A DNA stretch of 64,000 nt from Streptomyces tateyamensis. GTDB taxonomy: Bacteria > Actinomycetota > Actinomycetes > Streptomycetales > Streptomycetaceae. Numbering within the stretch: position 1 is the first letter of the stretch; each line of letters starts with the position of its first letter. A program made the position numbers and the translations under genes. The stretch is taken from positions 1-64,000 of the forward strand of contig NZ_PYBW01000050.1 in NCBI RefSeq assembly GCF_003205575.1, written 5' to 3'. Shown here one piece after another: positions 1-64,000 of the stretch. A model generated the notes under the pieces. That model saw nothing but the letters and a program-made list of their open reading frames with translations, did not search any database and was not told the origin of the DNA.

Positions 1-22
1 CCTCCTCGCCCGCCTGCGCTAG
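1..22 (+). CDS. Possible 3' end of an upstream plus-strand gene
   Basis: One open frame on the plus strand reads L-L-A-R-L-R and ends at a TAG at 20-22. It is followed by a strong hairpin at 78-106, as expected for the tail of a gene converging on cimA. Seven residues are too few to name a product, and the frame could be chance. Confidence 0.35.
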
Positions 23-77
23 GGCTGACTGTCCGACGGCCCCGGCCGCGAGCACGGGCGTGCGCCGAACGCGAAGG

Positions 78-106
78 AGCGGGGACCCCGGTTCGAGGTC
101 CCCGCT
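78..106. terminator. Hairpin terminator between convergent genes
   Basis: A perfect 10-bp inverted repeat (78-87 with 97-106) encloses a 9-base loop. It lies just beyond the cimA stop codon and after the plus-strand TAG at 20-22. It can act in both directions. There is no clear T-tract, which is usual in high-GC actinobacteria. Confidence 0.7.
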
Positions 107-126
107 CGCGCTCGTGTGACGCCTGC

Positions 127-1737
127 TCAGTCCTGCGGCCGCACGCCCGCCTTGAGCAGCCCGTAGGCGTAGGCGTCCTGCAGGGCCAGCCAGGAGGCGG
201 CGATCACGTTGTCGGCCACGCCCACGGTGGACCAGGTGGAGCTGCCGTCGGTGCTCTCGATCAGCACCCGGGTCTTGGACCCGGTGCCGTGCTGGCCCTC
301 CAGGATCCGCACCTTGTAGTCGGACAGCTCCAGCTTGGCCAGCTGCGGGTAGATCCGCTCCAGCGCGGTGCGCAGGGCCCGGTCCAGCGCGTCCACCGGG
401 CCGTTGCCCTCGCCGGTGGCGATCATCCGCTCACCCTTGGCCCAGAGCTTCACCGTCGCCTCGTTGCCCGCCGTCCCGGCCGGGCCCTGCTCGCTGATGG
501 TGCGCCAGGACTCCAGCGTGAAGTACGCCGCCGGACGCCCGTGCACCTCGCCGTGCAGCAGCAGCTCGAAGGAGGCGTCGGCCGCCTCGTAGGTGTAGCC
601 GAGCAGTTCCTGTTCCTTGACCCGGGCCACCACCCGGCCGGCCAGGTCGCGGTCGGTGGACAGGTCGTAGCCGAGCTCGCGGCCCTTGAGCTCGATCGAG
701 GCCCGCCCGGCCATGTCGGAGACCAGCATCCGCATGGTGTTGCCGACCAGTTCGGGGTCGATGTGCTGGTAGAGGTCCGGGTCCACCTTGATCGCCGAGG
801 CGTGCAGGCCGGCCTTGTGTGCGAAGGCCGAGAAGCCCACGTACGGCTGGTGGGTCGAGGGGGTGAGGTTGACCACCTCGGCGATCGCGTGCGAGATCCG
901 GGTCATCTCGGCCAGCTTGCCGGGCGGCAGCACCCCGCGGCCGCACTTGATCTCCAGCGCGCCGACCACCGGGAACAGGTTGGCGTTGCCCACCCGCTCG
1001 CCGTAGCCGTTGGCGGTGCACTGCACGTGGGTGGCGCCGGCGTCCACCGCGGCCAGCGTGTTGGCCACCGCGCAGCCGGTGTCGTCCTGGGCGTGGATGC
1101 CGAGCCGGGCGCCGGTGGCGGCCAGCACCTCGGCGACGATCTCGCGCACCCCGCCGGGCAGCATGCCGCCGTTGGTGTCGCACAGCACCACCACGTCCGC
1201 GCCCGCCTCGTGCGCGGTGCGCACCACGGCCAGGGCGTACTCGGGGTTGGCCCGGTAGCCGTCGAAGAAGTGCTCGCAGTCGATGAAGACCCGCCGGCCC
1301 TGCTCGCGCAGGAAGGCGACGCTGTCCCGGACCATCTCCAGGTTCTCCGCCAGCGTGGTGCGCAGCGCGAGCTCCACGTGCCGGTCGTGCGACTTGGCCA
1401 CCAGGGTGACCACCGGGGCGCCGGAGTCGACCAGGGCGGCCAGCTGCGGGTCGTCCGCGGCCCTGGTGCCGGCCCGGCGGGTGGCGCCGAAGGCGACCAG
1501 CTGGGCGTGCTTGAAGTCCAGTTCGGCCCGGGCCCGGGCGAAGAACTCGGTGTCGCGCGGGTTGGCCCCGGGCCAGCCCCCCTCGATGAACCCGACGCCG
1601 AAGTCGTCCAGGTGCCGCGCAATGGTCAGCTTGTCGGCCACCGTGAGGTTGATCCCCTCGCGCTGCGCGCCGTCGCGCAGGGTGGTGTCGAAGACGTGGA
1701 AGGCGTCGTCGGGGCGCCGTGTACTGGCGTCGGTCAT
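127..1737 (-). CDS. cimA: (R)-citramalate synthase CimA
   Basis: 536 residues. Condenses acetyl-CoA and pyruvate to citramalate, the threonine-independent entry to isoleucine precursors. The HMGL/isopropylmalate-synthase TIM barrel opens with FDTTLRDGAQREG near residues 16-28, carries the metal-site Asp and the later H-x-H-type segment (GIHAQDDTG), and is followed by a LeuA-type dimerisation/allosteric domain over roughly the last 120 residues. I chose the ATG at 1737 (MTDASTRRP) because a GGAG-type ribosome site lies about 10 bases upstream and homology begins directly after it; the frame stays open much further upstream only because it crosses the leader. LeuA (2-isopropylmalate synthase) is the main alternative. 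The length and domain order fit the CimA/LeuA-like branch rather than actinobacterial LeuA. Expression is probably set by the attenuator at 1931-2065. Confidence 0.88.
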   Translation of the reverse strand: MTDASTRRPDDAFHVFDTTLRDGAQREGINLTVADKLTIARHLDDFGVGFIEGGWPGANPRDTEFFARARAELDFKHAQLVAFGATRRAGTRAADDPQLAALVDSGAPVVTLVAKSHDRHVELALRTTLAENLEMVRDSVAFLREQGRRVFIDCEHFFDGYRANPEYALAVVRTAHEAGADVVVLCDTNGGMLPGGVREIVAEVLAATGARLGIHAQDDTGCAVANTLAAVDAGATHVQCTANGYGERVGNANLFPVVGALEIKCGRGVLPPGKLAEMTRISHAIAEVVNLTPSTHQPYVGFSAFAHKAGLHASAIKVDPDLYQHIDPELVGNTMRMLVSDMAGRASIELKGRELGYDLSTDRDLAGRVVARVKEQELLGYTYEAADASFELLLHGEVHGRPAAYFTLESWRTISEQGPAGTAGNEATVKLWAKGERMIATGEGNGPVDALDRALRTALERIYPQLAKLELSDYKVRILEGQHGTGSKTRVLIESTDGSSTWSTVGVADNVIAASWLALQDAYAYGLLKAGVRPQD

Positions 1738-1756
1738 GGCCCTGGTTTCTCCGCTC

Positions 1757-1791
1757 GTGGGGGCACCACCCGGCCGAAGGCCGGGGGAGAG
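1757..1791. repeat. Short palindromic repeat, copy 1 (GGCCGAAGGCC core)
   Basis: The core is a 7-bp stem (1769-1775 with 1779-1785) around GAA, flanked by GTGGGGGCACC on one side and GGGGGAGAG on the other. A second copy lies at 11018-11047 and a decayed copy at 41690-41721. This copy is in the cimA 5' leader, between the attenuator and the start codon. Confidence 0.6.
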
Positions 1792-1930
1792 AGTCTGCTG
1801 CTGCCGGAATCGAGTTCCCGCTCCACTGTCCACCTTCCCGCGCGCCACCCGGAATCTTGACCCGCCCGGTCGGCGGGGGTGGAGGTCCGGGTCCTGCCCG
1901 GTCGGCGTGGGGTGGGCCTGACCGGGCAAA

Positions 1931-1960
1931 ACAAAAGACCCCTCGCGGGTGCGAGAGGTC
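1931..1960 (-). terminator. Attenuator terminator hairpin upstream of cimA
   Basis: Read on the minus strand, 1960-1937 forms a 10-bp stem with one G-U pair and an ACCC loop, followed directly by TTTTGTTTTG. This is a textbook intrinsic terminator, unusual for this GC content. It lies between the leader peptide (stop at 2015) and the cimA start, so it is placed to abort transcription when branched-chain aminoacyl-tRNAs are plentiful. Confidence 0.8.
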
Positions 1961-2014
1961 TGCGCGCGGGTCTGAGGACACGGTGGTCGTCCCGCGGGGT
2001 TCACCACAGGACGG

Positions 2015-2065
2015 TCACTGCGGACCGGCGCGCCTGCTGCCAATAATCAGCGCGAGCGAGGACAC
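2015..2065 (-). CDS. cimA leader peptide MSSLALIIGSRRAGPQ
   Basis: A 16-residue frame starting at GTG (2065) contains consecutive Leu-Ala-Leu-Ile-Ile codons and ends about 55 bases before the attenuator hairpin. No Shine-Dalgarno site precedes it. A -10-like CAGAAT ends about 7 bases upstream, so it could be translated from a leaderless transcript. The residue content matches the pathway (isoleucine/leucine), which supports ribosome-stalling attenuation. An overlapping ATG frame 13 bases upstream gives only MRACPRSR and is less plausible. Confidence 0.7.
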   Translation of the reverse strand: MSSLALIIGSRRAGPQ

Positions 2066-2149
2066 GCTCGCATTCTGGCACAGGTTCAGCGGCGGAGCGG
2101 GGACGTCTCGCGATGCGGGACGGGGCCGCAGCGGCGCGCTGGTGCGGAA

Positions 2150-2181
2150 CCCGGGCGCCGCGCGGCGGTGGGGCGCCCGGG
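2150..2181 (-). terminator. Terminator after ilvE
   Basis: A perfect 10-bp inverted repeat (2150-2159 with 2172-2181) with a 12-base loop, starting 10 bases past the ilvE stop codon. It separates ilvE from the cimA promoter and leader region. Confidence 0.7.
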
Positions 2182-2190
2182 TGGGAGGTG

Positions 2191-3309
2191 TCAGGCCGTC
2201 ACGATCGGGTGCAGCCAGCCGTGGGTGTCCGCGACGGTGCCGCCCTGGATGCCGAGCAGGGTCTCGCGCAGGCGCATGGTGACCGGGCCGGGCTCGCCGG
2301 CGCCCACCGTCCAGTCGGCGCGGGCCGACTTGACCGAGCCGACCGGGGTGATCACGGCGGCGGTGCCGCAGGCGAAGACCTCGGTCAGGGTGCCGTCGGC
2401 GTTGGCCTGCTTCCACTCGTCGGTGGAGATCTTCCGCTCCTCGGTGGCGTAGCCGAGGTCGGCGGCCATGGTGAGCAGCGAGTCGCGGGTGATGCCGGGC
2501 AGCAGCGCGCCGGACAGCGCCGGGGTGACGATGCGGGCGCTGTCGCCCTCGCCGAAGACGAAGTAGAGGTTCATGCCCCCCATCTCCTCGACCCACTTGT
2601 GCTCGGCCGCGTCCAGCCAGACCACCTGGTCGCAGCCCTGGGCCGCGGCCTGGGCCTGGGCGACCAGCGAGGCCGCGTAGTTGCCGGCGCACTTGGCGGC
2701 CCCGGTGCCGCCGGGCGCCGCGCGCACGTACTCCTCGGAGAGCCAGACCGAGACCGGCTTGACGCCGCCGGGGAAGTAGGCGCCGGCCGGGGAGGCGATC
2801 AGCACGAAGAGGTACTCGTTGGCCGGGCGCACGCCCAGGCCCACCTCGGTGGCGAACATGAACGGGCGCAGGTACAGGCTCTGCTCCGGCTCGGTGGGCA
2901 CCCAGTCGCGGTCCTGCTGGACCAGCAGCTCGACCGCCTCGACGAAGGTGTCGGCGGGCAGCTCGGGCATCGCCAGGCGGCGGGCCGAGGACTGGAACCG
3001 GGCCGCGTTCGCCTCCGGGCGGAAGGTGGCGATCGAGCCGTCGGGCTGCCGGTAGGCCTTGAGTCCCTCGAAGATCGACTGCCCGTAGTGCAGGGTCATG
3101 TTCGCCGGGTCCATCTCCAGCGGGGCGTACGGGGTCAGCTGGGCGTCGTGCCAGCCGCGGCCCTCGGTCCAGCGGATGGTGACCATGTGATCGGTGAAGA
3201 TCCGGCCGAATCCGGGGTTCGCCAGCCGGGCCGCGCGCTCAGCCGAGGGCAGCGGGTGCGCGGAGGGCTTGAGGTCGAACGGAATGGGCGCCTGGGTGGG
3301 CGTGGTCAT
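2191..3309 (-). CDS. ilvE: Branched-chain amino acid aminotransferase IlvE
   Basis: 372 residues, the usual length for class IV PLP transaminases of this branch. Performs the last reversible step of leucine, isoleucine and valine synthesis with glutamate as donor. Visible family segments are [15 protein letters not shown] (about 95-109), [10 protein letters not shown], the cofactor-lysine region around [17 protein letters not shown], and [10 protein letters not shown]. Start is ATG at 3309 (MTTPTQAPI). leuB lies upstream on the same strand with a 144-base gap that contains an 11-bp inverted repeat, so ilvE may have its own promoter. Confidence 0.95.
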
Positions 3310-3370
3310 GGCTTCAGTCCTTCACCGTGGGGTTGGTCAGGGCCGGCCCGCCAGGTGTTGGGACACACGA

Positions 3371-3414
3371 CGGCACGGCCCACTGTTGATAGTCGCATCT
3401 CAGGGGCCGTGCCG
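3371..3414. promoter_or_regulatory. Widely spaced 11-bp inverted repeat before ilvE
   Basis: CGGCACGGCCC at 3371-3381 is exactly repeated in inverted form at 3404-3414, with a 22-base AT-richer centre containing TATCAA on the minus strand. It sits 62 bases upstream of the ilvE start. It could be an operator flanking a -10 region or a 5'-UTR stem. Confidence 0.5.
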
Positions 3415-3453
3415 AACAGCTGTGGGGTTGTGAGTGCCTCTCAGCCGGCCCGA

Positions 3454-4491
3454 TCAGCCGGATACTCGGGCGGCGAGGGCGTCGCCGACCTCGGTGGTGG
3501 TCCGGGTACCGGCGCGCTCGGCGAGGTCGGCGGCGACGGCGGCCTCGACCTTGGCGGCCTCGGCGGTGTGGCCGAGGTGGTCGAGCAGCATGGCGACCGA
3601 GAGCACGGTGGCGGTCGGGTCGGCCTTGCCCTGGCCGGCGATGTCGGGGGCCGAGCCGTGGACCGGCTCGAACATCGAGGGGAACGCGCCGGAGGGGTTG
3701 ATGTTGCCGCTGGCGGCCAGGCCGATGCCGCCGGTGACGGCGGCGGCCAGGTCGGTGAGGATGTCGCCGAACAGGTTGTCGGTGACGATCACGTCGAACC
3801 GCTCGGGCTGGGTGACGAAGAAGATCGTCGCCGCGTCCACGTGCAGGTAGTCGGTGGCGACCTCGGGGAACTCCTGGCCGACCTGCTGGAAGATCCGGGT
3901 CCACAGGTGGCCGGCGTGCACCAGCACGTTGTTCTTGTGGACCAGGGTGAGCTTCTTGCGCGGGCGGGCGGCGGCGCGCCGGTAGGCGTCGCGGACCACG
4001 CGCTCGATACCGAAGGCGGTGTTGAGGCTGACCTCGGTGGCCACCTCGTGCTCGGTGCCGGTGCGCAGGCTGCCGCCGTTGCCGACGTAAGGGCCCTCGG
4101 TGCCCTCGCGCACCACCACGAAGTCGATGGCGGGCTGGCCGGCCAGCGGGGAGGCGACACCGGGGAAGAGCTTGCCCGGGCGCAGGTTGATGTGGTGGTC
4201 GAAGGCGAAGCGCAGCTTGAGCAGCAGGCCGCGCTCGAGCACGCCGGAGGGGACCGAGGGGTCGCCGATGGCGCCGAGCAGGATCGCGTCCTGACCCTTG
4301 AGCTCCTCGAGCACCGCGTCGGGCAGGGTCTCCCCGGTCGCGTGGTAGCGGCGGGCCCCGAGGTCGTACTCGGTGGTCTCCAGCTTCACGTCGGCCGGAA
4401 GGGCGGCGGCGAGCACCTTGAGCCCCTCGGCGACCACTTCCTGGCCGATGCCGTCACCGGGGATCACTGCGAGACGAAGGCTGCGAGACAT
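3454..4491 (-). CDS. leuB: 3-isopropylmalate dehydrogenase LeuB
   Basis: 345 residues. Oxidises and decarboxylates 3-isopropylmalate in leucine synthesis using NAD and Mg2+ or Mn2+. Diagnostic segments are [11 protein letters not shown] near the start, [15 protein letters not shown], the catalytic [10 protein letters not shown], and [19 protein letters not shown] near residue 275. The length matches the short actinobacterial-type LeuB. Start ATG at 4491 (MSRSLRLAV) is where homology begins; an in-frame ATG 12 codons upstream adds only non-conserved residues. The gene precedes ilvE on the same strand. Confidence 0.94.
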
Positions 4492-4552
4492 GTCTGGAAC
4501 GGTACTCCGGGTCTCGGGGGGTGACACCTGGCGTCCAGAATGCGGACGAGGG

Positions 4553-5116
4553 TCAGGCGAGGGGGATGTCGAGGGGGAAGGGATGGGAGAGCTTGAGGCG
4601 GTCGTGGAAGATGCCCGTCAGGAAGTAGCTCTCCTCGGCCGGGTCCAGCTCGTAGGCGTAGACGACAGGACGGCCCTCGTCGCTCTCCACGCGCCAGTAG
4701 TAGCGGACACCGGCAGACGCGTACTTTCGCGGCTTGATCTCCCGATCCCGGAGCTCCGACTCCTCGGACACGACCTCGACGGCCAGAAGCACGTCCTCGG
4801 CCCTGAGCCACGTCTGCCGAGGACCGGTGTCCGCTGCCTTGGGTGCCAACGCCAGGTCAGGCTCCGGCCGGTTCTTGCGGTCCAGAACGATCGAGAACTC
4901 ACGCCACACATCCCAGTCGGCTGGGATCGCTGCGAGAAGGCCGTTCTCGAGAATGCGCAGCGTGCGAAAGTGGAAATTCGCCTGAGGGCTCACGAAAACC
5001 AGGTTCCCGTCGATCAGCTCCGTGTGCGGAGGCAGGTCCGGGAGCCGGTCCAGATCGTCTGCCGTCCAGCCTCCGACGGGCGGCCGGAGCCAGTCCGGGA
5101 ACGGTGCGGCGCTCAT
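4553..5116 (-). CDS. Uma2 family (DUF820) endonuclease-fold protein
   Basis: 187 residues. Belongs to the Uma2 family of PD-(D/E)XK nuclease-fold proteins, which are abundant and largely uncharacterised in actinobacteria and cyanobacteria. Visible pieces are [21 protein letters not shown] (the D of the PD motif), [21 protein letters not shown] (E-x-V and the downstream Lys) and AGVRYYWRV. Start is the second of two adjacent ATGs (5116), which sits 5 bases after GGGAG. It faces away from the membrane-protein gene at 5209. The substrate is unknown and the active-site pattern looks intact. Confidence 0.85.
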
Positions 5117-5208
5117 CATTACTCCCATGCGCGAGAGTCTGGCGGTCCACTTCAGGCTACCCGGCGGGTCCTGACGGGGAATCACCCGAACGTGTCCAGG
5201 ATGGCGGC

Positions 5209-7665
5209 ATGCGGGAACTGACGGGTGCGGCGGCGGCCGGGGCGGGCGCGGCCGGGGTGTACGGCGCGGCGGTGGCGGCGCACGGGGGGTACCCGTTCGG
5301 CGGGCGGTTGCGGGCCGGGACGGCGATGGCGGAGCAGCTGGTGCCGCTGCACACCCGGCTGTGGGACCTGGTGCACGGGCAGGCTGGCGGGGACCTGCTG
5401 CTGAACTGGCGCTCCGGGTACGGGGTGCCGTTCCTGCCGGACCTGGTGAGCGAGCTGCTCAACCCGTGCTCCTGGGTGGTGCTGCTGCTCCCCCGTTCCC
5501 AGGTGGCGCTCGGGGTGTTCCTCGCGGTGCTGCTGAGCCTGGGGCTGGGGACCGCGCTGATGACCCTCTTTCTGGGACGGCTGGGCGCGGGGCCGGTGCT
5601 GCTGCGCGGGCTGCTCGGGATCGGCTACGGGCTGTGCGCCTGGGTGCTGGTGACGGGGGTCGGGCGGCCCGCCTGGATGTGGGGGCTGGTGGCGCTGCCG
5701 CTGTTCTGCCTGGCCTTCGACCGCTGCGTGCGCCGCACCGGTTGGCCGCTCGGCACCCTGCTGGTGGCCGCCGGCTGGCTGGCCGACTTCTACACCGCCG
5801 CCACCGCCTCGCTGGGCGCCGCCCTGGTGCTGCTGCTGCGCCTCGCGGTGGCCCGCACCCCCGGGCGCGAGCGGCTGCGCGCGCTGGGCCGGGCGGCGGC
5901 GATGGCGGCGGTCGGGATCGCGCTGGGGGGCGCGCCGGTGCTCTGGCTCACCTACCGGGCCGGGCGGTCCGCCCAGCCGGCCACCACCGTGCACCCGAAC
6001 ACCCCGGGGCTGACCGACTACCTGGCCCAGCTGCTGCCGGGCGGGCTGGCGGCCCGGGCGCTGCCGAACGTCTTCGTCGGGGTGCTCGGGCTGCTGCTGG
6101 TGGCCGCGCTGCCCTTCAACCGGCGGGTGCGGCTGCGCGAGCGGGTGGCCTGGACCGCGGCGCTGCTGCTCGTGGCGGCCTCCTTCGTGTGGCGCCCGAC
6201 CATCCTGCTCTGGCACGTGTCCACCGCGCCGGAGGGCGATCCGTACCGTTCCACCTTCGTGCTCAGCGGACTGCTGACGATGGCGGCCTGGGTCTGTCTG
6301 GCGCACCGGCCGACGCTGCCCGCGCTCGGCGCCGGGGTGGCGCTGCTCGCCCTGCTGGCCGCGGTCAGCCACGGGCGCGGTTCGACCCGACCGATCACCT
6401 GGGTGCTGCTGGGGGTCGGGGTGCCGCTGGGCGTGCTGGCGGTGCGGGGGACGGCGGGCCGGGCCGGGGCGCGGCGGGCGGCGGCCTGGGTGCTGGGCTG
6501 CACGGTGCTGGCCGGCTCCGGCTGGGCGGCCTTCTCGGTGCTGCAGCTGCGCGACCGGCAGGGCGCGGGTGCGCCGGCCGCACCGAACCGGGCCCAGCTG
6601 GCCGCGGCCCGGGCGCTGGTCGGAGCGGGCGAGCGGTGGCCGGGCGGGCGCAGCGACCCGGGCCCGCACCTGTTCACCGGCAACGACCCGATGCTGCTGG
6701 GCGGCGAGGGCGGCGGCTACCGCAGCGACTACCTGCCGGCGGCCACCGCCCAGGCACTGCACCAGCTGGGCGCGGGCTGGCTGCTGCAGGGCCGGCAGAC
6801 GCTGAGCTTCACGGACCCGGTGAGCCAGGCCCTGTTCGGGGTGACCAGCTCGCTGAACCCGGACCTGACGGTGCGTCGGGCCCCGGCGCTCCCGCTGGTG
6901 ACCGTCCTGGCGGGCCGGGGCGGCGACTCCTCCTCGCTCTGGGCCCGCCAACAGGCGCTGCTCGGGCCCGGGGTGAGCGTCTACCAGGTGCCGGCCCTGC
7001 TGCCCGGCGGCGGACCGGCCCCCACCGACCACGGCAGCAGCGGGTGGTCGATCCCCACCACGCCGGCCGGCAGCCCGCCCACCGAGCTGACCGCGCACTG
7101 CGCTCCCGGGCGCCAGGCCTACCTGTACGCGCCGTACCTGGCCGGGGAGCTCGGCGGCCTGCCGGGCGGCCGGCTGCTGGCGGTGCACGGGCAGCAGCCC
7201 CAGCTCGCGCTGCCGGTGCTCGCGCTGGGCCAGGTGCCGCCTGACGGGGTGGTCCGGGTGACGGTGCGGGTCGGGCCGGCCACCCAGGTGCCGGCCCACC
7301 CGTTCGGCTGTCTGGACCCGGCCGCGCTGAACGCGGCGGTGGGTGCGGGCGCCGCCCGGACCCGGGCGGTGTCCGCGGGCGGCCATGCGATCGGCGCCCA
7401 GCTCGCCCCGGGCAGCACCGGGACCGCGGTGCTGGCCGTCCCGGCGGTGCCCGGCTGGCGGTGCGGGGTGGACGGCGGCCCGCTCCGGGCCCCGGCGTCG
7501 GTGCAGGGGCTGCTCGCGGTGGACCTGGGCGCCGGTGCCGGCCGGGTGGACTGCGCCTTCCAGCAGCCGGGCCTGGCCCCGGGCCTGCGGGTGGCCCGCG
7601 GGGCGGGCCTGGTCTGGCTGCTGGTCACGGGCTGGAGCTGGTGGCGGCGCCGGACCCCACGGTGA
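5209..7665 (+). CDS. Large polytopic membrane protein, YfhO-like
   Basis: 818 residues. The N-terminal part contains about 12 hydrophobic segments (between residues 5 and 480), starting with an HGGYPFGGRLRAG segment and a following WRSGYGVPFLPDL...NPCSWVVLLLP stretch. This resembles the YfhO family, GT-C-fold proteins implicated in transferring sugars to cell-wall polymers. The last ~300 residues are less hydrophobic and would lie outside the cell. Start ATG 5209 follows an AGG 8 bases upstream. Its 3' end overlaps the protease gene on the opposite strand by 41 bases. The family call rests on the N-terminal pattern only. Confidence 0.6.
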   Translation: MRELTGAAAAGAGAAGVYGAAVAAHGGYPFGGRLRAGTAMAEQLVPLHTRLWDLVHGQAGGDLLLNWRSGYGVPFLPDLVSELLNPCSWVVLLLPRSQVALGVFLAVLLSLGLGTALMTLFLGRLGAGPVLLRGLLGIGYGLCAWVLVTGVGRPAWMWGLVALPLFCLAFDRCVRRTGWPLGTLLVAAGWLADFYTAATASLGAALVLLLRLAVARTPGRERLRALGRAAAMAAVGIALGGAPVLWLTYRAGRSAQPATTVHPNTPGLTDYLAQLLPGGLAARALPNVFVGVLGLLLVAALPFNRRVRLRERVAWTAALLLVAASFVWRPTILLWHVSTAPEGDPYRSTFVLSGLLTMAAWVCLAHRPTLPALGAGVALLALLAAVSHGRGSTRPITWVLLGVGVPLGVLAVRGTAGRAGARRAAAWVLGCTVLAGSGWAAFSVLQLRDRQGAGAPAAPNRAQLAAARALVGAGERWPGGRSDPGPHLFTGNDPMLLGGEGGGYRSDYLPAATAQALHQLGAGWLLQGRQTLSFTDPVSQALFGVTSSLNPDLTVRRAPALPLVTVLAGRGGDSSSLWARQQALLGPGVSVYQVPALLPGGGPAPTDHGSSGWSIPTTPAGSPPTELTAHCAPGRQAYLYAPYLAGELGGLPGGRLLAVHGQQPQLALPVLALGQVPPDGVVRVTVRVGPATQVPAHPFGCLDPAALNAAVGAGAARTRAVSAGGHAIGAQLAPGSTGTAVLAVPAVPGWRCGVDGGPLRAPASVQGLLAVDLGAGAGRVDCAFQQPGLAPGLRVARGAGLVWLLVTGWSWWRRRTPR

Positions 7666-10600
7666 GCAGCTGGGCCCGCTCGCCGTCCGGGTTGAGCTGG
7701 TGCACCACGAGCAGCCGGGCCGGCTGCTCGCCGGGGTGCCGGACCCGCAGCGAGGTGCCGGGCAGCGCCGGGAGCAGCACGGCGGGCGAACCGTCCGCCC
7801 CCGCCACCGCGAGCGCCGGGTGCTCGGTGTCGTACTCCAGTACCGGGCGCCCGTCGGTGAAGCCGATCGCGGACAGCGCCTTGGCCGAGTCCGGCACGGT
7901 GCCGGTGGGCCCCGTCCACACCGCGTAGCGCACCCGGCCGTGGCCGCGGGCCAGGCCGGGCAGCGCGGCGAGGCGGACCGGGAGCAGTACCGTATCGCTG
8001 TCCAGCAGGGCACCGACCGGGCCGCCCAGCGGCCGCACGTCCAGCTCGGCGCCGGTGCGGGCGTCGAGCACCCGGGCCACCAGCACGTCGCTGCCGCGCA
8101 GCCGGTCGGCCAGCACCAGGGTGTCCACCTCCCCGTCCCCGTCGGTGTCCAGCGAGACCCGGACGGCGGTGGCGCCGACCGGGGCGGCCGCCGGTGCCCA
8201 GCCGACCGCGGCGAACCAGAGCAGCCCGTCGCCGCCGGCCGCTCCGACCGCGCGCAGGTCCGCCGCCCGCTCGGCGGGGTAGGCCGCGCACGGGTCGGCC
8301 CCGGGGCAGTCCGGCCGGCGCGCCCCCTCCCCGCCCAGGGCGAAGGCGCTGACCAGCGAGGCGGGCCCCGTCCGGGTGAGCGCCGGGGTGCCGGCCAAGG
8401 TGAGCTCCGCACCGCCGGACCGCGGCCGGGCGGTCAGCTCGGAGGCCGGGTGCGGGGCCGCGAACAGCGGCACCCGCAGCTGCGGCGGGCCGGCCCGCTC
8501 CGGGGTGAGCAGCATTTGCCCGGACAGCTCGCCGCGCCAACTGCGCGGCTGCCCGGCCTGGACCGGTGCCAGGCTGGGATCGGGCGCCGGCCCCAGCAGC
8601 TCGCCGGCCCGCAGCACCACTCGCACCCGGGCGCTCTGTCCCGGCCCAAGGCTCACCCGATCGGGCGTCAGCTCGAAGTGGGCGCCCGGCAGTCGGGTGG
8701 CCTCCTGGTAGCCGACCCGGTAGTCGAGCGGCTGGTCCGCGAGGTTGCGCACCTCGACCTCGCGGCCGCGCTCGACGGCGCCGACCACCGGCACCGGCCC
8801 GAACGAGACGCCCACCGCGCCGGCCGGCTCCACCGCGTACGCCACCGCCGGGGTGGCGACCGCGCGTTCGACCCGCACCCGCCCGGCGCCGACCCGCTCG
8901 GGACCGAGCAGCGGACCTGAGCGGTCGTCACCCCCGTGCACCTCGGTGGCGGTGTTCATCAGCGCGGCCTTCACCTCGGCCACCGACCACTGCGGGTGCG
9001 CGGCCCGCACCAGCGCCGCGGCGCCAGCCAGGTGCGGGGCGGCCATCGAGGTGCCGTCCTCCCGGATCCCGCCGGTGCCGCTGCCGGCCCGGGCCGACCA
9101 GACGGTCTCGCCCGGCGCGGCCAGATCCGGCTTGACCACCCCCGGCACCCCGATCCCGCGGGAGCTGAACGCGGCCACCGTGTCCACCCGCTCGGGCTGG
9201 TCCTGGGGGACCGAGCCGCGCAGCGCGTTGCCCGGGGCGGCCAGCTCGACCCGCACCTCGCCCTGGTCGAGCGCCGCGCGCAGCGCCGCCCCGCCGGCCC
9301 GGTCGAGGATCGCGGCCGGGATCCGCTGGTTGCCGGAGAGTTCGCCCAGGTGGTCGGCGTCGGGGGCGAGCAGCACGCCGACGGCGCCGGCCTCGGCCGC
9401 GTGGTCGGCGCGCGGGGTGGAGCCGCAGGCCCGGTCGGGGTCGCGCACCGCCCAGTCGAGCAGCGCCACCCGGCCGCGCAGGCGCGCGGCGTCGGCGGCG
9501 GAGTAGGGGGCGCAGCCGTCGGCCTGGTCGGCCGGGCGGGCCACGGTGCCGGCCACCTCGGCGCTGGTCCAGGAGGGGTAGCCGGCGCTCCAGTGCGCGG
9601 GCAGCACACCGGCCAGCGCGGGCGGGGCGAGCACCCGCACCCCGTCCGCGTCGCCGTGGCCGCCGACCGAGGCGGCCACCGCGATCGCGCGGGCGGCCAC
9701 CCCGGGGCTGCCGCCGACGCCGAACAGGTCGCCGTCGTTGCCGGCCGAGGCGACCACCACGGTGCCGGCCTCGGCGAGCCTGTCCACGGCCAGCGCGTCC
9801 GCGTCCGCCGGGTCGCCGAAGCCGCTGCCCAGCGAGAGGTTGACCACGTCGAGCCGGTCGGCCAGGTCGCCGTTCTGCTGCGGGTCGGCGGCCAGGTCCA
9901 GGGCGCGGGCGAGCTGGTCGGTCGAGCCGTGGCAGCCGAAGCCCCGGATCGGGTAGAGCTTGGCGCCCGGGGCCACGCCGGGGGCGACGCGGAAGGCGGC
10001 CGGGTCCAGGCCGGGGCGGTAGGGGCCCGGGTAGACAGCGCCGGCGGCCGTCACGCCCAGGCCGGCGGCGGTGCCGGCCACGTGGGTGCCGTGTCCGTTG
10101 CGGGCGCAGTCCAGCGGGTTGCGGCCGGGGTGCGGCACGGGCTGGTAGTCGGGTGCGCCCGGGTCCGGGTCGTAGTCGTCGCCGACCAGGTCCGCTCCGC
10201 CGGGGACCTTGGCGGTGGGGAAGAGCGCGCTGGAGCCGGCGCCCCGGGCGGCCCGGTAGGCGGCCTCGGTACCGGGGCCGCCGAAGTCGGCGTGGGTGTA
10301 GTCCAGGCCGGAGTCGATCACCCCGATGGTGACGCCCTCGCCCAGCGTGCCGGGGCTGCCCGACCAGACGGCGGGGGCGCCGATCAACGGGACCGAGTGC
10401 CCGTTGGACTGCTGCTTGAGGCTGATCGGGTGCACCGCGCGCACCCCGGGCAGCCGGCGCAGCGCGGCCAGCCGGGCCGCCGGTGCCCGCACCGCCAGGC
10501 CGGTGACCAGCGCCTGGGTGCGGTACAGCTCCTGGGTGCCGGGGCCGAGTGCGCGGGCGAGCGCGGCCAGCGCGGCGCCGGCCCGGGCCCGCTGGGCAGC

Positions 10601-10852
10601 GCCGGCGGCGGCAGCGGCGCGGCGCACTCCGGCCGGGTCGCGCAGCTCGCGCCGGGCGCCCTCGGCGGCCCGGCGCCAGGCGGGCGCGGCCGGTTCGGTG
10701 TCCAGTTCGAGCAGCACCGACCGGGCGGCGGCACCCGGCGGGGCCTGCGACGGGACCTGGGCGGCCGAGACCGCGGGGGCGGCCAGCAGCACCAGGACCA
10801 GGCCGGGCCCGGCCAGCAGCCTGATCAGCGGCGGGAAGGATCGGATACGCAC
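7625..10852 (-). CDS. Secreted subtilisin-like (S8) serine protease with PA insert
   Basis: 1075 residues starting at GTG 10852. An N-terminal signal peptide (hydrophobic LLAGPGLVLVLLAAPAVSA ending near residue 31) is followed by an inhibitor-I9-like propeptide. The S8 catalytic domain has Asp in GVIDSGLDYTHADFG, His in NGHGTHVAGT, and Ser in DGTSMAAPHLAGAAALV. A PA-type insert (residues about 440-540, ending AAILDRAGG) lies between His and Ser, as in the large subtilases of Streptomyces. The C-terminal half is beta-rich and may include an Fn3-like region. All three catalytic residues are present. It converges on and overlaps the YfhO-like gene by 41 bases. Substrate unknown. Confidence 0.92.
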   Translation of the reverse strand: MRIRSFPPLIRLLAGPGLVLVLLAAPAVSAAQVPSQAPPGAAARSVLLELDTEPAAPAWRRAAEGARRELRDPAGVRRAAAAAGAAQRARAGAALAALARALGPGTQELYRTQALVTGLAVRAPAARLAALRRLPGVRAVHPISLKQQSNGHSVPLIGAPAVWSGSPGTLGEGVTIGVIDSGLDYTHADFGGPGTEAAYRAARGAGSSALFPTAKVPGGADLVGDDYDPDPGAPDYQPVPHPGRNPLDCARNGHGTHVAGTAAGLGVTAAGAVYPGPYRPGLDPAAFRVAPGVAPGAKLYPIRGFGCHGSTDQLARALDLAADPQQNGDLADRLDVVNLSLGSGFGDPADADALAVDRLAEAGTVVVASAGNDGDLFGVGGSPGVAARAIAVAASVGGHGDADGVRVLAPPALAGVLPAHWSAGYPSWTSAEVAGTVARPADQADGCAPYSAADAARLRGRVALLDWAVRDPDRACGSTPRADHAAEAGAVGVLLAPDADHLGELSGNQRIPAAILDRAGGAALRAALDQGEVRVELAAPGNALRGSVPQDQPERVDTVAAFSSRGIGVPGVVKPDLAAPGETVWSARAGSGTGGIREDGTSMAAPHLAGAAALVRAAHPQWSVAEVKAALMNTATEVHGGDDRSGPLLGPERVGAGRVRVERAVATPAVAYAVEPAGAVGVSFGPVPVVGAVERGREVEVRNLADQPLDYRVGYQEATRLPGAHFELTPDRVSLGPGQSARVRVVLRAGELLGPAPDPSLAPVQAGQPRSWRGELSGQMLLTPERAGPPQLRVPLFAAPHPASELTARPRSGGAELTLAGTPALTRTGPASLVSAFALGGEGARRPDCPGADPCAAYPAERAADLRAVGAAGGDGLLWFAAVGWAPAAAPVGATAVRVSLDTDGDGEVDTLVLADRLRGSDVLVARVLDARTGAELDVRPLGGPVGALLDSDTVLLPVRLAALPGLARGHGRVRYAVWTGPTGTVPDSAKALSAIGFTDGRPVLEYDTEHPALAVAGADGSPAVLLPALPGTSLRVRHPGEQPARLLVVHQLNPDGERAQLLTVGSGAATSSSP

Positions 10853-10951
10853 CGGTCCAGGATCGAGCCCGCCCCGTTGGCGCGCCGGGGATTTGACGAG
10901 ATGTCAGGCCAATGGCCCAACGCCGGTTCCAGGCGTCGGGCCGGCCGACGT

Positions 10952-11143
10952 TCAGTGCCCGGTCACGCCGCCGTTGTCGCGCCGGTCCAGGGCCCGCTGC
11001 AGGGCTGCGGCGGCGTGCGGGACCCCCCGGCCGAAGGCCGGGGAAGTGTTGGGCTCGGTGCGGCGGCGCCGGCGGCGGGCCGGGAGGGCCGCGCCGGCGG
11101 TGGCGGAGTGGTCACGGTCGAGCAGGTCTGCGGTGGGGGGCAT
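10952..11143 (-). CDS. Small hypothetical protein (63 residues)
   Basis: The start ATG at 11143 is preceded by AAGGAG with ideal spacing, which is the main reason for believing this short gene. The product is hydrophilic, with a block of six arginines near residue 24 and no membrane segment or known motif. Residues roughly 33-42 are encoded by a copy of the GGCCGAAGGCC palindromic repeat. It lies between serA and the protease gene on the same strand. Function unknown. Confidence 0.55.
   Translation of the reverse strand: MPPTADLLDRDHSATAGAALPARRRRRRTEPNTSPAFGRGVPHAAAALQRALDRRDNGGVTGH
11018..11047. repeat. Short palindromic repeat, copy 2, inside a small gene
   Basis: CCCCGGCCGAAGGCCGGGG at 11025-11043 is a perfect stem around GAA and matches copy 1 at 1769-1785. 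Here it falls within the 63-codon gene and is read through as coding sequence (about T-S-P-A-F-G-R-G-V). Confidence 0.6.
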
Positions 11144-11391
11144 ACCGGGCTCCTTGGTTCAGAGGGCGCGTTGCGGCGCCGGGTGAGGGAGGAGGGGATA
11201 CGCCTGGCGGGGATCGCCCGCCGCATTGCGTACGTGCACGCAGGGCCCGCTCGCACCGGACGTCTGGTGGGGTCCAGGGTGCGGGGTCACCGGGTGCCAT
11301 TTCACGGTACGCCCGCGCGCTTCCGGTGTCAGCGGAGTTAGTTGGATTTCCTAGTATCTGAGACGGGTCTCACCCCGACGGGCGCAAAGCA
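11144..11391. other. Noncoding spacer between serA terminator and small gene
   Basis: No convincing gene. It holds a 6-bp perfect palindrome TGAGAC-GG-GTCTCA at 11359-11372, next to a locally AT-rich stretch (11340-11360) that could contain a promoter for the downstream minus-strand small gene. Nothing else is visible. Confidence 0.4.
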
Positions 11392-11425
11392 CGGGGCCCG
11401 GACCGCTCTCGCGGTCCGGGCCCCG
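11392..11425 (-). terminator. Strong terminator after serA
   Basis: A perfect 15-bp stem (11392-11406 with 11411-11425) around a TCTC tetraloop, 14 bases beyond the serA stop codon. Confidence 0.85.
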
Positions 11426-11439
11426 GGGCTGAGCGGGTG

Positions 11440-13041
11440 TCAGCCGAGGTCGACCGAGCGGGCGAACTTGGCGCCGATCTCGGCGGAGATCTCGGCCAGC
11501 ACCTCCTGGGAGATCTCGCTGTCCACCGTGATCGAGGCCAGCGCGTCCTTGGTCTCGCCGTCCCGGGCCACCTGCATGCCGGCGATGTTGATGCCCGCGT
11601 CGCCGAGGATCCGGCCCAGAGTGCCGACCACGCCGGGGCGGTCCTCGTACTTGAAGAAGGCCATGTGGTCGGTGAGCGCCACGTCCACGTCGAAGGCGTC
11701 GACACCGACGATCTTCTGCTGCTGCTTGGGGCCGGACAGCGTGCCGGAGACGGCGATCTCGCCGCCGTTGGCGAGGGTGCCGCGCACGGTGATCACGTTG
11801 CGGTGCTCGGGGCTCTCGCTGCTGGTGGTCAGCCGCACCTCGACGCCGCGCTCCTGGGCGAAGAGCGGGGCGTTCACGTAGGACACGGTCTCCGCCACCA
11901 CGTCCTCGAACACGCCCTTGAGGGCGGAGAGTTCGAGGACCTTGACATCGTGCTGGGTGATCTCGCCGTAGACCTCGACGTCGAGCCGGACGGCCACCTC
12001 GCCGGCCAGGCCGGTGAAGATCCGGCCGAGCTTCTCGGCCAGCGGCAGGCCCGGGCGCACGTCCTCGGCGATCACGCCGCCCTGGACGTTGACCGCGTCC
12101 GGGACCAGCTCGCCGGCCAGCGCGAGCCGGACCGACTTGGCCACCGCGATGCCGGCCTTCTCCTGCGCCTCGTCGGTGGAGGCGCCCAGGTGCGGGGTGG
12201 CCACCACGTTGTCGAAGGTGAAGAGCGGGGAGTCGGTGCACGGCTCCTTGGCGAAGACGTCCAGGCCGGCGCCGGCCACCCGGCCCTCCTTGAGGGCGCT
12301 GGCCAGCGCGGCCTCGTCCACGATGCCGCCACGGGCGGCGTTGACGATCCGCACGGTCGGCTTGACCTTGTGCAGCGCCTCGTCGCCGATCAGGCCGATC
12401 GTCTCGGGGGTCTTGGGCAGGTGCACGGTGATGAAGTCGGCGACCTCCAGCAGCTCGTCCAGCGAGAGCAGCTTGACGCCCATCTGGGCCGCGCGGGCGG
12501 CCTGGATGTAGGGGTCGTAGGCGACGATCTTCATGCCGAAGGCCGACATCCGCTGGGCCACCAGCACGCCGATCCGGCCCAGGCCCACCACGCCGAGGGT
12601 CTTCTCGGAGAGCTCGACGCCGGTGTACTTGTTCCGCTTCCACTCGCCGTTCTTCAGCGCGGTGCTGGCCGGCGGGATGTTGCGGGCGACCGAGATCAGC
12701 AGGCCGCAGGCCAGCTCGGCGGCGGTGACGATGTTGGAGGTGGGGGCGTTGACGACCATCACGCCGGCCTTGGTGGCGGCGGCGACGTCCACGTTGTCCA
12801 GGCCGACGCCGGCCCGGGCGACCACCTTGAGCTTCTTGGCCGCGGCCAGCGCCTCGGCGTCGATCTTGGTGGCAGAACGGATCAGGATGGCGTCCACGTC
12901 CGCGATGGCGGTCAGCAGCTCGGTGCGGTCGGCGCCGTCGCAGTGCCGGATCTCGAAGTCCGGGCCGAGCGCGTCGACGGTCGCGGGAGACAGCTCTTCG
13001 GCGATCAGCACCACAGCGGTCTTGGATGTCACAGTGCTCAC
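11440..13041 (-). CDS. serA: D-3-phosphoglycerate dehydrogenase SerA
   Basis: 533 residues. First step of phosphorylated serine biosynthesis (3-phosphoglycerate to 3-phosphohydroxypyruvate, NAD). Substrate domain first, then the Rossmann domain with VVGLGRIGVLVAQR (about 150), the NAARGGIVDE catalytic-Arg region, and ATPHLGAST with the catalytic His. The regulatory intervening domain and a C-terminal ACT domain (FFKYEDRPGVVGTLGRILGDAGINIA) follow, so this is the long, serine-feedback type. Start is GTG 13041 with GGA about 9 bases upstream. It is transcribed separately from ilvC, since hairpins fill the gap between them. Confidence 0.96.
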   Translation of the reverse strand: MSTVTSKTAVVLIAEELSPATVDALGPDFEIRHCDGADRTELLTAIADVDAILIRSATKIDAEALAAAKKLKVVARAGVGLDNVDVAAATKAGVMVVNAPTSNIVTAAELACGLLISVARNIPPASTALKNGEWKRNKYTGVELSEKTLGVVGLGRIGVLVAQRMSAFGMKIVAYDPYIQAARAAQMGVKLLSLDELLEVADFITVHLPKTPETIGLIGDEALHKVKPTVRIVNAARGGIVDEAALASALKEGRVAGAGLDVFAKEPCTDSPLFTFDNVVATPHLGASTDEAQEKAGIAVAKSVRLALAGELVPDAVNVQGGVIAEDVRPGLPLAEKLGRIFTGLAGEVAVRLDVEVYGEITQHDVKVLELSALKGVFEDVVAETVSYVNAPLFAQERGVEVRLTTSSESPEHRNVITVRGTLANGGEIAVSGTLSGPKQQQKIVGVDAFDVDVALTDHMAFFKYEDRPGVVGTLGRILGDAGINIAGMQVARDGETKDALASITVDSEISQEVLAEISAEIGAKFARSVDLG

Positions 13042-13217
13042 GACAGTTTGTCCTTACTGTCCGGGACTCCCCCCGCTCCACGGGCACGTGGGTGGCGTGG
13101 CCGGCAAAGGTGGCCGGCGAGCGTGGGGATGGTGGCATGCCGCGTAAATTAGACGCACGACGCTGTGGGCCTGACGCGCACTCGGAAGTGTATCGACGTA
13201 CAGGGGAGTTGCCTGTG
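13042..13217 (-). promoter_or_regulatory. serA upstream region, probable promoter
   Basis: About 175 noncoding bases between the ilvC terminators and serA. The most AT-rich part (13143-13150, reading CTAATTTACG on the minus strand) is the best place for a -10 element, but no convincing -35 is seen. The exact promoter is not resolved. Confidence 0.35.
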
Positions 13218-13295
13218 CCCGTGCGGCGAAATCACCCGCACGGGACCAGACGGGTTGTACAGCGGGGGCAGGGCCGCTCGCGCGGCCCCGCCCCC
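13218..13295 (-). terminator. Two hairpins after ilvC
   Basis: The first after ilvC is a 14-position stem (13264-13277 with 13282-13295) around a 4-base loop; its single mismatch becomes a G-U pair in minus-strand RNA. The second is a perfect 9-bp stem (13218-13226 with 13236-13244). Together they close the ilvBNC unit. Confidence 0.75.
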
Positions 13296-13315
13296 ACCGA
13301 ACTCGCTTGCGGGAA

Positions 13316-14939
<1,624 letters not shown>

Positions 14940-14967
14940 GTGTCTGGTTCCGATTCCTGAGGGGCGG

Positions 14968-16818
14968 TCAGTCCAGGTCGTCGCCGAAGTCGGGGCGGAC
15001 TCCCCGGGCGAACAGGATCTCGTCGTTGCTGGTGCCGGCCGCGACCATCGGCCAGACCATGGCGTCCTGGTGGACGATGAAGTCGATCACGACCGGGCGG
15101 TCGTTGATCTCCATCGCCTGCTTGATCACCGCGTCCAGGTCCTCGGGGCGCTCGCAGCGCAGGCCCACGCAGCCCATCGCCTCGGAGAGCAGCACGAAGT
15201 CGGGGATCCGGGTGCCCTGGGCCGGCGGCGCCACGCCGTCGTGCTCGGGGCCCGCGTGCAGCACGGTGTTGGAGTAGCGCTGGTTGTAGAAGAGGGTCTG
15301 CCACTGGCGGACCATGCCCAGCGAACCGTTGTTGATCACCGCGACCTTGATCGGGATGTTGTTCAGCGCGCAGGTGACCAGCTCCTGATTGGTCATCTGG
15401 AAGCAGCCGTCACCGTCGATCGCCCAGACCGCGGCCTCGGGCCGGCCCGCCTTGGCGCCCATCGCGGCCGGGACCGCGTAGCCCATGGTCCCGGCGCCGC
15501 CCGAGTTGAGCCAGGTGGCCGGCTTCTCGAAGCCGATGAACTGCGAGGCCCACATCTGGTGCTGGCCCACGCCCGCGGCGTAGATCGCCTCCGGGCCGAC
15601 CAGTTCGCCGATCCGCTGGATCACCTGCTGCGGCGACAGTTCGCCGGCCGGGGCCGGGTCGTAGCCGAGCGGGTAGGTCTTCTTCCACTCGTTGAGCTTG
15701 ACCCACCAGTCGGCGTAGTCGCCCTTGCGGCCGGCCTCGTGCTCGGCCTGGACGGCCACGATCAGGTCGGCCAGCACCTCGCGGGCGTCGCCGACGATCG
15801 GCACGTCGGCCGGGCGGTTCTTGCCGATCTCGGCCGGGTCGATGTCGGCGTGCACCACCTTGGCGTTCGGCGCGAAGGAGTCCAGCTTGCCGGTGACCCG
15901 GTCGTCGAACCGGGCGCCCAGGGTGAAGAGCAGGTCCGACTTCTGCAGCGCGGTGACGGCCGGGACGCTGCCGTGCATGCCGGGCATGCCCAGGTGCTGC
16001 GGGTGGCTGTCCGGGAAGGCGCCCAGGGCCATCAGGGTGGTGACCACCGGGGCGCCGGTCAGCTCGGCCAGGATCCGCAGCTCGGTGGTGGCGTTCGCCT
16101 TGAGCACGCCGCCGCCGACGTAGAGGACCGGCCGCTTCGCGCCGACCAGCAGCTTGGCCGCCTCGCGGATCTGCTTGGCGTGCGGCTTGGTGACGGGGCG
16201 GTAGCCCGGCAGTGAGGTGTCCACCGGCCAGCGGAAGGTGGTGGTCGCCTGCAGCGCGTCCTTGGCGATGTCCACCAGCACCGGGCCCGGGCGTCCGGTG
16301 GCCGCGATGTGGAAGGCCTCGGCGATCACCCGGGGGATCTCCACCGGGTCGGTGACCAGGAAGTTGTGCTTGGTGATCGGCATCGTGATGCCGCAGATGT
16401 CCGCCTCCTGGAAGGCGTCGGTGCCGATCGCCTTGGAGGCCACCTGGCCGGTGATCGCGACCATCGGGACCGAGTCCATGTAGGCGTCGGCGATCGGGGT
16501 GACCAGGTTGGTCGCGCCCGGGCCGGAAGTGGCCATGCAGACGCCGACCTTGCCGGTGGCCTGCGCGTAGCCGGTGGCCGCGTGGCCGGCGCCCTGCTCG
16601 TGCCGGACCAGGATGTGGCGGACCTTGGCGGAGTCCATCAGCGGGTCGTAGGCCGGCAGGATCGCGCCGCCCGGGATGCCGAAGATGGTGTCCGCGCCGA
16701 CGGCCTCGAGAGAGCGGATGAGCGACTGCGCTCCGGTCATCGTCTCGACCACCACCGGGGTCTCGTGGGACGGGGCCGGGTGGTCCCCGCGGCGGGGGGA
16801 TGCCGTGTGCTCAGTCAT
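14968..16818 (-). CDS. ilvB: Acetolactate synthase large subunit IlvB
   Basis: 616 residues. ThDP- and FAD-dependent first common enzyme of valine and isoleucine synthesis. Visible segments: [14 protein letters not shown] with the following [10 protein letters not shown] (catalytic Glu), [13 protein letters not shown], the FAD-domain [11 protein letters not shown], and the ThDP motif region [16 protein letters not shown] use the ATG at 16818 (MTEHTAS), matching the typical start of Streptomyces IlvB. An in-frame ATG at 16857 is possible but adds a non-conserved basic stretch. The attenuator and leader peptide MRTRILVLGGRVG lie 100-210 bases upstream. Confidence 0.96.
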
Positions 16819-16914
16819 CTGCCTGTCTTCTTTCGCCGAATCGGCTGTCCGTTTCATCCCATTTTCCGGGGAAACGAGCGGGCGGTACAACGGTCTCTCA
16901 GCGGTTCGAGTGCA

Positions 16915-16950
16915 ACAAAAAACCCCTCGTGCCGAAGGCATGCGAGGGGT
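16915..16950 (-). terminator. Attenuator terminator upstream of ilvB
   Basis: Minus-strand RNA forms a stem from 16950-16943 with 16929-16922 and a second inner stem around GAA (16934-16936), ended by TTTTTTG. It lies about 100 bases before the ilvB start. A 10-base segment just before it (16951-16960) is exactly complementary to the 3' part of the leader peptide frame (16994-17003), giving the alternative pairing needed for attenuation. Confidence 0.88.
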
Positions 16951-16989
16951 GGCGCGTCGGTCTGTCTGGAGTCGGGCAGCAGAGCCCGC

Positions 16990-17031
16990 TCAGCCGACGC
17001 GCCCGCCAAGTACGAGAATTCGGGTGCGCAT
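16990..17031 (-). CDS. ilvB leader peptide MRTRILVLGGRVG
   Basis: A 13-residue frame from ATG 17031 with AGGAGGAAGG 8 bases upstream and the codon run Ile-Leu-Val-Leu. All three branched-chain amino acids are read consecutively, which fits ribosome stalling when any is scarce. It lies immediately upstream of the pairing segment and attenuator. Leader-peptide attenuation of ilvB is known in actinobacteria, so this is a confident assignment. Confidence 0.92.
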   Translation of the reverse strand: MRTRILVLGGRVG

Positions 17032-17064
17032 GGCACCGACCTTCCTCCTGGGCGTGGATGGATG

Positions 17065-20040
17065 TCAAGCAGGCGGGACGGCCGTCTCGCCATGCGGACC
17101 GAGGATGGACGGCCGCCCGCCGGGGCGGGTGTCGGCCGCCGACAGGTAGGCCCGCCGGGCCGACACCTGGCCGAGCGGGCGGGGCAGCGGGTAGAGCCGG
17201 CGGGCCAGCGCCCGGCGCAGCCGGAACTCGTCCAGCGGCTGGGCGAAGGCCAGGCCCTGGCCGTGCCGGCAGCCCAGCTCCTGGAGTACCGACACCTGGC
17301 GCGGCTGGTCCACCCCTTCGGCCGCGGTGGCCAGGCCCAGCTCGCGGCCCAGCCGCAGCGCGTGCCCCGCCAGCGCCCGGGCCCGGGAGGACTCGGCCAC
17401 CTCCTGGACCAGGGTGCGGTCCAGTTTGAGCGCGTCGAGCGGCAGCCGGGCCAGCGCGGAGAGCGAGCCGCTGCCGGCCCCGTAGCCGGCCAGCGCGGTG
17501 CCTACCCCGAGCCGGCGCAGCGCGGCCAGCCGGCGCCCCAGCTCGTCGGCCGAGGCGTCCGGCCCCATCCGGGCCAGCTCGATCACCAGCCGCCCGGGCG
17601 CCAGCCCGGTGTCCCGCAGCGCCGCCGCCACCGTCTCGTACACGCCGGGGGCGCACAGCCGCTCGGCGGTCAGCCGGACCGAGACCGGCACCGCGGCACC
17701 GCGCCCGCCCTCGCCCGCCGGGCCGACCGCGCCGCGCGCCGCCGCCTGGGCCACCGCCTGCTGCAGCAGCCAGCGGGCGAACCGGGTGGCCGCGTCCCCC
17801 TGCTCGGCGCCGCGCAGGAACTCGGCGGGGGTGAGCAGCAGCCCGGCGGCCGAGCGCCAGCGGGCCAGCGCCTCCAGGCCGGTGACGGCGCCGGTGCGCA
17901 GGTCCACCACCGGCTGGTGCAGCAGCGCGAAGCCGCCCTCGCGGACCGCGACCCGCAGCCGGTCGTCCAGCTCCCGGCGGCGGTCCAGGTCGGCCCGCAT
18001 CGCCGCGTGGTAGAGCACCACCCGGCCCTTGCCCTCGGACTTGGCCCGGTACATCGCGAGGTCGGCGTCGCGCATCAGCTCGTCGGCCAGCGCGGCCGGG
18101 TCCGCCGGCTGGCCGGAGCCGTCCGGGCCGGGCTCCAGCGGGCCGAAGGCGATGCCGATGCTGGCCGCCACCCCGAGCTCGGCGCCGGCGATCCAGTACG
18201 GCTCGGAGAGCGCGTGCCGCAGCCGCTCGGCCAGCTCCTGCACCCGCAGCCGGCCCAGCGGGCCGCTGACCAGCACCGCGAACTCGTCGCCGCCGAACCG
18301 GGCCACCGTGTCGCCGGAGCGGACGGTGGCCTGCAGCCGGCGGGCCGCCTGCACCAGCAGTTCGTCGCCCACCTGGTGGCCGGCGGTGTCGTTGACCGCC
18401 TTGAAGCCGTCCAGGTCGAGGAAGAGCACGGCGATCGCGGCGCCGTCCTGGTACGGGTGCTCGCGCGGGCCCTCGGCCCGGGCCTCGCCGCCGCGGGGGC
18501 CGAGCGCCGCCTTCAGCCGGGCCGCGAACAGCGCCCGGTTGGGCAGGTCGGTGAGCGGGTCGTGGAAGGCGTTGTGCTGCAGCTGGGCCTGGAGTCGGAC
18601 CCGCTCGGTGACGTCGCGGCTGTTCAGGATCAGGCCGTCCCGGTACCGGTTGACGCTGGACTCCACGTGCAGCCACTCGCCGCCGCCGGCCCGGATCCGG
18701 CACTCCACCCGGGCACTCGGTTCGGCGCCGCGCGCCTGGGCGTGGCTGACCCGGCGGGCCAGCCGCTGGGCCCGGGCCAGGAACCGGCGCACCTCGCCGA
18801 CCACCCGGTCGGAGTCCTCCGGGTGGACCAGGTCCAGCAGCCGGCTGCCGACCAGTTCCTCCGGGTCCCGGCTGTAGACGCCGAGCGCGGCCGGCGAGAC
18901 GTAGGAGAGCACCCCGTCGGCACCGGTGATCATGATCACGTCGCTGGAGCCCTGCACCAGCGAGCGGAAGTGCGCCTCCTTCTGCGACAGCTCCTGGGCC
19001 AGCGACAGGTTGTCCAGCAGCATGATGCCCTGACGGACGATCAGCGCCAGGCCCACGGTGCAGGCCACCACGATCACCACCCGGTCCATCGCACGACCTC
19101 CGAGGGCGTTGTAGAGGATGCCCGCGGTGCAGACCGAGGCGGCGGCGTACGGGGTGAGCGCGCTGAAGGTGGAGGCCACCCGGCGGCGCGGGGTGCCGCC
19201 GGCCGAGGGGTGCTCACGGCTGGGCCGGCCGCGCCGCCAGCGGGCCGACCAGGGGGCGTAGGCCAGCAGCAGGCTGCCGCAGAACCACCCGGCGTCCAGC
19301 ACGTCGCCGGAGTGGTAGCCGTCGCGCAGCGCGGGCGTGGTGAAGAGCGCGTCGCAGACCACTGTGACCGCCAGGCCCAGCATCGCGGTGTGCACCGCGG
19401 CCCGGTTGCCGTCCCGGCGGCGGAACCGCAGGCCGACCACCAGCGAGACCATCAGGATGTCCAGCACCGGGTAGGCCAGGCCCAGCGCCAGCCGCACCGG
19501 GTTGCCCGCGTCCCCCTCGGCGGCCCGGCCCAGCGCCAGGCTCCAGCCCAGGGTGAACAGCGAGCCGGCCACCATCCAGGCGTCCAGCAGCAGGCAGAGC
19601 CAGCCGGCCGCGCCGCGCGGGCGCTGGGCCAGCACCAGCAGGCCGAGCACGGCGAGCGGGGCGAACGGCAGGAAGGCGTAGTCGGCGAGCGAGTCGGCCG
19701 GCACGTCGGTGCGCAGCACCACCTCGTACCAGCCCCAGGTGCCGTTGCCCAGGGCCACGGCGGCCGAGGAGAGGCCGAACAGCAGCCAGGCCGGCCGGGG
19801 CGGGCCGGGCACCGAGCAGCCGTGCACCAGGCAGGAGAGGGCGGCGGCCAGCGCGGCGCCGGCCAGCCCGAAGTCGCCCATGAAGAGCGCCAGCGGGTGC
19901 GAACCCCAGGAGGTGGCGGCGCCCAGCGCGTACCCGAAGCAGAGCAGTGCGAGGGCCAGGGCCGGCAGCCGGCCGAGCAGCGCCGGACGGAGGGCGACCG
20001 GCGCACCCGCGACCGGCCGCAACTCAGGCCTGGGGTCCAC
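17065..20040 (-). CDS. Membrane PAS-GGDEF-EAL protein with degenerate EAL domain
   Basis: 991 residues from GTG 20040, with GGGGAGG upstream. About nine or ten membrane segments fill residues 20-340, followed by a PAS domain (about 360-480) and a GGDEF domain with intact RFGGDEFAVL near residue 583. The EAL domain keeps LEALARW but has lost key catalytic positions: DDFGTG is replaced by GYGAGS, the Asn of the VNLS-type motif is Arg (VSVRLTA), and the LEITE-type motif reads IELAR. The likely output is c-di-GMP synthesis or EAL-based binding, not hydrolysis. The stop TGA is only 34 bases from the ilvB leader peptide, so the ilvB promoter probably overlaps this gene's 3' end. Its 5' region contains CACTCAA twice, 16 bases apart. 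Confidence 0.88.
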   Translation of the reverse strand: MDPRPELRPVAGAPVALRPALLGRLPALALALLCFGYALGAATSWGSHPLALFMGDFGLAGAALAAALSCLVHGCSVPGPPRPAWLLFGLSSAAVALGNGTWGWYEVVLRTDVPADSLADYAFLPFAPLAVLGLLVLAQRPRGAAGWLCLLLDAWMVAGSLFTLGWSLALGRAAEGDAGNPVRLALGLAYPVLDILMVSLVVGLRFRRRDGNRAAVHTAMLGLAVTVVCDALFTTPALRDGYHSGDVLDAGWFCGSLLLAYAPWSARWRRGRPSREHPSAGGTPRRRVASTFSALTPYAAASVCTAGILYNALGGRAMDRVVIVVACTVGLALIVRQGIMLLDNLSLAQELSQKEAHFRSLVQGSSDVIMITGADGVLSYVSPAALGVYSRDPEELVGSRLLDLVHPEDSDRVVGEVRRFLARAQRLARRVSHAQARGAEPSARVECRIRAGGGEWLHVESSVNRYRDGLILNSRDVTERVRLQAQLQHNAFHDPLTDLPNRALFAARLKAALGPRGGEARAEGPREHPYQDGAAIAVLFLDLDGFKAVNDTAGHQVGDELLVQAARRLQATVRSGDTVARFGGDEFAVLVSGPLGRLRVQELAERLRHALSEPYWIAGAELGVAASIGIAFGPLEPGPDGSGQPADPAALADELMRDADLAMYRAKSEGKGRVVLYHAAMRADLDRRRELDDRLRVAVREGGFALLHQPVVDLRTGAVTGLEALARWRSAAGLLLTPAEFLRGAEQGDAATRFARWLLQQAVAQAAARGAVGPAGEGGRGAAVPVSVRLTAERLCAPGVYETVAAALRDTGLAPGRLVIELARMGPDASADELGRRLAALRRLGVGTALAGYGAGSGSLSALARLPLDALKLDRTLVQEVAESSRARALAGHALRLGRELGLATAAEGVDQPRQVSVLQELGCRHGQGLAFAQPLDEFRLRRALARRLYPLPRPLGQVSARRAYLSAADTRPGGRPSILGPHGETAVPPA

Positions 20041-20179
20041 CCGGCACCTCCCCCTCTGTTCCCAGCCGGGACCCTACACCACTTCGGTCACTCAATGACA
20101 CGCGCACTCAACTTAGAGTAATGGTCAGAGAGTAGGTATCCGCACCCGCTTCCACCAGATCGGCCTGGTTTGCCGTAGC

Positions 20180-20215
20180 GCACGCCCGGGAGCACGCACG
20201 CCGGAGCGCGTGCGT
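20180..20215 (-). terminator. Probable terminator after LAL regulator
   Basis: On the minus strand CGCACGC and GCGTGCG face each other across GCTCCG in a GC-rich dyad just past the LuxR-family gene stop codon at 20228. Exact stem boundaries are approximate. Confidence 0.45.
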
Positions 20216-20227
20216 CCGTGCGCCGTA

Positions 20228-23200
20228 CTACGCTCCGGCGACGGCGGCCTCGCGGGCTCCGGCGGGCTCGGCCGCCGGGAACAGCCGCAGCCGGTGGGCC
20301 AGCGCGGCGGCCTCGCCCCGGCCGGATACCTCCAGCTTGGCCAGGATGTTCGAGACGTGCACGCTCGCGGTCTTGGGCGAGATGAACAGCTCCTCGGCGA
20401 TCTGCCGGTTGGTCCGCCCGTCGGCCAGCAGGCGCAGCACGTCGGTCTCCCGGGGGGTCAGGTGGAAGGCGGCGGCTCCCCCGGGCTCGAACTCCTCGGC
20501 GCGCGCCCCCTGGACGGGCGCGGGCTCCGCGAGCGCGCGGGCCACCCCGGCCCGCTCGGCCAGCCTGGCGATCTCCCGGCGCAGCCCGGCGTCACCCCGC
20601 AGGGCCGCCAACTCGTTCGCCTCGCGCAGCAGTTCGCCGACCTCCTCGCGCCGGCCGGCGGCTGCGGCCCGGCCGGCGGCACCGAACAGGGCGAGCACCA
20701 GCGGGTAGGGCAGGCCGGTCCGGCGCAGCGGGGCCACGGCGGCGGCCCAGTGCTCCTCGGTGTCGGCGCCCGCGGCGCGCGCCGCCTCGGCCCGGGCCAG
20801 CAGCAGCCAGCCCTGCTGCAGCGGCACCGTCGGCCGCAGCCGCTCCAGTTCACCGGCGATCCGGTCCAGCACCGCGGCCCGGCCCGGCTCGGCGGCGGGC
20901 AGCCCGCGGGCGTCCGCCTCCACTCCGGCGGCCCGGGCCAGCAGCGGCGCCAAGGCGCTCTCCTTCAGCACCAGCGGGCTGTCCAGCACGGCCAGCAGCG
21001 TGGACCTGGCGTCCAGCGGCCGCCCCAGCTGCCCGGCCAGGTCGATCTCCAGGCGGGCCCGCGGCACCAGGTGCTGCGGCTGGTCCCGCTCCGCATCCAG
21101 CTCGGACCGGTCCAGGTAGGACCGGACCGCCGTCAGATCCCCCCTGAGCAGCGCGAGTTCGCCGCGCAGCCGGTGCAGGTACGGGTCGTAGACCTCGGTG
21201 CGGGAGTCGTCCTCCCACTCGGCCAGCACCGCGGCGGCCTCGGCCGGGCGGCCGACCAGCAGCAGGCACTCGGCCAGGTTGCCGGCCAGGATCGCGCCGT
21301 TGTTGCGCAGCAGGCCCACCCGGCCCGCCACCGCCAGCCCCTCCCGGGCCAGCTCCACCGCCTCCGCGGCCCGGCCCAGCTGGCCGAGCATGCTGGCCAG
21401 GTTGTTCAGGCCGCGGGTGAGCAGGTCCGGCACCGCCTGCTTGCGGGCCCCCTCGATCGCCTCGCGCAGGGCGGCGATGCCGCGGTCCGGCTCGCCGAAC
21501 TCGGTGTAGAAGGCGCCCAGGGTCATCTGCGCGTGCAGTTCCACGCCGACCGCACCGACCTCGCGGGCGATCGCCACCGCGCGCTCGGCCAGCACCAGGT
21601 CGCCGTCGGTGGCGCGGTGCAGCATCGCGGTGCCGGCCGCCAGCGCGAACACGTCGGCCTGGACGGCGGACGGCGCCCGGCCCTCGACCAGGCGCAGCGC
21701 GTGGCCCAGTTCCTCGTCGCCGCCGCGGCGGTTGAGGTGGCCCAGCATCCGGGCCCGGTTCATCCGGAACCAGGCGGCGCGCAGCGGGTTCTCGGACTCG
21801 TCCACCTGCTTGAGGGCGCGCTTGGCCAGGCTCAGGCCGCGGTCCCGGTCGCCGGCCCGGCGGGCCGCGACCACCGCCTCGGCCAGCACGTCGACCAGCC
21901 GCAGCCGGTCGCACTCGGCATCGCACTCGCCCGGCTCGCAGCAGCACGGCGGGTAGGTCTCGGCCCAGTCGGGCGGGCGCAGGGTGGAGCGCAGGGTCTC
22001 CTCGGGCACGTCGTCCCAGAGTTCGATGGCCCGCTCCAGCAGGCTGAGCTGCTCGGCGAAGGCGTGCCGGCGGCGGGCGGCGCGGGCCGCCTCCAGCGCG
22101 GTGGGCAGCGCCCGGGCGGGATCGTGCGCGTGGTACCAGTAGTTGGCCAGCCGGGCCGGGCGCTGGTCGCCCTGGACCAGGGAGGGTTCGGCCTCCAGCA
22201 CGCTGGCGAAGCGGCGGTTGATCCGGGTCCGCTCGCCGGGCAGCAGGTCGTCCGAGACCGCCTCGCGGACCAGCGCGTGCCGGAACCGGTAGCCCTCGCC
22301 GTCCTTGTCCAGCTGCAGGATGTTGGCTCCGACGGCGGTGCGCAGCGCGTCGATCAGCTCGTCCTCCGGGCCGTCCAGCACGGCGGCCAGCAGCTCGTGC
22401 TCGATCCTGGAGCCGCCCTCGGCAGCGATCCTGACCACCCGTTGGGTCGGCTCGGGCAGCGCCTCGACCCGGACCAGCAGGATGTCGCGCAGCGAGTCGC
22501 TCATCCCCACCGAGCAGCCGCCGGTGTAGCTGCAGGCCAGCTCCTCGACGAAGAACGGGTTGCCCTCGGAGCGGCGCAGCACCATCTCGACCAGCTTGTG
22601 GTCGGCGGCCGGCACCCCGAGGATCCCGGCCAGCTGGGCGGCGACCTCCTGGCGGCCGAAGCGGCTGAGCTCGATCCGCTGCACGGTGCGCTGGCGCTCG
22701 AGTTCGACCAGGAACGGGCGCAGCGGATGGCGGCGGTGCAGGTCGTCGGTGCGGTAGGTGGCCAGCACCAGCACCCGGGACCGGTGCAGCGTGCTGATCA
22801 GGTAGCTGAGCAGTTCGCGGGTGGAGCGGTCGGCCCAGTGCAGGTCCTCGATGGCCAGCACCAGCGGGTGCTCGGCGGCGAGGCGCTCGAAGAGCCGGGC
22901 GATCTGCTCGAACAGCCGGGCCCGGCCGTACTCGTCGCTGGGCTCGGTGTCGGCCTCGCCGAACTCCGGCAGCAGCCGGGCCAGGTGGCCCTCCAGGCCG
23001 GCGGCGGCGCGCTCCAGCTCGGCGCCGAGCCGGCGGTGCAGCCGTCGCAGTGCGGTGACCAGCGGGGCGTACGGCAGCCCCTCGGCACCCACCTCCAGGC
23101 AGTTTCCGAGCATGGTGATGGTCCCGTCCCGCTCCGCGCGGCACAGGAACTCCTCCAGCAGCCGGGTCTTGCCGACCCCCGCCTCACCCCCGATCAGCAG

Positions 23201-23479
23201 CGCCTGCGGCGACCCGCCCACGGCACGGCGCAACGCTCCCCCGAGTGTGGCGAGCTCGCTGCCGCGACCGATGAAGACGGGACTGACCGAGATCTGCTCC
23301 ACGGCGCCGAGCATGCCATACCCGGCGGACAGCGGCCCATCGGTTATCCCGCCCCGCGGACCGGCCGGCCCCGCAACGCCCGAGGGGAGGGCGCCGGCGG
23401 CGTCCGTCCCCTCGGTGTACCGACCTGCCGCCCCCGGGACTCCCCTCGTGGCCCCGGCGGCGATCTTTTCGGTCAGCAC
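20228..23479 (-). CDS. LAL-type transcriptional regulator (AAA/STAND ATPase plus LuxR HTH)
   Basis: 1083 residues from GTG 23479. The ATPase has a Walker A motif GGEAGVGKTR (about 98-107) and Walker B LVLAIEDLHWADRST. A long helical repeat region follows, with a Cys-containing CCCEPGECDAEC segment near residue 510 that could bind metal. The C-terminal LuxR helix-turn-helix reads LTPRETDVLRLLADGRTNRQIAEEL, then SPKTASVHVSNILAKLEV. LAL proteins usually activate secondary-metabolite or sugar-use operons, but no such partner is next to this gene. The start overlaps the stop of the small gene upstream by 7 bases, so translation is probably coupled. An internal ATG at 23314 is a second possible start. 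Confidence 0.88.
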   Translation of the reverse strand: MLTEKIAAGATRGVPGAAGRYTEGTDAAGALPSGVAGPAGPRGGITDGPLSAGYGMLGAVEQISVSPVFIGRGSELATLGGALRRAVGGSPQALLIGGEAGVGKTRLLEEFLCRAERDGTITMLGNCLEVGAEGLPYAPLVTALRRLHRRLGAELERAAAGLEGHLARLLPEFGEADTEPSDEYGRARLFEQIARLFERLAAEHPLVLAIEDLHWADRSTRELLSYLISTLHRSRVLVLATYRTDDLHRRHPLRPFLVELERQRTVQRIELSRFGRQEVAAQLAGILGVPAADHKLVEMVLRRSEGNPFFVEELACSYTGGCSVGMSDSLRDILLVRVEALPEPTQRVVRIAAEGGSRIEHELLAAVLDGPEDELIDALRTAVGANILQLDKDGEGYRFRHALVREAVSDDLLPGERTRINRRFASVLEAEPSLVQGDQRPARLANYWYHAHDPARALPTALEAARAARRRHAFAEQLSLLERAIELWDDVPEETLRSTLRPPDWAETYPPCCCEPGECDAECDRLRLVDVLAEAVVAARRAGDRDRGLSLAKRALKQVDESENPLRAAWFRMNRARMLGHLNRRGGDEELGHALRLVEGRAPSAVQADVFALAAGTAMLHRATDGDLVLAERAVAIAREVGAVGVELHAQMTLGAFYTEFGEPDRGIAALREAIEGARKQAVPDLLTRGLNNLASMLGQLGRAAEAVELAREGLAVAGRVGLLRNNGAILAGNLAECLLLVGRPAEAAAVLAEWEDDSRTEVYDPYLHRLRGELALLRGDLTAVRSYLDRSELDAERDQPQHLVPRARLEIDLAGQLGRPLDARSTLLAVLDSPLVLKESALAPLLARAAGVEADARGLPAAEPGRAAVLDRIAGELERLRPTVPLQQGWLLLARAEAARAAGADTEEHWAAAVAPLRRTGLPYPLVLALFGAAGRAAAAGRREEVGELLREANELAALRGDAGLRREIARLAERAGVARALAEPAPVQGARAEEFEPGGAAAFHLTPRETDVLRLLADGRTNRQIAEELFISPKTASVHVSNILAKLEVSGRGEAAALAHRLRLFPAAEPAGAREAAVAGA

Positions 23480-23676
23480 TCGGCGGTGGTGCGGTCGGTG
23501 TGCAGCGCGGTGCGGCGCAGGCCCGCGGTCAGCCGGCCCAGCCGGGCGGCCACGGTGCCCTCAGCGGCGGTGCGGCGGCCGCGGGCGGCCTGGCGGGCCT
23601 CGGCCACCAGGCGCGCGTGGGCGGCGGCGGCCTGCAGTTCGGCGCTGCGCTGGCGGTACATCTCGTACTCGTACAT
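23473..23676 (-). CDS. Small basic protein coupled to the LAL regulator
   Basis: 67 residues starting MYEYEMYRQRSAELQ at ATG 23676, with GAGGGG 10 bases upstream. Alanine- and arginine-rich, probably all helical, with no membrane segment. The frame is open further upstream but the added residues look non-coding. It ends inside the start of the LAL gene (7-base overlap), which argues that it is expressed with the regulator. Function unknown. Confidence 0.7.
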   Translation of the reverse strand: MYEYEMYRQRSAELQAAAAHARLVAEARQAARGRRTAAEGTVAARLGRLTAGLRRTALHTDRTTAEC

Positions 23677-23813
23677 GTCCGGTTTCCCCTCTGGGTTCCT
23701 CGCCACCGGGCCCGTTGGCCCGATAGCTGTAGATTCCTCGCCCAGGGGGGTGCCGGGCATCGGCAGCATGCCGGATCTTGCGGGGCGTCAGGTCCTTAGA
23801 CCCGGCGCGAAAG

Positions 23814-23849
23814 GGCCGGGGCCACCCCTAAGGAGGGGTGGCCCCGGCC
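23814..23849 (-). terminator. Strong terminator after gatB
   Basis: A perfect 15-bp stem (23814-23828 with 23835-23849) and a TAAGGA loop, about 48 bases past the gatB stop codon. Confidence 0.85.
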
Positions 23850-23896
23850 GTTCGACGGGTACTCAGATGCCCGGGTACTCAGGTGATCGGGCCCGC

Positions 23897-25399
23897 TCAG
23901 GCGCCCAGCTTCGCCAGGATGAGGTCCTTGACCCGGGCCGCGTCGGCCTGGCCGCGGGTGACCTTCATGACCGCGCCGACCAGCGCGCCGACCGCCTGCA
24001 CCTTGCCGCTGCGGATCTTCTCCGCCACGTCCGGGTTCTCCGCGATCACCTGGTCGACGGCCGCGCCGAGCGCCGAGTCGTCCGAGACCACGGCCAGGCC
24101 GCGCCCCGCGACGACCTCGTCCGGCTCGCCCTCGCCGGCCAGCACGCCCTCGATCACCTGGCGGGCCAGCTTGTCGTTGAGCTTGCCCTCGGCCACCAGC
24201 GCGCAGACCCGGGCCACCTGGACCGGGGTGATCGGCTGCTCGGACAGCTCGGTGCCGGTCTCGTTGGCGCGGCGGGCCAACTCGCCCAGCCACCACTTGC
24301 GGGCCTGGTCGGCTGGGGCACCGGCCGCGATGGTGTCCAGGATCAGCTCGACCGCGCCGGCGTTCAGCACCGACTGCATGTCCTTGTCGGACAGGCCCCA
24401 CTCGGCCTGCAGCCGCGCCCGGCGGACCCGGGGCAGCTCGGGCAGTCCGGCCCGCAGCTCCTCGACCCACTCCCGGGCCGGGGCGATCGGGACCAGGTCG
24501 GGCTCGGGGAAGTAGCGGTAGTCCTCGGCGTTGTCCTTGATCCGGCCGGCCGTGGTGGTGCCGTCCTCCTCGTGGAAGTGCCGGGTCTCCTGGACGATGG
24601 TGCCGCCCTCGCCCAGCACGGTCGCGTGCCGCTGGACCTCGAACCGGGCGGCCCGCTCGACGCTGCGCAGCGAGTTGACGTTCTTGGTCTCCGAGCGGGT
24701 GCCGAAGGTCTGGGTGCCGTTCGGACGCAGCGACAGGTTGACGTCGCAGCGCATCTGGCCCTTGTCCATCCGGGCCTCGGAGACGCCCAGCGCCCGGATC
24801 AGCTCGCGCAGCTCGGCGACGTAGGCACGGGCCACCTCGGGCGCGCGCTCGCCGGCGCCCTCGATCGGCTTGGTGACGATCTCGATCAGCGGGATGCCGG
24901 CCCGGTTGTAGTCGAGCAGCGAGTGGGTGGCGCCGTGGATCCGGCCGGTGGCCCCGCCGACGTGGCTGGACTTGCCGGTGTCCTCCTCCATGTGGGCGCG
25001 CTCGATCTCCACCCGGAAGGTCGAGCCGTCCTCCAACTGCACGTCGAGGTAGCCGTTGAAGGCGATCGGCTCGTCGTACTGCGAGGTCTGGAAGTTCTTC
25101 GGCATGTCCGGGTAGAAGTAGTTCTTCCGGGCGAACCGGCACCACTCGGCGATCTCGCAGTTCAGCGCCAGCCCGATCCGGATCGCCGACTCCACGCCGA
25201 CCGCGTTGACCACCGGCAGCGAGCCCGGCAGGCCCAGGCAGGTCGGGCAGACCTGGCTGTTCGGCTCGGCGCCCAGCTCGGTCGAGCAGCCGCAGAACAT
25301 CTTGGTCTTGGTGCCCAGCTCCACGTGGACCTCAAGGCCCATCACCGGGTCGTACGACGCGAGAGCGTCCTCGTAGGAGACCAGGTTCATGACGCTCAC
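23897..25399 (-). CDS. gatB: Asp-tRNA(Asn)/Glu-tRNA(Gln) amidotransferase subunit B, GatB
   Basis: 500 residues from GTG 25399 with AGGGGAC upstream. GatB phosphorylates the misacylated tRNA and uses ammonia from GatA to make Gln-tRNA(Gln). Conserved segments are [18 protein letters not shown] and [15 protein letters not shown] (zinc-binding cysteines), [21 protein letters not shown] and NSLRSVERA. The YqeY-like helical tail is at the C-terminus. It follows gatA and the small membrane gene on the same strand. Confidence 0.97.
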
Positions 25400-25477
25400 A
25401 GCGTCCCCTTCGCTAAAAGTCTTGGGAGGTACCGGCCCGGCCCCGGCGGGTCTGCCGGGGCCGGGCCTGACGGGACG

Positions 25478-25717
25478 TCAGTCCGCGAGGACGTCGTCGC
25501 TGCCGAGCCGGCGCAGCTCGCGGGCCAGCAGCAGGGTGCCGGTGACGATCGCGGCCGCGCCGACCAGCGCGTTGGCCAGCAGCAGGGTGTCGTTCTCGCT
25601 GCGGGCCTTCCTGACGTCCTTGGCGATGCTCAGCGCGCCGAAGGCGGTGGTGCCGATGGACAGCCAGATGCCGGGCCTGGTGTGCTTGAAACCCTTGGCC
25701 TTCTCGATCTTGCTCAC
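25478..25717 (-). CDS. Small membrane protein between gatA and gatB
   Basis: 79 residues from GTG 25717, GGAGG about 10 bases upstream. The start overlaps the gatA stop in a GTGA arrangement, so it is translationally coupled to gatA. Two hydrophobic segments (about residues 15-33 and 46-64) separated by a charged [10 protein letters not shown] loop suggest a hairpin-type inner-membrane protein. It is not a Gat subunit. Function unknown. Confidence 0.75.
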
Positions 25718-27207
25718 AGTACCGGTGCCTCCTCCAGCAGGGGGTGCCCCCACTTGTCGTTGAGTGCGGCCTCGACGGCGCCGCCCACGCGGTACAGGCG
25801 GTCGTCCGCCATCGCGGGCGCGATGATCTGCAGGCCGACCGGGAGATTGTCCTCCGGCGCCAGGCCGCAGGGCAGCGACATGGCCGCGTTGCCGGCCAGG
25901 TTGGACGGGATGGTGCACAGGTCGGCCAGGTACATCGCCATCGGGTCGTCGGCGCGCTCGCCGATCGGGAAGGCGGTGGTCGGCGTGGTCGGCGAGACCA
26001 GCACGTCCACCCCGGCGAAGGCGGCGTCGAAGTCGCGCGAGATCAGCGTGCGGACCTTCTGCGCCGAGCCGTAGTAGGCGTCGTAGTAGCCCGAGGAGAG
26101 CGCGTAGGTGCCCAGGATGATCCGGCGCTTGACCTCGGGGCCGAAGCCGGCCTCGCGGGTCAGCGCGGTGACCTCCTCGGCCGAGCGGCTGCCGTCGTCG
26201 CCCACCCGCAGGCCGTAGCGCATGGCGTCGAACCGGGCCAGGTTGGAGGAGGCCTCGCTCGGTGCGATCAGGTAGTAGGCGGGCAGCGCCAGGGTGAAGG
26301 ACGGGCAGGAGACCTCGACCACCTCGGCGCCGAGCTCGCGCAGCAGCTCCACGGCCTCGTTGAACCGCTGCATCACGCCGCTCTGGTAGCCCTCGCCGGC
26401 GAACTCCTTGACCACGCCGATCCGCATGCCGCGCACGTCGCGCAGCTTGGCGGCGGCGACCACGGCGGGCACCGGGGCGTCGATCGAGGTGGAGTCCAGC
26501 GGGTCGTGGCCGGCGATCGCCTCGTGCAGCAGCGCCGCGTCCAGCACGGTGCGGGCGCACGGGCCACCCTGGTCCAGCGAGGAGGAGAAGGCCACCAGGC
26601 CGTAGCGGGAGACCGAGCCGTAGGTGGGCTTGACGCCGACCGTGCCGGTGACCGCGCCGGGCTGGCGGATCGAGCCGCCGGTGTCGGTGCCGATCGCCAG
26701 CGGGGCCTCGAAGGCGGCCAGCGCGGCCGCCGAGCCGCCGCCGGAGCCGCCCGGGATCCGGGACAGGTCCCACGGGTTGCCGGTGGTGCCGTAGGCGGAG
26801 TTCTCGGTGGAGGAGCCCATGGCGAACTCGTCCATGTTGGTCTTGCCCAGGATCACCACCCCCGCGTCCTTCAGACGGGACGTCAGGGTGGCGTCGTACG
26901 GCGGGATCCAGCCTTCGAGGATCTTGGAGCCGCAGGTGGTGGGCACGCCCTTGGTGGTGAACACGTCCTTGAGCGCGAGCGGGACGCCGGCCAGCGGGCC
27001 GAGTTCCTCGCCCTTGGCGCGCCGCTGGTCGACCGCCTTGGCGGCCGTCAGCGCGCCCTCGGTGTCCACGTGCAGGAAGGCGTTGACCTTCTTGTCCACC
27101 GCGTCGATCCGGTCCAGGTGGGCCTGTGCCACCTCGACGGCGCTGACCTGGCCGGACTTGATCGCCTCGGCGGTCTCGGCAGCCGTGTACTTGATGAGGT
27201 CGGTCAT
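25714..27207 (-). CDS. gatA: Asp/Glu-tRNA amidotransferase subunit A, GatA
   Basis: 497 residues. Amidase-signature enzyme that releases ammonia from glutamine for the GatCAB complex. The Ser-cisSer-Lys machinery is visible: Lys in PLALKDVF (about 79), [14 protein letters not shown] and the [11 protein letters not shown] segment with the nucleophilic Ser. Start ATG 27207 lies 5 bases from the gatC stop. Usual length for bacterial GatA. Confidence 0.97.
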
Positions 27208-27212
27208 CTGGC

Positions 27213-27509
27213 TCAGTCCTCCCCGAGGATCTGCGGGACCCGGAAGCGCTGCTCCTCGGCGGCCGGCGCACCGGCCAGGGCCTGCTCCGGGGTGAGCGAC
27301 GGGCGCACCTCGTCCGCGCGCATGACGTTGGTCAGCGGCAGCGGGTGGGAGGTCGGCGGGACGTCCTGTCCGGCGACCTCGGAAACGCGGGCGACCGCGC
27401 CGATGATCACGTCCAGCTGCTCGGCGAAGTGGTCCAGCTCCTCCGCCTGCAACTCCAGACGCGACAGCCGGGCGAGGTGGGCGACCTCCTCGCGCGTGAT
27501 GCCAGGCAT
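27213..27509 (-). CDS. gatC: Asp/Glu-tRNA amidotransferase subunit C, GatC
   Basis: 98 residues from ATG 27509 with GAGGAT upstream. The small helical subunit wraps around GatA and stabilises the complex; [20 protein letters not shown] is the typical N-terminus. First gene of gatC-gatA-(small membrane gene)-gatB. Confidence 0.95.
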
Positions 27510-27628
27510 GCAGCGATCCTCATCTGAGTTCTGGGCGAGGCCGGCACCCGCACCACCGCACGGCGAGCGGCGCTCCGTCCTCTTTGTCTTTGACCACCTA
27601 TCCTAGGGGGCGCGCGGTGCGGCCGGTG

Positions 27629-29389
27629 TTACTGAGGGGTCGTGGGTGCCTCGGTGGGCGGGGCCAGCGGCTGGCGGGGCAGGCCGGGGCACGGGAGTTC
27701 GGCCTGGCCGGTCCAGCGTTCCAGCGTGGGCAGCCGCTCGGCCGGCGGCGGGCCGGTTCGGTGCACCCGCAGCCAGGCGGTGGCCTGGTCGGCCGGCAGC
27801 GCGGCGGAGACCAGCCAGCCCTGCACCGCGTCCACCCCCAGGCCGTGCAGCCGCTCCCAGGTCTCGTCGTCCTCCACGCCCTCGGCCACCACGGTCAGCC
27901 CCAGCGAGTGGGCCAGCTCCACCGAGCAGCGCACCACCGCCGCGTCGTGGTGGTCGGCGACCATCCGGGAGACGAAGGACCGGTCGATCTTCAGCTCGCC
28001 GACCGGCAGGCTGCGCAGCCGCACCAGCGAGGAGTGGCCGGTGCCGAAGTCGTCCAGCGACATCCCCACCCCGTGGCCGCGCAGCTCGGCCAGCGTGTCG
28101 GCGGCCAGCCGGGAGTCGTCCAGCAGCAGCCGCTCGGTGATCTCCAACTGCAGTGCGTGCGCCGGTACCTGATGGCGCTCCAAGTGCCCGGCCACCCGGC
28201 GGGCGAAGCCGGGGTTGAGCACGTCGCGCGGCGAGACGTTGACCGCGACCTGGACCTGCAGCCCCTGCGACCGCCAGTCGGCCAGCTGGCCGATCGCGGC
28301 CTCCAGCACGTAGTCGGTCAGCCGGGGCATCAGGCCGCTGGACTCGGCCAGCCCGACGAACTCGTCCGGGGAGACCCGCCCGCGCCCGGGGCGCTCCCAG
28401 CGCAGCAGTGCCTCCAGGCCCACCACTCGGCCGTCGAAGGCCACCTTGGGCTGGTAGTGCAGCTGCACCTCGCCGGTCTCCAGCGCGCGGCGCAGGTCGC
28501 CGAGCAGGCCGATCCGGTAGGGCGTGTCGGCGTCCTGCGAGTGGTCGTACTGCTCGACGCCGGTGCGGGCCTGCTGGGCGTGGCCCATCGCCACGTCGGC
28601 CCGGCGGAGCAACGATTCTGCGTCCGCGGCGTGCTTGGGGTAGACGCAGACGCCGGCGGTGGCCTCCAGCACCAGCAGCAGGCCGTCGAGCCGGATCGGC
28701 GCGGCCAGCTCCGCGATCAGCGCCTTGGCCAGGCGCTCCAGGGTGTCGGCGCAGCCCACCCCGGGCAGCAGCACGGCGAACTCGTCGCCGCCCATCCGGG
28801 CCACCACCGCGCGCCGTCCGTTCTCGGCGACGGCGGGCAGCGAGGCGAGCAGGTCCTCGGTCTCCCGGCGGCGCTCGGCGGCCCCGGGCGGCCCGGCGGC
28901 CCGGGCGGCCTCCAGGGTGGGCCCGGGCAGGCCCGGGCCGCGGGCCTCCGGCGAGGCGCCGCGCAGCACCCGGTGCAGCCGGCGGCCGATGTGCACCAGC
29001 AGCCGGTCGCCCGCGCCATGACCGAGCGTGTCGTTGAGTGACCGGAATCGATCGAGGTCCAGCAGGATCAGACCGACGTTGTACGCCTCTTCGGCCTCGT
29101 GCTCGGCGATCGCCTCCTGGGCGGCGAGCAGCAGGGCGTGCCGGTTCGGCAGCCCGGTGAGCGGATCGGTCAGCTGGTCCCGGGCGCGGTCCCGGGCGAT
29201 CCGCCAGGCCGCGACCAGCACCGCCAACGGCACGGCGAACAGCGGCAGCAGCTCCGGCTCGTGCCGGCTCACCAGGACCGCCAACGGGATCAGCGGGGCG
29301 GCTCCGGCCAGCAGCACACCGAGCAGCAGGACCGCCCCCGCCACCCCCTGCGGCGGGCGCGTCGGCGCACCGCCGGTCGTACGATCCAT
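27629..29389 (-). CDS. rmdB: GGDEF/EAL protein, RmdB-like c-di-GMP phosphodiesterase
   Basis: 586 residues from ATG 29389 with GGAGGACAGG upstream. Two N-terminal membrane segments (about 16-38 and 47-63), then GGDEF with MGGDEFAVLLPG intact, then EAL with a full catalytic set: GLEALLRW, VAVNVSP, LQLEITER, SLDDFGTGHSSL, ELKIDRSFV and AEGVED. In S. coelicolor the gene between gatC and ligA is RmdB, a phosphodiesterase affecting development; the symbol is by position and domain match. Its EAL integrity contrasts with the degenerate EAL at 17065-20040. Confidence 0.85.
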   Translation of the reverse strand: MDRTTGGAPTRPPQGVAGAVLLLGVLLAGAAPLIPLAVLVSRHEPELLPLFAVPLAVLVAAWRIARDRARDQLTDPLTGLPNRHALLLAAQEAIAEHEAEEAYNVGLILLDLDRFRSLNDTLGHGAGDRLLVHIGRRLHRVLRGASPEARGPGLPGPTLEAARAAGPPGAAERRRETEDLLASLPAVAENGRRAVVARMGGDEFAVLLPGVGCADTLERLAKALIAELAAPIRLDGLLLVLEATAGVCVYPKHAADAESLLRRADVAMGHAQQARTGVEQYDHSQDADTPYRIGLLGDLRRALETGEVQLHYQPKVAFDGRVVGLEALLRWERPGRGRVSPDEFVGLAESSGLMPRLTDYVLEAAIGQLADWRSQGLQVQVAVNVSPRDVLNPGFARRVAGHLERHQVPAHALQLEITERLLLDDSRLAADTLAELRGHGVGMSLDDFGTGHSSLVRLRSLPVGELKIDRSFVSRMVADHHDAAVVRCSVELAHSLGLTVVAEGVEDDETWERLHGLGVDAVQGWLVSAALPADQATAWLRVHRTGPPPAERLPTLERWTGQAELPCPGLPRQPLAPPTEAPTTPQ

Positions 29390-29717
29390 ACGCCCTGTCC
29401 TCCGTCAGGCCCGCCCCCGCCCAGGCCGCATAGCGGCTGGAACCGACCCGAAGAACGGTCGGCGCCGGCACCGCTGATGCGGTGCCAGTCGGTCTCAGCC
29501 GGGTAGCGCCCCTGTCGGCGCCGGAGAACCCCCGGTGCCCCACTCCTGCTGACACACTGTTGCGCTCCAGAGTAAGTCCGGCCTCACGGGGAGGGCGGAC
29601 TTTCAGTCATCCGGGAGCACGCCAGCACGGATCCGGCGCCGCACACTGACACGATGCCCCTTTTCCACGCCCACCACCCAGGTGACGGGGCATCAGCACG
29701 ATAACAAGAGGGACACG
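29390..29717. other. Spacer between ligA and rmdB with inverted repeats
   Basis: No gene seen. It contains an 8-bp perfect inverted repeat GATGCCCC (29653-29660) with GGGGCATC (29687-29694) across 26 bases, and a smaller AGTCCG/CGGACT dyad on the plus strand near 29575-29612. The first may end ligA transcription; promoter elements for rmdB must also lie here but are not obvious. Confidence 0.45.
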
Positions 29718-33039
<3,322 letters not shown>

Positions 33040-33049
33040 GCTGGGCAGC

Positions 33050-33721
33050 CTACTGTCCCAGCAGGCCGGCCAGCCGGGCCCGGTAGAGCACCGCCACGGT
33101 GAAGCCGCAGCTGATCCGGCCCGCGGCCACCAGTTGCTCGGCCTCGGCGAAGGAGAACCGCACCGCCCGGCGGATGCCCTCCGCGGCGTCCAGCTCGCCG
33201 TACCCCGACACCCGGGCCGCGTAGAGCAGCACGTGACCGGCCACCAGCCCGGTGTCCGGGTACAGCGGGCCGAGCGGGACGAGTTCCGGGGCCCCGACCC
33301 CGAGCTCCTCGGCCAGCTCGCGGCGGGCGTTCTGCTCGCCGTCGGCCCCCGGTTCGCCGTAGCCGCGCGGGGCCTCCAGGTGCCAGGAGCGGGTGGGGTG
33401 CCGGTAGTGCTCCAGCAGCAGCACCCCGTCGGCCAGCAGCGGGAGCACCACCACCCCGGGCACCCCGGCGGGGTCCAGCATCCGCAGGTGCAGGCCCAGG
33501 CTCCCGCCGGGGAACCGGACCGGGTCGCGCAGCAGGGTCAGGTAGGGGTCGGCGTAGACCACGCCGGACTGCGCGGCGGCCACCGGGGCGGCGCCGCCGC
33601 GCTCGCGCACCGCCTGCTCGGCGGCGGCGGCCTCGGCGGGGTCGGTGAGGATCTCGATGCCCTCGGGGTCGTTGCGGAACAGCTCGGGGCGGTCGGTGCG
33701 CAGCTGGGCGTAGCGGTCCAT
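33050..33721 (-). CDS. NUDIX hydrolase-like protein
   Basis: 223 residues from ATG 33721, which follows AAAGGAG with 6-base spacing. The Nudix region reads LEAPRGYGEPGADGEQNARR followed by ELAEELGV. Compared with the ADP-ribose pyrophosphatase type, the first Glu of the box is Ala (GAD instead of GED), while the REL and EE positions remain. Activity on NDP-sugars or ADP-ribose is likely but may be reduced. The 11 bases before the MetE-like gene suggest co-transcription with it. Confidence 0.75.
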   Translation of the reverse strand: MDRYAQLRTDRPELFRNDPEGIEILTDPAEAAAAEQAVRERGGAAPVAAAQSGVVYADPYLTLLRDPVRFPGGSLGLHLRMLDPAGVPGVVVLPLLADGVLLLEHYRHPTRSWHLEAPRGYGEPGADGEQNARRELAEELGVGAPELVPLGPLYPDTGLVAGHVLLYAARVSGYGELDAAEGIRRAVRFSFAEAEQLVAAGRISCGFTVAVLYRARLAGLLGQ

Positions 33722-33789
33722 GGCGGGCTCCTTTCTGCTACCCGGCATGGTGCCCGCTGCGCCGACGCCCCGTCAGCCGGTTGCGGAGT

Positions 33790-35319
33790 TCAGGCCACCG
33801 GTTCCGGCTCGCCCAGCTCGGCCGCCTGCGCGGCCGCGTCGATCCCGGTCACCTCCGCGAAGCCGGCCTTGCGCAGGTCGGCGACCAGGGTCTCCCACTG
33901 GCGCAGCCCGCTGCCCGCGAACCGGCCCTCGATCAGCCGCAGGCTGGCCTCCAGCCGGGCCTGCTCGGACCGCCCGGTGGACCGGTTGACCACCAGGCGC
34001 ACCACCACCGGCGCGGCCCGGTTGGCGAAGGCCCGGGTCACCTCGCCGAGGATCTCGAAGGCCGGGTGCGCGCCGAAGATCACCCGTACCGAGGCGGTCG
34101 CCACCTCGACCAGCAGCTCCACCTGCGGGGTCCAGCGGGCCATCCGGGCGGCGACCTTGCGCCTGGCGACCCGGGCGCTGGCCTCCCGGACCATCGCCAC
34201 GTAGGCGGAGACCACCGCCGGCGCGCCGTGCTCCGGGTCGCCGAACCGCCCCGGGTCGGCCACCCGGGGATCGGCCAGCAGGGCCTGCAGCCGGGTCAGG
34301 TAGCGCTGCCACTGCGGAGTCTGACGCAACGCCAGCACGTCCGGCAGCGCGAGCTCGGCGAAGGACTCGACGTACAGTCCCTCCTGGACCACCTCGAAGG
34401 CGGTCCGGCGCACGATCTCCACCAGCTGCTCGGGGCTCAGCTCGGCCTTCTGCGTGGCCCACCGGAGCACCGACTCCTGCAGCGCGCTGCGCGGCATCGA
34501 ACCCTGCGGGGTCAGCGCGAACGCGCCGAGCCGGTCGGCCAGGTTGATGTTGTAGGCGAGGTCCACCACCTGCTTGATCTCTGCCCCGAACTCCCGGGTC
34601 GGGTCGTAGGCGCGGTCGGCGGGGTTGCTGCCTTCGCGCACCACGAAGTGGCGGTAGAGCTCGTCGCGCAGCACCAGGCCGCGCTCGCGGATCCGGTCGT
34701 TGCTGAACTCGGCCACCGCCAGGAACCGCTCGCGCAGCCGGTCCTGCCGCTCTGCCGGAACCTCCAGCGCCCTGGCCAGCGCCGGGAAGTCCATCAGGTT
34801 GAGGTCGTGCGCGTAACGGGAGAACTCACGTCCGAGCACCGTCCCGTCCTGCGAGTTGGCCGCCTCGTCCCAGGCCATCCGCAGGCAGACCGGCCGGGTC
34901 TCCTGGCAGACCCGCTCCCAGGCCTGCCACCCCTGCTCCGCCACCCCGAACAGCGGCTGCTGCACCGGCGACGCCTCGTTCCACAGGAACGGCACCAGGG
35001 TGCCCTCGCCGAGCAGCTGCTTGAACGCCTCGCGCTCCGGCGAGTCGGTCAGGAAGTCCCGGGTCACCGCCGGGTTGTTGTAGAGGTAGGCCCGGTTGAC
35101 CACCACCTGCTCACCGTTGACCAGGGCCCGGATGTACTCCGTGCGCACCCGGTCGTCCTGGTGGCGCAGCGCGGCCCGGCGCGAGAGGTCCCCGCGCCAC
35201 ACACCGCGCAGCTCCCCGGCGGCGAGCCACTGGTTGTCGAGGGCCTGGGCTATCACCGGCACCTGGCGCAGGTCTTCGGGCTCGATCCGGTCGAATTCGA
35301 CGTTCGCCTCGCTGGACAT
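33790..35319 (-). CDS. Hypothetical protein (509 residues), no recognised domain
   Basis: A soluble, mostly helical, charged protein with no signal peptide or membrane segment. Start ATG 35319 (MSSEANVEFDR) is chosen because the upstream in-frame residues look non-coding; no clear ribosome site precedes it, so the start is uncertain. Recurrent features are tryptophan-rich segments in the N-terminal half (NQWLAAGELRGVWRGD, GWQAWERV) and a helical C-terminal half. I do not recognise the family. The real-gene call rests on length, third-position GC and the absence of a better frame. Confidence 0.7.
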   Translation of the reverse strand: MSSEANVEFDRIEPEDLRQVPVIAQALDNQWLAAGELRGVWRGDLSRRAALRHQDDRVRTEYIRALVNGEQVVVNRAYLYNNPAVTRDFLTDSPEREAFKQLLGEGTLVPFLWNEASPVQQPLFGVAEQGWQAWERVCQETRPVCLRMAWDEAANSQDGTVLGREFSRYAHDLNLMDFPALARALEVPAERQDRLRERFLAVAEFSNDRIRERGLVLRDELYRHFVVREGSNPADRAYDPTREFGAEIKQVVDLAYNINLADRLGAFALTPQGSMPRSALQESVLRWATQKAELSPEQLVEIVRRTAFEVVQEGLYVESFAELALPDVLALRQTPQWQRYLTRLQALLADPRVADPGRFGDPEHGAPAVVSAYVAMVREASARVARRKVAARMARWTPQVELLVEVATASVRVIFGAHPAFEILGEVTRAFANRAAPVVVRLVVNRSTGRSEQARLEASLRLIEGRFAGSGLRQWETLVADLRKAGFAEVTGIDAAAQAAELGEPEPVA

Positions 35320-35433
35320 GAGCGTGATGCTACCGGCGGTGGGTGACGGCCAGTCAGCTGATTTCGGGATCTCCTCGGTCAAGAGCCATCGTCACTCGGT
35401 CGACACCGGAGCGAAGTTGGTCACCTAGGCTCA

Positions 35434-35470
35434 GAGAGGCCTGTTCCGCCGATCGCGGAGCAGGCCTCTC
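35434..35470 (-). terminator. Terminator after SDR gene
   Basis: A 10-bp perfect stem (35434-35443 with 35461-35470), extended inward after a 2-base mismatch by CCGC/GCGG. It lies 8 bases past the SDR stop codon. Confidence 0.75.
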
Positions 35471-35477
35471 ACCAGGA

Positions 35478-36167
35478 CTACAGGCCCGGGCGGACCGTCA
35501 GGTCGGTCAGCGTCGCGTCCCGGGGCAGGTCGAGAGCGGTGAGGATGGCGGTGGCCACCGACTCCGGGGCGATCCAGCGGGACGGGTCGTACTCCTTGCC
35601 CTCCTGCTGGTGCACCTTCTGCTGCATGGGGGTGGCGGTGCGGCCGGGGTAGACGGTGGTGACCCGGATGCCGTTCGGCTGCTCCTCGGCGCGCAGGGCG
35701 TCGGCCAGGGCGCGCAGGCCGAACTTGCTGGCCGCGTAGGAGCCCCACTCGGCGTGCGCGGCCAGGCCGGCGCCGGAGTTGACGAAGACCACGTGGCCGC
35801 GGGCCTGGCGCAGCTGCGGCATCAGCAGGCGGGTCAGCTCGGCGGGGGCGACCAGGTTGGCCGCCAGGGTGTCCTGCCAGACCTTCACCGGGGTGTCGGC
35901 GACCGGGCCGAGCTCGACCACGCCGGCCACGTGCAGCAGCGAGTCCAGGCGCAGCGGCAGGGTCTGGTGGCCCAGCGCCCAGGAGAGCTTGGCCGGATTG
36001 GCCAGGTCGCCGACCAGGGTCTGGACAGCGGGGTGGAGCCGGCGCAGTTGGGCGGCGCGGGCCGCGTCGCGGGCGAGCAGCCAGACCTCGTCGCCGCGCT
36101 CGATCAGACGCTGGGCGAGGGCGGCACCGATGCCGGAGCCGGCGCCGGTGAGCAGGTGGGTGGGCAT
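35478..36167 (-). CDS. Short-chain dehydrogenase/reductase (SDR)
   Basis: 229 residues. Classical SDR: TGAGSGIGAALAQ cofactor loop at residues 7-19, HVAGVVE-type motif, and the catalytic pair Ser in VFVNSGAG plus YAASK (about 143-147). The first-strand residues and the charged residue after it (R in LLARD) suggest NADP(H) preference. Substrate unknown. Start ATG 36167, 9 bases after the LOG-family gene stop, so probably co-transcribed with it. Confidence 0.88.
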   Translation of the reverse strand: MPTHLLTGAGSGIGAALAQRLIERGDEVWLLARDAARAAQLRRLHPAVQTLVGDLANPAKLSWALGHQTLPLRLDSLLHVAGVVELGPVADTPVKVWQDTLAANLVAPAELTRLLMPQLRQARGHVVFVNSGAGLAAHAEWGSYAASKFGLRALADALRAEEQPNGIRVTTVYPGRTATPMQQKVHQQEGKEYDPSRWIAPESVATAILTALDLPRDATLTDLTVRPGL

Positions 36168-36176
36168 GAGGGCCTT

Positions 36177-36704
36177 TCAGGCAGTGGTGAGGTGGGTAAA
36201 GACCTCGGCGGGGGTCTCGGCGAAGGCGATCAGCTGGTCGAGCGGGCGGGGCAGGAAGCCCTCGGCGTCCATCCTCTCCAACTGCACGCGCATGCCGGTG
36301 TAGAAGCCCTCGGTGTCGAGCAGCACGACCGGCTTGTCGTGCAGGCCGTGCTTCTTGAGTTCGAGCACCTCGGTGATCTCGTCCAGCGTGCCGAGGCCGC
36401 CGACCAGCACCACGATGGCGTCGGCCCGAGCCAGCAGCTGGGCCTTGCGCTCGGCGAGGTCGCGGGTGAGCACGAGTTCGTCGGCCCCCGGATAGGTCTT
36501 GTGCTTGAGCAGTTCGACCTGGATCCCGACCAGCTTGCCGCCGGCCGCCTTGACCTGGTCGGCCAGCAGACCCATCAGGCCGGCGTTGGAGCCGCCCCAG
36601 ACCAGGGTGTGGCCGCCGGTGCCGAGCAGCCGGGCGAACTCGGCGGCGGGGGCGGAGTAGCGGTCGTCGAGCGAGTATGCGGAGCAGAAGACCGTGATGT
36701 TCAT
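36177..36704 (-). CDS. LOG family (TIGR00730-type) protein
   Basis: 175 residues. LOG-type enzymes release the free base from nucleotide 5'-monophosphates (cytokinin-activating in plants); bacterial members are often mislabelled lysine decarboxylase. The signature here is VGGLGTLDEITEVLELKK, with the usual first Pro of PGGxGT replaced by Val; the Gly-Gly, Thr and Glu positions are kept. LVWGGSNAGLMGLLAD is the phosphate-binding N-terminal loop. It lies between mnmA and the SDR gene. Confidence 0.8.
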   Translation of the reverse strand: MNITVFCSAYSLDDRYSAPAAEFARLLGTGGHTLVWGGSNAGLMGLLADQVKAAGGKLVGIQVELLKHKTYPGADELVLTRDLAERKAQLLARADAIVVLVGGLGTLDEITEVLELKKHGLHDKPVVLLDTEGFYTGMRVQLERMDAEGFLPRPLDQLIAFAETPAEVFTHLTTA

Positions 36705-36720
36705 AGGAGCACCAGGACTA

Positions 36721-37863
36721 TCAGATCTCCGCCACGGCCCGCCGCTCGGTTTCGGCGATGGTGGCCGAGCCGACCACCCGGGTGCCGTCGTAGAGCACCA
36801 CGGCCTGGCCGGGCGCGATCCCGCGGGCCGGGGTGTCCAGGGCCACTCGCAGCTGCCCGCCGGCCAGTTCGGCGGTGACCGGCACCTCCTCGCCGTGCGC
36901 GCGCAGCTGGGCGGTGTAGCGGCCCGCGCCCACCGGCGCCGGGCCGCACCAGCGCGGCCGGATCGCGGTCAGGCCCAGCACGTCCAGGCCGGCCGCCGGG
37001 CCGACCGTGACGGTGTTGTCCACCGGCGAGATGTCCAGCACGTAGCGCGGCTTGCCGTCCGGCGCCGGGTGGCCGATCCGCAGGCCCTTGCGCTGGCCGA
37101 TGGTGAAGCCGTAGGCGCCGTCGTGCTCGCCGAGCTTGGTGCCGTCGGCGTCCAGGATGTCGCCGGGCGCGCGGCCCAGCCGCTCGGCCAGGAAGCCCTG
37201 GGTGTCGCCGTCGGCGATGAAGCAGATGTCGTGGCTGTCCGGCTTCTTGGCCACCGCCAGGTCGCGGCGCTCGGCCTCGGCCCGGATCTGCTCCTTGGTG
37301 GTGTCGCCGAGCGGGAAGAGCGAGTGCGCGAGCTGCTGCGCGTCCAGCACCCCGAGCACGTAGGACTGGTCCTTGGCGGCGTCCACCGCACGGTGCAACT
37401 CACGGCCGCCGCCTGGCAGTTCGACGATCCGGGCATAGTGGCCGGTGCACACCGCGTCGAAGCCCAGGGCCAGCGCCCTGTCCAGCAGCGCGGCGAACTT
37501 GATCTTCTCGTTGCAGCGAAGGCAGGGGTTGGGGGTGCGGCCGGCCGCGTACTCGGCGACGAAGTCGTCGATCACGTCCTCGCGGAACCGCTCGGCCAGG
37601 TCCCAGACGTAGAACGGGATGCCGATCACGTCGGCGGCCCGGCGGGCGTCCCGGGAGTCCTCCAGGGTGCAGCAGCCGCGGGCGCCGGTGCGGAAGGACT
37701 GCGGGTTCGCCGCCAGCGCCAGGTGCACCCCGGTGACCTCGTGCCCGGCTTCCACCGCGCGCGCCGCGGCCACGGCGGAGTCGACGCCGCCGGACATGGC
37801 GGCGAGCACGCGCAGGCGGGGGCTGGTGGAGGGGCCGCTGGGGGCGCCGGGGAAGTCAGTCAT
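36721..37863 (-). CDS. mnmA: tRNA-specific 2-thiouridylase MnmA
   Basis: 380 residues from ATG 37863 with GGAGG 7 bases upstream. Transfers sulfur to U34 of tRNAs for Lys, Glu and Gln. PP-loop [10 protein letters not shown] (about 25-34), catalytic Cys in [12 protein letters not shown], AdoMet-independent CTGHYAR and the second catalytic Cys in [10 protein letters not shown]. The adjacent upstream cysteine desulfurase gene supplies the persulfide, so the pair forms a tRNA-thiolation unit. Confidence 0.96.
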
Positions 37864-37911
37864 AGTGCCCTCCAGCGTACGCAATGAGCGGCTTCGGCCG
37901 GACCGGCCCCA

Positions 37912-37959
37912 GCACCGACCGGTCCTGGCACCGACCGACCCCGGCTCCGACCGGCCCTA
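37912..37959. repeat. Three 16-bp imperfect direct repeats between mnmA and desulfurase
   Basis: Units begin GCACCGACC, GCACCGACC and GCTCCGACC, each followed by a variable GGTCCT/GACCCC/GGCCCT part. They fill the 93-base spacer up to the desulfurase stop codon. Confidence 0.55.
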
Positions 37960-39126
37960 GCGCTGTCCGGCGCGCTCGGCCCGCTGGACCACCGGGCCGA
38001 TCGCCTCGGCCAGCACGTCCACGTCCGCCTTGGTGGAGGTGTGCCCCAGCGAGAACCGCAGCGAGGAGCGGGCGAGCAGCGGGTCGGCGCCGATCGCCAG
38101 CAGCACGTGGCTGGGCTGCGGCACGCCCGCCGAGCAGGCCGAGCCGGTGGAGGCCTCGATGCCGGCCGCGTCCAGCAGCATCAGCAGCGCGTCGCCCTCG
38201 CAGCCGGGGAAGGAGAAGTGCGCGTTGGCGGGCAGCCGGCCGGCCGGGTCCGGGTCGCCGTTGAGCACCGCCGCGGGCACCGCGGCCCGCACCCGGGCCA
38301 CCAGGTCGTCGCGCAGCCCCGCCACCGCCACCGCGTGCTCGGCCTGCCGCTCGACCGCCAGCCGCACGGCGGTCGCGAAGCCCGCCGCGGCCGGCACGTC
38401 CAGGGTGCCGGAGCGCACGTCGCGCTCCTGGCCGCCGCCGTGCAGCAGCGGCACCGGGGTCTGGCCCCGGCCGAGCAGCAGCGCGCCGACCCCGTACGGG
38501 CCGCCGACCTTGTGCCCGGTGACGGTCAGCGCGTCCAGCCCGCTGGCCGCGAAGTCGATCGGCACCTGACCCAGCGCCTGCACCGCGTCGGCATGCATCG
38601 GGATGCCGAACTCCTTGGCCACTGCGGCCAGTTCGGCGATCGGCAGCAGGGTGCCGATCTCGTTGTTGGCCCACATCACGGTGACCAGGGCGACCGAGCC
38701 GGGCTCCCGCTCGATCGCCTCGCGCAGCGCCTCGGGGTGCACCCGGCCGTGTCCGTCCACCGGCAGGTACTCGACCTGCGCGCCCTCGTGCTCGGCCAGC
38801 CAGTGCACCGCGTCCAGCACCGCGTGGTGCTCCACCGGGCTGCACAGCACCCGGGTGCGGGCCGGATCGGCGTCCCGGCGGGCCCAGTACAGCCCCTTGA
38901 CGGCGAGGTTGTCCGACTCGGTACCGCCGCCGGTCAGCACGATCTCGCTCGGCCGGGCGCCCAGCGCGGCGGCCAGCGACTCGCGGGACTCCTCGACGAC
39001 CCGGCGGGCCCGCCGGCCGGCCGCGTGCAGGGAGGAGGCGTTGCCGGTGACGCCGAGGTGCGCCGTCATCGCGGCGATCGCCTCGGGGAGCATCGGGGTG
39101 GTGGCCGCATGGTCGAGGTATGGCAT
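37957..39126 (-). CDS. Cysteine desulfurase (NifS/IscS family)
   Basis: 389 residues. PLP enzyme that takes sulfur from cysteine for tRNA thiolation and Fe-S assembly. N-terminal [17 protein letters not shown]-Lys in [16 protein letters not shown], and the sulfur-carrying Cys in STGSACSAG near residue 322. Start ATG 39126. There is no Shine-Dalgarno site; a -10-like TACACT lies about 10-15 bases upstream, so a leaderless transcript is possible. Gene order with mnmA supports a partner role. Confidence 0.92.
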
Positions 39127-39198
39127 GGCTGCACCAGTGTAGGCGGAGCACTGGAACGGCCCGCGCCGCAGGGCGTGGCCCGGGTCACGATTCGGCCA

Positions 39199-39227
39199 TT
39201 GCACGCTCTGCAACGCGGGGTTAGCCT
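39199..39227 (+). promoter_or_regulatory. Promoter and palindromic operator for the IclR gene
   Basis: TTGCAC (39199-39204), a 17-base spacer and TAGCCT (39222-39227) fit a housekeeping sigma-type promoter. The -35 lies within the palindrome TTGCA-CGCTC-TGCAA (39199-39213), typical of an autoregulatory IclR operator. The divergent desulfurase gene starts about 70 bases away. Confidence 0.65.
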
Positions 39228-39280
39228 CCTCGCGCCGGCCACTCGATGGCCACCTAGGTGAATGAGGGGTGCGGGCCGCA

Positions 39281-40102
39281 ATGTCGCAGACCGTCGACCG
39301 GGCGCTGACGATCCTCGCCTCGCTGGGGGACGGCCCCGCCTCGCTGGAGCAGGCGGCCGGAACCATCGGGGTGCACAAGTCCACCGCCCTGCGGCTGCTG
39401 CGGACCCTGGAGGAGCACGGGTTCGTGCAGCGCCAGGCCGACCACCGCTACCGGCTGGGCGGCCGGCTGCTGTCGCTGGCGCACATCGCGCTGGAGGGCA
39501 TCGACGTGCGCCAGGTCTCGGCGCCCTACCTCGCCTCGCTCAGCGAGCGCTACGGGCACACCGTCCACCTGGCGGTCCTGGAGGGCTCCCAGGTGGTCTG
39601 GGTGGACAAGGTCGAGGCCCGGTACCCGGTCCCCGTGGACAGCTGGCTCGGTCCGGCCTCCCGGATCGGCCGCAAGGCCCCGGCCGGCGCCACCGCGGCC
39701 GGCAAGGTGCTGCTGGCCGACCTGGTGGAGGATCAGCTCGCCGCGCTGCTGGACTCGCTGGACTTCCCGGCCCGCACTCCGCGCAGCCTGCGCTCGGCCC
39801 ACGAGCTGCGCACCGAGCTGCTCGCGGTGGCCGCCCACGGCTGGTCGCTGGACCAGGGCGAGTACCAGGAGAGCGTCAACTGCCTGGCCGCGCCGATCAA
39901 GGGCAACGACGGGCGGGCGATCGCCGCCTGCACGATCTCGGTACCGTCCGCGGTGGCACCGGTGGGCGAGCTGAACCGGCTGCTGCCCGAACTGCTCTGC
40001 ACGGTGGAGGCGATCTCCCTGGCCTACGGCGGCTCGCCTACTCCTCGCTGGTGCGAGAACCGTTGCGGTGCCAAGCACGCGGCGCGCGCCAGCCATACCT
40101 GA
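39281..40102 (+). CDS. IclR family transcriptional regulator
   Basis: 273 residues from ATG 39281 ([12 protein letters not shown]). Winged helix-turn-helix over the first ~65 residues ([22 protein letters not shown]), then the IclR effector-binding domain with [23 protein letters not shown]. The ligand is unknown. The last ~25 residues (after SLAYGG) extend beyond the normal end of the family and overlap the TRIC gene on the opposite strand by 65 bases, so the tail could be a late stop-codon loss. The GTG at 39269 is an alternative start. Confidence 0.9.
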
Positions 40103-40697
40103 GCGCCAGCATCCGCAGCCCGAAGGCGGTCATCGCGGCGGCCGAGGCGGTCAGCGTGGTCAGGTGCTGATGGACGATCAGCACCGCCACCATGGTCGAG
40201 CCGACCAGGGCCGGTACCGCGTAGATCTCCCGGTCCCAGCGCAGCAGCGAGACCGTCTCGTTGGCCAGCACGTCGCGGATCACCCCGCCGCCGGCCGCGG
40301 TGAGCATGCCCAGCGCGACCGAGGCCACCGAGCCCAGGCCGTAGTCGTGCGCCTTGGCGGTACCGGTGACGCAGAACAGGCCCAGGCCCAGCGCGTCCAG
40401 GGTCTGCACGCTGCTGTTGATCCGCTCCACCTCGGGGTGCAGGAAGAAGACCACCACGCCGGCCAGCAGCGGGGCCAGGAAGTAGCCCATGTTGGTGAAG
40501 GCGACCGGTGGAGTGGCCCCGATCAGCACGTCGCGCACCACTCCCCCGCCCAGGGCGGTGGCCTCGGCCAGCACGCAGATGCCGAAGATGTCCATGTTCT
40601 TGCGCACCGCCAGCAGGCCCCCGGACAGGGCGAAGACGAAGATGCCGACCACGTCCAGCGGCTGCTGCACATCGGGGGAGAAGATCTGCGAGGTCAC
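40038..40697 (-). CDS. TRIC-type channel protein (UPF0126/YadS-like)
   Basis: 219 residues from GTG 40697. Two copies of the glycine-rich UPF0126 repeat: FALSGGLLAVRKNMDIFGI with GGGVVRDVLIG, and FCVTGTAKAHDYGLG with GGGVIRDVLA. Six to seven membrane segments. Family members are predicted trimeric cation channels or small-solute carriers; some are linked to glycine or serine uptake, which is compatible with the glycine genes in this window but not shown. Convergent with the IclR gene. Confidence 0.85.
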   Translation of the reverse strand: MTSQIFSPDVQQPLDVVGIFVFALSGGLLAVRKNMDIFGICVLAEATALGGGVVRDVLIGATPPVAFTNMGYFLAPLLAGVVVFFLHPEVERINSSVQTLDALGLGLFCVTGTAKAHDYGLGSVASVALGMLTAAGGGVIRDVLANETVSLLRWDREIYAVPALVGSTMVAVLIVHQHLTTLTASAAAMTAFGLRMLALRYGWRAPRAWHRNGSRTSEE

Positions 40698-40783
40698 CGG
40701 CCCAGTGTCTCCCGGTACCCCGCCGGTACCGAATCCCGGCCCCCGCCCTTCTCCGCGCCCCACCCGGGCGCCACACTGTGGCG

Positions 40784-41473
40784 GTGGCCTCCAGACCGAA
40801 CAAGAAGCGCAAGCGCCCGCTCGCCCCGGACCACCGGCCGGAGCCGAAGCCGTACCGGCGCGGCCGCCGCGAGCAGGTGCTCTCGGCCGGGGCACGGCGG
40901 CGCTGCGCGCTGCTGGCCGCTGCGGCGCCGGTGCTGCTGATCGGGGCCGCGCTGCTGGGCAGCAACCAGGACATCGGCGGCTACGGCTACGTGCCCGGGA
41001 TCGTGCTGCTGATCACCGCGCTGGTGCTGGTGCTCTTCGGCGGGGCCAACGGCTGGCTGCTGATCGGCGCGACCTTCTGCAGCATCGCGGTGCTGGCGAT
41101 CCCCGGGCCGCTGTTGGACGCCGAGCTGATGGTGCACCGGGGCGTGCGGGTGGAGACCACGGTGGTCGCGGTGCACCGGTCCAAGGGCAAGCACGGGCCG
41201 ACCTACAGCTGTGACCTGCGGCGCGACGACGGGGTGCCGCTCGCGCACCCCGCCCTGGGCACGAACGACTGCTACGGCAGCAACGACCTGGGCAGCCACA
41301 AGGAGGTGATGGTGGACCCGGGCGGCTGGGCCGGCCTGGATCCGGCCGACACCGACTACAGCGGGCTGGACCTGGGCATCGGCGCGCTGGCCGGGGCCAC
41401 CGTCGGCTACGAGCTGTTCGTCTGGCTGGCCGCCCGGCGCGGACAGCGCCGGGCGGCGGCCGGCCTCGACTAG
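40784..41473 (+). CDS. Hypothetical four-helix membrane protein
   Basis: 229 residues from the GTG at 40784 (an earlier in-frame GTG at 40778 adds two residues). A very basic N-terminus (SRPNKKRKRPLAPDHR) is followed by three close membrane segments (about 45-120), an external region with two Cys (YSCDLRRDDG and TNDCYGSND) that may form a disulfide, and a final segment near the C-terminus. Unknown function. It converges on the dpp operon. Confidence 0.7.
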   Translation: MASRPNKKRKRPLAPDHRPEPKPYRRGRREQVLSAGARRRCALLAAAAPVLLIGAALLGSNQDIGGYGYVPGIVLLITALVLVLFGGANGWLLIGATFCSIAVLAIPGPLLDAELMVHRGVRVETTVVAVHRSKGKHGPTYSCDLRRDDGVPLAHPALGTNDCYGSNDLGSHKEVMVDPGGWAGLDPADTDYSGLDLGIGALAGATVGYELFVWLAARRGQRRAAAGLD

Positions 41474-41494
41474 GTCCTGTCCGGCCGCAGGGGA

Positions 41495-42595
41495 CTACGG
41501 AGTCGTCACCTGGTTCTCGGGGCTCTGCTGATTCTCGGGGAAGTGGCACGCCACCTGTTGCCCCGGGCTCAGCAGCTCCAGCAACGGCTCCTGCTCGGCG
41601 CAGATCTCCTGCGCCTTCCAGCAGCGGGTGCGGAACCGGCAGCCGGAGGGCGGGTTGATCGGCGAGGGCACGTCCCCGGTGAGCAGGATCCTCCCCCCGC
41701 CCTCGCCGGGAGCTGCCCCCACCCGCCGCTCCTTGCGCCGCGGGTCCGGCACCGGCACCGCGGAGAGCAGCGCGGTGGTGTACGGGTGGGCCGGCCGTGA
41801 GTAGAGGGTGTCCCGGTCCGCGACCTCCACGATCTTGCCCAGGTACATCACCGCCACCCGGTCCGAGACGTGCCGGACCACCGAGAGGTCGTGCGCGATG
41901 ATCAGGTAGGTCAGCCCGAGCTCGCGCTGCAGGTCGTCCAGGAGGTTGACCACCTGGGCCTGGATCGACACGTCGAGCGCCGAGACCGGCTCGTCCGCCA
42001 CGATCATCTTCGGCTTGAGCGCCAGCGCCCGGGCGATCCCGATCCGCTGCCGCTGACCGCCGGAGAACTCGTGCGGGTAGCGGTTGTAGTGCTCGGGGTT
42101 GAGCCCGCACAGCTCCAGCAGGTCCTGCACCGCGCGCTTGACGCCGTGCTCGGTGGCCACCTTCTGCAGCTTGAACGGCGCCCCGACGATGGTGCCCACG
42201 GTGTGCCGCGGGTTCAGCGAGGAGTACGGGTCCTGGAAGACGATCTGGATGTCGCGGCGCAGCGGCCGCATCGCCGCCGCTCCCAGGTGGGTGATGTCGC
42301 GGCCCTCGAACTCCACGGTGCCGCCGGTGGGCTCGTCCAGCCGGGTGACCAGCCGGCCCATGGTGGACTTGCCGCAGCCGGACTCCCCGACCACGCCCAG
42401 GGTCTCCCCCGGGTGCACCGCGAAGCTGATCCCGTCCACCGCGCGCACCGCGCCGACCTTGCGGCGCAGCACGCCGCCGCCCTTGATCGGGAAGTGCCGC
42501 ACCAGGTCGGTGACCTTGAGCAGCGGCGCGCGCTGCGGGTCGCGCTCCGGGGAGGGCGTGGGCGAGGGCACCGCGGCGGGCTGAGTATCCGTCAT
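41495..42595 (-). CDS. dppF: Dipeptide/oligopeptide ABC transporter ATP-binding protein (DppF/OppF)
   Basis: 366 residues. Walker [11 protein letters not shown]-loop [10 protein letters not shown], signature [15 protein letters not shown], Walker [13 protein letters not shown], and the C-terminal oligopeptide-type [11 protein letters not shown] region with its cysteines. Residues about 305-314 ([10 protein letters not shown]) look like an insertion before [10 protein letters not shown] and coincide with a decayed copy of the palindromic repeat at 41690-41721. Start ATG 42595, 22 bases after dppD. Last gene of the operon. Confidence 0.93.
41690..41721. repeat. Short palindromic repeat, decayed copy 3, inside dppF
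   Basis: CTCCCCCCGCCCTCGCCGGG then AGCTGCCCCCAC aligns with the reverse complement of copy 1 (1757-1791) apart from small gaps in the stem. It is in frame within dppF. Confidence 0.5.
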
Positions 42596-42617
42596 GATAC
42601 GTACAACTCCAGGAAGT

Positions 42618-43673
42618 TCAGAGCCGGGGCGCGATCTGCTCGGCGAAGATCCGGTGCCGGTCGGCGATCGGCAGGTGGCAGGCGGCGTGGTGTCCGGGCG
42701 CGGCCTCGGCCAGCACCGGCCGTTCGCCGGCGGACCGGCCGCCGGTCAGCTCGGCGTACGGGCAGCGCGGGTGGAAGGCGCAGCCGCTGGGCACGTTGAT
42801 CAGGCTCGGCGGGGTGCCGCCGACCGGCACCAGCCGCTCCTGCAACGGGCGGTCCAGCCGCGGCATCGATCCCAACAGGCCCCAGGTGTAGGGGTGCTCG
42901 GGCGCCTCGAACAGGGTCGTGGCCGGGCCGCGCTCGACGCACCGGCCGCCGTACATCACCAGGATGTCGTCGGCCAGCTCGGCCACCACGCCCAAGTCGT
43001 GGGTGATGATGATGACGGCGCTGCCGAACTCGCTCTGCACGTCCCGGATCAGGTCCAGGATCTGGGCCTGCACGGTGACGTCCAGCGCGGTGGTCGGCTC
43101 GTCGGCGATCAGCAGCTGCGGGTTGTTGACCAGCGCCATGGCGATCATGGCCCGCTGGCGCATGCCGCCGGAGAACTGGTGCGGGTAGTCGTCCACCCGG
43201 CGGTCCGGCTGCGGGATGCCGACCCGGTCGAGCATCTCGATCGCGCGCCGGCGGGCCTCCCGCTTGGTCCCGCCCGGGTGGTGGGCCAGGTAGGCCTCGA
43301 CGATCTGCGCGCCCACCGTGTAGAGCGGGTGCATCGCCGTCAGCGGGTCCTGGAAGATCATCGCCATCTTCTGGCCGCGCAGCCGGCGCACCCGGTCCGG
43401 GTCGGCGCCGACCAGTTCCTCGCCGTCCAGCCAGATCTCGCCGCTGATCCGGGCCCGCCGCGAGCGGTGCAGGCCCATGATGCCGAGCGAGGTGACCGAC
43501 TTGCCGGAACCCGACTCGCCGACGATGCCCAGGGTGCGGCCCTCGGCGAGGTCAAGGCTGACCCCGTCCACCGACTTCACCAGGCCGTCGTCGGTGTCGA
43601 AGTGGATGCGCAGGTCGCGCAGGGCCAGGAAGGCGTCGCCGGGACGGCGGGCGTCCTCGGGCTGGACGGTCAT
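42618..43673 (-). CDS. dppD: Dipeptide/oligopeptide ABC transporter ATP-binding protein (DppD/OppD)
   Basis: 351 residues. Walker [20 protein letters not shown], signature [15 protein letters not shown], Walker [13 protein letters not shown], and the C-terminal [12 protein letters not shown] segment. Start ATG 43673 overlaps the dppB stop by four bases, showing tight coupling. Forms the ATPase heterodimer with DppF. Confidence 0.93.
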
Positions 43674-44680
43674 GACAGCCTCACCCGGGGGTCGACGGCG
43701 GCGTACAGGAGGTCAACCAGCAGGTTGCACAGGATGACGAAGAAGGCGGCCACCAGGGTCACGCCGAGGATCTTGGGCAGGTCGTTGTCGCCGATCGCGG
43801 CCACCGCGAAGGCGCCGATGCCCTGCAGCGAGAAGACCGTCTCGGTGATCACCGCGCCGCCCAGCAGCAGACCCAGGTCCATGCCGAAGATGGTCAGCAG
43901 CGGGGTGAGCACGGCCCGCAGCCCGTGCCGGACCACCACCTTGCGTTCGATCAGGCCCTTGGCCCGCGCGGTGCGGATGTAGTCCTCGTTCATCGTGTCC
44001 AGCATCTCCGAGCGGGTCAGCCGGGCGTAGAGCGCGGAGTACAGGAAGGCCAGCGAGATCCAGGGCAGCACCATGTTGCGCGCCCAACTCAACGGATCGT
44101 CCGTGAAGTTGACGTAGTGCAACTTGTCGAAGATCGGCCACTGGTAGCTGAACAGGAAGAGCAGCAGGGCACCGGTGAAGAAGATCGGCAGCGACACGCC
44201 GGCCAGCGACACGCTCATCGCGAGCCGGTCGAAGATCGAGCGCGGCCGCAGGGCGGAGACCACACCGGTGGCGACGCCGGCCAACACCCAGAGCACCGCG
44301 GCGCCGATCGCCAGCGAGATGGTCACCGGCAGCCGGCTCTGGATCTCCGGCCAGACCTCCAGGTGGTTCTTGAAGGAGTAGCCGAAGCACGGCACGTGGC
44401 AGGTGGTCGCGTCGGGGCCGTACTTGTACTGGGCCCCGAGGACCAACTGCTTGATGAACCGCGCGAACTGGATGTACAGCGGCTGGTCGAACCCGAGGTT
44501 CTTCTTGATCGCCACCATCGCCTCGGGCGAGGGGTTCTTGCCGATGTACTGGGCGGCGAGCTGGTCGGCGGTCTCGCCCGCCAGGCGGGGGAGCAGGAAG
44601 AAGATGCCGAAGGTGACCGCGCTGACGACCAGCAGCAGTACCAGGGCCGCGAACGTCCTGCGGATGATGTAGGCCAACAC
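43670..44680 (-). CDS. dppB: Peptide ABC transporter permease (DppB/OppB)
   Basis: 336 residues from GTG 44680. Six membrane segments and the permease EAA-type loop (near YIRTARAKGLIERKVVVRHGL, about 230). Paired with DppC (46622-47623) as the transmembrane channel. The 115-base gap before it carries a hairpin downstream of the binding-protein gene. Confidence 0.93.
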   Translation of the reverse strand: MLAYIIRRTFAALVLLLVVSAVTFGIFFLLPRLAGETADQLAAQYIGKNPSPEAMVAIKKNLGFDQPLYIQFARFIKQLVLGAQYKYGPDATTCHVPCFGYSFKNHLEVWPEIQSRLPVTISLAIGAAVLWVLAGVATGVVSALRPRSIFDRLAMSVSLAGVSLPIFFTGALLLFLFSYQWPIFDKLHYVNFTDDPLSWARNMVLPWISLAFLYSALYARLTRSEMLDTMNEDYIRTARAKGLIERKVVVRHGLRAVLTPLLTIFGMDLGLLLGGAVITETVFSLQGIGAFAVAAIGDNDLPKILGVTLVAAFFVILCNLLVDLLYAAVDPRVRLS

Positions 44681-44712
44681 GGTTGGACGGCTTTCGGATG
44701 TCCCGCCCCCGC

Positions 44713-44740
44713 CCGGCCGCCCCTAGTGGGGGCGGACCGG
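44713..44740 (-). terminator. Intra-operon hairpin after dppA
   Basis: CCGCCCC (44717-44723) pairs with GGGGCGG (44729-44735), with outer CCGG bases adding to the stem. It lies between the binding-protein stop and dppB start, the usual place for a partial terminator that leaves more binding protein than permease. Confidence 0.55.
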
Positions 44741-44795
44741 ACGGGAACGGGCACCGCTCGCCTTCACCTGCCTTCAGGGATGGTGAGCCAGGCTC

Positions 44796-46562
44796 TTACT
44801 TGGTGGTGCCGATGTTGAGGTAGTCGTACTCACCGCTGAACGCGGAGGTGGAGACCAGGTTGGTCGCGGTGTCCGAGCGGTACAGGAAGACCTTGAAGTC
44901 GGTCAGCGGCACGATCACCGCGTCGTCCATGACCTGCTTGTCGATCGCGGCGTAGTCCTTCTCGCGGGCCGCCTTGTCGGCGTTGGAGCCGGCGTCGTCG
45001 AGCAGCTTGTTGACCGCGGGGTCGTTGAGCTGCGACAGGTTGCTGTTGCCGGAGTCCTTGATCGCCCGGCCGTCCACGATCTGCTGCAGGAAGCCGTAGC
45101 CGGTCGGCCAGTCGGCGCCCCACTGCATCATCATCAGGCCGACGCCCTTGGAGTTGATGAAGTTCGGCACACCCGCGTAGTCGGAGAAGTACTTGCCCTG
45201 CGGGAACTGCTGGATGTCGGCCTCGATGCCGATCGTCTTGAGCTGGCTCTGGATCGCGGTGGCGGCGGCGATCTCGGCCTTGCGCTCGGTGCGCGCGATC
45301 AGCGTGGTCTTGAAGCCCTCCGGGTGGCCGCAGGCCTTCAGCGCGTCCTTGGCCTTGCTCGCGTCGCCCTTGTTGCCGGCGGTGGCGAAGGGGGCGATGT
45401 CCGCGTGGCCGGGGATGTCGGGCGGCAGCACGCTGGTGGCGATCTGACCGCGGATCGGGCCGCCCTCGGCAGTCTGCACCGCGACCTTGTCGATCGCCAG
45501 CTGGACGGCCTTGCGGCAGTCGGTGTTGTCGAACGGCGCCTGGTGGCTGTTGATCGCCATGTAGACCAGTCGGCCGCCGTAGGCGTTGTCGGTCTTGGCC
45601 TTGAGCTTCGGGTCGAGCAGGATCTTGGCCTGGGTCTGCGGGTCGACCCCGCCGCCGACCAGGTCGACCTGGGCGTTGCCCGCGATCAGGTCCTGGTCGA
45701 TGGTGGCCTGGTCGATGTTCATCTTCAGGTCGATCTTGTCGGCCAGCTGCTTGCGCAGCGGGTCGGTGCTCGCGTCCCAGTTGGTGTTGGGGACCAGCAC
45801 CGCTTCCTTGCCGTCCGCGTAGGACTGGAACTTGTAGCTGCCGCTGGAGACGATGTGCTTCACGTACCCGGCGCCGTCGTCCTTGGGCTGCGGGACCGGC
45901 GCGGTCTGCGGGGCGCTGACCAGGTAGTCGAAGTCGGCGAACGGCTGCTTGAGGTGGAAGACGACGGTGGTGTCGTCCGGAGTCTCGATCGACTTCAGGC
46001 CGTCGGGGCTCTTGTCGTCGTACGGACCCTGGTACGGGGTCGCGTTGTCGACCAGCAGCTCCTGGAAGTAGGTCGGCCCGTTGGAGTTGACCTTGGGAGC
46101 GAAGTTGGAGCGCTCCACCGCGTACTTGACGTCCTTGGAGCTGATCGGGGTGCCGTCGTCGTACTTCAGCCCGCTGCGCAGGTGGTAGGTCCAGGTCAGG
46201 CCGTCGGCGCTGACCTGGCCCATGCCGGACGCCAGGTCCGGGACCAGCTTGTTGCCGTCCTGGCCGGGGCCGGGGGCGAAGGTGGTGAGCGGACGGGCGT
46301 ACAGCCGCGAGAAGTTGTAGATGTAGGCGTAGTACGTGTTGCCCGGGTCGAGCGAGTCCGGGGTGCCCTTCATCTCGTAGGTGACCGTGCCGCCCTTGTG
46401 GTCGGAGGCGTTCACGATGCCCTTGGTGGCGGCGTCCTGGCCGCCGGCACCGGCGCTGCCCGAGGGCGCGGCGGAGCCCCCCTTACTGCTGTCGCAACCG
46501 CTCAGCACCAGCGCGGCGGTGGCGGCCACCGCGGCCAGGACGAGCGTACGGGATCGGCGCAT
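44796..46562 (-). CDS. dppA: Peptide ABC transporter substrate-binding lipoprotein (DppA/OppA)
   Basis: 588 residues. Type II signal peptide with a lipobox LSGC (Cys at residue 23), followed by a Ser/Gly-rich linker and the SBP family 5 domain: TVTYEMKGTPDSLDP, DDGTPISSKDVKYAVER and GYGFLQQIVDGRA. It captures peptides outside the membrane. Start ATG 46562. It follows the dppC permease gene with a 59-base gap. Confidence 0.94.
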   Translation of the reverse strand: MRRSRTLVLAAVAATAALVLSGCDSSKGGSAAPSGSAGAGGQDAATKGIVNASDHKGGTVTYEMKGTPDSLDPGNTYYAYIYNFSRLYARPLTTFAPGPGQDGNKLVPDLASGMGQVSADGLTWTYHLRSGLKYDDGTPISSKDVKYAVERSNFAPKVNSNGPTYFQELLVDNATPYQGPYDDKSPDGLKSIETPDDTTVVFHLKQPFADFDYLVSAPQTAPVPQPKDDGAGYVKHIVSSGSYKFQSYADGKEAVLVPNTNWDASTDPLRKQLADKIDLKMNIDQATIDQDLIAGNAQVDLVGGGVDPQTQAKILLDPKLKAKTDNAYGGRLVYMAINSHQAPFDNTDCRKAVQLAIDKVAVQTAEGGPIRGQIATSVLPPDIPGHADIAPFATAGNKGDASKAKDALKACGHPEGFKTTLIARTERKAEIAAATAIQSQLKTIGIEADIQQFPQGKYFSDYAGVPNFINSKGVGLMMMQWGADWPTGYGFLQQIVDGRAIKDSGNSNLSQLNDPAVNKLLDDAGSNADKAAREKDYAAIDKQVMDDAVIVPLTDFKVFLYRSDTATNLVSTSAFSGEYDYLNIGTTK

Positions 46563-46621
46563 GGCTGGATCAACCCCTTGGTAGTGGAGTGGAACGTGAG
46601 GGAACAGCTGGGTGGTGGGAG

Positions 46622-47623
46622 TCAGTTGCTACGCGGGTCGAGCGCGTCGCGCAGTCCGTCGCCGAGCAGGTTGAAGGCGAGCACGGTGAGGAAGATGGCC
46701 AGGCCGGGGATGACCAGGTACGAGGTGTCCACCTGGTAGTAGGTGATCGCGTCGTTCATCATCCCGCCCCAGGAGGCCTGCGGGGCCTGGATGCCGACGC
46801 CCAGGAAGCTGAGCGCGGCCTCGAAGAGGATGTTGGTCGGGATCAGCAGGGTCGAGTAGACCAGGATCGGCCCGACCAGGTTCGGCAGCAGCTCCTTGAA
46901 CAGGATCAGCGGGCCGCGGGCGCCCAGCGAGCGGGCCGCGAAGACGAACTCCCGCTCGCGCAGCGAGAGCGTCTGACCGCGCACGATCCGGCCCATGTAG
47001 GGCCAGTTGAAGAAGCCGATGACGAAGATCAGCACCGCGATGTGCAGCGGCAGCCCGTGCAGTCCGAAGGCACCGCCCTGCAGCGTGGCCGAGATGGAGA
47101 TCGCGAACAGCAGCAGCGGGAAGGCCAGGAAGGTGTCCATCACCCGGCTGATCACGGTGTCCACCCAGCCGCCGTAGTAGCCGGCGACCACGCCGAGCAC
47201 GGTGCCCAGGGTGTTGGAGAGCACGGTGGCGCCGAAGGCCACCAGCAGCGAGACCCAGGAGCCCTCGATCAGCCGGGCCAGCAGGTCGCGGCCCTGCAGC
47301 GGGTCGATGCCCAGCGGGTGGTCCAGGCTCATCCCGCCGAACGAACCCAGCGGCAGGCCGCCGAGGTTGGGGTCCAGCAGGTCCGAGTGCGGCACGTTCG
47401 GGTCCAGGCCGAAGACGGCCTCGATCGGCTTGGCCAGCACGGCCAGCAGCACCAGCAGGATCACCACGACGCCGCCGGTCATCGCCGCCTTGTCCCGCTT
47501 GAAGCGGGTCCAGGCGATCCTGCCGAGCGAGCGGCCCTCGATCCGGCCGGGCGCACTGGCGGCGCCGGTCGTGCCGGGCTCGCCCGGTGCGGGTGCGGTG
47601 GTGGCGATGGGTGGTGTGGTCAT
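46622..47623 (-). CDS. dppC: Peptide ABC transporter permease (DppC/OppC)
   Basis: 333 residues from ATG 47623 (MTTPPIATTAP); an upstream in-frame start is unsupported. N-terminal disordered 45 residues, then RIAWTRFKRDKAAMTGGVVVIL (OppC_N) and about six membrane segments with the EAA-type loop at FVFAARSLGARGPLILFKELLPN. First gene of the operon; the order C-A-B-D-F differs from the common A-B-C-D-F. Confidence 0.93.
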   Translation of the reverse strand: MTTPPIATTAPAPGEPGTTGAASAPGRIEGRSLGRIAWTRFKRDKAAMTGGVVVILLVLLAVLAKPIEAVFGLDPNVPHSDLLDPNLGGLPLGSFGGMSLDHPLGIDPLQGRDLLARLIEGSWVSLLVAFGATVLSNTLGTVLGVVAGYYGGWVDTVISRVMDTFLAFPLLLFAISISATLQGGAFGLHGLPLHIAVLIFVIGFFNWPYMGRIVRGQTLSLREREFVFAARSLGARGPLILFKELLPNLVGPILVYSTLLIPTNILFEAALSFLGVGIQAPQASWGGMMNDAITYYQVDTSYLVIPGLAIFLTVLAFNLLGDGLRDALDPRSN

Positions 47624-47941
47624 GGGCAGTTGCGTCCCCTCGCCGACAGTTCGTCGGCCCAAGGCGGCCCGCGGGCAGGCATGACGGTTTCAGGTCCAGG
47701 TCAGGACCTGCTTGCCATGGTGCCCCGGCTGCTCGGCTGGTGCGGTGCGCAGAACTCTTCACGTTCCCGACAGCGTCGCGCCAGCCCCCATTGGTGAAGG
47801 ATGCCCAACTGTGATCTACCGATCTTCGTGATCGATAAACCCGACGGGTCGTCGGATTCCGGTGTTCGGGCAGCCGACAACACCAGTCTCCGGTACGGTT
47901 CGTGGACGACCGGAGCAAATGTCAGGTGGTTCGCCGACTGG
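47624..47941. promoter_or_regulatory. Region between sseB-like gene and dpp operon
   Basis: About 318 bases with no supported gene. The AT-richer stretch at 47798-47900 is the likely promoter region for the dpp operon (minus strand); an exact -35/-10 pair is not clear. GATCTACCGATCTTCGTGAT at 47813-47832 has short inverted repeats around GATC. Confidence 0.35.
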
Positions 47942-48793
47942 TCAGCGGCCGAGCCAGGGCGGGGCCGGCCAGCCCGGCTGGGGCTGGGGCTGGGGCTGGC
48001 CGTGCGGGTAGCCGTACCCGGTCGGGTACGGGGCCGGCGTCGCCTCACGGTGGTAGAACGGCCGCGCGTTGGCGCGCATCCACAGCGCCACCGGGTCGTA
48101 GTCGTCGCTCATCGCCACCGTGGAGACCGCCAGACCGGCCGGCGCCTGCGCGATCGCCCGCTGCATCAGGGCACGCACCGCCTCCACCGCCGGCGGCGAG
48201 GTGTCGTAAAGCTCCAGGCCGATCGCCAGGTACGGATCCCCCAGCACCGGCCGCACCCAGGCCCGGCGCAGCGCCCGGACCGGACGCACCGACGGCGCCT
48301 GGTGCTGCAGCAGCCCGAAGAACGGCTCGGTGCCCGGCAGCTGGGGCTCGCTCAGCTGCAGCGGACCGGCCGGCAGCCGGTCCAGCCCGGCGGCCACCCG
48401 GCGCAGGTCGGCCCACGGCACGCCGACCCCGCCGCCGGGCGCGTGCGGGTTGAGCCACAGGCCCCAGCGGGTGCGGTGCAAGGTGGCGGCGATCTCCCGG
48501 CCGGAGATCACCTCGTGCGCCCGGGACCAGCCGCTGGCGGCCAGCTGCTCGGGCGAGGTGGCGGCCGGCGCGTAGCCCAGGCCGCCGATCTCCATGTTCC
48601 CGTACTGTGCGTCGGGGCTGCCCGGGCTGCCGTGCCACAGCAGCATCCAGACCCGGCCCTCGGCGAGGGTGCGCAGCAGGTGCTCGTACGCCTCCCAGCG
48701 CTCTGGGGCGACCTGTTGCAGCGCGCGCTCCAGGGCGCCCGGATCGCCCGGTGCCGGCCCCCACGGCCCCGGTCCGCCCGTCGCTCCCGTCAC
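47942..48793 (-). CDS. SseB family protein (second copy)
   Basis: 283 residues from GTG 48793, with GAGAGAGGGG upstream. N-terminal SseB domain (RVWMLLWHGSPGSP, then GGLGYAPAATSPEQLAASGW) and C-terminal SseB_C domain (VRALMQRAIAQAPAGLAVST). The C-terminus is proline/glutamine-rich (repeated PQPQP). SseB is named for a serine-sensitivity phenotype in E. coli; its biochemical function is unknown. The gene is 41 bases from the first SseB-like gene, so the two are probably co-transcribed. Confidence 0.8.
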   Translation of the reverse strand: MTGATGGPGPWGPAPGDPGALERALQQVAPERWEAYEHLLRTLAEGRVWMLLWHGSPGSPDAQYGNMEIGGLGYAPAATSPEQLAASGWSRAHEVISGREIAATLHRTRWGLWLNPHAPGGGVGVPWADLRRVAAGLDRLPAGPLQLSEPQLPGTEPFFGLLQHQAPSVRPVRALRRAWVRPVLGDPYLAIGLELYDTSPPAVEAVRALMQRAIAQAPAGLAVSTVAMSDDYDPVALWMRANARPFYHREATPAPYPTGYGYPHGQPQPQPQPGWPAPPWLGR

Positions 48794-48834
48794 TGCACGC
48801 GCCCCTCTCTCGCCTGGCCCATCACCGGTCCGAC

Positions 48835-49644
48835 TCAGCCCCGCTCGTAGAACGGCCGGACCTGGTGCAGCATCCAGTCCACCACCGGGTCCGCCGCCAG
48901 GTCCAGCAGCACGATGTGCACACCGCCGGGCAACGGGGCGGCGCCGAGCGCCCGGCCGAGCGCCGCGTTGGCCTGGGCCGGGTCGGCCGGTGCCGCCGGG
49001 TCCAGCTGCACGCCGACGAAGAGCACGGTCGGCTCGCCCTCGACCGAGGCCAGCGCCCGACGGGCCGTCAGCACGCCGGGCAGCGCGGCGAGTTCCGCGC
49101 GGACCGCGGCCAGGAAGGCGACCGGCTCCTCGGCCGGCTCCGGCTCGCGCAGCGCGACCCGGGCGCCCTCGGGCAGCGGCGCGCCGGTGGCCGGGTCCCA
49201 GCGGTCGGCCTGCGGGCCGCGGCGCAGCTCGGCCACCCCCTCCGGCGGCACCGGCAGGCCCACCGGAGCCTCGGGGTTGACCGCGATGCCCAGCCCGAGC
49301 GGCAGGCCGCGGGCGAACTCCCAGACCGGGGCCACCGCGCAGCTCATCCCCGGGGCGTGCCGCAGGAACTGCTCCTCGGAGGAGAAGACCGGCACGTACG
49401 GGGTGCCGGCCAGCTCCATGGTCGGCAGGTCCAGGGCCTGCCCCCGCGGATCGGCGCCGACCGGCAGCGGGATCCACACCTGGCTGCGGGCCAGCACCTC
49501 GATCAGCCGGGGGGTGGCGCCGGGATCGCCCAGGGCCGCGGTCAGCACCTGCTCCAGCTCGTTCGCGGGCCACCCGCTGCCGGCCGGCGCCTGACCCGGC
49601 TCGGCCCACCCGGGCCCCGCCGCGGCGTACCCCTGACTCTCCAT
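48835..49644 (-). CDS. SseB family protein (first copy)
   Basis: 269 residues from ATG 49644. SseB domain segments: QVWIPLPVGADPRG, AGTPYVPVFSSEEQFLRHAPG, then the SseB_C part ending VVDWMLHQVRPFYERG. It lies next to the divergent glycine/serine catabolic operon (riboswitch at 49824), a neighbourhood that fits the serine link of the family. Paralogous to the gene at 47942, though clearly diverged from it. Confidence 0.8.
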   Translation of the reverse strand: MESQGYAAAGPGWAEPGQAPAGSGWPANELEQVLTAALGDPGATPRLIEVLARSQVWIPLPVGADPRGQALDLPTMELAGTPYVPVFSSEEQFLRHAPGMSCAVAPVWEFARGLPLGLGIAVNPEAPVGLPVPPEGVAELRRGPQADRWDPATGAPLPEGARVALREPEPAEEPVAFLAAVRAELAALPGVLTARRALASVEGEPTVLFVGVQLDPAAPADPAQANAALGRALGAAPLPGGVHIVLLDLAADPVVDWMLHQVRPFYERG

Positions 49645-49802
49645 CCGCCCCTGCCCGCTCGTCACGCAGTCCGTCCGGTAGCAGCCTACCGACCCCCGGG
49701 ACGCCGGACCCCCCTCCCGTCCCGGCCGACGGCATGCCATGATGTGCGCGCAGCACGAAGTCCTCCGCGCTCTTCGCGGGACCGAATCCGCAGGACCAAT
49801 TT

Positions 49803-49808
49803 CATACT
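49803..49808 (+). promoter_or_regulatory. Possible -10 element before the glycine riboswitch
   Basis: CATACT 16 bases before the riboswitch's first stem resembles a -10 hexamer. No convincing -35 is found at the usual distance, so this is tentative. Confidence 0.3.
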
Positions 49809-49823
49809 GGCCGCTCGAACCCG

Positions 49824-50026
49824 CGCGGGAGAGTCCGGAAGTGCCGCTGGCACAGGCCGGCGCCGAAGGAGCAAGTCCTCCCCGGAATCTCTCAGGCACC
49901 CATACCGCGTGGGCGAGGCGAATCTGGAAAGTGGAACACGGCCGTGCCGTGCGCCCACCCACGGTGCAAGCCGCGCCATGCTGGTCGCGGTGAAGCTCTC
50001 AGGTTTGACGACAGACGGGGAGACTC
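49824..50026 (+). ncRNA. Tandem glycine riboswitch
   Basis: Two glycine aptamers in series. The first begins GCGGGAGAGTCC, includes the conserved CGCCGAAGGAGCAAG and ends with GGAATCTCTCAGGCACCCATACCGCG. The second runs from the following GCGAATCTGGAAAG through GAAGCTCTCAGGTTTGACGACAGACGGGGAG. It lies directly before gcvT, where glycine binding normally switches on glycine cleavage genes. The GAAGGAGC and CTCAGG cores are diagnostic of the family. Confidence 0.93.
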
Positions 50027-50064
50027 CACCCTGACCTGCCTGTTTCCAGACCGGGAGTCCCGCC

Positions 50065-51183
50065 ATGTCCCCGCGCCTGACCGCGCTCGACGCCCTGCAC
50101 CGCGCCCTCGGCGCCACCATGACCGACTTCGCCGGCTGGGACATGCCGCTGCGCTACGGCAGTGAGCGCGAGGAGCACCTCGCCGTCCGCACCAAGGCCG
50201 GTCTCTTCGACCTCTCGCACATGGGCGAGATCACCGTCTCCGGTCCGCAGGCCGGTGAGCTGCTGGACCACGCGCTGGTCGGCTTCATCTCCGCGCTCGG
50301 CGTGCTGCGGGCCCGCTACACCATGATCTGCCGCGAGGACGGCGGGATCCTGGACGACCTGATCGTCTACCGGACCGCCGAGGACGAGTACATGGTGGTC
50401 GCCAACGCCTCCAACGCCCAGGTGGTGCTGGACGCGCTGACCGAGCGCGCGGCCGGCTTCGACGCCGTGGTGCGCGACGACCGGGACGCCTACGCGCTGC
50501 TCGCGGTCCAGGGCCCGGCGGCCAACGCGATCCTCTCCTCGGTCACCGACGCCGACCTGCCCGGCCTGAAGTACTACGCGCTGCTGCCGGCCACCGTGGC
50601 GGACAGGCAGGTCTGGCTGGCCCGCACCGGCTACACCGGCGAGGACGGCTTCGAGATCTTCTGCGCCCCGGCCGACGCCGAGCACCTGTGGCAGGCGCTC
50701 ACCGCGGCCGGCACCCCGCACGGCCTGGTCCCGGCCGGACTGTCCTGCCGCGACACGCTGCGCCTGGAGGCCGGCATGCCGCTGTACGGGCACGAGCTGG
50801 ACACCTCGCTGACCCCGTTCGACGCGGGCCTGGGCCGGGTGGTCCGGTTCGACAAGACCACCAACGGCGGCGAGTTCGTCGGCCGCAAGGCGCTGGAGGC
50901 GGCCGCCGCCCAGGCCGAGGCCAACCCGCCGCGGGTGCTGGTCGGCCTGGTCTCCGAGGGCAAGCGGGTGCCGCGCGCCGAGTACGCGGTGGTGGACGCG
51001 GCCGGCGCCCCGATCGGCCGGATCACCTCCGGCGCCCCCTCCCCCACCCTCGGCAAGCCGATCGCCATCGCCTACCTGGACGCCGCCCACGCCGCCCCCG
51101 GCTCGGCCGTCGCGGTGGACGTGCGCGGCAAGCACGAGCCGGTCGAGGTCGTCGCGCTGCCGTTCTACAAGCGCGCCCGCTGA
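50065..51183 (+). CDS. gcvT: Glycine cleavage system aminomethyltransferase GcvT
   Basis: 372 residues from ATG 50065 with GGGAG upstream. T-protein of the glycine cleavage system, moving the aminomethyl carbon to tetrahydrofolate. Segments: FAGWDMPLRYGSEREEHLAVR near the start, KAGLFDLSHMGE, YTGEDGFEIF, CRDTLRLEAGMPLYGHEL. Under control of the glycine riboswitch. gcvP is not in this window; actinobacteria often encode it elsewhere. Confidence 0.97.
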   Translation: MSPRLTALDALHRALGATMTDFAGWDMPLRYGSEREEHLAVRTKAGLFDLSHMGEITVSGPQAGELLDHALVGFISALGVLRARYTMICREDGGILDDLIVYRTAEDEYMVVANASNAQVVLDALTERAAGFDAVVRDDRDAYALLAVQGPAANAILSSVTDADLPGLKYYALLPATVADRQVWLARTGYTGEDGFEIFCAPADAEHLWQALTAAGTPHGLVPAGLSCRDTLRLEAGMPLYGHELDTSLTPFDAGLGRVVRFDKTTNGGEFVGRKALEAAAAQAEANPPRVLVGLVSEGKRVPRAEYAVVDAAGAPIGRITSGAPSPTLGKPIAIAYLDAAHAAPGSAVAVDVRGKHEPVEVVALPFYKRAR

Positions 51184-51205
51184 CCCGAGGCAGTCCCGTT
51201 CCGCA

Positions 51206-51232
51206 CGCGCTGTCCGGTCTCCGGACAGCGCG
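51206..51232. terminator. Hairpin between gcvT and gcvH
   Basis: A perfect 12-bp stem (51206-51217 with 51221-51232) around TCT. It may attenuate or stabilise the transcript between the two genes. Confidence 0.6.
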
Positions 51233-51267
51233 CGATCCCCGCTTCCCACTGATGGAGAATGAGCCCC

Positions 51268-51651
51268 ATGAGCAACCCGCAGACCCTGCAGTACAGCAAG
51301 GAGCACGAGTGGCTGACCGCCGCCGACGCTGACGGCGTCTCCACGGTCGGCATCACCGAGCACGCCGCCGGCGCGCTCGGCGACATCGTCTACGTGGACC
51401 TGCCCGCCGTGGGTGACACCGTCACCGCCGGCGAGACCTGTGGGGAGCTCGAGTCCACCAAGTCGGTCAGCGACCTGTACTCGCCGGCCAGCGGCGAGGT
51501 CGTCGAGGTCAACCAGGACGTCATCGACGACCCGGCGCTGGTCAACTCCGCTGCCTTCGAGGGTGGCTGGCTGTTCCGGGTGAAGGTCACCGCGACGGAC
51601 GAGCTGATGAGCGCCGACGAGTACACGGCCTTCACCTCCGCCGCAGGCTGA
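51268..51651 (+). CDS. gcvH: Glycine cleavage system H protein GcvH
   Basis: 127 residues. Carries the lipoyl group on Lys in [12 protein letters not shown] (about 60). Start is the second ATG (51268, [15 protein letters not shown]) because GGAG sits 10 bases before it; the ATG at 51259 lies too close to that site. Confidence 0.96.
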
Positions 51652-51664
51652 CCGACCTTCGGGG

Positions 51665-51692
51665 GGGGCGGCCGCAGCGCGGCGGCCGCCCC
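51665..51692 (+). terminator. Hairpin after gcvH
   Basis: An 11-bp stem (51665-51675 with 51682-51692) around AGCGCG, after a G-tract, between gcvH and glyA. Possibly a partial terminator within the operon. Confidence 0.55.
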
Positions 51693-51733
51693 GCCCGGTA
51701 ACCCCCCGCACCGCCCCACGGGAAGACGCCACC

Positions 51734-53002
<1,269 letters not shown>

Positions 53003-53040
53003 GACCTGTCCGACAGGTCAGGGCCTGTCCGACAGGCCCT
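53003..53040 (+). terminator. Two tandem hairpins after glyA
   Basis: GACCTG-TCCGA-CAGGTC (53003-53019) is followed directly by AGGGCCTG-TCCGA-CAGGCCCT (53020-53040). Both share the same TCCGA loop, which suggests duplication. Confidence 0.65.
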
Positions 53041-53185
53041 CGTCCCACCAGCGGGCCCGTGCTCGGCGTCACCACGCCGGGCCGGCCCGTTCTCCCGGGG
53101 CACCGCGCACACTGGAACGTGAGCCGGTGCCCCGCGCCGTGTCTCCTTCACCTCCGGTCCACGAGACCAGACAAGGACGTCCCCC

Positions 53186-54553
<1,368 letters not shown>

Positions 54554-54600
54554 TCGGACGGTTCCGTGACCGCCTCGCAACGGCCTGTGTCCCCACTCGG

Positions 54601-54680
54601 ATGAATTCCGACCAGCCGATCCCGTAGAGTTTGCGCTCGGTAGGCGTAGCGCTACAGCAGGCCTACGGGATGACACGGTC
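54601..54680 (+). promoter_or_regulatory. Candidate promoter and nested dyad before the kinase/phosphatase/vWA cluster
   Basis: A -10-like TAGAGT lies at 54625-54630. Downstream is a nested dyad: GTAGGC (54640-54645) pairs with GCCTAC (54661-54666), and inside it GTAGC/GCTAC (54646-54655) forms a perfect palindrome. This is operator-like and is the only strong symmetry before the first cluster gene. Promoter quality is modest. Confidence 0.45.
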
Positions 54681-55094
54681 ATGGGGGCGACAGTCATGGA
54701 CCCGATCAGCGCCACCGCTATTGCGGCAGCGGCCATTGCAGCCAAGAGCACTCTCGAAGCGGCGGCCCAGGAGGCAGGCAAAGCCTCCTGGGGTGGCGCG
54801 GCGCGCGTCGTCGAGCGGATCCGGGCCCGGTTCGGCGGGGACCGCCAGGCGCAGCAGGTGCTGGAACGCGCCCAGCGGAACCCGCAGGACGAGTCGGCGA
54901 CAGCACTGCTGCGGGCACTGCTGCAGTCCCTCATGCAGGGCGACCCCGTCTTCGCCGACGAACTGCGCACGCTGGTCGACGACGCGGTAGCCGCCCAGGG
55001 TCCAGCGGGTTCGGCGGTGAACGCGGCCGTGATCAAGAACGTCCAGGTGAACCAAGGCCCGGTCGAGGTCCACGGCGACCTGAACTTCAACTGA
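54681..55094 (+). CDS. Small helical protein with beta-prone amyloid-like tail (cluster gene 1)
   Basis: 137 residues from ATG 54681 (132 if ATG 54696 is used). The first ~105 residues are alanine-rich and helical, resembling small helical domains seen at the N-terminus of actinobacterial conflict-system proteins. The last ~20 residues are beta-prone and polar, with QGPVEVHGDLN at 125-135. The next protein carries the matching spacing Q-x2-V-x3-G-x2-N at 92-102. No enzymatic motif is visible. It could be an adaptor or a regulatory partner for the downstream P-loop protein. It ends 28 bases before that gene. Confidence 0.7.
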   Translation: MGATVMDPISATAIAAAAIAAKSTLEAAAQEAGKASWGGAARVVERIRARFGGDRQAQQVLERAQRNPQDESATALLRALLQSLMQGDPVFADELRTLVDDAVAAQGPAGSAVNAAVIKNVQVNQGPVEVHGDLNFN

Positions 55095-55122
55095 CCGCAC
55101 CGCGAGAGCACTGGTCGAAGAC

Positions 55123-57315
55123 GTGGACACATCTGCCACCCCGCCGACCGACGGGTCGCCGTCCGACCGGACCCCCGGGGCCGCCGCGCCCCCGTCCACC
55201 GGCTCGGCACCGGCTCCGGCGCCGCCCGCCGACGGGCCACTGAGCGAGGCGGACGCGCTGCGTCAACTGGCCGGCACCGTCGAGCCGGACCCGGACCGCG
55301 AAGAGAGCGCACAGGCCGCCGCGATCGCAGGACTGATCGCCGAGCGCCTGCAGGGATCGGCCTCCGGCCTGACCATCGGCACCCTTGCCATGTTCCAGGA
55401 CACGGTCAGCTTCGGCGGCAGCTTCAACGCCGCCGGCCGCTCCGCCGCCGCGGACCACGGGCGCTCCGCACTGGTTCGGATCGAGGCCGACGAGCAGACC
55501 GGTTTCGTCACGCACTTCCTCCAGCCGCCGGGATACGCCACTGCCGCCAAGGTGCTGAGTGAGCGTCACCTTCTGGTACTGGCCGCGCCGCCGGGCACTG
55601 GGCGCGAGGCGGCCGCGGTGAACCTGGTGGCCGAGGCGCTGGCGCTGCACGGCGCAAGCGACGGCGGCACGAGCTATTGGGTCACCGAACCCGAGGCGAT
55701 AGCCGGAACCGACTGGCACCCGCCCCACCAGGAGGCCGGCTACCTGCTGGTGGTCGACGATACCGAGGCGGGCCGCGACTTCACGGCCCGGACCGTGGAC
55801 ACCCACTGGCTGGTCGCCCTCGGAGCCCGGCTGAAGGCCGCCCGAAGCTTCCTGGTGCTGGTCACCGGACCAGCCCGGGGCGCCCTGGCCAGGACGGCGG
55901 ATCGGTCCGATCAGGTCAGGACCGACCTCGGCATGGTGGACCCGGCGGGGGTACTGCGCCATCGGGTCCTTGGCCACCAAGCCACCGACGCAGAACACGC
56001 CCAGCTGGAAAGGCTGTTGGCCGATTCCGGTGCCGCCCGGGCGCTGCGCGAGCAGCCCACTCCCGCCGTGGCGGTGCGGCTCGCCGGTGTACTGCGGGCC
56101 GGGGGCGACCTGGCCCGCGAGGTTGCGCTGGTGCGCGACCCCAGTGAGCAGGTGCACCGCTGGTTCGTCCACCACGATGATCCGGCCACGGTCTGCTTTG
56201 CCCTGGCCGCCGCGGTGCTGGAGGACTGCGGGTACCTCACCGTCGCCGATGCGGCGCTGCGCCTGTATGCGTCGGTGGCCCCGCCGGAGGCTTCGCCGTA
56301 CGGCATCCGGTTCCTGGACCGGCTCGCTCAGGAGCAGCCCTGGATCTCGATCAATCCCTCGGACTCGGCTTCCGGCCCGCCCCGGGTGGCGTTCCGCAGT
56401 GAGCTGATCGGGCAGTCCTTGCTGAGCCACGCCTGGACCTACCAGGACGGGCAACGCGACGCCTTGGTCGGCTGGCTCCGCTCGCTGCTGGTCCACCCGG
56501 ACGTCACAGTGCGGGCCAAGGCGGCGGTGGCCGCCGGCATCCTGGCTTGGAGCGACCACGAGCACGCGGTGCACCGCTTCCTGCGAAGCTGGGCCGGGAG
56601 CGAGGCCGGGCCGGTGCGCCAGGCTGCCGCCAGCGCGTTGACCGTCGTGGCCAGCCGCGCCGAACTGACCGAATGGGTCTGGGACCTGCTGGACGGCTGG
56701 GTCGACGGTGGCCGGTCCACCGTCGACCGGCGGCTCGCCAAGACCGCAGCGACGGCGGTCGGCGGCGTGCTCGGCAAGCATCAACCCCACCGGGCCCTGC
56801 GACTGCTGCGCACCGCGCTGGACTGGCAGGGTGACTGGGGCAACCTGACCACGGTCGCCTGGAGCTGCCTCGCGTTGATCGAGCAGGACCGCGAACGCGA
56901 CGTGCTGACCGCTCTTTTGTCCTGGTCCGCCGCTCAGGACCGATCTCCGATGGTGGCCAAGTCGCTCTCGGTGTTCCTATTCACCGCCGGCCGCACGGAC
57001 TCCGGTGACGGTGTTCCGACTCTGCTCCTGCGGGCCCGTGAGCTGCGACCGGAACTGACCGAGCTGTGGGCCCGCGCACTGGGCCGCCGACCGATTCAGG
57101 ACCAGGCCCTGCCAATCCTGCGGGAGTGGGTGGACTGCTACCGCAAGGACGACCGCACCGCGGCTGAACTGCGCGCGCTGATCGGCCGGGTGGCCGCACT
57201 GCCGGGCAAGCACCGCGAGCGGCTCACCTACTACTTGGACCGATGGTCGCGGGACCGCGACCAGCCCTCCCCCGGCGCTGCGGCGCTGCTCGATGTGGTG
57301 GAACGACTCCCCTGA
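55123..57315 (+). CDS. P-loop-like protein with HEAT-like C-terminal repeats (cluster gene 2)
   Basis: 730 residues from GTG 55123. Residues 1-45 are Pro/Ala-rich and disordered. At 84-102 a beta-prone segment includes QDTVSFGGSFN. Around 151-162 the sequence LVLAAPPGTGRE resembles a Walker A motif with Lys replaced by Arg, and LLVVDD at 208-213 resembles Walker B, so a degenerate or divergent NTPase (STAND/AAA-like) is likely. Residues about 400-700 are helical repeat-like (VRAKAAVAAGILAWSDHEHA, then VRQAAASALTVVASR), consistent with HEAT or similar repeats. Family not identified. The next gene starts 10 bases downstream. Confidence 0.72.
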   Translation: MDTSATPPTDGSPSDRTPGAAAPPSTGSAPAPAPPADGPLSEADALRQLAGTVEPDPDREESAQAAAIAGLIAERLQGSASGLTIGTLAMFQDTVSFGGSFNAAGRSAAADHGRSALVRIEADEQTGFVTHFLQPPGYATAAKVLSERHLLVLAAPPGTGREAAAVNLVAEALALHGASDGGTSYWVTEPEAIAGTDWHPPHQEAGYLLVVDDTEAGRDFTARTVDTHWLVALGARLKAARSFLVLVTGPARGALARTADRSDQVRTDLGMVDPAGVLRHRVLGHQATDAEHAQLERLLADSGAARALREQPTPAVAVRLAGVLRAGGDLAREVALVRDPSEQVHRWFVHHDDPATVCFALAAAVLEDCGYLTVADAALRLYASVAPPEASPYGIRFLDRLAQEQPWISINPSDSASGPPRVAFRSELIGQSLLSHAWTYQDGQRDALVGWLRSLLVHPDVTVRAKAAVAAGILAWSDHEHAVHRFLRSWAGSEAGPVRQAAASALTVVASRAELTEWVWDLLDGWVDGGRSTVDRRLAKTAATAVGGVLGKHQPHRALRLLRTALDWQGDWGNLTTVAWSCLALIEQDRERDVLTALLSWSAAQDRSPMVAKSLSVFLFTAGRTDSGDGVPTLLLRARELRPELTELWARALGRRPIQDQALPILREWVDCYRKDDRTAAELRALIGRVAALPGKHRERLTYYLDRWSRDRDQPSPGAAALLDVVERLP

Positions 57316-57325
57316 GGAGCTGCTC

Positions 57326-58444
57326 ATGACCCAGTTGACCTACGACCCCGTGCTCAGCTGCGTGGACGTCGCGCCGCTGCGCCTGCTGAACCCGCTGCGC
57401 TCACCGGAGCCGGGGCGAGCCCTGGTGCTGGTTCCGCACTCCGGATCAGCCGTCACCGTGCGCCCAGGGGAGAGTGTGCCCTCGGCCCGGTTCGGCGGCT
57501 ACTACAAGGCCTACACGGTGGACCTGACGGACCACCGCCTCGCCCTCGCCATTCCACTGCTGAGCCGGGACGTGTCATTCGCCTTCCAGAGCTCGGTGAC
57601 CCTGACCTGCCGAGTGACCGACCCGGCCGAGGTGGTGGCCCGCGGGATCCGCGACATGAGCGGGGCCCTGTTCGAGGCCGTACGGCGGATCCTGCGCACG
57701 GTCTCCGCCCGGTACGACATCTCGGAGTTCCACCAGGCTGAGCAGGCGCTCAACGAGGCGGTTCGCGGCCTGGACGGTGACGGCGCGATCCGGCTGGCCG
57801 ACATCCACGTCGAGCTGCTGGTGGACGCCGACGAAGCGGCCGGCAGCGGACGCGAGTTCCGTGCGGTGGCGCGGGAGACCCGGCTGGGGTCGATGCGGCG
57901 GCACCGGCACCTGGACATGATGCGCGAGGAGGGGGTCGAGGGCCTGCTTGCCGAGCTGGTGGAGAAGGAGGGGGCGCCGGCGGCGCTCGCCTGGATCGAG
58001 AAGGCCGAGGCCGCTGAGCGAACCGAACTCTTCTCCACGCTGAAGCTGGTACTGGAGCGCGGCGACGCGGAGCGTGAGCCCTACGAGATCGCCGCGACCG
58101 AGAAGTTGGTGATGGAGCGGATGCTCGGCGGCTCCGCGGCACCGTTCGGCGGTACCCGCAGCAGGTTGCGCGGCTCCCTCGCGCTACCTGCCCCCGCCGG
58201 GCTCGAGTCGTCCGCCCCAAGCCACCCGGCAGACCCGGCACCCGACCGCGCGGCGGCGCTGGCGGGCGAGGTGGTCAGCCGCCGCACCTGTGAGCCGCCG
58301 GAGGACGAGCCGGTGGCGCGCCCGGCGTCGACGCCGCCACCGACCGGCGGTGCGCCGGAACCCGCACCCGAGCCGGTGGAGATGACCGCTCCGGTCAGCC
58401 GGGTACGTGGACTGCGTCCGCGAAACGGTGGTGGGGCCCGATGA
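57326..58444 (+). CDS. Band-7/SPFH-like protein (cluster gene 3)
   Basis: 372 residues from ATG 57326, with GAGGAG 6 bases upstream. Residues about 45-190 look like an SPFH/prohibitin-type domain (SSVTLTCRVTDPAEVVARGI, then RRILRTVSARYDISEF). No N-terminal membrane anchor is seen, unlike classical stomatins, so it may act in the cytoplasm as an oligomeric scaffold. The C-terminal ~90 residues are Pro-rich and end in SRVRGLRPRNG, similar to SRVRGIARL in the kinase. The stop overlaps the phosphatase start (ATGA). Confidence 0.65.
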   Translation: MTQLTYDPVLSCVDVAPLRLLNPLRSPEPGRALVLVPHSGSAVTVRPGESVPSARFGGYYKAYTVDLTDHRLALAIPLLSRDVSFAFQSSVTLTCRVTDPAEVVARGIRDMSGALFEAVRRILRTVSARYDISEFHQAEQALNEAVRGLDGDGAIRLADIHVELLVDADEAAGSGREFRAVARETRLGSMRRHRHLDMMREEGVEGLLAELVEKEGAPAALAWIEKAEAAERTELFSTLKLVLERGDAEREPYEIAATEKLVMERMLGGSAAPFGGTRSRLRGSLALPAPAGLESSAPSHPADPAPDRAAALAGEVVSRRTCEPPEDEPVARPASTPPPTGGAPEPAPEPVEMTAPVSRVRGLRPRNGGGAR

Positions 58445-59487
58445 GCACCCCCGCAGCCCTGCCGGCGCTCGCCCCGCCGATTCCGCGTCAGATCGCGCTG
58501 GCACACTGTGAATCGGACTACCTGGCGCTGAGCGTCTGGCTGGAGCGTCGTCCTCAGCTCGGCGAGGACGCCGAGCCGTTGGTGCTCCACCACCGTCCCA
58601 GCGGCAGCGGGCTGCTGGCGGTGTTCGACGGCTCCGGCGGTTCCGGGTCCAGCGCCGCCTGGCAGGATCCACGCGGCCACACCCGCACCGGGGCCTGGGT
58701 GGGCTCCCGGGTGGCCCGGCTCGGAGCCGAGCGCTGGTTCGCCCAGCACGTCGAGCAGGCCGCCGAGCCGGACGCCGAGTCATTGCAGGAGCAGTTGCGC
58801 GACCTGCTGACCCGGGTCCAGTCGCCGACCCGCAGCAAGGTGATCGGTAGCATGCGCCGACAACTGCCCACCACCATGGCGGCGATCAGCTATCGGCCGC
58901 AAACGGGTAGCCATCTGGTCGAAGCGCTGTGGGCCGGCGACTCGCGTGGCTATGTGCTGCGGCCGGAAACCGGACTCCACCCACTGACCCGGGATCACAC
59001 AGAGGAGACCGACGCACTCGTCCAGCTGACCCAGGATCCGCCGATGACCAACGTGCTCAGCGCGGACCGCGCGTTCGTGGTCGCCACCTCCGGCATCCAG
59101 ACGCGCTCGAAGTGCGTGATGATCTGTGCCACCGACGGCTTCTTCGGGTACGTCAGCACGCCCGCCGACTTCGAGCTGCACCTGCTGACGACACTGGCCG
59201 GCGCCGGAACTATGCACGAGTGGGCGCAGGCCCTGGCCGCGCGGGTGGCGACCTACACCGGCGACGACGCGTCGCTCGCGCTGGTGGCGGTGGGCTACCC
59301 CGGGTTCGACGAGCTGCGGGCGACCTTCACGGGGCGGACCCATCAGATCCTCGCGTGGCTGACTCCCCGGCCCGACCCGGATGACCAGGAGCGGATGCGC
59401 CAGTGGCGTGAGCAGCGTTGGGCCGAGTACCGGACGGAATACGAAAAGTTCATGCCGCCGATTCCCGTACCGGAGGAGGAGCAGTGA
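58441..59487 (+). CDS. PP2C-family serine/threonine phosphatase (cluster gene 4)
   Basis: 348 residues from ATG 58441. PP2C metal-site motifs in order: VFDGSGG (DGxGG, residues 61-67), WAGDSRGY (GDSR, 164-171), CATDGFFG (TDG, 229-236) and GDDASLAL (DDxS, 274-281). The N-terminal RxxxNED-type metal motif is weak. It would reverse the kinase's phosphorylations. The start overlaps the previous gene by 4 bases and its stop overlaps the kinase start (GTGA), giving strong translational coupling. Confidence 0.9.
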   Translation: MSTPAALPALAPPIPRQIALAHCESDYLALSVWLERRPQLGEDAEPLVLHHRPSGSGLLAVFDGSGGSGSSAAWQDPRGHTRTGAWVGSRVARLGAERWFAQHVEQAAEPDAESLQEQLRDLLTRVQSPTRSKVIGSMRRQLPTTMAAISYRPQTGSHLVEALWAGDSRGYVLRPETGLHPLTRDHTEETDALVQLTQDPPMTNVLSADRAFVVATSGIQTRSKCVMICATDGFFGYVSTPADFELHLLTTLAGAGTMHEWAQALAARVATYTGDDASLALVAVGYPGFDELRATFTGRTHQILAWLTPRPDPDDQERMRQWREQRWAEYRTEYEKFMPPIPVPEEEQ

Positions 59488-60662
59488 AGAAGGACGGGCT
59501 GGTAAACGGCTACCGTATCGTCAGCTCACCCACCAACGCCGGTGGTGGCAAGTGCCTGTGGGCCTTCGCCGAGAAGGACGACACCCAGTACTTCATCAAG
59601 CAGTTCCTGAAGCCGAAGCGCCCTGGCCCGAGCTCGCCCGGCAGCGAGCAGAGCAAGCGCCGGCGTCTGGCCCTGTGCGAGGAGTTCGAACAGCGCCACC
59701 GCGCGATCATGCGAGTGCTCACCCCGGACATGCCGGGCGGCGGGCACTTGGTTCTCGCCACCGACTTCTTCGCTGCCGGTAGCACCTACTACAAGGTGAC
59801 CGCCCGGATCGACACCTCGACCCTGGACCAGCCGCAGAGCCTCGACCCGCGCCACAAGGCCGTGCTGCTCAAGACCCTGATGGTCAGCCTGCAACTGCTG
59901 CACGGCATCGACGTGGTGCACGGCGACCTGAAGCCGGCGAACGTGCTCATCCAGAAGCAGGGGACAAGCGCCTTCTACGTCGCCAAGCTGATCGACTTCG
60001 ACGACTCCTACCTGAGCGGGAACCCACCCGCCCCGGACGAGATCGCCGGTGATTCGCTCTACGGAGCGCCCGAATGGCTGCGCTACCTCCAGCAGGACCC
60101 GTCGGTGAAACCGCGCGAACTCACCTGCGCGGTGGATATCTTCGCTCTCGGCCTGATGATTCATCAGTACCTGACCGGAGGACTTCCCGGCTACCTGGAC
60201 CGGTACAGCTCGCCGGCCGACGCGCTCAACGCAGGAGCTGAGCTCGTGCTGGACTCCCGCCTGACCGACCAGATGCGCGGCCTGCTCCGGGGCATGCTCG
60301 CGGCCGACCCGCGGGCACGGCCGCGAGTGGGAACGGTGCTCACCGCGCTCAAGGACCCGGAGGTGTGCGAACTGCGGTACCGCCGGCCCGGCACCTCGCG
60401 GTCGGCGGTGCCCCCGCCCTCCGCCCCGGCGCCGGCCGAGGTCACCCATACCACTGGCCCCGGCGAGCTGCCTCTCAGCCGGGTTCGCGGAATCGCCCGG
60501 CTCGTGCCGCCGGAGCTGGCTACCTGTCCGCCGGTCGCAACGGAGCCCGCGGCACCGCCGACGCCCGTCACGCCGCCCGCCCCCGAACCGCCCGGCGCCG
60601 CCACTGAGCCGGAGGCCCCAAAGTCCCGAGTGCGGATCCGCCTGCGCGACCCACGAAGCTGA
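59484..60662 (+). CDS. TerY-P-type protein kinase (cluster gene 5)
   Basis: 392 residues from GTG 59484. Eukaryotic-type kinase fold: VAIK-like Lys39 in FIKQF, HGDLKPAN (146-153) with the catalytic Asp148 and Asn153, DFD at 171-173 in place of DFG, and APE at 195-197. HGDLKPxN and IDFDDS-type sequences are typical of the kinases that accompany TerY-like vWA proteins. After residue 300 comes a disordered Pro-rich tail with SRVRG at 332-336 and a closing SRVRIRLRDPRS. No membrane segment. Coupled to the phosphatase by a 4-base overlap. Confidence 0.88.
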   Translation: MKKDGLVNGYRIVSSPTNAGGGKCLWAFAEKDDTQYFIKQFLKPKRPGPSSPGSEQSKRRRLALCEEFEQRHRAIMRVLTPDMPGGGHLVLATDFFAAGSTYYKVTARIDTSTLDQPQSLDPRHKAVLLKTLMVSLQLLHGIDVVHGDLKPANVLIQKQGTSAFYVAKLIDFDDSYLSGNPPAPDEIAGDSLYGAPEWLRYLQQDPSVKPRELTCAVDIFALGLMIHQYLTGGLPGYLDRYSSPADALNAGAELVLDSRLTDQMRGLLRGMLAADPRARPRVGTVLTALKDPEVCELRYRRPGTSRSAVPPPSAPAPAEVTHTTGPGELPLSRVRGIARLVPPELATCPPVATEPAAPPTPVTPPAPEPPGAATEPEAPKSRVRIRLRDPRS

Positions 60663-60690
60663 CCGCCCTGAGCCAATCGAGGAGTAACCC

Positions 60691-61395
60691 ATGAGTTCCA
60701 CCGACCAGTACCGCGGCAACCTGCAATACGCCGTGGACATCGTGCTGTGCGTCGATGCGACCGGGAGCATGAACCCGGTGCTCGACGCCGTCAAAAACAG
60801 TGCGGCCAGCTTCCACGAGCGGCTGACCACGGTCATGGAGGAGAAGGGCAAGTCGATCAGCCAGCTGCGGATCCGCACCATCGCCTTCCGCGACTTCGGT
60901 GATCAGGTCGACGACGCCATCGAGGCCACCGACTTCCACCAGTTGCCCGAACAGGCCGACCGGTTCCAGTCCTTCCTGCGCGGAGTGGTCGCCACGGGTG
61001 GCGGTGACATCCCCGAGTCCGGTCTGGAGGCCCTGGCGCTGGCGATCAACTCACCCTGGGAGACAGGGCTGGACCGGCGTCGCCACGTGGTGGTCATGTT
61101 CACTGACGCACCCGCGCACCCGCTCGGCGGCCCTCACTCGAAGCTGAACGGCTACCCGGCGGTGGTGCCCCGCAGCCAGGACGCCCTGTTTGAGCAGTGG
61201 GGTTACGCCAAGACCCAGACCGCCGTGATGGAGCAGTCCGCGAAGCGCCTGGTGCTCTTCGCGCCCGACGAGGCCCCCTGGAACGGGATCGGCGAGGAGT
61301 GGGACATGACGCTGCACTTCCCGTCCAAGGCCGGCGACGGCCTTAAGGAGTTCGAGATGACGGAAATCATCGAGACCATCGCGAACAGCCTGTAG
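60691..61395 (+). CDS. vWA-domain protein (TerY-like) (cluster gene 6)
   Basis: 234 residues from ATG 60691, with GAGGAG 6 bases upstream. A single von Willebrand A domain with MIDAS residues: DATGSM (22-27), Thr102 in ATGGGDIPES, and Asp139 in VMFTDAPAH. The third position of the DxSxS motif is Thr and the fifth Met-adjacent, as in many bacterial vWA proteins. In TerY-P triads the vWA protein is the presumed substrate or sensor regulated by the kinase and phosphatase. 28 bases from the kinase. Confidence 0.88.
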   Translation: MSSTDQYRGNLQYAVDIVLCVDATGSMNPVLDAVKNSAASFHERLTTVMEEKGKSISQLRIRTIAFRDFGDQVDDAIEATDFHQLPEQADRFQSFLRGVVATGGGDIPESGLEALALAINSPWETGLDRRRHVVVMFTDAPAHPLGGPHSKLNGYPAVVPRSQDALFEQWGYAKTQTAVMEQSAKRLVLFAPDEAPWNGIGEEWDMTLHFPSKAGDGLKEFEMTEIIETIANSL

Positions 61396-61401
61396 CCCCG
61401 G

Positions 61402-61854
61402 ATGACCGAGCCATATGATCGAGTGAACTGCGACGGAGCCACCCTGACGCTGACGGCCGACATGCTGCGGGTGGCCTTCCAGGACCGTAACGGCCTGCTG
61501 GAGATGCCGCCGTACTGGTGCCGCCGGGTCGACATTCAGGTAGCTGACGATCAGTCGGCGATTCAGATCGTGCTCAGCTTCGCACCCTCGGACGAGGGTG
61601 CGGAGCAGCCGTGCGCGTTCGTTTCGCTCCGACTGCGCGCCGCAGTCGACCAGCTCGACCACGCCCGAGCGCTGGCCGCCCGGGTGCAGCCCGAGCCAGA
61701 ACTGCCGGACGACGAGTCGTCGGTCTTCCTCGCATCGCCCCTCGGCCGGGTACCGCCGGACGATCCCGACTGGATCTGCTTCAAGTCGCCCGCGGACTCC
61801 GAGGAGCTGTACACGGCTGTCATCGAGCACCTGGCAGTCCGCACCACCGATTAG
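61402..61854 (+). CDS. Unknown small protein (cluster gene 7)
   Basis: 150 residues from ATG 61402, 6 bases past the vWA gene stop, so part of the same transcript. Predicted mixed alpha/beta and soluble: alternating hydrophobic strands (GATLTLTADMLRVAFQ, then WCRRVDIQVADDQSAIQIVLSF) followed by a helix-rich end. The pattern is reminiscent of PH-like bacterial domains, but I cannot assign it. Four cysteines are not arranged as a zinc site. Confidence 0.6.
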   Translation: MTEPYDRVNCDGATLTLTADMLRVAFQDRNGLLEMPPYWCRRVDIQVADDQSAIQIVLSFAPSDEGAEQPCAFVSLRLRAAVDQLDHARALAARVQPEPELPDDESSVFLASPLGRVPPDDPDWICFKSPADSEELYTAVIEHLAVRTTD

Positions 61855-61884
61855 GTCCGGGAACACTCGGGGAGGGCAACGGTA

Positions 61885-63033
61885 GTGGCAGGTCCGACGT
61901 GGCAGTGCGCCGACTGCGAGACGTACAACGAGCCCGGCAGGATCAACTGCATGGTCTGCGACGCCGCTCGGCCGGCCGCGGCCAGGCCCTCGCCCAGGAC
62001 GACTGGGCCCCGGACCACGGCGGCCAGGACCGCAGCATCCAAGACCACGGCATCCAAGACCGCGACGGCCAAGAAGGCGACGCCGACCAAGACCGCGGCC
62101 GCCAAGGCAGCCCCCGAGAAAACCGCCCGCCCGTCCGCAGTCGTGCCGAAAGCCGGTTGGACCTGCTCGGAGTGCGGCACGAACAACAGTGCCACGGACC
62201 TGAAGTGCATGGTCTGTGACACACCCTGGCGGGCCACTCCTCGCAGAAAGCCGTCGCCGGCCAAGGCAACGCCGCCTTCCAAGAAGGCCGCGCCGCCGCG
62301 CCGGGCCCCGGACGTGGCGGGGCCCGCAACCCGCGCCAGCTCCGCCAGCCCCTGGACCACCGCTGCACCGCCGCCCAGGACGCCCAGGAGCCCAGGCACC
62401 TCGACGAAGGGCCTCTTCTACGCGCCCCCACCCAGCACGGGGTACATCCCGGAGGCGGCCGCCGCCCCGAGCACCCCCCGCCCTGCCGCCCCGCCGCCCC
62501 GCGGCGGCCCCTCGCCGTACAGCCCACCGGGCTCCCCCTTCCGCCCCCCGACGAGTTACCCGGCCCCGAAGAAGCGGAGTCGGTGGGGATCCAAGCTGGC
62601 AGTGCTGCTGGTGCTGGGGGCGCTCGCCTACTCTGTCCTGCAAGTGCTCCACACAGCCGGGTCCCGCCACGGCGCCCCCTACGGGTCGGCCAGGGGCTCC
62701 GGGACGCCAAGCGCACACGCGGCCACCGCGTGTGCGCAGCGGATCGCAAGCCAGCTGCCGAACGGCTCCGGCGCGGAGCTGGTGACCGCCTACCGCACCA
62801 GCAACAAGCAGATCACCCTCTGCCGCACGGGCGGGGGAACCCTGTACTACTTCGGCGAGTTCACCGGACGCCCGGACACCGGGCTCGCCATGCCCGCGAC
62901 GCAGACGGCCGACGGCTTCACCGCTGACAACGGCCCGTACCACTACCGGATCAGCGGAAACACCGTCACCGTGACCGAGAACGGCAAGCTGATCGGCCAG
63001 GAACAGCTCACCGCTGTCTCGTCCCCACAGTAG
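61885..63033 (+). CDS. Membrane protein with two RanBP2-type zinc fingers (cluster gene 8)
   Basis: 382 residues from GTG 61885, with GGGGAGGG upstream. Two zinc fingers match W-x-C-x2-C-x3-N-x6-C-x2-C exactly: first with W6, C8, C11, N15, C22, C25; second with W92, C94, C97, N101, C108, C111. Between them is a Lys/Thr/Ala-rich linker, and after them a long Pro-rich region. One membrane segment (about 237-255, LAVLLVLGALAYSVLQVL) is followed by an external ~125-residue domain. The fingers would face the cytoplasm. This topology is unusual for bacteria and suggests a membrane-tethered receptor or anchor for the kinase/vWA system. Confidence 0.8.
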   Translation: MAGPTWQCADCETYNEPGRINCMVCDAARPAAARPSPRTTGPRTTAARTAASKTTASKTATAKKATPTKTAAAKAAPEKTARPSAVVPKAGWTCSECGTNNSATDLKCMVCDTPWRATPRRKPSPAKATPPSKKAAPPRRAPDVAGPATRASSASPWTTAAPPPRTPRSPGTSTKGLFYAPPPSTGYIPEAAAAPSTPRPAAPPPRGGPSPYSPPGSPFRPPTSYPAPKKRSRWGSKLAVLLVLGALAYSVLQVLHTAGSRHGAPYGSARGSGTPSAHAATACAQRIASQLPNGSGAELVTAYRTSNKQITLCRTGGGTLYYFGEFTGRPDTGLAMPATQTADGFTADNGPYHYRISGNTVTVTENGKLIGQEQLTAVSSPQ

Positions 63034-63050
63034 GCGGGACAAGACGCGGG

Positions 63051-63599
63051 TCAGCGTTCGCGGATCTTGAGCTCGAACCAGACGCCCTTGCCGCGGGGGA
63101 GCAGGTCGGCTCCCCAGCGGTCGGCGAGGGTGTTGACGACGACCAGGCCGTTGCCGTACTCGGCTCCCGGTTCGGCGACGATGAGGCAGGGCAGGGCGCG
63201 GGAGGAGTCGCGGACCTCGATGCGCAGCCAGCCGGGGCGGCGCAGCATTCGCAGGCCGATGGTGCGCCCGCCGGTGTGGCGCACCGCGTTGGCGACCAGC
63301 TCGGCGGTGAGTAACTCCACCACCTCCACCAGGTTGGTCAGCCCCCAGGAGCGCAGCACCGAGAGCACCAGCTTGCGGGCCAGCGGGCCGGACTCGCCGC
63401 GCGAGGGCAGCCGCACCTCCTGGTTGCCGGCCGGATCGCGCAGCCGCGGCAGCCCCGCCCGCTCGAGTTCCCACGGGGTGAGCCGCTCCAGGGCCGCGAG
63501 CGCCGACCGCCCAGGCTCCGGCGGAGCGTCGGCGGCGGCGCCGCGATTGAGAAGTGCTGACTGATCGACTTCGCCCCATCCCGCCATGCGCACCATCAT
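63051..63599 (-). CDS. RsbW-like ATP-binding (HATPase) regulatory protein
   Basis: 182 residues from ATG 63599; starts at 63644 (GTG) and 63587 (ATG) are also possible because none has a good ribosome site. The HATPase domain keeps the N box VVELLTAELVANAVRHTGG and the DSS segment (RIEVRDSSRALP) of the G1 box, then GNGLVVVNTLADRWG. Many Streptomyces carry dozens of these small anti-sigma-factor or antagonist-like proteins. It converges on the cluster and is probably not part of it. Confidence 0.85.
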   Translation of the reverse strand: MMVRMAGWGEVDQSALLNRGAAADAPPEPGRSALAALERLTPWELERAGLPRLRDPAGNQEVRLPSRGESGPLARKLVLSVLRSWGLTNLVEVVELLTAELVANAVRHTGGRTIGLRMLRRPGWLRIEVRDSSRALPCLIVAEPGAEYGNGLVVVNTLADRWGADLLPRGKGVWFELKIRER

Positions 63600-63682
63600 T
63601 GCGGTTCGCAGCGGCTCATGTACGGACAATGACGAAACGATCACTATTCGATTGGCATATGACCCGGGCGGTTCGGATCGCC
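63600..63682. promoter_or_regulatory. AT-rich spacer, probable promoter for the HATPase gene
   Basis: About 80 bases with the lowest GC of the neighbourhood (ATTCGATTGGCATATG at 63646-63661). On the minus strand it reads CATATGCCAATCGAATAGTG, a plausible promoter region for the HATPase gene, though no exact -10/-35 pair is certain. Confidence 0.35.
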
Positions 63683-64000
63683 CTACCAGGTGCTCCAGGG
63701 CATGTTCCAGCCGCTCAGGCCGTTGTCGGGGGCCACCTGGTCGCCCTTGGAGTTGACGACCTTCACCACATCTCCCACCTGGGAGGCGTCGTAGAACTTG
63801 GCCGCGGGGGTGTCGGTGCCGCCCTGGTCGCCCGGGGCATCCTCCAGGCCCACGCAGCCGTGGCTGACGTTCACGGAGCCGAAGGTGGCGTGCGAGGACC
63901 AGTTGTTGCCGTGCACGTAGGTGCCCGAGTCGGTCAGCCGCATCGAGTGCGGCACCTGGAGGTCGTACTCGCCGGGCTTGAGGCCCGGCACCGAGGCCGA
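63683..64000 (-). CDS. L,D-transpeptidase (YkuD domain), C-terminal part
   Basis: Only the last ~105 residues are in the window; the gene continues past 64000 and its start is not visible. The YkuD catalytic motif is present: His in YVHGNNW and Cys in NVSHGCVGLED. Such enzymes make 3-3 cross-links in peptidoglycan outside the membrane. The residue after CV is Gly, not the Arg found in many YkuD proteins. Ends at TAG (63683-63685). Confidence 0.9.
   Translation of the reverse strand, partial: SASVPGLKPGEYDLQVPHSMRLTDSGTYVHGNNWSSHATFGSVNVSHGCVGLEDAPGDQGGTDTPAAKFYDASQVGDVVKVVNSKGDQVAPDNGLSGWNMPWSTW

What the first reader, a model, noticed from the sequence alone, without database searches (positions are those of the whole stretch)
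54681..63033. Expanded eight-gene TerY-P-like signalling island
Kinase, PP2C phosphatase and vWA protein encoded together match the TerY-P triads, which are implicated in stress response and reported as phage defence. Here the triad sits in an eight-gene same-strand unit with 4-base overlaps and adds a P-loop-like HEAT-repeat protein, a band-7-like protein, a small helical protein, an unknown protein and a membrane protein with two RanBP2 fingers. The block lies between core genes (sdaA on one side, HATPase and L,D-transpeptidase on the other), which suggests an inserted accessory system. I do not know of this exact gene set being described.
Basis: partly seen in the sequence, partly recalled or inferred. 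Interest (0 to 1): 0.92.

Follow-up and report, generated by a model that had tools for sequence, protein, structure and literature searches.

The report
Phospho-switch operon with tag-matched effector
A mobile eight-gene unit in a Streptomyces-type bacterium joins a kinase, phosphatase and vWA switch to a membrane scaffold, an immune-receptor-like STAND/HEAT protein and a swappable effector that carries the same short sequence tag as the receptor, which looks like an undescribed bacterial immune or cell-death relay.

Summary
The eight genes are real and form a conserved, mobile unit. A close relative has only 97 bp between sdaA and the HATPase gene, where this window has 8.5 kb. The unit recurs in the same order in many Streptomyces and, with substitutions, in Actinomadura, Nonomuraea, Amycolatopsis and Actinokineospora, but in only 6 of 150 genomes of its family. 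C is an SPFH scaffold, D a PP2C, E a kinase, F a vWA, and B a STAND-like NTPase with HEAT repeats.

New findings: (1) the C-terminal tail of A and a disordered N-terminal segment of B share a motif (z 13 against shuffles; all other gene pairs near 0). (2) The gene before B is exchangeable: helical A, wHTH-BTAD plus A, TIR, or class III cyclase-like in distant relatives. Each tail resembles its own B more than the others (p 3.6e-4 and 1e-5). This is the logic of bacterial amyloid signalling (BASS/Bell), here coupled to a phospho-switch. (3) The scaffold and kinase tails share an SRVR motif, a candidate phosphosite or docking site.

'TerY-P' holds as an analogy, not as family membership. Amyloid formation, phosphorylation and phage defence are untested.

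The parts
54554..63054 (.). inserted segment (8501 bp) between convergent sdaA and HATPase genes; 97 bp in genome G005
   Evidence: blastn of the window against L108 (G005): flanks 91% and 88% identical, break at 54553/63055
54681..55094 (+). A: 137-aa helical protein with hydrophobic N-terminus and C-terminal motif; effector position
   Evidence: 33 homologues in the loci; no Pfam family
55032..55082 (+). A-tail motif (IKNVQVNQGPVEVHGDL, residues 118-134), matched to B's motif
55123..57315 (+). B: 730-aa STAND-like NTPase plus HEAT solenoid
   Evidence: nSTAND3 in 16/26 and HEAT_2 in 21/26 homologues; AlphaFold2 pLDDT 82.9
55375..55425 (+). B N-terminal motif (IGTLAMFQDTVSFGGSF, residues 85-101), predicted disordered
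   Evidence: pLDDT below 50 at residues 86-114; motif
55585..55608 (+). degenerate Walker A of B (PPGTGREA; Lys replaced by Arg)
   Evidence: alignment; G160 invariant and R161 nearly invariant
56401..57303 (+). HEAT repeat region of B
57326..58444 (+). C: SPFH/Band-7 scaffold with long helices and disordered tail
   Evidence: Foldseek to prohibitin, HflK/C, stomatin E 1e-8
58397..58411 (+). SRVRG motif in the C tail
   Evidence: 42/44 homologues
58441..59487 (+). D: PP2C phosphatase, metal-binding motifs intact
   Evidence: PP2C_2; motif counts
59484..60662 (+). E: Ser/Thr kinase with proline-rich tail
   Evidence: Pkinase 3e-20; HGDLKxxN in 52/54 homologues
60477..60491 (+). first SRVR motif of E (SRVRG)
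60624..60635 (+). second SRVR motif of E, near the C-terminus
   Evidence: 39/54 homologues carry SRVR in this tail
60691..61395 (+). F: vWA protein with MIDAS-type DxTxS
   Evidence: VWA_4 7e-9; motif in 58/59
61402..61854 (+). G: fast-evolving conserved protein of unknown fold
   Evidence: homologues between F and H in about 40 loci by iterated HMM
61885..63033 (+). H: two N-terminal RanBP2-type zinc ribbons, one TM helix, conserved C-terminal domain
62596..62652 (+). predicted TM helix of H
   Evidence: hydropathy 2.1 over 19 residues

Best explanation
The island encodes a membrane-anchored, phosphorylation-gated signalling relay that activates an effector by matched-motif templating. Proposed steps: (1) Kinase E and phosphatase D set the phosphorylation state of SRVR sites in the tails of SPFH scaffold C and of E itself. 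The vWA protein F, and H with its zinc ribbons and TM helix, act as reader/adaptor and envelope link. (2) A trigger (infection or envelope damage) shifts this balance. STAND/HEAT protein B, clustered by C, is released and oligomerises. (3) Clustered N-terminal motifs of B nucleate a beta-rich, probably amyloid-like, assembly that recruits the like tail of the upstream gene product (A here; TIR, wHTH-BTAD or cyclase-like in relatives). (4) The effector is thereby activated. For A this is most likely membrane damage or dormancy. Shown here: gene content, conservation and mobility, folds of B and C, the A-B motif match and its co-variation, effector exchange, the shared SRVR motif. Inferred: amyloid form, direction of signalling, phosphorylation of SRVR, trigger, outcome.
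For: Motif match: hhalign of whole A against whole B alignments puts its top hit on exactly these segments (P 7e-4). A-tail/B similarity is z 20 against shuffled tails within the aligned B segment and z 13 against B's first 190 residues, while the other tail/N-terminus pairs tested stay within |z| 2. Co-variation: own-locus pairs beat mismatched pairs, p 3.6e-4 over 12 divergent loci and p 1e-5 over 9 distant B-like loci, e.g. GGDQHGVSGGRVTGDVVLGGS against GGDQHGVSGGHVTGDVILGGS. Effector exchange: TIR_2 (E 1e-9 to 1e-12) and BTAD (1e-25 to 1e-33); class III cyclase profile (3.5e-6). B: STAND-like plus HEAT with the motif disordered. C: SPFH. SRVR: tails of 42/44 C and 39/54 E; 10 occurrences in 301,038 aa of other genes; C-tail/E-tail z 8. 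Island: empty site; 6/150 family genomes.
Against: For the window's own A/B pair the match is weak by itself (best local alignment misses the motif, score 20); the case rests on homologues. When the whole first 190 residues of B are used and only loci with an A homologue are counted (mostly closely related Streptomyces), own-locus excess is marginal (p 0.034). B's Walker A is degenerate, so ATP-driven oligomerisation is doubtful. Eight loci with intact upstream sequence keep C-H or D-H without A and B, so the phospho-switch has a use without this output. BTAD variants suggest a transcriptional role in some lineages. No amyloid, kinase or phage experiment exists.
Confidence: 0.5

Rival explanations
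1. Same relay, but the shared motif is an ordinary heterotypic beta-strand docking peptide, not an amyloid: B binds the effector's tail stoichiometrically and holds or releases it.
For: The motif is short; B's NTPase is degenerate; shared motif and co-variation are equally expected for docking.
Against: Docking pairs are usually complementary, not alike; here both partners carry the same pattern, as in homotypic amyloid templating (PMC7889193, PMC8086366).
Confidence: 0.25
2. Developmental or envelope-stress regulator: the switch and scaffold sense the membrane and the output is gene regulation or membrane remodelling, not immunity.
For: wHTH-BTAD fused to the A domain in Actinomadura, Nonomuraea and Streptosporangium; H links zinc ribbons to a TM helix; SPFH scaffold.
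Against: TIR effectors in Amycolatopsis and Actinokineospora; very patchy distribution, 6/150; different chromosomal sites.
Confidence: 0.2
3. A TerY-P system in the strict sense: metal-sensing phospho-switch linked to nucleic-acid processing or tellurite resistance.
For: Same three enzyme types; E matches the TerY-linked kinase of R478 (hmmsearch 8e-8); sister B/C loci carry a VWA_2, PP2C, kinase-like set.
Against: F is not TerY-like beyond the vWA fold; E lacks ZnR and OB; no ter genes or nucleases in the unit.
Confidence: 0.05

Closest known systems
Bacterial amyloid signalling pairs (BASS motif, NLR plus Bell-domain or TIR/CHAT effector; Dyrka 2020, via PMC7889193 and PMC8086366)
   Same: Adjacent genes; matched short motif at the effector's C-terminus and the STAND protein's N-terminus; exchangeable effectors including TIR; filamentous actinomycetes
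   Different: B is nSTAND3-like with HEAT repeats and a degenerate P-loop; adds SPFH, kinase, PP2C, vWA, G and H; motif not compared with the ten BASS models; Bell homology of A not shown
Kinase + PP2C + vWA theme of actinobacterial GAP1-N2 GTPase systems (PMC7159879)
   Same: Catalytic kinase, PP2C and standalone vWA in adjacent genes; membrane link with zinc ribbons
   Different: No GAP1 or GTPase gene here; the output is a STAND/HEAT protein with a tag-matched effector
TerY-P triads (Anantharaman 2012, Gao 2020, as summarised in PMC11090510)
   Same: vWA, PP2C and STK encoded together in an accessory unit
   Different: vWA of another subfamily; kinase without ZnR or OB fold; ZnR on a separate TM protein (H)
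iSTAND ternary systems (PMC7159879, PMC8195603)
   Same: Degenerate STAND protein, a vWA protein, TIR and other signalling domains at the N-terminal side
   Different: No MoxR; the N-terminal signalling domain is a separate protein joined by a matched motif; iSTAND is said to be almost absent from actinobacteria

Membership tests
TerY-P triad | vWA of the TerY subfamily | tested here: not met
   R478 TerY proteins: no hmmsearch hit with the F profile; hhalign probability 46 at best, vWA fold only
TerY-P triad | PP2C-like phosphatase | tested here: met
TerY-P triad | Ser/Thr kinase fused to zinc ribbon or OB fold | tested here: not met
   kinase present, tail low-complexity with SRVR, no ZnR or OB match
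TerY-P triad | anti-phage or metal-stress function | not testable with these tools
   PADLOC gave no specific hit for the R478 triad either, so it is uninformative
BASS/Bell amyloid signalosome | matched motif in adjacent genes: effector C-terminus and STAND N-terminus | tested here: met
BASS/Bell amyloid signalosome | NLR-type STAND receptor (NACHT or NB-ARC) | tested here: inconclusive
   nSTAND3 in 16/26 homologues, HEAT repeats, Walker A Lys to Arg
BASS/Bell amyloid signalosome | Bell domain (helical bundle with hydrophobic helix) | tested here: inconclusive
   A has a hydrophobic N-terminal stretch and no Pfam match; no Bell model at hand
BASS/Bell amyloid signalosome | motif is one of the BASS 1-10 families | not tested
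   models not in the libraries; Dyrka 2020 not held
BASS/Bell amyloid signalosome | forms amyloid and templates the effector | not testable with these tools
   needs peptides and microscopy
GAP1-N2 GTPase-centric system | kinase, PP2C and standalone vWA adjacent | tested here: met
GAP1-N2 GTPase-centric system | GAP1 and GTPase genes in the unit | tested here: not met
   no such Pfam match in the eight genes
MoxR-vWA ternary system (VMAP, iSTAND) | MoxR AAA+ ATPase gene | tested here: not met
   no MoxR or AAA match among the eight genes

The most novel reading that the evidence does not exclude
A new class of actinomycete immune or cell-death relay in which a kinase/PP2C/vWA phospho-switch on an SPFH membrane scaffold gates a STAND-HEAT protein that fires interchangeable effectors (helical, TIR, cyclase-like, BTAD) by prion-like templating through locus-specific matched motifs.
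Probability: 0.35. Interest if true: 0.88.

Novelty: new variant of a known kind. Interest (0 to 1): 0.74.

Why it matters
It would connect two separately described themes, NLR-type amyloid signalling and kinase/PP2C/vWA switches, in one conserved operon. The locus-specific tag pairs make specificity directly testable by swapping tags, and the modular loci with and without A/B separate the switch from its output.

Tried and rejected
TerY-P membership and a PADLOC label: kinase hits to MkoA, MAD6 and PD-T4-6 are generic, since the R478 kinase gives the same names. SAMD9 and PP2A scaffold fold matches of B: solenoid-level only. No viral fold match to B below E 0.001. PDB profile searches for A and B gave nothing convincing. 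A profile of the A motif alone does not find B significantly among 7035 ORFs, and the reverse is weak, so the claim rests on the full-alignment, shuffle and pairing tests. Terminal repeats: none evident at the insertion ends, only chance 7-9 bp matches. No RNA family and no promoter consensus in the island. B could not be counted across 150 family genomes because that search failed repeatedly. Many class-2 or D-H-only loci end at contig edges; only L013, L020, L021, L023, L026-L028 and L047 are counted as really lacking A and B.

Full report
Observation. The eight + strand genes at 54681-63033 exist as described. Two junctions overlap by 4 bases (C/D, D/E); the rest are gaps of 6-30 bp (the start of C is ATG 57326). 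Kinase, PP2C, vWA and two RanBP2 zinc ribbons are supported by Pfam. C was a weak Band_7 match, but its predicted fold matches prohibitin, HflK/C and stomatin. B is a STAND-like domain (nSTAND3 in 16 of 26 homologues, best 1.2e-7) followed by HEAT repeats, with a good model (mean pLDDT 82.9). Its Walker A lysine is arginine in nearly all homologues, and many relatives read PPGSGRE.

Conservation. A scan of 84,980 species genomes with the vWA profile gave 57 loci. Together with the window and a Calothrix plasmid (59 loci), 23 have A-H in order; all 38 with B also have C; 33 have A and 5 have another gene in A's place. G, which has no family, is conserved between F and H in about 40 loci. A bare vWA/PP2C/kinase set occurs in Calothrix, Herpetosiphon and a Bacteroidetes genome. 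Eight Streptomyces loci with upstream sequence available have C-H or D-H without A and B, so A/B is a cassette added to a core.

Mobility. In genome G005 the flanks align at 91% and 88% and the sdaA-HATPase interval is 97 bp, against 8501 bp in the window. In G004 the island lies about 2.9 Mb from the HATPase orthologue. Flanking genes differ between clades. The vWA is in 6 of 150 family genomes at E 1e-30 and 3 of 396 phylum genomes at E 1e-40.

Matched motif. The A tail (consensus IKNAQVFNEKVEIKGDWN) and a segment just before B's NTPase (IGTLALFNDTVSFGGGF) share a pattern. The segment of B is predicted disordered (residues 86-114). Unbiased comparison of whole alignments places the top hit there (P 7e-4). 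Mean own-locus score is 30.4 against 17.9 for shuffled tails (z 20). With B's first 190 residues the z is 13, while other tail/N-terminus pairs in the operon show |z| under 2. The window pair alone is not significant. Own pairs exceed mismatched pairs over 12 divergent loci (p 3.6e-4).

Effector exchange. In Actinomadura, Nonomuraea and Streptosporangium the A domain is fused behind wHTH-BTAD; in Amycolatopsis and Actinokineospora the gene is a TIR protein. Both end in a motif resembling their own B. Distant B-like genes from other genomes also sit before an SPFH gene and behind a class III cyclase-like gene (profile 3.5e-6 to solved cyclases), again with locus-specific matched tags (p 1e-5 over nine loci). 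At least one of these, L085, continues with VWA_2, PP2C and a kinase-like gene.

Second motif. SRVR occurs in the C-terminal tails of 42 of 44 C and 39 of 54 E proteins, and 10 times in 301,038 residues of other genes. I take it as a phosphosite or docking site; that is inference.

Mechanism and known systems. Matched motifs on a STAND protein and a neighbouring exchangeable effector are the definition of bacterial amyloid signalling pairs in filamentous bacteria (PMC7889193, PMC8086366). Kinase/PP2C/standalone vWA is a described actinobacterial theme, but with GAP1-N2 GTPases (PMC7159879). I found no description of the two joined with SPFH and HEAT parts; the library lacks most subscription papers, including Dyrka 2020. 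The TerY-P label fails on the vWA subfamily and on the kinase fusion (PMC11090510). Best reading: a phosphorylation-gated, membrane-anchored relay that fires a tag-matched effector, probably for immunity or controlled cell death. The amyloid step, the phosphorylation targets and the biological outcome are unproven.

Noticed in passing
window 49816-49917 (+): Glycine riboswitch (RF00504, 64 bits) upstream of gcvT-gcvH-glyA-sdaA.
   Followed up: no
L030, L042-L044, L046, L049 (about 2 kb upstream of B): An XRE-type HTH gene of about 300 aa with a DUF5753-like C-terminal part (judged by eye) lies upstream of the BTAD-A gene in all six loci; resembles the HTH partner of DUF397 systems.
   Followed up: partly
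L081-L090: Broader family: class III cyclase-like protein, B-like STAND/HEAT, SPFH, with near-identical tag pairs (L083); L085 adds vWA, PP2C and kinase-like genes. May be a larger undescribed group than the window's own type.
   Followed up: partly
L054, L056, L060: Frankia and Pseudofrankia encode the vWA alone, without kinase or phosphatase nearby.
   Followed up: no
H, window 61885-63033: The zinc-ribbon region of the H profile matches Sulfolobus ArnA (5a8i, E 2e-7), whose partner ArnB is a vWA protein; an archaeal parallel or only the shared zinc ribbon.
   Followed up: no
L002 12190-15315: Calothrix PP2C of the triad is fused to about 750 extra residues of unknown nature.
   Followed up: no
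window 63683-64000 and L108, L109: The L,D-transpeptidase gene has tandem paralogues nearby in relatives.
   Followed up: no
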